A DNA stretch of 64,000 nt from assembly GCF_000003605.2 (NCBI RefSeq), contig NW_003136839.1, forward strand, positions 110,012 through 174,011. Direction: 5' to 3'. This document shows, in pieces, positions 1 to 64,000 of this stretch. The stretch comes from Saccoglossus kowalevskii. Lineage: Eukaryota > Hemichordata > Enteropneusta > Harrimaniidae. Position 1 is the stretch's first letter; each line of letters opens with the position of its first letter. The position numbers and the translations under genes were made by a program. Under the pieces are notes generated by a model that saw only the letters and a program-made list of their open reading frames with translations, made no database searches and was not told the DNA's origin.

Positions 1-286
1 GTATGTACAAAGAATTATTCGGAACCTTGGGTCAACTAGGCATATATTAATTGTCTTCACGGTTACGATTTTCAATTCTGCTGCCGGTGAACGATGTACT
101 TGTATAAATTATGATAGCAATAAATATACCCCCATTCTATATTAGTCCACCCGTCACAGTGGCTTCAAATGTGCTGTCAGAGTATGATTCTGGCGTTGTT
201 GTCTGTTCTGACTACAATGCAGCTATTGATTACAGAACTAGTAGTTACTCAGTTTTGTAATATTTCTTTTATTTTTCGTTTCATAG

Positions 287-11633
<11,347 letters not shown>

Positions 11634-14600
11634 TAATAGCAAAGCATATGCACTGCATGTCTCCAAGTAGAACGTTTTAAATGTGAGCTTTGAAATATAC
11701 TTTGGGAAAATTTGCTAATTGTGTTAATACCTTTAATGTATATGTATAGATCATTTCGATCATGACTCACTATAACATTATAAACAGGTTACACCCGTTC
11801 AGCATCATTCACTATAGACAGCACATGAAGTGTGCACCAATTCTCTATAAAAATGCATATAGGACATATACCATCCGACCAGGTTTAGTGAGTCTCCAAA
11901 ATGTTCAATTATTTGCTGTGGTGATAATTTTTAATTATTTATTACGTGATTATACTTGCATGCCTGAGTGTTCTTATATTATGGACAACATTGTTGTTGG
12001 CAGGGTGTGAAATACTTTGTGTTATGTACAGAAATATATCCACCGTGTTCTATCTGTCATGTTCAAATATGTTTGTTTTATATTAGATTTGTTGTAATCC
12101 AACTAGAGCTTTAAAATAGTATTAATCATTATACATCTGTCAATATAACGCCATAAGTTACAGCGTGCCGTAATTTTGAGGTATTTTACGGGGTATTTTC
12201 ATCTTACCATATTAGGAAATGCGAATTTCAAATATATTATAATTACGCGCGTAAGCGTTCTCTAATAATAGAAAAAAACATGGCTGCCACCAGGGTTTGA
12301 CTGTACTCCACACAAAGAAGTTCGCTGATTCTGCTCCAAATATTTTAGATTTCGGCATTCCCGTGATGTGATTGGAAGGAAAAGATGTATAATATTAAAG
12401 TTATTACGAGGATAACTCAAAGTATGTACTCATACAGTACACGGTCGCATCAACCTCCGCTGCGCGTCGGCCGATACTTCGTGCATACCTTGAGGAATCC
12501 TCGTAAAAATTTCATATTTTCATATTTGTTGCAGAGCCATAAGAACGATGAACACACAGAAACAAGCTAATGGAATATTAACGAATATTATCCAGAACAT
12601 ATATAAAAGGGAAGAAAAAGTTCAAATTGTGTGTAATCATTGTATGTTGTATATGTCACAGGGGACATATTGTCATGACGACGGTTTTTACACTTACTTA
12701 TTCAAGAATTGTTTTTTATTTTACTATTGTCTTGCGTAACTGTATAATTCAATTAATTTAATAACCTAAATTTTAGTGTTTATTTCCATGTTTTTAATTT
12801 GAATTGTTTTTATTGAAAATGTTTTGATGAATGTTTTTTCAATAGAAAAAAATGTTATTGTTTGAGTGGATGATTGTGTTTGGATAAGTAACTAGAAAAC
12901 CATGAATAAAGATTACTATGAAAACTGTTTGCACGAAGCTTATGAAAGAAAAACATGTGAGCTATGCCATCAAATGCTTTTAAAAAAGTTGAGATAAATA
13001 ATATGTGACTGGCTGTGTTTACCTAAATTGTTACATGGAGTGGTTTTACTAAACACTGTACTTTTCAAACCAATTACTGACAAGTTTACAATTTTCTACA
13101 AGATGTTTGTCTCCACTTTTGTTTACTGGATCAACATTAGCTTTCCTACACAGCTATGGGAATATAAACGGGTTGAGCGACTTACATTCATCATCAGTTG
13201 ACAGTACATTGTGAGCAAACAAATTGACAAATACTGATCAATTGAAAATGTATCCACATCAACCACATAATCTCTGTTACACACTGAAATCTATGTAGTT
13301 TGTATTCCGAAATTATTCCTAACTGGTAATTTACCACAGTCTTCATGTCATGGTACGGATTTCAGTACAATTGGGAATTTTTAAACATCATACTAGTTTC
13401 AAATTCAAAATCAAATTCAATAAATTGTTTCCAATCAGTCACATAAGTTTCAAAGAATTCGGACACTGAATGATGTACTGTTTCCTTGACAACTACGTTC
13501 ATCAGATTTACAAATAAGATGATATTGCTCTTTCTGAATAATTGGTTTTATAAAAAAATTAAAAATATGTTTTGAATTACAAAGCCTAGTGTGTTTATTA
13601 TTTTGCCGAAGCATTCATTCATATAGCTTGCTTGAAGTATTTCAATTACGTTAAATAGTTCTGCTCCAGTATGAAATTAGTCAAATAAATAAATAAATAA
13701 ATATATTCAAAACATTGTTTTGCTGTTTTTTTCGTTTGAATTAATTGAATTCATACAGGTATTACAGATACATGTGACGGCGTACACAATATGATAAACA
13801 CTGCAGAATATGGTTGTTAGAAGTCAACTAAAATATTGTTCGCGACTCAGTGGCTGATCTAAGGGGGTTCTTCCCCCTCATAAAAAAAATCCTGTATCCG
13901 CCCCTGCGACTCTTATAATTTGATTAGCGAATTTTGTTTCGATCCAAATTTTTCTAGTAGTAAATTTCCATGAATCATCATGTATATTTCGTCTTTTTAA
14001 CGTTTGATACACTTCAATAGCGCACTTTCATTTTCTCCATGACTCGATTAATTTAAATAACTATTACAACACGAATAATGTAGATGTTCTTAGTAGCTCA
14101 CCATTTTAGGACGCGTTCGAAAATTTCACTATTAACGCTGAAACGTGTTTATGTAACAAATTTTAACATATTGTTTTGCATTTATACTATAGTTTCAAGC
14201 ATCTCATCAGATAATATGATAGCTTTTTTTCATTTAGCGTGTCATTGCTTAGTTTAGTTTGTGGCACTAGAATGAGTAGCCATTTACAAGTTATTTGCCT
14301 AGTAATTGATGTACTTCTCTTCACATCGGATCAAGTAACATTTGGAATATGGATTCAATTCTCCAATTTGTGTTTGTATCTTTATTGATACCAAAATGCA
14401 TCATTTGAAGCAGTTATAGTACACTACTACAGTGGTCAACTTTCGATTCGCATAAATGCCATGTAGTTATCATTTATATTTATGTTTGATGAAAGATAAT
14501 TAAATTATGTGAGCTGATGCGGATGATTGTGGATTTGCTCTGTGGGTGGCATATTGGAGACTTTCCCTGTATTTACTGTTTTCAAACAAGCTACGTAGCA

Positions 14601-15017
14601 GGAACACGTACATCCACACAATCACATTACATATTACTCCGTCTCAGAAGTGTATGTTCCAATTATATTCTATCAAATATAATGTGTATTAAATGGGTAA
14701 GTTCACATGATGTTACTGTTGCTGTGTTGATTACATGTGGTTCCTTTTGGCACATTAAAGGGATGCTTATTACACAAATGTAACTTCGGATCAATAACTG
14801 TAATACGCTTGCATAAGCTTTTTCCAACTTTGTTATACCAATGATCTGACTAGAACTATTCAATGAGCATTTTACGGGTGTATCTTATTAATTAATATTG
14901 CAAGTACACAGTAATTTGGCTTTAAAGCATACATATTATGCCCCAAATGTTGAGAGCCTAATACTAACTAAATAGTTTTTCCTTGAATGATACAATGGGA
15001 AACGCTAGTGTACTTAC
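11634..15017. other. Intergenic stretch 3' of the protease gene
   Basis: AT-rich DNA. AATAAA occurs at 12904-12909 and an (AATA)n run at 13683-13702; neither is proven as the poly(A) site. The block at 13850-13910 (cagtggctgatctaaggggg, then ccgcccctg) has the look of a common dispersed repeat. No coding exon is supported. The remaining exons of the minus-strand peptide paralogue should lie here, but I could not recognise them. Confidence 0.5.
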
Positions 15018-15092
15018 AGCTGCTCGAACGTCTTCACTTTTAATGGCGATAAACAGTATGAATAATAAAAGGAAGATCAACAGTGTTCGCAT
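15018..15092 (-). CDS. Signal-peptide exon of a small secreted-peptide gene (paralogue of the 22742 gene)
   Basis: On minus, ATG at 15092 opens 25 codons starting MRTLLIFLLLFILFI and ending SEDVRAA, followed directly by the donor gtaagt. The plus-strand gene at 22756 has the same length (25 codons), the same MRTLLIF start, a hydrophobic core and a phase-0 gtaagt donor. A secreted or ER-targeted product is expected. Upstream DNA at 15125-15202 also matches the region upstream of the plus gene. Where the plus copy has the acceptor tataatttcag before its exon, this copy reads tatattttcat, so the 5' intron has been lost by deletion and the AG destroyed. Exons 2 onward were not found at lower coordinates; the gene may be broken, or its other exons may have diverged too far. 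Confidence 0.55.
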
Positions 15093-16670
15093 TTTGATGT
15101 TAAATGATGAAAATATAACCCAAGCTCGTGTGTGATCCGTAGGTGGAAATGGAGTTTTAAATGATTAATTATTTAGAAGCATGTGGGCGTTCTCTGCGCG
15201 ATACGTCATCAGACTGAATGTATGGCAATTTCACTTCGCATTTGTGATGGAATGACAATTTATCCATACTAATTGTGTCGATATGGTGCTGTGAATGAAG
15301 CCGCGAATTACATAAATGCAGAAATTGAAAGTGATGAAATAGTAAAATACAAATTCAGCTTGCACTCACGACGGAATTGATATATCTGTTTCAGTGTGAA
15401 ACCGAATATATTTATAATAAAATGAAAAGCAGGTCGCTAAATATATAATATGGTACAGTAAATTTTTTATCAATGTCCTACCTGTAAATCCAATTTCAAC
15501 TCGTACATGTCTAAAATGATATAATTTACAAATAGTTTTTAAACTCAAAAAAGGGCACCAATATTTATACATTGAAGAGATCAAATTAAATTTAACTATA
15601 CCTGTTTCTAAATATCGACGTTCGTGTCATATTGCAAAACAATATTTGTTTTTAATAATCATACCAACATTTATTCATGAATATATAACAGTAATGACGA
15701 AGGCACTTTCAAATGCACGGTAAATGTAAAAACGATTTTACAAACTTACTACAGATTTACTTACTCAATGGTCGTGTTAATTTTCGGGACCTTGTGTTTT
15801 GCATTGCTGTGTTTGTAAGACTTGAACACATTGACGAATCGAGTTGACCACTGCAAGCAATGAAGCAAGATTTTATGCAATTTCAAAGACCATATTATCG
15901 GTCATCTGATTCTACATACAGAAGCGCTTCTATATAAACACACGTGCTGAATTCGTATCTTAAAGTGCTACTGCAACATCATCTCAGTATGGTAACCAAT
16001 GGTGTGCAAATGTGATGCGATAAAGCTGAATACAGTCAAGGTTCACGTTTTGTGCTGCCTTTGCAAGTGATACGAGATATTTTTTCTGTAGTTGGAAGTT
16101 GACACGCCAAATTTTCTCAACATGTCCTTGGGTTTTAGAACTGTCCATATATCGATGTTATACATTGATTTCGTACACGGCAAACGGTAAAAAAGCAGAA
16201 TGTTTTTGTAGATTTACACGTTGCGTAAATGTAACGACGCCATTAAATATGATCTAAACCAAGCCTAGATACCCCCCCCCCCGAAAAACCAAAGCATTGT
16301 TCAAGGCGTTCTATTAAAATCTGACAAATGCTGCACTCAAAGTACTAAAACACAAACATTTTGGCTGTTCATGGACATAGATTAGACATTTTGCACTTTG
16401 AGTAAGGCAGTCTCTGTTGCATGAGATGAGTGTACCACTGACTCAATGGGCAAGTTGAAGTTACTTTTTGAGTTCCATTCACTAAGAACACATCACTGGT
16501 CAAGGTTACATATGATAGCCAAACGTTGGGGTGGTTGATTCATAGATAAGTCATTAAATCACCTCAATGTTATTATTATAGATAGACTTGTAACATCGTC
16601 CTAAACATATATATAATTTCTGCTGCAATAGATTTGCATGTTCCGTACGTCCTCGTCACATATTTGAACA
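15093..16670. other. Non-coding stretch between the minus peptide exon and duplication copy A
   Basis: It contains the upstream region of the minus-strand peptide exon (15125-15202) and a C run at 16270-16280. Part of 16400-16520 weakly resembles intron 1 of the plus peptide gene (about 23010-23100). No gene is visible. Confidence 0.45.
15125..15202 (-). promoter_or_regulatory. Conserved upstream region of the minus peptide paralogue
   Basis: Read on minus, this has agaacgcccacatgctt, then taatcatt and ctacggatcacacacgag. The plus gene has the same order at 22517-22600: agaacacgcccatatgctt, taatcatt, ctaccgatcacacaggag, with nearly equal spacing. I infer retained promoter and 5' UTR sequence; no TATA box or start site is proven. 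Confidence 0.45.
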
Positions 16671-16674
16671 TCTT

Positions 16675-19285
16675 CTACATCTATAGTGCAGCTTGTTTTA
16701 CGTAAATTGTCTTCGCCATCATCTTCATGATATTGAGAAGAGAATTGAAATTACCTACTAATTAGATTTAGCTAATGTATAGTCGACTATAACGAATGGG
16801 ACGTTTCACAAATTTGCTGACGGTCAACTCCTAGTCTCTTAGAGTTAAATGAATCTCACAACTGGCTCAGTGAATGTCACTTCTCATTACAAGACGTTAT
16901 ACAGTGGTTGACGCCACTGGCTGTGTTTACCTGTATAATCGCATCATACTTACGCACCATTAGTTTCCATACTGAATTTTTGTTGAAGAAGCACTTCTTG
17001 ATAAAAACAGTATACAGTATTTATATGGGAACACGTCTGTATGACCAATTCCCTCGGCTTTCAATGGACTATTTCACTGCTTGAAATGACCAGCACCATT
17101 TGACAATGTGTTAAATCCTGCAACATAAAACGATCATGCAAACCACAAGGTACTGGAAATAAATTTAAACAAATAAACAATTGCTAGAAAATTTATGAAT
17201 AAACTTGTCTGACACGTCACCACAAATATATGTATATATATTATTTCAAACCTAATATAGTATACAGGAATATTCAGCAAAACATTGTTTTGAATTTTTG
17301 ACTCTTTTGATTGACATTATATTTAAAAATAAATTCGATTTCACACTGGAACAGACATATAGATTGAGAGCAGGAGGAATTAGAATTTTACTGGTATGAG
17401 TTGTCATGGCAATATATACAACTATGTTTAGAATCAAAAGCTTTTCAATGAGTCTGTCAATCACACCACTCAGACGACAGCCAGTGATTGACTGATCACA
17501 CAAAGTATTTACTATTCACTATACAGCAGTTGAATATTATTGACGGAAGTGTTGTTTATTTTGGAATCAGTAAACAACGTATTCAATCGAGCATATTGAT
17601 GTAATGATGTGGTGGTCAAGTAGTACATGACATGACATTCTAGAGAATAATAAAAACGTGCAAATATCCGTGAAGTTTGTCTGCCAGTGCCAGAAACTAT
17701 GAAAATAATTTATTAGTAGTAAACCGAGACAAAATGCCAAAAACTATGACATTCTTTCAGTCACATAAAGCAATACCAATTCCACGGTATTTTGAAACAG
17801 AAAATACGGTATTTATATTTAATTTTTTTGAAACTCAATAAGATAATGATACAGAGTATGACCATTTGTAAGTCTGAAGAATGTTGTAAACAATGAAACA
17901 CAAGGCATCATTCAATATCGAAATTCTTTTAAAATTGTGTGGCTGATTGAAAAAGGGTGAACCGTTTAAGTTTGTTCTGAAAATTGAAGGTATAGAAGCC
18001 CTCAACGTTCACACATTTTGAGCTGGCTAATGGGAACAACTATTTTAGCCGATGAAATGATGAATAAATGTATTGCGTTTGGCAAAAGATGCATTTTAGT
18101 TATTGGTTGGGGGGGGGTATATTACAAACCATCAAAAAGCGATTCACTAACTTCAATGTGAGCAGACAAAAGATGATGTAGATGATGCGGACTTGGAGGG
18201 CGTTGTTTGTAGAACCCACAAATAAGGTGAGTTGCAGGAAGAACATTACGCACAGATTTATTCATTGCTGTCTTCTAATGTTGATTTAATCTTCTCAAAA
18301 AACTGGAAACATGGAACCAAGGATTGTTCAATAACTAGGGATGTTGAATCGTTTAATTCACAGTGTTGAGCAATTTATGAATGTCTGTTTCTAGTTTGTT
18401 TTTTATAGCAGAGCGTCTAATTCATTTAAGAAAAACCATTGTTAAGATGACTTTTTAATATGTGTCGAAATTGTAATACCTTTTATTGAATCTGTTCTAA
18501 TAATAAAATCAACAGCAATAATGGTTCATTAAGCCGTGGTGAGAAACAAAACAAATTATTATTGAAGAAATAGCTCATGAAGTGTACCCATAACATTGAT
18601 TTTACACTTGATGTGAAAAGATTTTCAGTACTGTAAAATACCCGAGTAGAATTCTAGGCAGATGTATTATGGGTATACTGATGTTGATACCGAGCAGGGT
18701 GAGTGAGTGAGTGAGTGAGTGAGTGAGTGAGTGAGTGAGTGAGTGAGTGAGTGAGTGAGTGAGTGAGTGAGTGAGTGAGTGAGTGAGTGAGTGGCAGTTC
18801 ATGTAGTGCATGGATTAAGGTCAAAGTGGTCAAAAATGTTTGCACACAAGATGTAGACGTATGTGTCTAAGCCTTAGTTTAGGTTAGAATATTTGTGGAT
18901 ATTTGTATTCGTTGTACAAGATACTTCGCCAATACTGAAACTGTGTGTGTATTTAATAAAGAGTTTACAGACGGTTATCAACGGTTTCCCATCATAGTTT
19001 GCTATTGCAAGACCACTGTACCAACTGATGCCAGTGTTGCAGATGGAAGCATACAGTCGAGGATTGCAAAGTGCCAAAAGGCATGATACACATGCCACCA
19101 GTGTTGGCATATGTTGATTATGCTAGTTACAAATGCATGTGTTATGGGACTTGGCATTTTACCAGATACAAAAACGTCGAGAAAGTTGAACACTGAGGTC
19201 AGCTGTGTATGCTAGCAGACGTTTTCCATCTAGAAAATACTTACCCGGTTTATAAATATGCTAAAAGTGTGTGTTGTAGCTGTTT
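16675..19285. repeat. Direct duplication, copy A
   Basis: From ctatagtgcagc this copy follows 25793-28795 for long stretches, for example ctaatgtatagtcgactat, ggaacagacatata, then nearly identical text to about 18550, and again at 19105-19282 (gctagttacaaatgcatgtg; ataaatatgctaaaag). It contains its own (GTGA)n run and lacks the small TTAA-type insertion seen in copy B. The open frame around 17680-17830 reads like its partner in copy B but is cut by a stop. Confidence 0.8.
18699..18793. repeat. (GTGA)n microsatellite
   Basis: About 23 perfect tetranucleotide units. Open frames reading THSLTHSL across it are artefacts of the repeat. Confidence 0.95.
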
Positions 19286-20759
19286 GATTTACTATAGAAT
19301 GGGCACCCACATCCCGAGGCTGCATTATACACGACTGTAAACCATCCACTGAATTATTTATATTTTTTTTAATTTGATTCAATCTTATAGGGCGCCAAAT
19401 TTCCATTGTTTCTTTCAAATCGATGTTAAACATATCTTTCCATTTGGTTGGCATAGCATCATTGAGTAAATTTACTCAAATATGACGAACGCCCTCAGAA
19501 TAGATGTTGTGTATGTAAACAAAGTAGAAAATATATAACTATTTTTTTTATTGAAATTAACGGGATCGCTTATCTTTTGTAAGTGGTAGTAGTTGTACAA
19601 ATATCAGAAAGAATGGTTTATTACGTCGTGGACGGAAAACAAATAAATATCGAAGAAAGAACTCATAAAGTGTGTACAGAACATTGGTATCCTTAGTTTG
19701 ACACTTGAGATTTACAGCACTGTAAAATAATGAGTAGAATTTTGACATATGTATTATAGGTATTATATATCAGGCGACTGGCATGTGGCAAGTTGTCAAC
19801 CATATTTGATGAAGTAAACTTTAGATGATTGTAATCAAAATAAACGCACATTGGTCGTATGCAAGTATAAGGGTATTAATGCGTATCGGTAAATTGGTGA
19901 GAACTGTTTTCCAATTCTGGATGTTGTAGTTTGAGCATGAAAGACTAGGTGGATGCAAGATGTCAGTCTACAGATATTTTGGCATAAAAGTGAAAACTTA
20001 TCTATCACATTTTAGCTGAAGGGTCAGAAATTTGAAATTACCAATGTAAGCAGAGTCTTCATGCTGATCTGGTATAAGTTTCAAATAAAAACTAAAACAG
20101 ACACATTTGTTTGTAGTAAACGATCACGGGAGTGTAAACCGCTCACGCTATTTTACGAGTGAATAAAGTTGTTGTACACTGCGTAATCCGTTCATAACTT
20201 GCAGCTATTAGTGGATAACAAATAACACTTGCTTAAATATTTAACATGGGTGTAGGCAATTGAGTCAAAGTGTTGCTCACTAGTAAGCAATAATGCTAGA
20301 CTACCCGTAATGAAATAAAGATTATACCTTTCAGTCAAACCTGGTTTTTCCCACAATATAAGAATTATTCATTATACCATGCTCGCCAGAGTTTCCTGAA
20401 CTTCACTGCACACAGATGGGGTTTAAACCCGAAACCTTATAGTCAATAAACAGCAGATTGATACACAAGACTGTAAAAGACACAACACTAATTCCTTAAT
20501 TTGGTCTAACTTAGGATTTGTGAAGATTATACAGAAATGTGTCAGTCAGACATTTCTATGCTAATTAATGCGGTGGTATAGACCATATACTGTCATATGA
20601 AATAATAACAATATAACGAGGAACCAAAACTTGCTTGCACACCAACTGAAATTACAGCACAATTTGTCATGTTATATCAAGATATGAGCATATTTCAATT
20701 CCATATAAGTGACAAAGTGAGGAGTTGAATATGAATCGGTTTTGAATGCACACAACAAT
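19286..20759. other. Non-coding stretch with a decayed repeat
   Basis: The block 19557-19760 is a diverged second copy of 18490-18690 (shared acattg, cactgtaaaata, gagtagaatt, tgtattatgggt-like text). Nothing else recognisable is seen. Confidence 0.45.
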
Positions 20760-21050
20760 GTCTGTTTTGCATTCCCATGTACCTTTTTCCGTTCTTTGAG
20801 TAGCGGAAATGGCTCCGTCGATTTGACATAATGCAATGAACAATCCTCTTTATCAAAAAAATCATTTATACTTGGTGTATCAATATTGTCCCGTGACGAT
20901 GAAATGTTAAAAAATATTCGCTTTTTATTTGAATGCGTTTTTGCAAAAACACTAATTGTGCTATAGCAATATATTGCAAAAGGTCGTGTTGAAAATGGTC
21001 CCATAATGTGGCTTGTCTTGACGTCTGATGTAAAATGTTTAGAAAACATT
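20760..21050 (-). mobile_element. Fossil reverse-transcriptase fragment, tyrosine-recombinase retroelement type (tentative)
   Basis: On minus, a short frame carries GPFSTRPF, a VxAKTHSNKKR-like stretch, and TPSINDFFDKEDCSLHYVK, the order seen at the start of reverse transcriptases in DIRS/Ngaro-type elements. It is a short, old, broken remnant with no ends recognised. Family placement is from memory of motifs and is uncertain. Confidence 0.4.
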
Positions 21051-21254
21051 TAGGCTGACTTCTTGCAGAAAGTAGGCTGTGACTGATAAATGAAGATGTT
21101 GGTGGCTCCCTTCATCCGGTATTGAAACAATTATTTAAGCCATTAAAGTATTACACGAACGACGGATCTGGGTAAGGTATTAATTCTAGGAAAAGAATGC
21201 CAATATTTTTGGTGTAGATACAGACAGTTAAATAACGTATACCAAAAATTATTA

Positions 21255-21455
21255 TAACAAATAAATACATAATTAAACGTCTATTGTATAATACATAATG
21301 CATTATACTATATAAATACATAATTAAATCTCTCGTGTACAACATGTAAATCGTTAAAATAAATAAATATATAATTAAATCTATCATATACAACACGTAA
21401 CATTTTGTAATAAATACATGTAGAACACGTACAACGTTAATGAAAATTAAATCTC
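21255..21455. repeat. Imperfect tandem repeat, about 50 bp unit, four units
   Basis: The phrase ataaatacataattaaa recurs at about 21262, 21313, 21363 and, weakly, 21411, each followed by tctatt/tctcgt and gtacaaca-like text. AT-rich, and open frames across it are not genes. Confidence 0.6.
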
Positions 21456-22516
21456 AAAATGAAGATCATGCTATTCGTCAAGAATTGTCGCATATGCAAA
21501 TTAAATACATATCGGAATCACGCATCGCTTTACTAGTTTCAAAATTCACAACTCTCACTTGATCACGAAATAATAAAAATCTTATCTAATGATGACAAAT
21601 TTATAATCCTTGCAATGTTGACAAAATCAAGCAAATTTTATTTATATTAACAAAATAGTTATCCTAAGAGAAACATTGGGTAGAGTAGTACATTTTTTTT
21701 CCGAGACACCCTTGATAACACCTTTACTGATTTGAGTTTTAGTAATAGATATGCCTTTTTGACAGATGTCTGAAAGAGAACTTTGACTATAGAACAGAAA
21801 AAAAAAACTATCGCCCTCCTGTGGTAAACACGTTAAATAGTTTGATGCATATGTCACTCGTATGGCTGAATCACGCATTTTAATAAAAAAAAACATAAAT
21901 ATTCTTAATCAGTGACACAGCGCCAATAGTGGCCGAATAGCAAAATAAATTCTGCTTAATTCTGAACAATTTATTATTATGCGTTGAAACAACAATTGAA
22001 TCTTCGACACCCTGCGTCCCTTTTAAATATACTATGTCACATGCGCAAGTGGAACGTGAAGTCAGTTTACTGGGGTGACTGTTAAGATGCACTACATCAT
22101 AGCACATGTAACCAGAATATTACTATCAAATGACAATTTTAACACAGAGAAGAAGCAGGTAAGTACTTTATATAATTCCTGAAGCGGGAATATTTGGTGA
22201 GACTTCAAATACCTCTATTCAATTATTTTATTCGTGTACATCGTAGCTATATACTCGGTACGATTGGCTACAAGCACTATCAATACTTTTCATTTCTGGA
22301 CTCACTTCCTGGGCACTGTCTCCACGTATACCTAGCTTCGATATGTTCCTTATGTTATTCAGATAAACTGATTTCTGAATTAATTGTACTAACACGTGTA
22401 CTATTTGTTGTCTGCGAAAGATATAGCCACGCCCAAAAACAGAGATAATTGAATATGCAAATGTAACATTATGAACAAAAATAGAAATTGCATACCAGTC
22501 TGTTTCACAACGAATG
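21456..22516. other. Upstream of the small peptide gene
   Basis: No gene is supported. Open frames on both strands at 21640-22575 lack coding features. Confidence 0.4.
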
Positions 22517-22631
22517 GCGTAGAACACGCCCATATGCTTAATCATTGAAATACCACAGTTTACCAGTCTTAGCATTCCTGTCTACCGATCACACAGGAGT
22601 AGTATCACTGTTGTCACATCACGTATCAAAG
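22517..22631 (+). promoter_or_regulatory. Conserved upstream region / probable 5' UTR exon of the peptide gene
   Basis: This block matches the region upstream of the minus paralogue. The sequence gcaagtaagg at 22631-22640 offers a donor (gtaagg) that would join a non-coding first exon to the acceptor at 22740-22741. The transcription start is unknown. Confidence 0.4.
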
Positions 22632-22741
22632 CAAGTAAGGTAATGAGATGTTTTATTGTGTATAACATTACTGTATGATATTGACGTGGCAACCTAAACT
22701 GCAGTATACTAATCGTACTGGTTTTTTTTCTATAATTTCAG

Positions 22742-24770
22742 CATTTACATCAAACATGCGAACATTGTTGATCTTCGCTTTATTTTTCATTCTGGTAATC
22801 ACTGTACAAGGCCAAGAAGACCAACCCGCTGTAAGTGAACTAGCGTTGTTCATACTTTTCATTGTATCATGCATATACATCCACTGTTTGATAAGGAATA
22901 TTCAAATGATTTGTCACGATCAACAAGCGCCAGTGTGGAAAAACAGCATAGGGGTTGTTAAGAAAAACCTTTGATTGGTACCTGCTATCGAATAACCAAA
23001 ATAGCCGTCCCGTTCCTTAGATAAGTGTACAACTGACCCAATGGGACGCAGAAGTCACTTTTTGAAATTATTCATCGAGCATGCATCCCTGGTCAAACCT
23101 TGCATGCGTAAGATTAAGACAGATCGTTTACACGGTACAATGATTATACTCAGCTCTATGATCACACACATGTTGCCATACTGGAAGGATATTGCTGTAG
23201 GACTTCAAGATACGAATTCAACACGAGTGTGTATATGGAAACTTCGGTATATCAAATCAGATGACCGATTCTCTAAGCTTTTAAAATTTACCACAATCTT
23301 CGATGCTTGCAATGGTCAACCCAATTTGTCACTGTGCCTGTGACAAATGAATGCGACAATGCAAAAGTCTAGGTGCTGATAATGAACTTTTGTAGTGAAA
23401 CTGTATAGTCATTGTGTATGTCTCCATTACAATGCTATATCCATAAATTAATGTTGTAATAATTATTATATGAAATTTATTGTTCTTCAACAGAACGCGA
23501 ACGAAATGTTGGAGCACGGTCAGTTAAATTTACTTTTATCTATTTAATTTATTAATTTTATTGCCCTATTCAATTGCAATAATTACTTGTAAATTGTATC
23601 GTTTTAGATATAGACGATTTGATATTGGAATTAGAGGTACGTCATTAATAATACCATATTATATATTTAGTTTATTCTGTACCTAGCATGAGTAGGCTCA
23701 GATTGAATATTCAATGGGTGGAGTACTGGTTTTATGTATTTTTTTGTTTTGTTTACTTTTATACATTACTTGGAACAGAGACATGATGATGCAGATGCTG
23801 GTAAGTAGCTATGAGCTGTGTGACAGGCTGCATGCTAATAATGGTTGAATAAATGCGCTGGATAGTAAGGAGTGATGAGCATATTATTGGGCATAGTGTG
23901 TATTGATACACACAAATATACCCACATCATAGACGTATGGCAAACATTAAAAACTAGTCCATAATTCACACCAATGGAACTTAGATAACACGCCAACTGT
24001 GCACCTCCAGGTACCTAATTTATTTAGGCTTTATTGAGTATCAGTAACATGACCTCTTTCATATGGTGTTACTGCTAGTACGTAATCACAAACTAAAGTC
24101 ACACCACCAAAATGAATGACGAAAAACACTTTTGGAAGATTATCAGAAATAGAAAACGTGTATTTTGTTATTCTTTTTTGTGGACTCTGAACAAGGAACC
24201 GATAAATTTGACAGCAGAAGTAACTGTGTGTTGAAATCTTGAGGGTTACTCTGCCATTCGTCAATAATGCGATTGATTGGAAGGCTCAGTGCACATGGCT
24301 TACAAGTAGTTTGTTATGAGATATTTGCAAATTTGGGTCGAAAAATCAAAACAGATTTAGATTTAATTAAGTTGTCTCTGCAATTAGTATATTCCATGTT
24401 GACCCACTATTGGGGAAAACAGTCTATGGCGACTAACAGAGACAATTACATGCTTAGGGCAATTGTATAACATTGTTTTGCACCTTTACAAGTTTGATAG
24501 TAATACGAGAAATGAGTTGTACACGAACGTATGACTGAATAATTGGATTAATGAATGAATATAACACATACACATGTAATAATAAGCCATGAACAGATGG
24601 GTAACATGTAATGTAGTTGTAATAATAAATAATATAATTTAAATAATGCATTTGAGATGTTATTATCTCTATAGAATTACGTGTGATTCGAACCATAAAT
24701 ACAGTTATCAGTTATTTCACTTTGTGTTTAATCCGTGGCAGAAGGAAGATTAGGAAGATGGGCAAGATAA
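22742..24770 (+). CDS. Small secreted peptide precursor with mini-exons
   Basis: Consecutive short exons join in phase with good splice sites: 22742-22830 (ATG at 22756; acceptor atttcag, donor gtaagt), 23494-23518 (donor gtcagt), 23608-23636 (donor gtacgt), 23779-23800 (donor gtaagt) and 24742-24770 ending in TAA. The product is about 59 residues: a signal peptide beginning MRTLLIFALFF and ending near VQGQ, an acidic middle (NEMLEH, IDDLILELE, HDDADA) and a basic tail (EGRLGRWAR). An acidic propeptide followed by a short cationic end is the layout of many secreted antimicrobial or signalling peptide precursors, but I recognise no family. AATAAA signals lie at 24895 and 24899. The last exon is the least certain; a second in-frame acceptor at 24753 would shorten it by four residues. 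The paralogous signal exon on minus at 15018-15092 supports the first exon. Confidence 0.6.
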
Positions 24771-25079
24771 TGCTACGTACAATGCCAGGACCCCTATATT
24801 TCCTGCTCAAACACAGCGCTCATGAACCATAGTAGTGGATATCAGCATATTAGGTGTTCATGTATAGAAATGTGCATGTTCACGTGATTAACTGAATAAA
24901 TAAAATGCTTCCAATCAAGTATCGGCGTCGGTATTGAGTATTAGAGCAGCGTTGCACATGTTATATTACGATGTTTATTTTAATATATTGCCGTCTTTCC
25001 ACCCTATATTTATATTTTCTTGGAGAATTGTTCTCCTTATTCTCAACTGGAAGGCTAGTTTTGAGATAAAACGGTTCTA

Positions 25080-25785
25080 AGTATGATAATAACCCTATCA
25101 AAGAAACAACAACTATATGCATTCTTAAACAAATAAGTTTTCAAATGTACCTTAAAATCATTAATTATTAGTTCCATTTTTTTACATGTTTTGGTAGAGC
25201 ATTTCACAAATGTTGTCGGATACAGTAAATGCCCTATACTGTAGGTAAGTTTGAAGGGCTTGTAGAGAGTGTACACAAGTTACGCATTTGAATCGAACAT
25301 TTCGGTAATATATTTGGGGGACTGGCCGTTAAGGGCTTTGTATACTAACAGCAATAAATTATATACAATACGATCGTTTACTGGAAGCCAGTGAAGAGAA
25401 ATCAAAGCAGGTGTAATATGATCATTTTTTTCATTTCTTTAAAACAATCCTAGCTGCTGCATTGTGTAATCTCTGCAACTGAGATAATTGGACATTCGTT
25501 ATACCATACATTAAACTATTGCAGTGATCCAGCCTCGATCCGTCAAGAGTATGACAATAATCTCGGTAGTTTGTGTTGAAAGATATTTTCTGATCTGGGA
25601 AATCCTACATAGATGTTAAAATGATGATTTTGTTACCTGTCTAACATGACTTGCCATATTCAAATGTTTATCAAACATCACACCCAGACTCCGTACATCA
25701 TTCGTGGCAGAAATTAAAGTCCTTTTTGAGGGCAATCAAATTTCTTAATTTGCTGAGGCATGCCAAATACTAAAATATCTGTCTA
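25080..25785 (-). mobile_element. CR1/L2-like LINE, 3' fragment
   Basis: On minus, frames give ATNDVRSLGVMFDKHLNM, then SSF-HLCRISQIRKYLS, QLQRLHNAAARIV, and near the end FKVHLKTYLFKNAYS. These are the C-terminal landmarks of reverse transcriptases of CR1/L2/Rex1-type LINEs (VRNLGVIFD, HLR-I--IRKYL, LQR-QNAAARL, FK--LKTYLF). The copy is 5' truncated at about 25785, exactly where duplication copy B begins, and is interrupted by stops and frame changes. The 3' end lies near 24950-25080. Confidence 0.75.
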
Positions 25786-28700
25786 TAGTGCTGCCTGTTT
25801 TACGTAAATTGTTTTCGCCCTCATCTTGAGATATTGAGAAGAGAATTGAAATTACCTACTAATTAGATTTAGCTAATGTATAGTCGACTATCACGAATGG
25901 GACGTTTCTCAAATTTGCTGACGGTGAACTCCTAGTCTCTTAGAGTTAAATGAATCTCACAACTGGCTCAGTGAATGTCACTCCTTATTACAAGACGTTA
26001 TAAGTGGTTTACGCCACGTGCTGTGTTTACCTGTATTTACGTTTTCATACTGAATTGCTGTTGAAGAAACACTTCTTGATTAAAACAATCTACCCGAGTA
26101 TTTATGTGGGAACACGTCTTTATGATGACCAATTCCCTGGGATTTCAATGGACTATTTCACTGCTTGAAATGACCAACACTATTTCCAATGTGTTCAATC
26201 CGGCAACGTAACAAGATCATGCACACCACAAAACACAGAAAATTAATTTAAAGATTATTAGTGGAGAAAAATATAAAAAATTTTAAGAAACTTATGATGA
26301 ATAAACGGATAAAATAGTTTTTTTATTTGGCTACAAAATTTGAGTTCACATGCTGCTTGGCATTTATTATCATATCATGGTGTGTTACTCATATAGCATA
26401 GCCTTGTACATCGTCACATATTGTATATATTAATTCAAACGTAATATAGTATACAGGAAAATTCAGCAAAATATTGTTTTAAATTTTTTACTCTCTTTTG
26501 ATCGACGTTTTATTTAAAAATAAATTCGATTTCACACTGGAACAGACATATAAATCACTTCGTAAGAGCAGGAGGAATTAGAATTTTACTGGTATGAGTT
26601 GTCATGGCAATATATACAACTATGTTTAGAATCAAAAGCTTTTCAATGAGTCTGTCTATCACACCACTCAGACGACAGCCAGTGATTGACTGATCACACA
26701 AAGTATTTACTATTCATTTACTATTCATTATATATTATTGACAAGAGTGTTGTTTATTTTGGAATCAGTAAACAATGTATTCAATCGAGCATATTGATGT
26801 GGTCAAGTAGTACATGACAATTCCTTTTGCCAAATTTCTAGAGAATAATAAAAACGTGCAAATATCCGTGAAGTTTGTCTGCCAGTGCTACAAACTATGA
26901 AAATAATGTATTAGTAGTAAACCGAGACAAAATGCCAGAAACTATGACAATCTTTCAGTCACAGAAAGCCTTACCAATTCCACGGTATTATGAAACAGAA
27001 AATACGATATTTATATTAAATTTTTTTGAAACTCCGATCAATAAGACATTGATACATAGTATGACCATTTGTAAGTCTGAAGAACGTTGTTAACAATGAA
27101 ACACACGGCATCATACAATATCCAAATTCTTTGAAACTTGTGTGACTGATTGGAAAAGGGTAAACATTTAAATTTGTTCTGAAAATTTGCAAAGGTATAG
27201 TAGCCCTCAACGTTCACACACTTTGAGCTGTCTAAGGTGAACCACTATTTTAGCCGATGAAATAATGGATAAATGTAGAGCGCTAGGCAAAAGATGAACT
27301 TTATGATTGATGTGGGCGCTTATATTATAAACCCTCAAAAAGCATTTCACTAACTTAGAGGTCGTTGTTTGTAGAACCCACAATTAAGGTGAGTTGCAGG
27401 AAGGGTCTTTCTCAGAAACAGAGCTAAATGAGCCCTGAAACGAAAACCAGTAGTAGCATGTGAACCGTGGGATACACACAAATGTAAATCACCCTCAGAT
27501 TTATTCATGGGTTCAAGATTGCTGTCTCCTGAAATTGGTTCAATCTTCTCGAAAAACAGAAAATATGGCGCCAAGAAGGTATGTTGAATCGTTTAAGGGG
27601 CGGTAGTTGTCGCGCATCGCGTGTTTGAATATCATGTAAATAAACAATGTATTTTACACGCGTTGTATACGTCACTATGAGTCACATGTCGGACAGGACG
27701 CGGTGCGACGACCACCGCCCTTTAATGCACAGTCTTGACCTATTCATGAATGTCTGTTTCTACTTTTTATAGTAGAGTGTCTAATTCATTTAAGAAAAGC
27801 AATACAAAGCTTTGATCTAATGGAGAGTAGGGGCATTGATAAGATGACTTTTTAATGTGTGTCAAAATTATAATACTTCTTATTGAATCTGTTCTATCAA
27901 TAAAATCAACATCATCTCTTACCTTTCTAACTGAATGTCTCAGAAATAATGGTTCATTAAGCCGTGGTTGAGAAATAAAGAATGACCATATTTACAAAAC
28001 TTTATAAAAATACGATGGTTGTAATTCTGGTGTGCACCATGGAAATATTAAATAGTCTTTATGGACTAGTCCAGTCCATGGCCTAGACTGCCAAGTAGAA
28101 ATTGACTAAGTACTGTTGAAGGAAAGGAAAATTACTATTTACATAACGAAAAGTATTCTATGAGATTAGAATATAAACATGAAGAAAATATTACGTATAA
28201 TAATAATATAAACGAGCTACTGGTACTACGAATTTATATGCAGAAGAAAAGAAACATATGCAGAGAAGTGGGAAGTAATCGAGGAAATTAACAAAGCAAA
28301 TAATGTTTTATTTTGTATTTAAATTTGTTTATATGTTGTTTATATTTTTAGGGAGTCTGGAAGTGAATTCCAGTGTTTCACGGCAGCAAATTTAAAATTA
28401 TGTTGTGAAACTGTAAGTTTAGCAATAGGAATTAAAAAAATTACCAACTAGACGCTGACTTTGTGGGATGGCAATGTAGGTAATCATTTACCTACTTATT
28501 GAGGCACAAAGTTTGTGAATATCAAGTATGTGTAATTGAATAAAAAGAGGAGCAGAATGTGCTTTAAAGTACGAGAAGCTGATAAGGCGCACATTTTTTT
28601 TTTGTAAGAGCAGATGGAACATGTTGATTATGCTAGATACAAATGCATGTGCATATGGGACTTGGAGACACATTTACTAGGTGTACAAACATTGATATAG

Positions 28701-28795
28701 TTGAAAAACTTAGGTTGATTTGTATGTCCTATCACAAGTTTGTCATCTAGAAAGCAGTTCATAAATATGCTAAAAGCATGTTGGCAGCCCATGCA
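25785..28795. repeat. Direct duplication, copy B
   Basis: Partner of 16675-19285, same orientation, 9.1 kb away. Differences include a 124 bp insertion at 27597-27720 and unrelated text at 27980-28480. A 72-codon open frame at 26875 (NRDKMPETMTIF, PIPRYYETENT) is conserved in wording with copy A, where it is cut short; I do not call it a gene. Copy B ends where the first DIRS-type fossil begins. Confidence 0.8.
27597..27720. mobile_element. 124 bp MITE with TTAA-containing target duplication
   Basis: Ends ggggcggtagttgtcgc and gcgacgaccaccgccc are inverted repeats of about 16 bp. Both flanks read tttaa (27592-27596 and 27721-27725). The matching site in copy A (about 18350) reads gaatcgtttaattcac without the insert, which is the pre-insertion site. 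TTAA targeting would fit a piggyBac-driven MITE; a 5 bp TTTAA duplication is equally readable. Confidence 0.8.
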
Positions 28796-28834
28796 GATAA
28801 AATGTCCTTCTGTGCGAGTCTACTGAAAGTCTCC

Positions 28835-31800
28835 ATGCGTGTTAGTGGTGGGGTTGGAGCAGCAGATCTGGGATGTTCGGAAGCATCACTGGTGTCTCAA
28901 CTAACATAACAACAGTAGTGGAAATCAGGCCTTGGTCGGCCAGTTGGGCGCCACCAGCAAGTTTCTGCAGTACACAGTGAATTAAGGGGAAGGGAGGAAA
29001 GGCCCACAGAATTGATAATGCGTCTATGGAGGAGTGTCACGTACGTTGGGAGCTTGGCGTTCAAGGGTGTGGCAAACAGGTCTATCTTTGGACCATCCCA
29101 CAGCCGAAACAGTTTGGAGGCTACCCATTTCGCTATCTGCCACTCTGCATTCGGTATCTGCCACTCTGGGTACTGGAACAAGAAGAGATGTGCCTTGACC
29201 GGATCACTTGGTTCATTCTCGCGACCCTGGTACGACAAACTTTTGTTCGACCAGAAGGGCAAGGGTGGATGGCCAAGTTCCATGGAAATTTTCGTCAGCT
29301 CAGTTAGAAATAATTCACTGCGCCCTGAGAGTGGAGTTGCAACCAATTAAATTTTGTTTGTGGCCGGCACACTGGAGCGTATTACTTTGCATCTCCAGGA
29401 CACGGAAATCTCGAAGGCAGAACGCACCAGCCTCCTAGACCAGCATACACAGCTGTTGGCGGAACATCGGCACGGCTATGTGTGAGACCCTGCAGTGTCA
29501 TCTGGCTCTCTGAGTTATGGGGTGCGTCATCGCCTTAGTTATGCAGACTGGACCTCCTCCACTTTCTTTGATGGGGAGGGAGCAGTCACGAAGCTTGGGG
29601 AGGCCACCGACCAGATGGTACAGGTGGAATCTGCAAGCCAGTTGGCTGCTGCCAAGGGCAAGCAAAGAGGAGCCCAAGATGTGAAAACACGTCAACACAC
29701 GCAAGCAAGAAGGCACTCTCCTTGGTGGAACTGCCAAACCCATGGCCAAATATCCCTGTTGTGCTCAGATTGCGCCGGTGTATTCCGGCTTGGAGGCAGT
29801 GGGTAACCGATCCCTGGAATGTCACACAATTACGAAATTCAAAGGATTCTGAATGCAGGATAGAAAATCTGGTGACAAGTCTGGGCTTCTACTCACACGT
29901 CTTTGTAGTTCAAAGGCTACAGGTGGCTGGCGTCCAGTTTTGGACCTAATTTAACTCGGTATGTGCCCCTTGATCGATTCCGCATGGATACAACAAGCAC
30001 TGTCTTACTCTCTGTTTACCGTTTTGAATGGTTATCCTTGCTAGACTTAAGCGATGCTTACATGCACATATCAATGCATCCAATGAGTCAGTGACTACTT
30101 TGATTCTCCCACTTGTGCCAAGTATTCAAGTTCAGTGTGCTTCTACTGGGATATGCACGGTGCCATACATGTTCACCACAGTGTTGAAACAGGTGGTGCT
30201 GATGCTGCATGTTCTGGAGAGGAAGTCACCGCAAGAGGGTGTCTGCTTGACCGTTCCGCATCTCTGGAAGGTGGTGTGCAGTTAGCTCAACAGTTAATTT
30301 CAAGCACCAATGGAGAATTTGTTCCACCAGAACTGAGAGCAATTGGGATTTTGTCCCCCACCCTTCTCCTTGTTAATGTGGGGGACCATCGCTGTGTTGT
30401 CTGTGCAGGTAGAAAATGTATCAGTACTAAGTGTACTGCTTTCAGCTCAAGCCAATTGATATGGTGGCCCCGAATCCAAGGTAGGGGCCATATTCCTTGG
30501 GCTTGTACGTCCAATATGTGCGCTCCTAAACCTGGGAGGGAGGCATCTATTATCAGAGTCATAGCTGAGGCAAGTGGGTCCAAGGGAACCCCCTGCCTAA
30601 GGTTGGTAATTGCCATCCAACTATGCTCTCAGGGCGTGGTGGATTGTTTTGGACTGAGCTGCCGAAAACAATTCACGGAAAGCAACCATCAATCCTTGCC
30701 CGTCCCGCCGAATGAAAGTTCATGGTACCAGAGTCATGAGAAGGAACCGAGGGATCCAGTAAAGACACAAGGTCTCGCACCATTTCTGCTGGCTCCAGTA
30801 CCCGACACCAAACAGATTGTATAGTGCTTAGTCCAGCAGAAAGAGGTAAGCATAAGATTGCCCCATCCTGGGGCCTTATGATTAGACTCTTCCACAGGGA
30901 ACCTTCGTCCAGCCATCAACACCATCTCAGCGACGTCCCAAGGACATTTCACCCATACTCGCATTCCACTCACTCAAATCCACAAGGCCCCAACTAAATG
31001 CACGACTAGTCCGAGCTCAGGCATTGCTACATGCAACATGTACATGGTCCCGGAAAATATCCCAGGTGTCACAATCCCAATGGAAGCACATGTCCTTGTG
31101 GCAAAACCCTGAAACCCAAACACATTCCAAACAAAGGCGACATTTACTATTGGGGTTCCAACTCAGGATATTCTGGTGGCGACTGCCGCACGACTGAGTC
31201 AGTCTATAGGGCGACAACCTAGGATGCGAGGAGGTCTTACTTGACTGCTTTTCTTTCTTCCAGTCCATTTTTAAAAACAACACTAGGAAAATGAACAAGG
31301 CATGCATGAGTGGAACGAAATGACAGTTGAAACAAAAATGTAGACAAACAAATGTGTCCCCTGTGTTTTGTTAGCGGTACACACAAAGAGACATGGGTTC
31401 CTAAGTAAAAAAATCCTACTAGCCTACTGTTAGCAACAGCAACAGGAGTACCTCAGAAAACAAGAGTTGGCAGAGCCATCTCGATGCTGGAAAAATGAGA
31501 GTATTTAAAGGTGTGTTTGGAGCAATGGATTGGCGAACATGCAGAAAAGCAATTTCAAAAACTTTGACTTTGTTTTAATGAAAACTTGAAGTATACATGA
31601 GGGTACGTATTATTAATTATTTATTTTAGAAACTCCATTTTTAATTGAAGGAATTAAACTAAATTAAATGATCATGTTAGAAATGACTACTGTTCAACTC
31701 CGAACGTTTAATTGTACTTAGCGTATGTTACTTTGACAATCAACCAATTCGAGAAATGACTAAATGCATGGTCACAGCCAAATCGCTGTTTAGTTGAAAG

Positions 31801-33500
31801 AAAACAATCAAGGAAAACAGAGAACTCTGAGACAGGAAGAGAAACACGAGCGATGTATTCGAACAAAAGGCATTACGGCAGCCAAGTTTGTTTTACCTCG
31901 ATCAATGCAGTAATACCCACGATGCACTATTCCCATAAGCGTGGGTATGTGCAAGTTCATAGCCAAGCGTACTGCGGTCAAGAACAAGATAAGAAATTAC
32001 GTGACGGGACCATCCCGATTTTCCGTCGATTTCCGGGGTTGGGTACGTTTCATACAAGAAGATCGATACACACTACACCACCGAGTGTAGTAGACATAAT
32101 CCCGATGGCAATAGGAAGTTCGAAGTAAGCTAATACAGTTGATTTATAACAGACGAAGTAAATCACTTTTCAGTCCTCGTTGAGACACAAACGTAATTTA
32201 ATATACACTTCTACAGTTTGACTAAAGTTTACAAACACCACGGTCAGTCACACAAAGTTCCCAAATTCAAAAGGGATTTTTAAATGCACCGGGGAACACG
32301 AGACGAACAATTGTGCGTACTTTATAGATGACGACTCCACGCTACACGCAGCGTAAAAATGGCAATTTAAACTTTGTTTGCAGATTTTCCCGGGCAGATT
32401 TACATAATAATACAGTTCGATAACACGGCCAGTCACATAAAATCCATCAAAAGAAGACTGCAAGTTGTATAATGCCAAAACAGTACCATGATTTCACAAC
32501 TTTTGAAATATGTTCGTTTTTATCGACGTCCACTGTACAACAGTTTAATGTCTTCCCGTTGGCAAGAACACAAAGCCTAAACTATCAGAAATTCGTAATA
32601 CATAATTCGAGTGATGGAATAGCATAATTACTCATCATTTGTAAATTCAATCCATCGAAAAAGTATAAAAAACATTTTTATGAACAATTTGTATTATAAA
32701 TACACTTTGAAAAGAAACAAGTTTCATAAACATTAATCTATTTGAATACATTCTCACTACAAATTACACAATACTTATTTTCTATTGAACTTTTTCACAG
32801 CACAAACTATTGGAATGATGCACATGTGTGAGTACTTCGGTGACACATTTTATTGCTACGCCTAAAATAGTCCATCATTTATTGCGCAACTGTGACCACA
32901 CGACATCATCCACACATTTTCATAAAATCTCCATGTACTTTTTGACCTTTCGTAAGTAAAATACACTACAATTTACTCCAGAAAAACAATTTTCTTGGTA
33001 CATTCTTGCATACTAATGAGGGGTTCAGACACATTCCAAGCTGAACAATTTTCTTGGACTAATAACAAAGCTGGTCAATCCTTTCCCAGCAATAACACAA
33101 TGAAACCTGACAATGTGGCCCATGTTTTTTTGTTTTGTTTTTGTAAGCAGTGCACAAAAAAGTCACGGGGCTGCTAATAAAGAACATTTATTCTACCAGC
33201 CACTACGTCTACTGTTACCAACAGTTACAGAAACTTCAGAAAAACTAGGTCGAAAAAACTGGAGACTGAATCGCACTGTTTTCACTACGTTGCACCTCAA
33301 TGCGGAGAAAAACAGAGTGAACATTAGGCATGCTGGTCGCTGACCTTTTGACCTCAGTCATGTGTTATGCGACGTGGAAGAAAATCTATGAGGTCATGGG
33401 GCTTCCTCTAACCTAGATTAGTCTCTCAGTCATTGGCTGAATAGCAGATTAATGCCTACAATTCAAAATAGTCATTTTGACTGAGAGTCTATGGTCGGTA
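28835..33500 (-). mobile_element. DIRS-type retroelement fossil 1 (rearranged, 3' truncated)
   Basis: Parts seen: RNase H tail region on minus at 28897-29346 (IDLFATPLNAKLPTYV); a reverse-transcriptase piece on plus at 29880-30230 (SLLDLSDAYMHISMHP); the RNase H core on minus at 30240-30616 (IIDASLPGLGAHI, LELKAVHLVLIHFLP); a plus-strand copy of the RNase H tail at 30640-30830; and one inverted terminal repeat at about 33345-33495, matching that of fossil 2. The recombinase and the other terminus are missing. The opposite orientation of neighbouring pieces shows internal inversion or joining of two copies. The stretch 31300-33080 shows no recognised parts and may be a later insertion. Old, with many breaks. 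Confidence 0.75.
31350..33080. other. Unassigned stretch inside DIRS-type fossil 1
   Basis: No gene or element is recognised. Open frames at 31853-32128 and 32248-32478 have no recognisable domain. Confidence 0.35.
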
Positions 33501-33680
33501 ACTGAACATAGTAAATTATACCTATCTCAACCCCAATCCTAAGACCAAGACACATATCTATAAACCCTACCTGTACCGACCCTAACCCAAATGACAAGAC
33601 ATATTTGTGTACATCTCAGGGTGGAGATTAATGCAAATTTGGTGTTAGCTGCTTGTGTAAACTTAGACAGAGGATTCTCC

Positions 33681-36600
33681 GAACCTGCCTATTCACATAG
33701 TTCATACCCACTATATACTCTGGTCAGTCAAAATGACTATTTTGAACTGTAGGCATTAATCAGCGATTCTGCCGGTGACGGAGAGATAGAATCTAGGTCA
33801 GGGGAAGCCCAATGACCCAAAGATTCTCTTTCCCTTACGTCACAAACCACGTGACAGAGGCCATATGGCAGCGCCATTAACGGCTGTACAATCACTCCGG
33901 TTCCTTTCTCTCCGCCTCGAGGACTTAGACCAACGCTACGGAAAGAGAGGGGTGGTTTGGGGGACCCAGAGTCTATGGTGGGTATGAACTATGTGAATAG
34001 GCGGGTTCGTAGAACCTTCTGCCAAAATTCACTACGTTCAATTACCCACCATAGACTTCGGCCAGTCAAAATGACTATTTTGAACTGTAGGCAGAGTCAG
34101 GCGCCGATAGGTGGTGGGTTTTCCGAGCAAACAGAAAAATGATGAAAGTCGTTTCCCAGTCCGGGATGAAATACAATAATCAGTCAAACCCTAGTTAAGG
34201 CCCAAAAAAGGGTGGTGTCTTACCTTGCCTGGGCTGTCCCTGGAGCAAGAAGCCAAAATGTTGCTACGGTGACAGGGTTTGGTGTGCCCAGGAAAGCTAG
34301 ACCCCAAGCCAATTATGGGGGGTAGTAAGCTTTCGAAGTAAAGACCAAAACAGTTCTGCATGAGGGCATAGGCCGCAAAGCGGGCCTGGGAGCTTCCAGG
34401 GGAGTGATGACGGTAGAGAAATCTGACTGCATAAAATGCCGAGACTGACTTATTGCCTATGCGCAGGAACCCTTGTGGTCGTTCGGGCTGGGTCAGCAAA
34501 CCAAGACTGACCCACTACGACGGGACCCAACCTAAAGAGACCTTCCTCAATGGATTCGGTGTCTGTTAGGTGGTAGTTGATAAAGACGTTCTGCGTTCTC
34601 CAGTAGCCTGCCCTCCATGTATGCTCGAGGGGGGCACCTGACGCTAGCACTAGTGAGTTGGCAATCGCACAGACCTCATGCGCTCGTACTTGGTGTATCT
34701 GCAAGCTCTGTGTCGAGGAAGTTAAAGTATTATAGACCTCTAATACAGTCGCAGTAAACCACCTGGTTATGGAAGTTGGGGAGGCCGGCCTATCCTGCCT
34801 GCCTGGGCCGAAACATAAAGATATGTGCATGGCACCAAGTCCTGAATCTTTAGTACGGTTTGGGAGCAACTCCGTGCTAGAACCGGGCAGAAAAGCAATT
34901 CCTCCTGACCCTCCGGGCAGACAAAAATTTGACAGCTGGGGGATGACGATGGGGTGAGGATCGTGTCCTGGAATTTGGTTCTAGGCAAGAAACCCAGTTC
35001 ATGTCTTTTGCACAACTTGATTGTCCATAACGGCGGTACATCATCCGAGAAGGACAATGCCCCCAGCTCTGGTCAACGCCTACCTGAGGCGAGGGCCAGT
35101 AGGAAGACTATTTTCCATGTTAAAAAAATTGAGTGATACTGATCAGAGAGGCTCAAAGGCAGTCTGCTTAGAACGGACAACACAGCCAACAAGTTCGAGT
35201 TGGGCGGTTCCCTTCCCGTCTGGAAAGTAGTAAATAGTCTCCTAATAATAGGACAATTGGCTAGTCTTGTTCCCATACGTTTTCAATGGTGGGGGACAAG
35301 GCCGACCCGTAGCCAACGATCGCTGCGTAGGAAAAACCTACTTTGTCAAACAGGTGGACGAAGGAGCCTACTACCTGGCCAATAGAGGGATGGTATGGAT
35401 CAATCTCCCTTCTGCTACACCAATCAGTGCATGCACGCAGCTTAGAAATGCAGGCTGCATTGGTGGAATCCCTGTTCACCCTGGCCAGGACGTTGGCAGC
35501 CCGCTCGGATAAAGCCTTTGTATGTGCAGGTCTAATGAGAGCCTGTATGCGTGTAAGTGATATCTGATGGGCTCATTGGTAGTGCGCCGTCTGGTTGAGA
35601 CAGGTCCGGTAAGTCTGGAAGCACTATTGGTGTTTCGACTAGCATTTTCGACAGACGTGGAAACTAGGCCTTGTTTGGCCAAATGGGTGTGACCAATAAA
35701 AATATGCAGGTATGCAGGTATTTTCTCCGGTGCCCGGTGAACTAGTGGGAAGGGAAGGAAGGCGTACACAACTAAGTGGGTTCACGGGGTTAGCCAAGTG
35801 ACCCTGGCCCAGGTTCCTGAAGTCGGCAGGAGTGTTACGTTCGTCGGGAGCTTGGCGTTCTAACCTTGGACTGTCCTACAGCCGAAACAGCCTGGAGGCT
35901 TGTATCAGCCACCCCGTGTTCTGGAAGCAGAGTCTGCCATACTGTTCCTCACCCCTGGAAAGGTGGTGTGCGGTTAGCTCCACATTGTATTCCAGGCACC
36001 AAAAGAGGATTTGCTCCGCTAGGACTGACAACAATGAGGAATGTATGTCCCCCCTCCTTCTTGAAGGAGACCACCGCTGTGTTGCATGTGCGAAGCAGGA
36101 CTCTGTGGTCTTGAACTACGGGTAGAAAGTGTGGTAGTGCTAAGTATATTGCTTTCAGTTCGGGCCGGTTGATATGGTAGTTCCAAAACTACTGCGGGCC
36201 ATATCCTTGGACTTGTTGATTCAGTAGATGCGCTCCCCAACCTTGGGAGGAGGCATCACTTACCAGAGTCATACCTGTGGCGAGCGGGTCCAAGGGGCCC
36301 CCTGTCAGAGGTTGGCCAGTGACGCCCACAAGGGCAGGGCTTCCTTCACTTGGTCCCAGATCAAAACCTGCCTATCTAGTTTCTATACTTCGACCAAAGC
36401 CCTCAATTCGGAGGGAAACCCGACGCCATGCAAGGAAGGGTCCACAAAGGGACTCACAATGGCCCCATAGGAGGAAAGCCTCCAGGGGCACAGCCTTGCT
36501 GCAGCTGGTAAAATCGGGTAAACCACTGAGACTGTGAGGATGCCCTCCGATCAGCAGGGGTAGGCCGAGAAAAAATATCGGTACCACCGCCAACAGGCCT

Positions 36601-37450
36601 CCTACTCGACGTCCCGGTACACAAAGCACCGGTAGCCGAGCGTGAAAACTTTCCACTCATGCCAAACACACAACTCACTTTAACCGATTAGTTTACTGGA
36701 CACGCGACCTTGCTGTGAAGAAACGAGCAATCTCAGACCTTAGGCCTCCAGTGAAAAATGCCTTCACAGCAAAAACCCCGAACCCGCACAAAGCTACGAC
36801 AAAAGTATCTCGGATGCGGGTTCTATGCTGGTAAATTCTGAATATAGCCACTGCACAGTCGACTCAAAACATTAGGAGACCCAAAAAAAAAAAAAACGGC
36901 AGCGAGTGGTGCCGTCATTACATCTATACATTTCTAAACACATTGTAAATAAAAGACGACATGCATGAGGGAAACGAAATACAGTTGTAAAAGGTGTCGC
37001 CGCGAAACCAACAAGTGGTTACGTAGTGGCACCAGGTTTTAATTTCTTTGTTGTGAAAAAAACATTACACACAAAAGGGAAAACGACACGAGGGTAAAAA
37101 AGACAAGAAAAACTTATCCTACCAGCTAGAATGTCGGATGCTGCGGCAATAACCAACGCTAGAAACCCGGACAGCAAAAAGCAATTGAGCCAGGCAGAGC
37201 CGCTCAAAATCATTCCCGACAAGGCGGAGATGAAAAAAGAGTGATTGTACAGCCGTTAATGGCGCTGCCATATGGCCTTGGTCACATGGTTCGTGACGTA
37301 AGAGAAAGAGAATCTTGGGGTTATGGGGCTTCCCCTGACCAAGATTCTATCTCTCCGTCATCGGCAGAATCGCTGATTAATGCCTGCAGTTCAAAATAGT
37401 CATTTTGACTGACCGGAGTCTATGGTGGGTAATTGAATGTAGCAAATTCT
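33681..37450 (-). mobile_element. DIRS-type retroelement fossil 2 with ITRs and internal complementary region
   Basis: Inverted terminal repeats lie at 33721-33897 and 37239-37418, about nine-tenths identical. An internal complementary region at 33971-34096 is complementary to the sequences at the two outer ends of the element, joined. Between them, on minus, are RNase H (about 36300-35830; WGAHLL- and LKAIYLALPHFLPV-like text) followed by tyrosine recombinase (about 35570-34400; LTWKIVFLLALASG, CPVLA, RAHEVCAIA, GYWRTQNVFINYHL). Recombinase downstream of RT/RNase H and inverted ends are DIRS hallmarks. At 3.8 kb it is shorter than typical DIRS elements; most of the 5' coding part is gone. 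Broken many times and old, though younger-looking than fossil 1. Confidence 0.85.
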
Positions 37451-37899
37451 ACCATATCCAATCCTGACCTTAATGGTATGCACCTATTGGTAATCTCTTA
37501 CTCACAGAATTTTCCAAGTTGAGATGATATAAAATAATTTAACAAGAAGTTGTTAAATTGAGAGAATAAATGTCCGGACAAATATTTAAGAATTATTTTA
37601 ATGTAAACAACTCTTGTTTAATTAATTTCCTGCATTGCAAGTTCTTAATTTTATGTTATAAATGTATCCTTCGATACTTGATTGAATTTAAAGACTTCCT
37701 AAAATAATAACTGCTGAATTAAAACCCGGAAATGTATCTTCTTTCTCACATTGATGAGTGTGAATAACACAATCACAGTTTAAAACTTTATTTTTCTGGG
37801 AATCACATAAACTGAAAGTAGCAAGAAAGTTTCAGTAGTTCAAAAAAATACAAAATCTTTTACTGGTTCAAAAGTGTGTGTATATCTACACCTCTACAC
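37451..37899. other. 3' flank of INTS9
   Basis: Contains the INTS9 poly(A) signal AATAAA on minus (37787-37792). The remainder is AT-rich with nothing else recognised. Confidence 0.6.
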
Positions 37900-40825
37900 C
37901 TAAAATTTAGGTAAACACATAATCAGTACATCTCTGAGTTTTTTCCGAAGAGTTTCATTTCCCTCACAAAATATATGCGTTGACCCCTCTTCAACTTGGA
38001 TAATGGTATCTTCTGATGGCTGCGAATAAATGAAAGATAAATTAATACACTGCTTTGCTGACTCTTGGTATGTCTGTGGTGGCAGGCAATGTGTTTAACG
38101 ACAGAGTAAAGTTTGTGACAATGTGGACAAGTGGAAGGGTATCAATGATAGACTGTCAATTATGTTGACAGAATAGAGTTTCAAGTGATAGCGCCATCAG
38201 TTGGTTTCCATACACAAATAGAGGGGTTGGTATCCCTGGTTCCAGGCATTCTGGTGAGCTGGCTATCGAACATTTACTCAAGAAAATCAATCCCCCACAC
38301 ATACAAACTTGGAACATCTTTTTACCAGAGCGTGCAAGTTCCTAAGGTAACGGCGGAACTCAAAACTTGTATTTTAATGTTGCCATAGTTATGTAAGAAT
38401 CATTGGCAAAATATGATAGACTGGAGGTAAAATACAACTATTTTTGATTAAAACATGGTGAGGAAACAAGAATATTCATGTCATGTACATGTATGAACAT
38501 CTGACAAATTTACATCATTTCGTAAAATAGTGGGGGGTCAGTACTGAGTTATAAAATAGAAATTACTCCGACGATCACTGTGCAAATTTTGTGTAAACAA
38601 ACAATAAATTTTAATATATGTGTTGTATATTTTCTTTGAACTCGTATGAAACACAACATACAGCAATAACAGTGGTGTGTTAATTACATGTTTATGATAT
38701 CAATAGGGAACAATTGTAATATATTAACACTTACTAAATGTACAATATGTCCTCCAGGAGTGTCTTCCACCTTCATATCAGTCACTCCATGCTATAAAAA
38801 GAGAACAAACCGTTATTAATATCAAGCTTTTGTTGAAACTATAGTAAAAATAATTATCTTAGCTGACTTTTGACTTCTTTGTGCTGCATGGTCACCGATT
38901 TGCTGACAAATGTAATAAATAGATATTATATGAGATGGTTTAATAACGACAGTATATAGCTACATGTATGTTGGGATTTCCTTAGTTTCCATTATATTAT
39001 GTCAGATTTCGACACACTTTTGTACCAGGGATCAAAATCTGACCATTATAATAATAGTATGACAAGGTAATACACAATCTCAATGTCAACAAGAACTGGC
39101 TGAACACAAGCACCTGCACATCTTAATTAACCAAGATAAGAAAGGGAATATAAACTTGTTTTTGTTATTTGACATTTTTTTTCTCATTTTTGTTGAATTT
39201 TCAGTGTTTGTGTGTCATGTTATTTCATCGTTATTGCTGTAGTAATGTGAATTTCAGTCGTGGCAGTTTTTACTTCGTCTGGTTGTTTTGAGTCGGCAAA
39301 TATGCAAGTGAGTGAATAAATGGATGGTTGGACTGTCCTAGCGGCTGTTTGTATTATTGAGTGGATGTGTAGGTGAATACTCATCATTAATTGTTTAAAC
39401 TTTGAGACGTATCAGCATTAGCATAGGTAGCCTGGTTACCTCACAACTTAAGAAAACATGATAATACTTTTTTTGCAGCTTCCTCACCTTTGTCAAGTTT
39501 CTTACAAAATCTTCAATATCCAAATTGCCATAGACATAATGTTTTGGATGTTTGTTGATTATTTCCTCCTCACCTCGCTTACGCTTTTTACCGACAACTA
39601 CTGGTGCCTTTGGTAAAGGCTACAAACAAAGGTGAAAAAATATACAACTGCAAATTACTGTATATAACCATTTATTTTCAGTGGAATTAAATTTCACTAT
39701 TATAATAATAATAATAATAATAACTTTAATGCATCCTTAGAAATACAAATGTTCTATTGGTTTACAGCAATAAATATATAAGTGATAATTTGATAATTTG
39801 TTGTAATTAAACCAAGTTTTAAAGTTTGCAAACTTCTATTGTTTTGTTCTTTTGTTATTTCACATGCTCATGTGGATTTAATTTTGCAGATTTTACTTAT
39901 CGATGAATTAGGAAAAAATAACAACCAGTGAATAATTTACAGTAGTTCACAAATGAGGGCGAAGGTCAGGAAAAATACAGAATGCCAGAAAATATTATTC
40001 AGATTAAATATGTTTTAATTAAATATGTGCCAAAAATCATATTGAATGGTTGTAGCGGGTAAATCATAAAGTATCTGTGAAAAGTTGTATTCTATAATTC
40101 TACACATAGATTTAAGCATTAGAAGCACAACTCAATAAATACTATATATAGTATAGTATAAATGTAATACACTACCTGTAATACATATTTATTGTCTTTT
40201 ACAGTAGTGCTCCCCGTTATGGTGGATACAAACAACTCCAGATTTCATTTCAGTCGGCTCTAGCGTTGATGCCAGCTGCAAATATACAGATAATTGTATA
40301 TTCTATATTGTGTAACCAAAATGAGTTTATATCATCACCATGGGATACTAAAACTATCAGAATGTAAAACATGTGTTGAGTAAGATTACCACTATTTCAA
40401 AAATAATTTGTAGCAAATTAATGAATTTTTAATTGACATATTTTATGAATAATAAATAAATATTTCATTTTTTTTCGGAACAAGTGATCAAAAAACTAAA
40501 TACAACACATGTTTTGTCACTGTATCATACTACATATCACAATACATCTAAACAAGTTTGTAAAAAAGGGTAATACATACCTCTGATGTGATTTCAATTT
40601 TCTCTTGTCTTCTTCGCACAGGTAGGGTTAGAACATCTGCTCTTTTGAAAGGAGTGGGAGGAGGGTCCTGAAAATGTAATTATTAGTCTCAAAATTATTT
40701 TGTTCAACTCTACAAAACTTAGCATCCAGTATGCACGAAAGAGAAATACTTATTGGTTTGTATTATTTGCTTGTAATTAGGCTTTCGATGCTTTTCCGCA
40801 TCGAAAGCCTTTTGTAATTGTAAAG

Positions 40826-40877
<52 letters not shown>

Positions 40878-43800
40878 TTATTCTGCCGTTTTTTAAAACT
40901 CTTCTTCTCGAAGACGGGTTACCCACTTGACCTGTTACTTTACAGAGATAATCTATAGGCAATTCTCTAAAACGTCAAAGTTTCCGATTTTCGATATGTG
41001 ACGTCATTCGGCCGCCATCTTGGATTAAAGACGAAATTTTCAATGCCGAATTGCACACCTTTCTGAGGGTCTGAGTGCTCCCAGTTTTTTATGGTAGCAG
41101 CAGTGGAACAAGGGCTAAAAATATCATCAAAAAAAACTTTAGCGGTCACGTGACTTTTTTTACTAGAATTTTCAGAAATTTTGTTTTGCATCTCATTTGC
41201 ATATTTTTTGACTAATTCACTAACCCTGCATATATTTTGAAAGATCAAGTGCCATAGTATTTATTTTTCCAAACGGCTTCTCCAGGCGATGAGCCGTTTT
41301 TTAGAAAATGATTTTAGAATGTTTTTTCACATTTGTTTTATTGTACCATGCAAAGCATCATGGGAAAGGGGGGAGGGCCCTCTACATTCTGTTTGAAATA
41401 TCTCAAGCACTATCACAGATAGCTATGTACATGCAACCAGTGCAATATTGAAGCTATGGAATAAGTGATGTGACTAACACATTAAATGACCNNNNNNNNN
41501 NNNNNNNNNNNNNNNNNNNNNNNNNNNNNNNNNNNNNNNNNNNNNNNNNNNNNNNNNNNNNNNNNNNNNNTTAGGCACTGTTGCAAGTACAAACATGAAA
41601 CCAATGCTATATTGAAGGCATTGGAAATAAGAAATGGCTAAAATGTTCAATGACTATGTATGGTCATAGAACTCATTAAATATGCATATCTATAATATCT
41701 CGATCACTATTGAAGTTAGAGATATGAAAATAACGCCACATTGAAGGCATTGTACACAAGAAATGGCTAAAATGTTCAATGACCATATATGGTCATAGAA
41801 CTCATTAAATATGCATATTACTAATATCTCATGCAATATTGAAAGTACAAACATGGAGACAATGCTATATTGAAGGCATTGAGCAAGCTAAATTGCTAAC
41901 ATGTTCAATGACCATATATGGTCATATAATTCATATAGTGTAATCAGTTCACCATGCTGTGACTAAATCAACATACATTGTGATCAATATGCTACAGTAT
42001 ATAGTAAAATAATCACCGTACATGTCTCCATTACCCTAGATATTACAGAAGTGTAATGTCATAATTCTCTTGCATGAATGCAATTCAGCGCTAACTCAGG
42101 CATAGCATCGAAAGCCGGTAATCGCTGCTTGCAGCTATATTTATAAACAAAATTGAGAAACTTGGCGAAAGTTGTTATTCGGCACCCAACAGAGTAATTA
42201 TAGAAGTACTAATAATGAACACAATGTTGGTAATTAAATGTAATCTATTTTCTGTTATAGAATGTTCCTGAAAGGGTGTTGATGATTTATTACAGATTTG
42301 AAGAGCCATTGCTCGAAACTTATAGCTGTTTTTAATAGTTACTTAAGACAATGATTACCAAATATTATCTAGTACTGTAAAACATGTTGAAAAAGCGGCA
42401 TGCAATTTTAGCGAATTGTGGCAAAATGACGTAATAGCGAAATGTTGATTTAATATGCCTCACCCTTCACTAACATTACGGTACCGTCAAGACAAAAATC
42501 ACTACATATCATCTCTAAACATGATTTAAAAGCTCACATTAATCATTTTTTCATCAGCTTTTGCAATATTTAAATCATGTGGACACTGACTCTTCCTGTA
42601 ACCTGCCTACAGATATTTATTTAGTATCTGAGTAAAGACTGGTACCGGTAATCGCATATTTACTTACGGTTTCAACAATAAGATCATCTCTATGCGGTAA
42701 TAGCGGTGGCGGGGACAGATATGCATCAGGTATAATCACATGTAAAGCCTGAAATATAAAAATAATGTTAACATTCATGAATAATTAGCTAAAATATATA
42801 AAATATATAGATCCAATAACTGTATGAAAATAATAGGAATTAGTGGTAAGGTACAGTAAAAGAAACACAACTCATTCTAGCGGTCCTACTAATTAATGTG
42901 TGGACACACGTGGGGACGAACAAAAGGGAATAAGTGACACATGGGTCAAAACTTGTACTGTATAATGTTAGTTTATTCTTTAAATTTAAAACATTCATGA
43001 ATTCTAGTAGCCATCCCCACATTTTATGATTCCCTCTTGTTCGTCCCTGTGAGTTAATTAGCATGACACCATTCTAGGCTATCACATGTATCTTAAATAC
43101 AGTCTGGTTTACTCACCTTCAGCTCTTTGATTAGTTTGTTTGCTTGTGAGAAATTCATGGTTGGATCTATAGGACAGTAACATGATTTCATTGACAGCGG
43201 TTGGAATGGAGCCAAGGCATCAAGATAATTAAAACTAGGTTCTGTGAAGGTATAATTTTCAAAAATTTATGGCAGTTGTAAATTACTTTGTCTATAAAGA
43301 GGTAAATAAAATTTGCTCTCAAGCTAAAACAATGGACATTATATACGCAGGCGTAGGTTGTGATGGCCTCAAATCGGAGCACGCGTAACCATGCAAAAAC
43401 ATGACTATTTAAAAACGCCTCTACAATGTAAATGCACACTGACACTTATATTTGCGAGGGAATATCACTAAAATCTGAACTTTATGAATGATGTGATACA
43501 GTTCAATAAAAGACATTCACTGAGGAGATTCACAACATAAAATAAGACATGAAGATTGAAAAAGAATGTTTTTTGCGAGATTAAGTTTAAATTCAAGTGC
43601 CCCTCTAATGACACTATGGCATTTATATTGTTAGCATGTAGCAAGTGCAAAATCCCTCACGGGCAGTGAAGTAAACAAAGTTAACCACAATGTAGGTTGT
43701 GTACCTATCTAGTTTTAAAGGAATTTATAACAATAAAGCTATATGCATCAAAAATATACATGCCCCTACTGTTCTTATCTTTTGTTATTCATCGCTGCAC

Positions 43801-46800
43801 GCCACTATTTTTGATTTGTTTTCCACTTGATGTGAGCAAACAACATAAATGGCAAAATGTCTGTTGTGGTAATATTAAAATCAGTTTATATATGTTGTAC
43901 AGTGAGAAGATGCTTATGGGAGTCAAAATTAATAAGCATTGAATTGCATGACCAAAATGATTACTGGTGGCCATATTTAATCAGATCATTAATTTTCATT
44001 TAACATACATTTTTACACTCTGGTTGACTTCCCCTATTCTCCTTTATCATGGAGCTAACTAATAGCACCCTCTTAGTTTAGTTTCATGGTTATTTTGTTT
44101 TTATTAATTTCCCACAATTTCTAGCATTCCTTTCATGAAAAATACAAGTTTGTTAAATTTAGACCCTATACCTGTATTGCGATTTGTCACCTATATGTGC
44201 TGCAATTGTGCTGCTCTCTATAAATTTATGATCTATGTACTGCCCTCTATAGTTTGATTTTGTCTGTACTGCATGCTATCCTCGGGCGGGGCTACGTCAC
44301 AATACGCTCCACGTTGCGAAGACCCGCACCCCTGTACCATGTATTTCTATGGGCTCTGTGCAAGCTGATGTAGAACGCCGGTTGAAGAGCCGATGAAAAC
44401 AGCTAAAGTCGGGAAAACAGCACGAACTCAACTTTGAATTAATCCCAAACAACCAAACCTATATACGTTACACATGCAGGGTTAATCTTGTTACATTGTT
44501 CAGAGGAGTCTCAACAACTATCCCAAAATATTGCTTTCTGAAAGTTTTGGCCTTTTTTTTTTTGTGATCGTTGCCATGTGGTGAAAATGAGCAGTTGGCC
44601 GCCCCGAGGATAGCATTATTTGACATCAAAATTTTCAACAGTGCCGCCCTCTAAAGTTAGTTTTCTAGTGAGTTTGACTTTACCTGTAAATATAACCGTG
44701 TTCATGCTTGACTTTCCCCAAAGTTCCATGAAATGTACAGCATCACCAAATCGTAGTGATGGATGACCTGTGAAGACTACACAGGGGGTCTTGAACTGAT
44801 TAGTGAATTCACCTATGATAAACAAAAATGTTTTTTTTTGGTGGTTATTGAAAAAAAACGTGAAAAGATAGATAATTACTTAGTCTTGTGTGTTGTCTAC
44901 TGAATTGTTAACATGACTAGGGGGAAATTGGTTAAAAAAAATATTCTTGACAAAAGTATGAATTGGCTAATGAAAAACATCTGATTTTTACAGATTTGTA
45001 TTGAAAAAGGATTATCCCATGTACATAGTTTGGTTGTCACTCCACTGATAATTTGCTGAAAACCCAAAGTCAACTTTTGTTATTATTAACAAATTTTCAA
45101 TGTTCATTTTCATCAAGACTTGTAGCCAATTAGAAATTATCAAAAAAAATATAAAAAAAATACACAAAAAAAAAGAGAAAAATTCCTGAAAAAATTATGG
45201 CAGTCCAAAGGTTTAGAACATATATACATTATTTTGTTTCTATAATATTAAAACTGACTTCATCACTCAGCTCAACAGATAGCCAACACAATTGATTAAC
45301 AAATTTTTCAAATTTTAAAATGTTCCCCGACTATGAATAAAACAAATTGAAAAAATATTAAATACAGTCCACAAGATAATTCATACCATGTATTGAAGGA
45401 AAGTGTTTTAGACGACCACCTTTGACAAGTTCACCATGAGGGAACGGTGGTTCAGGTAGATACACTTTAGACTGCTTGGCAGGACACAGCCTGTAAGAGA
45501 CAAAATAAATTATAATTTTATCAACACATGCTTACATTATCATATTAAAAGCTACTGTAGCTGTGGTTTGTGATTTGATTTGAATTATACAATTATGTAG
45601 TTATACAGTGAATAAAGACATGAACGCTGTTTAATAAAATACTTATAATTAATGCTTCATTAATTTCAAATGACAGTTGAAAAAAAATTAACTAATCAAC
45701 ATGTGTAAACAGATGAATGATCGTTAATCCATCCATTATTGAAAGAAACACGCAAAGATTCATGGGATTTTTGACTGATTGGCAATCGTCTACAAGGAGA
45801 AATATTTTATAAATTTACATAAAACCAATCATGCTTTCATGAAATTTTCTGTATCACAGACTGTTTTATAGCATTTCACACACAAATGAATTTGAACAAA
45901 TTTGAAAATATTATTTGTATAATGACCACCCAAGGTACTTCATTAAAATGGTCTTTATAGACAGGTGGTCTTCACCAGAGTCAGGAAGTTGGATTATTTT
46001 CACATAGGTCACTAACAGATACATTTGACATAAAACTTGATCAGAAAATAATGACTTGGCTCATTTGGAACAAAAACACAAAATCAAATTGACTTGAGAA
46101 AATTAAAAATTATATTAGAAACAGAATGCATATTATTATTTTGGTCTCTAAACAGTAGGTGGTCTTTATACACAGTTTGCTTATATGTTATGCCTTGGGA
46201 CTGCCTAAAAGTGGTCACTATAGACAGGTGGTCTTTATATAATGAGGTGGTCACTAACACAGTTTTGACTACATAATAAAAACATAGATATATGTGTACG
46301 TATGGTACTTCTAAACACACTGAAGATTTTATTATTTCATTAAAAAAATTACAGATTAGCAAAATTAGCTAAAATAACATGCCAGCAAAAAAGACATGTT
46401 TTGCAGTGAATTATCTTTATCAAGATGTAATTTCCATCAAAATTAATTATTAACATGCTCAGTACACAGTGCCAATTGACTTACCATTCAGCAAATATCT
46501 GAGAATACGCCAATGAACTATCAGCAACATGTGATATAAAGTACAGAGGAATCTGTGTAAGGCCTGCACTGTCCATGAATGCTGACAGACATTCAAACAG
46601 ATCATAGATAACACCGGATGGACAGCATGGAACTAAAACATTGCCACCATTCTTGATTGTTACAGCTGTGAAATACATTGTCAGAGAAGTGAAACAAATG
46701 TGGATACACAACTGGTATGATATGCAGTGGAAGGTCCCACGAAACCAGAATGTGCTAGAAATACGTTTGTTTGACATGCGCATGGAGCTAACATGATGGA

Positions 46801-49800
46801 ATCTTTGTCACATATCACCATGAAACTTGCATACCCTTACCTAAAAAATTACTTTAATTTCGCAACAACAAAAATTTGACGAATTTTGAAAATGAAATTG
46901 CAAACAAACTGTAGCAGTGACAATTTTTCTGGTGTCCTGCAACATGAATTCTCAGTGACTTTGGTGAAATTAAGTCTTTACAAATGACACACAATCCTGA
47001 AATCGCAAACAAATTCCAGCAGTTTACGGAATTGGCTCAAGCAATGGTGTAAAGATACAGATGACACAATCAACTCACTCACCCAGATTACTACAGAATT
47101 CACCCAGCATATTGTCAGGATTAAAGGTTGGTGTTTGATTTAATCCAGTCAATATCAGTACATCACTGTTCTTCATCGGCCCTGTAACCATTGGTAACGG
47201 GTGTGTTGTTAACAATGAAGATCCAGATATGTATGTCACCTATCATGAATAAATGAACTTAACAATATCAGAAAATAATTTTAGATTACTTAAAATTTTG
47301 ACTTTCAAGTTATGCTAAACAATTGGTGAAACTTAAAAATCTACCAAAGTTGAAACATCAGTGATGTAAAATAACCATAATGAGTTACTTTAAACATATG
47401 AACTCACCTTTTCAAAATCAGACTGTATAACCCAATTACAACTGCCAATACAGTAGCCAGAACTCAGGGGTACCATTGACAATGCTCCGTATAAATTCTA
47501 CAGACACCAAAGTAAAACATTTGAATATCCCAAGATAAATATATACTGAATATTTTGTATTTATTCTTTTATATGAAAATTAAATTTAAATGATCTCTAT
47601 TAAATAAAACAATCACACCAAAACTATACTTGAAAATGCAATGTGGATGACAAATTCAACATTTCCGCACATATACCTTCTATTTTTAGTTAACAGATTG
47701 TCATGTTCATTTAATTTCAGCATAACCCTTTGAGTGCCAGATATTTTTCCCGACCAAAATTCACTGCAAATATTTTGACATTTTGTAAAATAATCAGTAA
47801 ATTTCATCATCATTTTGGTTAGTACAGTTTCAGATATTGCTTTTGGTTTTCGATCAAAAAGTTCTTCAATTGTTATCAACATTTCATGTGAGGAGGAGAA
47901 GACTATACAACATTATTTTGTTGTTGGTGGCAAAAGTAGACAATGGCAATCAAAGAGTTAACTACTTAAATGAGTCAAAACATTTATACAAGACAGGATT
48001 TGATTTTTTGAAACAACCTGCAAACAAACAGCTTTCTGATTGGCTTCACTATTAGGCGTTAGGATTGTTAGCCAATCAGGTAAATCTTACTTTGACTTGA
48101 CTCTAAGACTAATACTTACCAGTTTTTCTGAATATCCAGCTAATTTGACCTTTGACATAGCTGCATTTATATCATGTTTGTTGTAACATTTCCGCCATGA
48201 TGGTACGTGTAACGATTCACGGAGTGGTGACGGCAAAGTCTTCAATATGTTGGGTTCTTTCCATTTAGTGGCTGGTTGTAACTTAGGCACTCTTTCAATG
48301 TATTCTACAAGTTCCTCCATTAATTGTCTACAAAGTAATGTCAAAACTCAATAAATAAACAAGATGGAAAGAACTATCTGTAGGAATAAAATAATTTTGA
48401 ACTGTTAGAGTTTGCCACAATCAGCATTGTTGCACTATTATTCTGCACTCTAGGCAGTTGCCTTTGAGGCCTCTATGAAGTTCAAGCCCTGTGTTTTGTA
48501 CGCTATCTACTACTCCACTGGGACCTCAGAGAGATATAGCGAGTTTTGAACACCAATTACTCACAACACATATGCAATTTGATTTCATTTCACAAAATGT
48601 GTATCAAATAAAAATAAATTTCTCATCACTGGTGATTCTTACCTTCCAGATTGTACAGTGGGCTCTGTTGCATACACAATACCATGGAAACCGGTATACT
48701 ATCAAGATAGGAATAGGATAAAGCAAGAGACAATCAAAAGGACAGCAGCTGGAATTTTTTTTTAATTCAAAACAGGTCAACTTTCATTTGTTTCTCATAA
48801 AAACAAGTTGAAATGAAGTTGCTGAATAACAAATTTTAGAAAATCAGAGAAAAACAAAAAGTGTAACAAAAATATGAAACCAGGGCTTTCTGTAATAAAC
48901 AGCATTTCTCTTACTTCAATTAAACTCATTTACTTATTTGAGTTTTGAACAAGAATCAAAAGATTGCTAGATCGTAGTCTAGCCTAGGATTTATGTAGGA
49001 TTCCATTCACTACACTATATGCCACTCCATTAATGCCTGGCTATGATGCTGCTAGTAATATCTCATTGTCTGAATACATCTAGCCTAGAATCTATGCAGC
49101 ATTCCATTCACTATATCCCACTCCACTAATGCCTAGCTATGATGCTAGTAATATCCCCTTGTCTGAATACATCTAGCCTAGAATCTATGCAGCGGTCCTT
49201 TCACTATATGCCACTCCACAAATGCCTAGCTATTATGCTAGTAATATCTTATTGTCTAAACACATCTAGCCTAGAATCTACCTACCGTACCATAGACAAA
49301 TAAAATGCATATAAGATGGGTCATCAAAAAATATACCGTGTAATTAATATTTTTACACGTACAAATGTGCAGTCGAAACAATTTTTTAAAATAATCAGTA
49401 TTCATTTACAGATTCCAACTGAATAAATTTCAATAGAAAATAATGATATACAATTCAGCAACAGTTCATACATCTATACTCATTACACATGTAACTGTTA
49501 CACTATTTCTAATAGGATATTGGGCAGATCACATGATGTTGTGAACCAATAGGAAATGTTGGCATAAATATAAGTTGACATACCTCTGTTATGAATGGTA
49601 AAGCCAACATAGAGTGGTAACTTGACAAAAGAATCACGTCTACAGTTGACAAATCTAGGATTCCTGTCTGAGTAAATAAATCAATAAATCAATCAAATAA
49701 TCAATAACTAACTTTTTTCAGTTTATGTACACACGTACAGTATATGCAGTAACAAAATAATACCTGTCTGTGTATTCAGTTTTTATCTCTGTGCTTTTTG

Positions 49801-52660
49801 TACACTATGATTGTACAATTATTCCTCAGTACTGTTTACATATGGCTACATTATGTAACTTGAATTGGCATTGATGGGTATCACAGTCTCAACATGTAAT
49901 AAGTAAATTATTAGGTGCATGCCGTGCATGTAATCTGATCAGGGGTTGTATATAGCTATGTGCCAAATACATGTATTGGTTGGATTCATGCATACATGTG
50001 TAATTTCACGCAGTGTCTGTTCACATTTCAGGTAAAAAAACAATACATTTTACACATATTGGTGCTATAGACCTTGTATCAAACACATTACTGTGCAACG
50101 ACTGTTGTGCTTCGACATAATGACCCACTGTATGAGGGCAGCATTTTCTCTGTGTAACATGTATAGTCTTTCACATCATAAACTCATTATCTGAACACAA
50201 CAGTAAAATAATTACCTCTGGGATGCATACTTCAGGACTACTGTCGATAAAAACATGTCCACCACAGTCTTTCAGCTCCTAGCAAAATAAAATGTTCAAA
50301 TCAGCTAGTTAAGATGCACATTCAATAATATGTACTGATTTATAGCACTATTTCACAGGGAGCTCAAAGAACATATATGATGTCAGTAGGAAGGGAGTAC
50401 AATGTTTGAATGTGTAACCACAATTTGAATATGGCATAGCACAGTACAAAACCGTGGTGCTATTAAAGAGTCAATTTACTCACATTTCCCACTGGTGATT
50501 CTTTGCCTTCACTCAGATGCCAGACTGGTAGTTTACTCAGCCTTTCACTACCGACAGAAGAACAATTATGTAGGAGGTTGTAAAATATAATATAGTTAGA
50601 AATTTACATAAATTTGCATAAATTTGCATGAAGCAAATTCATTTTTCCAGTACAGTCTGAAACACCAAAGGCTTATAGTATTATGACCAGTTGTTACAAC
50701 CTACAATAATGACCTTAACTGAATAATGAACAAGGACAAAACATTGTTGCATCACAGATGTTGTAAGAACAACGATGCACATTCGGGGGCGGGTATTCTG
50801 AGCAATGGTCAATGCTTGACAGGTGAATGCAAATTTAAGGTTCCATAAAAAAGTCCCTTAAAAATTAAATTTTGTTAAAGTAGCACATTCTCTAAATTGT
50901 TGTACTTAAAACATCCATCAAATTTCAGACACTGTGATATCCTCGGGGGCGGAGCTACGTCACAGACGTTCCACGTTACTAAGACGCACACCACTGTACC
51001 ATGCATTTCTATGGGCTCTGTGCGCGCTGCTGTGGAACACCGGTCGAGACGGTGAAAATTCGAGAAAACACAACACACAAATCCTGAACAACCAAATTTA
51101 TATATGTTACACAAGTAGGGCTAATCTTGTTACATTATTCAGCGGAGTCTCAACAACCATCCTAAAGTATCGTTTTCTGCTAGTTTTTGGCCTTTGTTTT
51201 CACCGCGATGGATGCCAGGTGGTGAAAAATGCCCGGATGTCCGCCTGACGATACTGTGAACAAGAATGAGTCTTAAAAATCCTACATTATAATTTTTGGC
51301 ATTCAGTGTTTAAAGGGCAGTGGTCGTCATATCACGCATGTGTGAGATATGGGTCTCATACAAACAAAGACTTTAACTGTTTTTCAGACGAGTACACACT
51401 GAGACGTTACTAAGCTTTAACTATGTCATTTGTTTGGTGATTGAAAGGTATAGAAAAAGTCACCAGTGGTAATTAGTGCATGTTTGTAACTTGTACTCGT
51501 GATGTGATATCCATTAGAAGAGTGCATTGCATTGTGGAAAAATCCATGTTTATCAACACAAATGTTACACATATGTGGCAAATATGACCACCACCCTTTA
51601 ACACTTTATGAAATTAATCAGAGTGCAGTGTTTGTTATTAAATTATTTCACCACTGCACAGTGCCCTTTGCTGATAAATTGTTTCAAAACAAAAAAATTA
51701 CGTCTTGAAATCAATTTGACCATTTTTTTTGTTTTGTGAGGTCTTATATGCAGGACTACTAACAATTCTTGTGATAAAATCGTGAAAAAAAAATATCACA
51801 TATGAAATGAATATATATACCATTACTCTCAACATGAACACATAATAAAGATCTCTGTGTGCGAGTTTAATTTGAATATAGGATCATGGTATAACAAAAT
51901 GCGCAAGGAATGATTGTGTCAACCACTTCTAGAACAGAAAACTTACCTATGAACCAATGGTAGTGGCAAGAAATGCATCAATGATGACATGTCTATTGCA
52001 CAGTCAAACATAATCGTGCAGTCTTTGAACGTTAACACCAGGCATGGTGCATTGGGATGGGCAGACAGGGAATACTGCAATCAATCAATACAAACAGGAA
52101 GTGAGTATACGCTAGATTGAAACTGAACCAATAACTAATGCCACTGTAGCTCCATAACAACATACTAGTATTGTAAATTACTTTCACTTAGAATTTATTT
52201 TTACTATTTTTGCTGAAAGAATGATTCAGTGAAAATAAAATCCAGCGAAAAAAATCAGTGAAAATAAACTTCATACAGCTAAAATTAATTCTAACTAAAT
52301 AAAATAAAGTAGTGCGACATAGACAAATCAGTCATGCACGGTAACTGTGAGCAGTGCTATCTGACAACAAGGGTCCAATAAAAACTAGTAACTCCATACT
52401 AGTTATTATTTATGACTGAATTACATCGGGAACTGTATACAGTAAAACTAAGGCGAGAATGACTGCTGTCCGTCACTCAATAGTATGACAGGCGGTGATT
52501 CTTTTTACTTATTTGTCTTGTTCTTGATCATATTTAGTTGTAAGCCGCACTATCTCGGGGCCAGTATTAGTGTGAAATGAAAACGACGACCGGCAACCAT
52601 AGGGGATATTAACCACAGTTACGATGATAATGCAGATGATATAGAACTTACCAACTTCAT
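37900..52660 (-). CDS. INTS9: Integrator complex subunit 9 (19 coding exons)
   Basis: INTS9 pairs with INTS11 in the nuclear Integrator complex that cleaves snRNA 3' ends and promoter-proximal transcripts; it is the catalytically inactive metallo-beta-lactamase/beta-CASP partner. Exons on minus: 52660-52652, 52074-51947, 50547-50484, 50278-50216, 49667-49584, 48698-48643, 48327-48120, 47497-47408, 47239-47083, 46665-46485, 45490-45387, 44812-44684, 43241-43117, 42748-42668, 40667-40581, 40275-40176, 39619-39488, 38791-38735, 38019-37900. Phases agree throughout. The protein is about 657 residues (human 658), from [14 protein letters not shown] to LPKF, with human-like blocks such as [19 protein letters not shown] and KKRKR near the C-terminal dimerisation region. 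The SSYHSM segment replaces the HxHxDH zinc motif, as in the human inactive subunit. One oddity: exon 40275-40176 is one base too long for the frame, see findings. Poly(A) signal at 37792-37787. Confidence 0.95.
39070..39130. repeat. SINE fragment in an INTS9 intron
   Basis: The text tgaacacaagcacctgcaca with aattaaccaag matches the body of the SINE at 62850-62900 (cgaacacaagcacctggcca, ttaaccaag), same strand. Confidence 0.5.
39703..39722. repeat. (ATA)n microsatellite
   Basis: A short trinucleotide run in an INTS9 intron. Confidence 0.8.
40826..40877. repeat. (ATT)n microsatellite
   Basis: About 17 trinucleotide units next to the 13 bp hairpin; part of the HINE-like element. Confidence 0.95.
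41390..41940. repeat. Tandem repeat, ~129 bp unit, interrupted by an assembly gap
   Basis: The phrase attgaaggcattg recurs at 41611, 41740 and 41869, each followed by taaaatgttcaatga-ccat-tatggtcata. A diverged unit (gcaatattgaag, 41440-41455) lies left of the gap, so the 79 unknown bases fall inside the array. Confidence 0.85.
41492..41570. other. Assembly gap, 79 N
   Basis: Unknown bases within the ~129 bp tandem array; true length may differ. Confidence 0.98.
44275..44611. mobile_element. MITE copy 1 (~335 bp) in an INTS9 intron
   Basis: The ends gctatcctcgggcggggc and gccgccccgaggatagc are inverted repeats. The body matches 50936-51256 (tctatgggctctgtgc, taatcttgttacatt, gagtctcaacaac, tttttggcctttg-like). 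No coding sequence. Confidence 0.75.
48975..49285. repeat. Minisatellite, 92-101 bp unit, three units
   Basis: The phrase tagcctag recurs at 48980, 49081, 49174 and 49266, with ccattcactatatgccactcca and atgcctagctatgatgct between. It lies in the INTS9 intron between the exons at 49584 and 48698. Confidence 0.9.
50936..51256. mobile_element. MITE copy 2 (~320 bp) in an INTS9 intron
   Basis: Direct partner of 44275-44611, about four-fifths alike by eye. Ends atatcctcgggggcgg and ccgcctgacgat are more decayed. Flanks actgtg at 50930-50935 and just after the right end suggest a 6 bp target-site duplication. Confidence 0.7.
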
Positions 52661-53394
52661 GGTAACCTGTCCAAGTACAGCGATGACGTCTATTTAGTTT
52701 ATAAAGCAGTACTGAACTGAAAGAAAGACATTTACAGCGCACAGCGTCACCGGAACGACAGCGTTGTTTTCATTCTGCTTTTCTTTACTTCCCACCTTTG
52801 ACCTTGTAACCCGAGTTGGATTCCGAATGGGATAATGCGAGATTCGGTAGATTCCCATTCTATGCACGCTGATTGAACGTGTTGCCTTTAAAATATGCAG
52901 ATATACTGTGTGTGCACTGTGCTCAGTGTTGACATTTTCGCATATTGCATCTGATATAGTACGGGGTAAAAACAAATTGTTTTACTCCCACCAGGGAGCT
53001 GTCTCATTACAGCTCCCTGCTCCCACCGAGTATCCATACAAACCTCCGAATAAACAACACAATTTTTATTTCGCCTATAGGGGGCGTTGTTATGCGGGAC
53101 TTCAAACAGTTTACCAGTGTCTAAAAAGGAGATACATGTATACAAAAATAAATACCCGCACAGCAAACAATATTGTGTGTATGTGTTTTGTTGTTGGTGG
53201 TGACCGCATTTCCAAATGTTTGGTTGTTTTTGCATGAATAGCTGGAGGCCTAGTGTGATCGCACGACAACAATATTATTTGTATTACCACGTGTGAAACT
53301 ATACTTTTTTTAAAAAGTGTAAACACTTGATTTAAAAAACAGAAAAGGAAGTCCATTTTTTCTCATTGTAATTTTATTTGCGAAATGGACAGGA
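52661..53394. other. 5' flank of INTS9
   Basis: Presumed promoter and 5' UTR of INTS9 on minus. A perfect 11 bp hairpin lies at 52992-53002/53009-53019 (cagggagctgt, loop ctcatt). Overlapping open frames on both strands at 52694-53356 show no domain. Confidence 0.4.
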
Positions 53395-53444
53395 NNNNNN
53401 NNNNNNNNNNNNNNNNNNNNNNNNNNNNNNNNNNNNNNNNNNNN
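53395..53444. other. Assembly gap, 50 N
   Basis: Unknown bases between INTS9 and the TIR gene. Confidence 0.98.
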
Positions 53445-55132
53445 GTTGTTGGATCGGAGTTGCTTGTCATACCGCGTGATGAATGTTGTTCTGTGCGCAT
53501 TATTTGACATCCTATGTATGTGGTATTCTTCTCACCCTTTTCAATGATTCACTGTAAAAAGAATCTTAGCCAAATTTCTAAAAGAGAGTTTCGGACACGT
53601 TTTATTACATTTTTGGCCAGTATATCCTTTGTAGTTTGGGGTCTTCCGTAATTGCCCACGGTTGTGGAAGTCTTTGGGGTAATAGGAGACGACCAACAGC
53701 CCCCCCCCCCCCAATCGGAATCTGAAAGACACATATGTCCTGTTATATATTATTGATTATTACTTCTTGTTTCACAAATTTAACTTACATCCAGAACTAC
53801 ATATTTTGCGTAAATATCAATAATTGTTTGATATTTACGTATAAATTGTTCAACCCTCTCAAAATCATAGATAGGATTAATGCTTTTTCATTTTTTTATA
53901 CATTCAGTTTCTCAAAATGAAAATTATGTCATTCATGTACACCATAGTGTTATATATTAGGCAAACAAAGCTGATTTCATGGTGAATTTTATTCTGAAAA
54001 AAAATAGTTCAATTTTAGCATACGTCATATATGCATATATTATGTACTTTGGTGCAAAAATGGTCAATAGTATTAGCCTAATAGTACATAAGCTAAAGTA
54101 AAATGTAGTCCTATGTGCAATGCATGTTAAAAGTTGGCAACACTGACATTAGTGTGCGTTGTCAAATGCAGAACGAGAAAAAATGTGACCTTTGACTCTA
54201 TGAAATCCAAGATGGCGCCCATGTTATAACCTTATAACCTATACATGTATCTGCCCAAAACTATATATATATCGAAATTACAGACTCATATACGAACATG
54301 AAATACGAGGTTCGAACTCATAACTCGGAAAATGCGCCCGGGAGGGACACTTGAATTGAAGCTTCAGCGCAAAAACGCACATTATGTGTGGTTTTCAAAC
54401 AGATAGCAACGTCTATGAACATACGGTGTTTAGGATTATTAAAATCGAGAAAACAAAACAAGGGTATTTTTTCAAAATGATAATATAAACGCAAAAAAGA
54501 ATATATTTTAATTCCCATGTCTTAATTTCCTTTGTAAATCTCCCCGGTGTACCCGCCGGCGAATCTTCTGGGTAAAAAAGACCATGCTTAAAAAAGCATA
54601 TCTAGCTCTGTATATCACCGAGAATAACTTGCACTGCACCAAATGATATTCCTTTACAACCCTATCAGAGATGATCAGATTAAAACCTGCAACTATTAAT
54701 GTGAAGTACAAGGTCAATTATTAATTTGTATACGCTATCACAGTACCCATTTATAAAACAACAACAACAACAACAACAATATTCGAAAAATAATATCACA
54801 TTATACAGAAAAACTGTATTGAATCGCGAAGTCAACAATTTCAGAAACAAAAACAGATATATTTCAATGTTGGAAATTGCGATTACAAAATTCACACTGT
54901 ACATTTGTTATTTTACCAAGTTATATACAGATTAAATCAAACAAATGTCAACACTACGAGTAGTGCTCGTCGCATCTAAACATCAGTTGCCAAATAAAAA
55001 CAAACCACATGGAGGAATTATGTACATAAGAATAATCTAAATGTAAATTTTCTTTAAAAAACTATGTAAATATTAATTATTTTAACAAATAAGTATTATT
55101 ACTTTAGTAACTGAACATCACGGCACTGATAA
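53445..55132. other. Intergenic, nothing recognised
   Basis: A C run at 53700-53712 and an (ACA)n run at 54759-54778 are the only simple features. No gene is supported. Confidence 0.45.
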
Positions 55133-55347
55133 AATACTGTAAAATGACTAATTTTCACTTGGTTTAAATTTCACTGATTTACCATTTCCGGCATATTCAG
55201 TGGGTTTTAAATTCACGGTTTTATCATTTACATAATGTGTTTTATGCTAAATTTCACATATTCACAGGGTTTTAATTTAGCGCATTTTCCAGTCAGCGAA
55301 ATAAGCAAAATTAAAACCCAGTGAATAATTAATCATTTTACAGTATA
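55133..55347. mobile_element. Palindromic MITE, ~215 bp, TA-flanked
   Basis: Left end tactgtaaaatgactaattt with cacttggtt, and right end aacccagtgaataattaatcattttacagta, are inverted repeats of about 38 bp. Both ends carry TA, as Tc/mariner-type target duplications would leave. Confidence 0.7.
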
Positions 55348-55559
55348 TATGCATAACACATAAAACATGAAAAACTACATTCCGAAATCCAAAGTAATAT
55401 CCTAAATTATATATACTATATTATCATATGTTTGCAGAAACGTATCAAATGTCACGTATGAAATTTAAACTAAACTTAAATAATTATACTTTCCATCGTT
55501 CCTGTATGCAATGATTATTTCATGACGATCATCCTAATGTCATATTCTATTAGCATCAG

Positions 55560-56195
55560 GTCGTCATGACTATATGAAATAATAATGAACTAAGCCAGTC
55601 ACTTGCTAGATCACAGACTTGGGTTGATACGTATAATCTCGTTGAAATAACGGAATTCGAGTAAACCTGTATGTAAGTTTTAGTATATGTACAAGACACG
55701 ATGGCCGAATCTGGGAGAAATTTAAAGTAAAAAACACACCCTTTTTTCCACAATCTGGGAGCTTGTATTTATTTATGTGTGCACATTTTAGGAGTCATAA
55801 AGAATAACTTTTCTTATCCTTCTGGACCGTGCTGTAATTTACTATCACCCCTCCCGATTACGAAGCTTACGCTGTTTAATATGTACCGTGGCATTTTTCT
55901 TAGTACGTTCGCCCGGCCGGGTACGTACGCATTGCATTGCCGGGGATCGTCGAACGCCACATTTCCCCCCATTATTTTTTTAAAGTACCCCTTTTTTACG
56001 ATTTCACGGACCGTGGTATTCAACAAAAAAAAACCTTTTCTCCGAGAATATAGGAACGTGGATGCGTACCATTTTTTTCTGGAAGTGCCACCACCGGGCC
56101 ATGGAGCTAGAAAGCTAGCTCCATGGACTGGCAAAGTCGCGACTTCTTTTTTGTTTTACAAACAAAAATATAATCAATTGTCAATTAAGCCTTTT
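55560..56195. other. Intergenic with open frames on both strands
   Basis: Frames at 55779-56198 (plus) and 55814-56134 (minus) are long for non-coding DNA but show no domain. A palindrome lies at 56100-56126 (ccatggagctag, then ctagctccatgg). Confidence 0.35.
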
Positions 56196-56197
56196 TA

Positions 56198-56682
56198 ACG
56201 TGATCGCGAAAACTAGCGTGACTGCGAAAGAAATCCCGACTGGACGCATCTGCAAGCGACCTCCTGCGTTTGAGTGAAAACCGGAACGGAATCACTGCGG
56301 TGATTATGCTAATTAAAAGTTGTTGACTAGCATTGACAACGAATCAGAGCGCAGCTGCATACGTCATATCGTATCTATGTTAATGTAGCGACCTTTCACT
56401 TCTGAGGTCCCGGCGAGTGGGAAAGACTACTTATATACATTGGACATTTAAATCGACATATTTTCAGTAAACATGGATGAAAGTATCGCCTTTGCACTTA
56501 GAAAGTTAAAGTATCCATCTATGCTATCGAATCGAATCAACCTTTAAAAGGTCATGTTTACTTTCACACACCCACTCATAATAATCAATGACATCATGCA
56601 TAATTAATATCAGTCAAATGCCCGCAGATGCGTCCAGTCGGGATTTCTTTAGCGGTCAGGTTAGTTTTCGCGATCACACGAA
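56198..56682. mobile_element. TIR element, ~485 bp
   Basis: The left arm cgtgatcgcgaaaactagcg continuing to ccgactggacgcatctgc (56252) is repeated inverted at 56627-56682. Arms are about 55 bp, with no protein inside. Confidence 0.85.
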
Positions 56683-57094
56683 AAGGACTAAAAGAACAAT
56701 TAATTATTTCTTTTTGTAAATCATTATTTCTTCTTGCCAGTCTAGACTGCCCTCTATCACCGCTATCTACAACGATTAGACTGCCCTCCGACGGAAAATA
56801 ACACGGGAGACGGGGGTGACAAAAGCGGTGTCCAGTAAAGCGTGAGACGGCTATCTTGACAAATTACCCTAGCGTGGCTAAATTTGTTATAAATTATGAG
56901 TCTGTGGGCGCTCGACAGGGGGCGGATTAGAGTCACGTGATATGTCTGTTAGATTCAATATCACCATTAGACGGCTCTCATTATGATACTGCCGTGTATC
57001 TTAACACGCCAGGTGAACATCATTATAGCAAGGTATGTTCGTATTTTCGTAGTTATTTGTGTACGATGTGTAACACAATTTTTTGTGTACAAAA
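56683..57094. other. 3' flank of the TIR-TPR-SGNH gene
   Basis: A duplicated phrase (gactgccctctatcaccg at 56747 and gactgccctccgac at 56781) is seen. No gene. Confidence 0.4.
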
Positions 57095-57095
57095 T

Positions 57096-60000
57096 TTATT
57101 TCTTTTGGACTCCCTTCCGAGCTCTCTTTAATGCCTTTATAATGTTTGACGCCAATACCTTCGTACCCGCCTTATTCAAATGTGTTAGGTCTCTTTCGAA
57201 AAAACAAACATTCTGTAATCTGGTATGTGTTATGAATCTGACTCTCTCCGTTCTCGCAGACATTTCTCTTATCATGAAGTTGACGCTTGAGATCTTCCAA
57301 TTTGACATGTGATCATCGCCTCTGGGCAGGATATCGGAGATGTAGACGTCAGCTGAAGGAAAATTTGATTTAGCAATTTCAATAACTTCACACATATTCT
57401 TCGCTATCTGATAGGCAAACTTGTTTGTGAACACGTCATCGCTACCAATGTGAATGATGACAGAGTTCACGTCACTGGATCTGTGATCTTGTAATGCCTG
57501 GGCAGTTTCCGCAATTGTTGAAACCCGGATTTTTGTACATTCTCTGTTTTTTCCAATTTTGGTGGGATCTATATCCCTGATAACCTGGTCACCAAAAATG
57601 ATCAGGGCGGTATTAGTGTCTCGTCTCAGGGCCGATTGTCTGATGTGACCTCCTTGCTTCACGTTCTGAATTTCACAGTGACGGTACGATGAGCTCGGAC
57701 ATGTTTGTATATGAAAAGGATTCGTTAAAATGCCAGCCTCAGGCGGATCTGTAGTTGATCGATGAAGTTGAAGGCGGAAATCTCCCAAAAGTGAATTAAT
57801 ACGTTGCATTTCTGACTGAAATCTGTACTTAATTGCGATACGCTCGCCCTGTTCAACAAGTTTTAGTCCCAGTATGTACTGGCATTTAGCGAGCTCTCGG
57901 GTCTCCTCTATTTGTCCCAGGCGGTAATGACAACATGCTTCTGTAAGAAAACTATGACATTCGACATACTTAGACGTGTATCTAGGATCCTGGCACGTTG
58001 AGTAATATCTTTTTAATATTTCATCAGCTCTAAAGAGCTTCCGACTGGCATATTTCAGAGGTAATGCCCTCCCCTCAGGCGAGTCACAGTTTAACAAGAT
58101 GAGAACCATTCTCTGCAGCATTCGTTGTTTCAGATGATTTGTTAGAGCAGGGTGTGTATACTCTAACATATGCAAACCATGTTCCATTTGTTCGATGAGA
58201 GTTTCCTGAAATGAATACACAATCACTTAGTGCAAATACTCTGACCTTGATCGTGGTAAAACATCATATAAATAACCATCCATACAATATGCTTTGCGAG
58301 GCTATAGAGACCTGAAATCAATCAAGTAATTTTAATTTACTAATTTAATTTAAAATTAAATAATTAAAATCAAACTATAAATCAATCATTCATAAACTAA
58401 TTAATTAACCAAAAAACATTATTCACTACATCACACAGCGCATTAACATTAATTAAATAACTAATAATTAAAATTATTAGTCAAATTCTACTCCAGTTAT
58501 TTGTTTTCCACATAAAATAAAAATCATTTGTAGGGAACAAATAATTACGTAAAAAAAGTTGCTAGAGTTCGATTCACTTTGTCTGGTGAATAATTCACGT
58601 GTCACCGGCATACAACTGGTATTATAACACATCAAGGTAAGCTTTGCTTGAGACATATATTCATAAGCCAAGAAAGTGAAAATACTGAGTAATTTATATA
58701 TATAAATACAAAAATAAAATCTTTAAATATCGAGAAAATATCTGTTAAATAACGAGAAAAAAGGTCTTCGTTATTTTATGACTAAATATATGTATACATG
58801 TATATGTGTGCTTACATTTCCTTCTTGAACACCTTGTTTGTATTCAGTATACGCTTTGTATAAAAGAGTTGTTCCATGCCAATAATAAGGTTGGAAGTTC
58901 TTGAAAATCTTTGAAATAACCAATACATCATATTAGCATAATTGGTTATGCGTAAAATGAATGTATGTCTAATTGACGATTTGGGATTGTTAACGAAAGC
59001 GTCTGCGAGGATATGGATGAATACGGCTCTGTATGTTTGTGTTATTTGTTTGGATTTGTTTGGTGAATAATTGAGCACGATCGGTGCTAATATATGTACA
59101 CATTCCAGTATGTTCATGTTGAGGAAAACATGGGAAAAAAAGGTTTGCTTGAATGTGAAACAGGTTAACCTTGTCGCCAATCGTTTTAAAACTCGTTTGA
59201 ATATTGCCAGAATTCCTAGAAGTAAATGCCAAAAGTTAAAGGGAAATTTATCTACTATAATGTGAAATATTTTTTTTCTGAAGAAGAAGAAGTGTAGTAA
59301 GAAATTACCCACCTCCAATGCCTTATCCAAATAAAATGACGATTTGTTGAAATTCCCCTCTTTCACGTATCGATATCCCTTAATACTATACAGCCTGCCT
59401 TTTAACATGTTCTCGTTGTCTGCCCATTTCAACATGTTGTACCCTTTAGCCAGCAAATTATCAGCTTCGTTAAACTCATCGTTCAAACAGGAGCAAATTG
59501 ACAACTGTGGTGACAAGACAGTGTTTATAAGTATTGGAACGATATAATTGCACAAAAACCAACACATATTTAAAACTTCTTACTGGTCACATATATAGAT
59601 CAAGATCATTGTTTACATTACTGAATGAGAGACTGCTTGCAGGTGGGGATAATAATTAGTTTATCACAAATGATCAAAATTAATCCGCAATGTCCGCAAA
59701 CCAAACCGCGAACACTATAAGTGGGGGTCCCTTAAATAGAACCTTGAATCGCCACAAATACGCGTATGCCTTGGGTAGCGAGTGGTTCTGAACACGATTT
59801 TCAAGTGTGTTTTGCTGTTTTCACTCTTTTTTTTTGGAATATAGTCACGTGACTGCTGAAGTCTATATTTGTAAAATAGGTAGCACATTTACCAATAAAA
59901 CAAAATCAGAATGTCCAGACAATGAAAGGTCGAAAAAATGTAAAAATAGTTATGTGAGAGAATTTAAATTCATATTTATATATATAACATATTTATATTC

Positions 60001-62656
60001 ATAAAATCTCCAATTGTAATTGTAAAACCTCCATTTATATTCAAACCTCCATTTTTATTTTGTAAAATCTTCATTTTTAATTGTAATACAAATTTGCATT
60101 CACAGTTTACAAATTGAGGTTTTATGAATATATTTGTGACATTTAAAAATATGAATTTAAATTCTCGCACATAAATATTTGTAATGAATATTGCAAAGCT
60201 CAGCCTTCCATACTAGACCCTCAGAAAGGTTTCACTTTCTGTTTAACTTCATTCATTGATGGCCAACATGGTAATCGAGAAAAGTGATCGAAATTTCCCA
60301 CTGCACACCTTCAAGTCACGACCTACAACAAACAAAGTTTCATAAGCGTCTGACAAATTATTTCTGAGATTTGGATGGCCAAATAATCCGCTGCTTACAT
60401 ATATAAATTGTTCCACGATGATATCACTTCTTGATTCCATCTTTTGCTTGAAAAGTTGAGTTTTATGCTCACGCACTTCAGACCATGACCCTAGTAATTA
60501 AAATACAGAAACAATACATATATATATCTCACCAAAATAACTAAACGACCCGTGATATTTTGTGGGCAAAATGCTACTTTCGATTAGCCGAAATGAAAAG
60601 GGCAAGGAAAAGAATATTGGGTACAATTTTTATCTTCAACGTTAACTTATTTTTGTGGTTTTAATGAATAATACAAATTATTTGTTCAATTGTCTAAAAT
60701 GAATAACCACATCATCGCATTGTTGTCCGTTATGTGTCTATGTAAAGCACACACACAATTAACAATGAACAACTTAGTTCGAAACCTACCACTTAATTCA
60801 TAGTGTCCGTTATTGGTGTAGAATACTAATTAACCACTATTTATAATGGGAACTTCTTGTTTTTCCAGTATGAGCTGAGTTAGTTCGACTTGGTATGTGA
60901 GAAATCAATTGCCGAGTTGATACTATAGTATAGACAACTTTCCCAGAAGTAGCAATACTGGGGGGGGGGGGGCAAAAATACTCCTTTCTCATGGCGGAAA
61001 TATACAAACATGTCAGTTTGCTGATAGTCAATATAAGGGAATTTTATTTTTGTGACGTCGATTGGTCCACCCAGAAGCACAATATCACACGTGCAAGTTT
61101 ACGTTACACCCCAAAACGACACGCGCGCGCATACAAAACGCCATATCTTCGTCTGTTAACTCACCGCATTGCATGAGATTCGTCATTTTGCAAATTAAGG
61201 TAAAGTGGTTGTCATCCTTTAATATATCTATTGAAAAAAAATAATTGATATGACATGATTCATATGATTAGTTCCAGTCACCTATGTATAATTTAATGTC
61301 CAGCTACATCAAAAGGTTGTTGCTCTCTGTGAGTTTCCTTGTTGACATTCTGGGTGTGACGTCATTAGAGAAACAGCAAAGTGTTTAGTTGCGCGTCAAT
61401 AAATATCAAACAAGTCATTGTATTGTTACTTTAACTTCATATGACAGTTAGGGATAACTGGTCCAGCTTGAAATATGACAAGTTGTTAATTTCATAAAAT
61501 GTTGTTTTGATACACAAGAAAATAAAGACAAAAACTCAATCGGAAATACCTGGGACTATCTTCACTCATAACACGCCGATACACAATTTGTATTATCAAA
61601 ACAATATCAAAAAGCATTTTATAAACACGCAAAATAGAGCTATTAACAGACTATGAGGATTGACCACCGTTTACTGGGATTGTGAATGGAATACGACCTA
61701 TGGAATATCGCTTACGGCAAATACATTGATTCTGTGCGCAAAGGACTGTGGGATATTTAACTATTGTTTGTGCCGTCAGTCAAATAAATAATCATCATAC
61801 CTGTGACTGTGCTGGCTGACCCTGGTTGAGGAATAAGTTTAGCGTATTTGATGCGATTTTGCAATGTTCTCATCACTGGGATGCAAACTTCACCCGGACT
61901 TGCAAAAAATGACTCTGTGTGTTGAAAACAAATATATAAGTTCCACGAAAACGGAGAAAGTTGACATTCTTTCCAACTAACCATTATATCTCTGATTATA
62001 CTACAGTAAAAAGTAATCTAAAACAAATAATTCAAGATGCTATTTTGTACTGCTTTACTTCCGTTCTCGATATTTTAAATTACATTACACGACATTACAT
62101 TACATTACATTACATTACATTACATTACATTACATTACAAAATAGACTAACAAAGAAATGAAACAAATATACCTGAGTGAAAGGTTTCGATGAAATGTTT
62201 CATAAATTCGGGATCAGTAGCATCAAGTATGGGGTATCTCGTAGCATTTAGTGGAAGCTTATCCACTGTCAGACCAATGAGCACTACGATGACGTCATTC
62301 TTCTCAAGTTTAGTTGAAAAAGCTTGCTCCATGTCGTACTTACACTCACCAGAATGGACAAATGTGTCGGATAATGCTATGACAATTTTCTTTGACTGCT
62401 TAATACACTTGAAGAGATTTTCGCTATTGTAACAACCGACGTCATAGTCTCTCTCAGCATACAGGCATCGTATGTTATGTTTTGACTCCAACTTGTGCAC
62501 AAACTGGCGAACCCATCTCGCATCGTCACTGGTTTCGCAGTCAGTGATGATAAAGAGGTCACTTTGTGCGGCAGTGTGCACGCCCTGGGGGTTTTGTTTC
62601 TCAAAATTCACGTTGTGGGCGTTTTCTAAAGGCTCTGTAACTCTGCTAACTGCCAT
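57096..62656 (-). CDS. TIR - TPR-like - SGNH-hydrolase-like protein (six exons, 694 aa)
   Basis: Exons on minus: 62656-62173, 61914-61801, 60490-60399, 59504-59313, 58908-58816, 58205-57096; phases 1,1,0,0,0 agree and the frame stays open to TAA. ATG 62656 has an in-frame TGA upstream. Residues ~31-155 are a TIR domain: SDLFIITD (strand A), LYAERDYDVG (BB loop), KQSKKIVIALSDTFVHS, CKYDMEQAF. Residues ~235-294 fit a TPR pair (KGYRYVKEGNFNKSSFYLDKALE is 23 residues in the sequence; its GNF and KALE are the landmarks), and helical repeats run to ~465 (CCHYRLGQIEETRELAK). Residues ~524-690 match the SGNH/GDSL fold: IIFGDQVIRD, VIIHIGSDD, YISDILPRGD, DLTHLNKAG. Catalytic Ser of block I is Gln532 and block III Asn is Asp, while Asp664 and His667 remain, so hydrolysis is unlikely. 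No signal peptide or membrane segment: probably a cytosolic signalling or scaffold protein. AATAAA overlaps the stop. I know no characterised protein with this order. Confidence 0.85.
59940..60182. mobile_element. MITE, ~240 bp, in an intron of the TIR gene
   Basis: Left arm tatgtgagagaatttaaatt to ttcataaaa (60006) is repeated inverted at 60119-60176 (ttttatgaata, then gaatttaaattctcgcacata). The interior has short repeats of cctccattt. Confidence 0.75.
62080..62140. repeat. (ATTAC)n microsatellite
   Basis: About ten pentanucleotide units (acatt) in the first intron of the TIR gene, 33 bp below its first exon boundary. Confidence 0.95.
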
Positions 62657-62789
62657 GATGCCATAGGTGGATTTATGTCCAATAGCAGTATGTCATCAGC
62701 GCTGAAAGTATACTTTTGTTAGAAGTATGACAATGGCATGGGATCACACCACGGGAAAGTCTGAAAAGACATAATAACATGGTTGTATA

Positions 62790-63087
62790 ACCAAGCAATT
62801 TATTGTGTTTAACGTCCTATCTGCCATCTCGCCTATCAAAGCTATTCTGACGTCAACCAGGATCGGTCGAACACAAGCACCTGGCCACCTTAACCAAGGT
62901 TCCCCAAAGTCGCTTTCGTTAGTGAATGAATCTCGGCTAGCGGAATTGGCCTTCCCATTGAGTTTGTGGCACCCTCGCCCAAGGTAGGTGTCGACCTTTT
63001 TGATGTTCAGCCTTAGGTAGGATTTGAACTTCGGTCTACCGATCATGAGTCTTATGCGACAACGACTATGCTACCAGTGACCGGTTA
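62790..63087 (-). mobile_element. tRNA-derived SINE
   Basis: On minus, the head at 63085-63015 reads ggtcactggtagcatagtcg (A-box-like) and, about 50 bases on, agttcaaatcc (B box), as in a tRNA-derived pol III promoter. The body continues to about 62790. A fragment of the same body lies at 39070-39130. It sits upstream of the TIR gene. Confidence 0.65.
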
Positions 63088-64000
63088 AAAAAAGGTATCA
63101 CTGCAATACGTCTTGGCTTGTAGGTCTTATTACACACACATGGCGTTTAGAGCCGCATTTATGTAAGTTCGAGATATAACTCGAAAAGAAAAAACTAGCG
63201 TATTTAAAATTGGCATACATGTTTCCAATGGACTCCATACTACCTGATTACCTGATTTTCTGAACAATGGTCAAAGCAACAGCTGGTGTTTATATGTTTT
63301 CGTACTTTGCAATATTACTACACGAAAAAAAATATCTAGTGCCTTCAAACTTATCACACTGCACGACTCATATGACCCAAAGAGCTGAATACAATACACG
63401 AATACACGTTCATTATCGAACTACAAGGGGAAATGCTAGAGCCTTCTAACTTGATACATGTTTCCATATAACTCGCATGACCTGGTTACAGTTATCGTGA
63501 GAAAATGGTAAAAAAACACAATATACATATATTTTACTACAGGGGATTATAGCTAATTCCTTTGGGTTTGGCATGCATGTTTACTTTCTACAATACAAAT
63601 ACACATTTTCATGTACATACATATATGCAAATACTTGCATATTTTGTCCGTTTCTGTCCTTTGTTCTGTTAAACAGTAGTATTAACATGTGTGACCTTAA
63701 AATACACGTACGTGCGCGCTACAGAATGTACGGACAAACAATATCAATGATTGTCAGTATAAAATAGTGAAATATTACACTGCATTGATTACTTGTGTTG
63801 GAATTGAACAAACATTCCTACCTGTCACGATTGATTAAACAGTAACGTCAACATAACCCTAGGTAATGTCAATATTTACCCATCGCTGGGCGGTTGTTAT
63901 TTGTTGTATTGTGCTTCTATAGTTCACCAAAAGTCTGAAGAGAACAATGCATGTTACGTTGGGGAATTATTCTCAATATTATATACAAACGCAAGGGTGG
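63088..64000. other. Right edge, nothing recognised
   Basis: A weak internal similarity is seen (gtgccttcaaacttatcacac at 63340 and gagccttctaacttgatac at 63440). Short open frames carry no domain. Confidence 0.4.

Follow-up and report, generated by a model that had tools for sequence, protein, structure and literature searches.

A predicted TIR-TPR gene of Saccoglossus kowalevskii with a last exon running into an SGNH domain of the LINE ORF1 type

In the window (the whole 64,000-nucleotide stretch of Saccoglossus kowalevskii DNA that was analysed), we observed a predicted TIR-TPR gene whose last exon continues into an SGNH domain; this domain is of the type found in the LINE ORF1 frames of the same genome. 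On the minus strand, between 62656 and 57096, six exons with GT-AG introns join in phase into a single frame of 694 codons and a stop, which encodes, in this order, a TIR domain, TPR-like helices and an SGNH-type domain. As judged from the sequence, a LINE-type origin of the SGNH domain is very probable. The explanation that we prefer overall, with a probability slightly better than even, is that a piece of a LINE (non-LTR retrotransposon) ORF1 was domesticated as a non-catalytic module in a soluble, lipid-directed adaptor.

The six in-phase exons of the original prediction were borne out by the joined translation and by the ranks of the splice sites (Table 1; exon 6 as a whole spans 58205-57096). 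When scored against a splice-site consensus, all five donors were within the top 4% of the 429 GTs of the region, and four of the five acceptors were within the top 10% of its 372 AGs; the acceptor of exon 5 was at the 78th percentile. A codon-usage model built from the left-hand gene showed a weak contrast between exons and introns and lends the gene model weak support. Exon 3 puts the TIR exon in frame with exon 4. Exon 2 can be skipped without a change of frame, and no counterpart of it was found in the paralogues searched. The TPR and SGNH parts lie within the single uninterrupted 369-codon frame of exon 6. An AATAAA is present at 57100-57095; AATAAA and ATTAAA also occur within introns. 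No long hydrophobic span was seen, and the last 20 residues form a basic tail with 7 K/R and no D/E.

Table 1. Features of the predicted gene, with positions in the window
Feature	Position	Strand	Remarks
Exon 1: translation start, TIR domain	62173..62656	minus	TIR match at residues 43-147, about 62216-62530
Asp108 codon, at the NADase Glu position of the TIR domain	62333-62335	minus	In exon 1
Exon 2: 38-codon linker, phase 1-1, possible cassette	61801..61914	minus	
Exon 3: first helix leading into the TPR part	60399..60490	minus	Counterpart at C2919
Exon 4: TPR-like repeats	59313..59504	minus	Counterparts at C2919, C350 and upstream on C2858
Exon 5: TPR-like helices	58816..58908	minus	Counterparts at C350 and upstream on C2858
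Exon 6, first part: TPR-like helices	57741..58205	minus	Two paralogues stop at its end
Exon 6, second part: SGNH domain, LINE ORF1p esterase type	57126..57602	minus	Residues 527-685
Last residues of the basic C-terminal tail, with the stop codon	57096..57125	minus	

The order of the three domains was confirmed by Pfam, PDB searches and a consensus scan, with the TIR above the Pfam cut-offs and the TPR and SGNH parts matched below them. At the N-terminus, two TIR profiles exceeded their curated cut-offs (PF01582, E 3.3e-9, 37.2 bits against 21.3; PF13676, E 9.9e-9, 36.2 against 28). For the middle part, Pfam gave one TPR repeat (E 9.3e-4, below cut-off), and the consensus scan gave two, at residues 225-258 (exons 3 and 4) and 266-299 (exons 4 and 5), the best score being reached in 0.65% of 2000 shuffles; 'TPR-like' is the right word for this predicted part. 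With its TIR ahead of TPR-like repeats in a single predicted protein, an arrangement also supported by the paralogue at C2919, the gene belongs to the TIR-TPR class. Searching NCBIfam, PADLOC and PHROGs with the TIR and SGNH pieces was uninformative.

We also examined the paralogues in the same genome. The C2919 locus has collinear counterparts of exons 1, 3, 4 and 6, all on a single strand, with the donor of its exon 1 at a comparable place, and counterparts of exons 4, 5 and 6 are present at C350 and upstream on the gene's own contig (C2858); exon borders were judged comparable by eye. At both C2919 and C350 a stop codon closes the last exon directly behind the TPR part, so the base gene appears to be a TIR-TPR gene and the SGNH domain a C-terminal addition. 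The TIRs of C350 (plus strand) and its TPR relative (minus strand, at 70 kb) are not one gene, since they lie on opposite strands. Of the 43 TIR matches in the genome, 22 (counted by hand) fall in 19 stretches, each of up to 10 kb, that were examined; neither the TPR nor the SGNH part found a match there, and thus these other TIR genes show no fusion within the stretches read. An 'open frame 9244' at C4202 was rejected, since it seems to consist of a stretch of N. No relatives were confirmed in the viral_contigs and genome_contigs collections.

Could the frame be an artefact, made of a TIR gene and a neighbouring TPR-SGNH gene, or of a TIR-TPR gene with an untranslated LINE scrap behind it? 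The exon joins are predicted from genomic sequence, and the weak codon-usage support, the intronic AATAAA and ATTAAA and the missing counterpart of exon 2 would fit such a division. Against it stand the collinear exons at C2919, the common exon frame of the TPR and SGNH parts, and the SGNH DNA, which has no second match in the genome (its one match is itself) and is free of internal stops, unlike 10 of the 23 places that match by the SGNH part. We consider this division very unlikely.

The C-terminal 193 residues matched Lipase_GDSL_2 (PF13472, E 2.1e-5) and OSK (E 8.1e-5) in Pfam, both below the curated cut-offs, and no SGNH family was matched by any of ten controls of the same stretch (9 shuffles and 1 reversal). 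In a PDB search the stretch matched, over the whole domain, the ORF1 esterase of the zebrafish element ZfL2-1 (4c1b, E 0.0055); this was the only SGNH chain at E up to 10, the one other row being unrelated. On joining the two in a two-row profile, the chain 2hsj went from E 0.021 to 2.6e-6; among the 22 rows of this profile search, one (4xyl) was clearly unrelated and two were named acetyltransferase. As a sequence family, the C-terminal part is SGNH, which the original prediction had also seen. As an enzyme it is not: for the Ser, Gly, Asn and His of the conserved blocks it has Gln (Q532, replacing the catalytic serine), no Gly, Asp (D581, replacing the oxyanion Asn) and His. D664 and H667 of the triad are kept.

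These replacements make it very probable that the SGNH domain is a dead enzyme, as first proposed, and since the catalytic serine is lost it is probably a binding module; relaxed decay could also account for the loss, but the frame has stayed intact. The TIR domain likewise departs from the NADase type. It ranked among TLR, TIR-STING, IL1RAPL, MyD88 and TIRAP chains in a PDB search, with SARM1 named in 0 of 38 rows. It has Asp108 where NADase TIRs have the catalytic glutamate (the Glu75 position), a residue present in the five TLR alignments shown and kept in 11 of the 14 aligned TIRs of the same genome. In the excerpts available of PMC7075850, this glutamate is described as critical for NADase activity and rare in MyD88 and TIRAP, and we find a NADase output unlikely. 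An effector with a working TIR NADase or esterase, held under control by the rest of the protein, could draw on the remaining Asp664 and His667 and on the NAD cleavage by a subset of TIR domains (same excerpts), but with Asp in place of Glu in the TIR and with the SGNH serine and asparagine both replaced, its probability is very small indeed.

The type of the SGNH domain was indicated by its relatives. A search of the genome with exon 6 gave 27 places, of which 23 matched by the SGNH part, 10 of them with internal stops. Among 16 of the 23 taken for flank analysis, nine, including the nearest relative (L029), had an endonuclease match just downstream on the same strand (the weakest at E 0.002), against 0 of 33 other loci, some of which overlap each other; in the remaining seven, none was found in the short flanks read. 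Four frames downstream of such relatives all matched PF03372, two of them above the cut-off. The domain keeps, as H577 and S615, the His191 and Ser228 of ZfL2-1, two residues that PMC3905857 reports as conserved in the esterases of transposons and in no others. Where readable, the genome relatives have H191 in 14/14 and S228 in 13/13, against 0/7 and 0/6 in non-transposon PDB chains, one of which is a designed protein. The gene itself is not an ORF1 ahead of an endonuclease or reverse transcriptase; the domain alone is of LINE type. No such family was found behind the gene, nor an endonuclease match in the window, and the insertion event itself is not visible, since no LINE endonuclease adjoins the gene.

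In one tree, the transposon-type rows and this domain were split from two outgroup chains with support of 99/97, while the place of the domain within the transposon-type group was left open. Another tree, which has long branches and sets ZfL2-1 next to the outgroups with weak support, joined the domain with L029 and L030 (80/90). Instead of domestication, an ancient fusion with a cellular SGNH protein (texim or PAF-AH kin) might be envisaged, the LINEs having taken their esterase from the same source. Host-transposon exchange of SGNH domains is plausible, and texim-like genes of amphioxus and sea urchin are called CR1-esterase-related (PMC4021074, in part). The downstream endonucleases, the two transposon-specific residues and the two paralogous last exons that end before the domain would speak against such a fusion, and we regard it as quite improbable.

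The original prediction had suggested a ligand or RNA reader; if the domain reads RNA, as in Oskar, the protein would be an RNA-sensing TIR adaptor. Residues 554-644 are matched by the OSK profile, the domain has a basic pI of 9.69, and its catalytic serine is lost; PMC3905857 cites Oskar as an SGNH protein that does not hydrolyse. But the OSK match is not special to this domain, since L029, a LINE-frame relative with an intact GDS, matches OSK better (1.4e-5). Oskar does not appear by name among the 22 PDB rows that the two-row profile matched, and the ZfL2-1 esterase did not bind oligo(A) (PMC3905857, in part). An RNA reader thus seems unlikely.

Under the preferred reading, an ORF1 piece would have joined the 3' end of the last exon of a TIR-TPR gene and been domesticated as a non-catalytic module. 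The soluble, cytosolic product would bind an acidic membrane lipid or lipid ligand through its pseudo-esterase and basic tail, with the TPR part holding a partner or keeping the protein closed. On lipid binding, its TIR domains would cluster with TIRs of the TLR/MyD88 type. The proposed lipid binding is extrapolated from a single zebrafish protein, ZfL2-1; a lipid-directed TIR adaptor is a tentative proposal, with a probability somewhat short of even. A self-derived detector of retroelements, with a dead ORF1p esterase fixed on a TIR-TPR adaptor, is a rather remote prospect; it would join LINE ORF1 particles, or the membranes where these assemble, and either answer retrotransposon activity, or viruses that rely on the same lipids, with a TIR signal or act as a decoy that blocks the particles. 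The first reading is partly supported: its domain order, its dead SGNH domain and its sensor or scaffold role hold up or remain plausible, and it missed the known TIR-TPR class and the LINE ORF1p esterase type.

If true, this would clearly exemplify how a gene of innate-immunity type can gain a new input domain from the structural protein of a retrotransposon, with the enzyme switched off. It would provide a test case for what a LINE ORF1 esterase binds in cells, and for whether hosts turn retroelement parts into sensors.

TIR-TPR proteins are a class already named in molluscs (oyster, Aplysia), and the excerpts of PMC4346834 and PMC9334734 mention no SGNH domain in them; the C2919 gene is of this class, its last exon ending without SGNH, and the present gene adds an SGNH domain in its last exon. 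No TIR-SGNH protein was found described in the literature searched (most subscription papers were outside its scope), nothing on a TIR with SGNH was seen in the excerpts of PMC8195603, PMC5094078, PMC11797021 and PMC8635717, and a sea urchin paper has no SGNH in its main text. Texim, fish SGNH genes carried by Helitrons, are animal SGNH genes related to CR1 esterases; the text of PMC4021074 has no word beginning with TIR. The ZfL2-1 ORF1p esterase (4c1b; PMC3905857) shares with our domain the whole SGNH length and the transposon-specific His and Ser, whereas in our domain the catalytic Ser is missing, as are the Asn and Gly of the oxyanion hole, and the protein carries TIR-TPR in place of the ORF1 coiled coil. 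Oskar likewise pairs a non-catalytic SGNH domain with a domain that has a different origin, but its OSK domain is reported to be of bacterial origin (PMC7250577, in part), and ours is of LINE type. Oskar combines LOTUS with OSK, and LOTUS is absent among the 7 Pfam families listed for the 694 residues. TIRAP/Mal is a TIR adaptor placed at membranes by a part that binds acidic lipids. If the lipid mechanism is right, the present protein would resemble it in this, through an unrelated lipid-binding part.

The original prediction of a gene on the minus strand (62656-57096) in which TIR, TPR-like and SGNH parts follow one another was largely borne out. All six exons were open and bordered by GT-AG, and they joined in phase into 694 codons and a stop. 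The donors were within the best 4% of regional GTs and the acceptors within the best 10% (that of exon 5 excepted). Around the start codon, positions -3 and +4 are A and G. Eight candidates could bridge exon 1 to exon 4 as a single in-frame exon. The two top scorers share the acceptor 60490, the version with donor 60309 ranking first and exon 3 as drawn (donor 60399) second; the end of exon 3 in the C2919 paralogue corresponds to 60399 (judged by eye).

The Pfam TIR match exceeded the curated cut-offs. The middle part was TPR-like as predicted: Pfam gave one weak TPR repeat, a consensus scan gave two repeats, and the top weak match in the PDB was the designed TPR chain 2wqh (E 0.048). No long hydrophobic span was found in the 694-residue protein. 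For the predicted SGNH domain, the C-terminal 193 residues matched Lipase_GDSL_2 (2.1e-5) and OSK (8.1e-5), both under the curated cut-offs; SGNH families appeared in 0/10 shuffled or reversed controls of this stretch. A PDB search with it returned two rows, an unrelated protein and a sole SGNH chain, the zebrafish LINE ZfL2-1 ORF1 esterase 4c1b (E 0.0055; residues 26-184 of the query stretch against 7-169). With a two-row profile of 4c1b and the studied SGNH, the SGNH chain 2hsj improved from E 0.021 to 2.6e-6.

An exon-6 query of the window's genome (572,110,611 bases in 4830 contigs) matched 27 places with E no higher than 0.01: the gene itself, three matching the TPR part only, and 23 matching the SGNH part, of which 16 were fetched. 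In five of these (L029, L030, L031, L034, L036), the frames preceding SGNH resembled, by eye, the N-terminal region and coiled coil of an ORF1, with weak coiled-coil-like Pfam matches in L030, L031 and L036. The N-terminal frame of L030 matched six places; two of these, on C780 and C4557, are close to SGNH places of the same contig. An endonuclease match lay behind SGNH on the same strand in 9/16 fetched SGNH loci (52 kb) and in 0/33 other loci (296 kb including the window; some of these loci overlap). Matches were accepted to E 0.1, the weakest two of the nine being 2.8e-4 and 0.002; as L034 and L042, which are among the nine, supplied the profile, the independent count is 7/14. Four of the endonuclease frames were PF03372 by Pfam, two exceeding its cut-off. 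L029, the nearest relative of the studied SGNH (34% identity), is among the nine. Internal stops were present in 10/23 SGNH places, as would be expected of old transposon copies. No second match to the studied gene's SGNH DNA was found in this genome.

A tree of 12 rows (six from the first alignment were omitted as short or long-branched) separated the studied SGNH and transposon-type rows from two outgroup chains (99/97). A 15-row tree joined the studied SGNH with L029 and L030 at 80/90, on long branches, and placed ZfL2-1 weakly beside the outgroups (59/48). By sequence, the studied SGNH domain is of the transposon-esterase type.

H191 and S228 of ZfL2-1 are described as conserved only among transposon esterases (PMC3905857), and the studied SGNH carries H577 and S615 there. 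The non-transposon chains read, partly by eye, L/L (2hsj), L/Q (6njc), A/A (9otv), M/D (5b5s), M/T (9hi6, a designed protein), F/G (3mil) and E/not read (6vjp); the block-I letter of 6njc, a trimming artefact, was excluded. The ZfL2-1 esterase has the triad S143, D279, H282 and the oxyanion residues G165 and N195 (PMC3905857). The studied sequence reads Q532, D664 and H667 at the triad, and no Gly and D581 at the oxyanion positions; the Ser, Gly and Asn are lost. Of the 16 genome relatives, 14 were aligned, L041 and L044 being excluded; with uncovered stretches uncounted, H191 was kept in 14/14, S228 in 13/13, N195 in 14/14 and S143 in 9/9. The loss of G165 is not special, since L029, L030, L033 and L046 replace it too.

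Features of the window and TPR-only places in the genome
Feature	Position	Strand	Evidence
LDLa, two CUB, two Fz, trypsin frames	window 124-10565	+	domain matches
Integrator subunit 9 (IntS9) C-terminal domain, piece 1	window ~37906-37998	-	1.6e-9, above cut-off
IntS9 C-terminal domain, piece 2	window ~38729-38791	-	0.0018, under cut-off
TPR-only place	C2919:127151-127558		exon-6 search
TPR-only place	C350:70168-70593		exon-6 search
TPR-only place	C2858:187245-187451		exon-6 search; contains stop; contig of studied gene, ~14.6 kb upstream of its start

At C2919, a TIR exon is followed by counterparts of exons 3, 4 and 6, ordered and on one strand; counterparts of exons 4, 5 and 6 are present at C350 and upstream on C2858. 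Their borders lie, by eye, at places comparable to those of the studied gene, and at both C2919 and C350 the last exon has a stop codon immediately past the TPR part. This exon order, with the borders and stops, supports both the gene model and the reading of SGNH as an addition to a TIR-TPR gene. An ancestral SGNH may instead have been lost from C2919 and C350, but that would require two losses. TIR and SGNH matches shared a contig only at the studied gene's place and on C4557, where they lie ~30 kb apart. The upstream C2858 copy (~187.2-188.2 kb, same strand, last exon with the stop) is a decayed TIR-TPR paralogue or a fragment of such a gene. On C3228, a long open frame (624 codons inside the locus, 694 in the genome TIR search) has the reversed order: what look by eye like TPR repeats precede the TIR.

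A TIR-TPR class has been named in oyster and Aplysia work, and C-terminal TPRs are reported as frequent in bacterial group 6 TIRs (PMC7075850). In the literature searched (mostly titles and abstracts, few subscription papers), we found no description of TIR and SGNH in one protein.

Elsewhere in the window, the CUB-Fz-LDLa-trypsin frames probably form one gene, for a serine protease of the membrane-bound or secreted type, and the two IntS9 pieces probably the last exons of IntS9. The stretch 28000-38000 is G+C-rich, with frames resembling a DIRS-type retrotransposon by eye; Pfam found no transposon families on its minus strand.

The studied TIR matched, best first, TLR15/2/6/1/10, then TIR-STING, IL1RAPL, TLR3, MyD88 and TIRAP in the PDB, with SARM1-named chains in 0/38 rows. 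One TIR Glu has been linked with NADase activity (PMC7075850), and the studied TIR has Asp108 there. Across 14 aligned TIRs of this genome (without L001, which a filter removed and which has Glu by eye, and the C2919 TIR, Lys by eye), the position is Glu in 11, Asp in two and Lys in one. The other Asp is the second copy in L021 (C350:40000-49999), which has two plus-strand TIR exons; the frame after the first resembles fibronectin type III by eye. As Glu is reported to be rare also in MyD88 and TIRAP (PMC7075850), Asp108 is compatible with an adaptor function.

The protein would be cytosolic, as suggested by the absence of a long hydrophobic span, and may act as an adaptor through TIR-TIR contact, its TPR part holding a partner and its pseudo-esterase, by analogy with ZfL2-1, perhaps binding lipid. 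TIRAP is a TIR adaptor positioned by lipid. The main rival is that the SGNH part reads RNA as in Oskar, a known case of SGNH fused to another domain (PMC7250577). Lipid binding is suggested by the ZfL2-1 esterase, which binds phosphatidic acid and phosphoinositides, and whose liposome flotation persists in active-site or H191F/S228A mutants (PMC3905857). Its authors ascribed this binding to surface charge (PMC3905857), and the studied SGNH domain (pI 9.69) shares the basic character.
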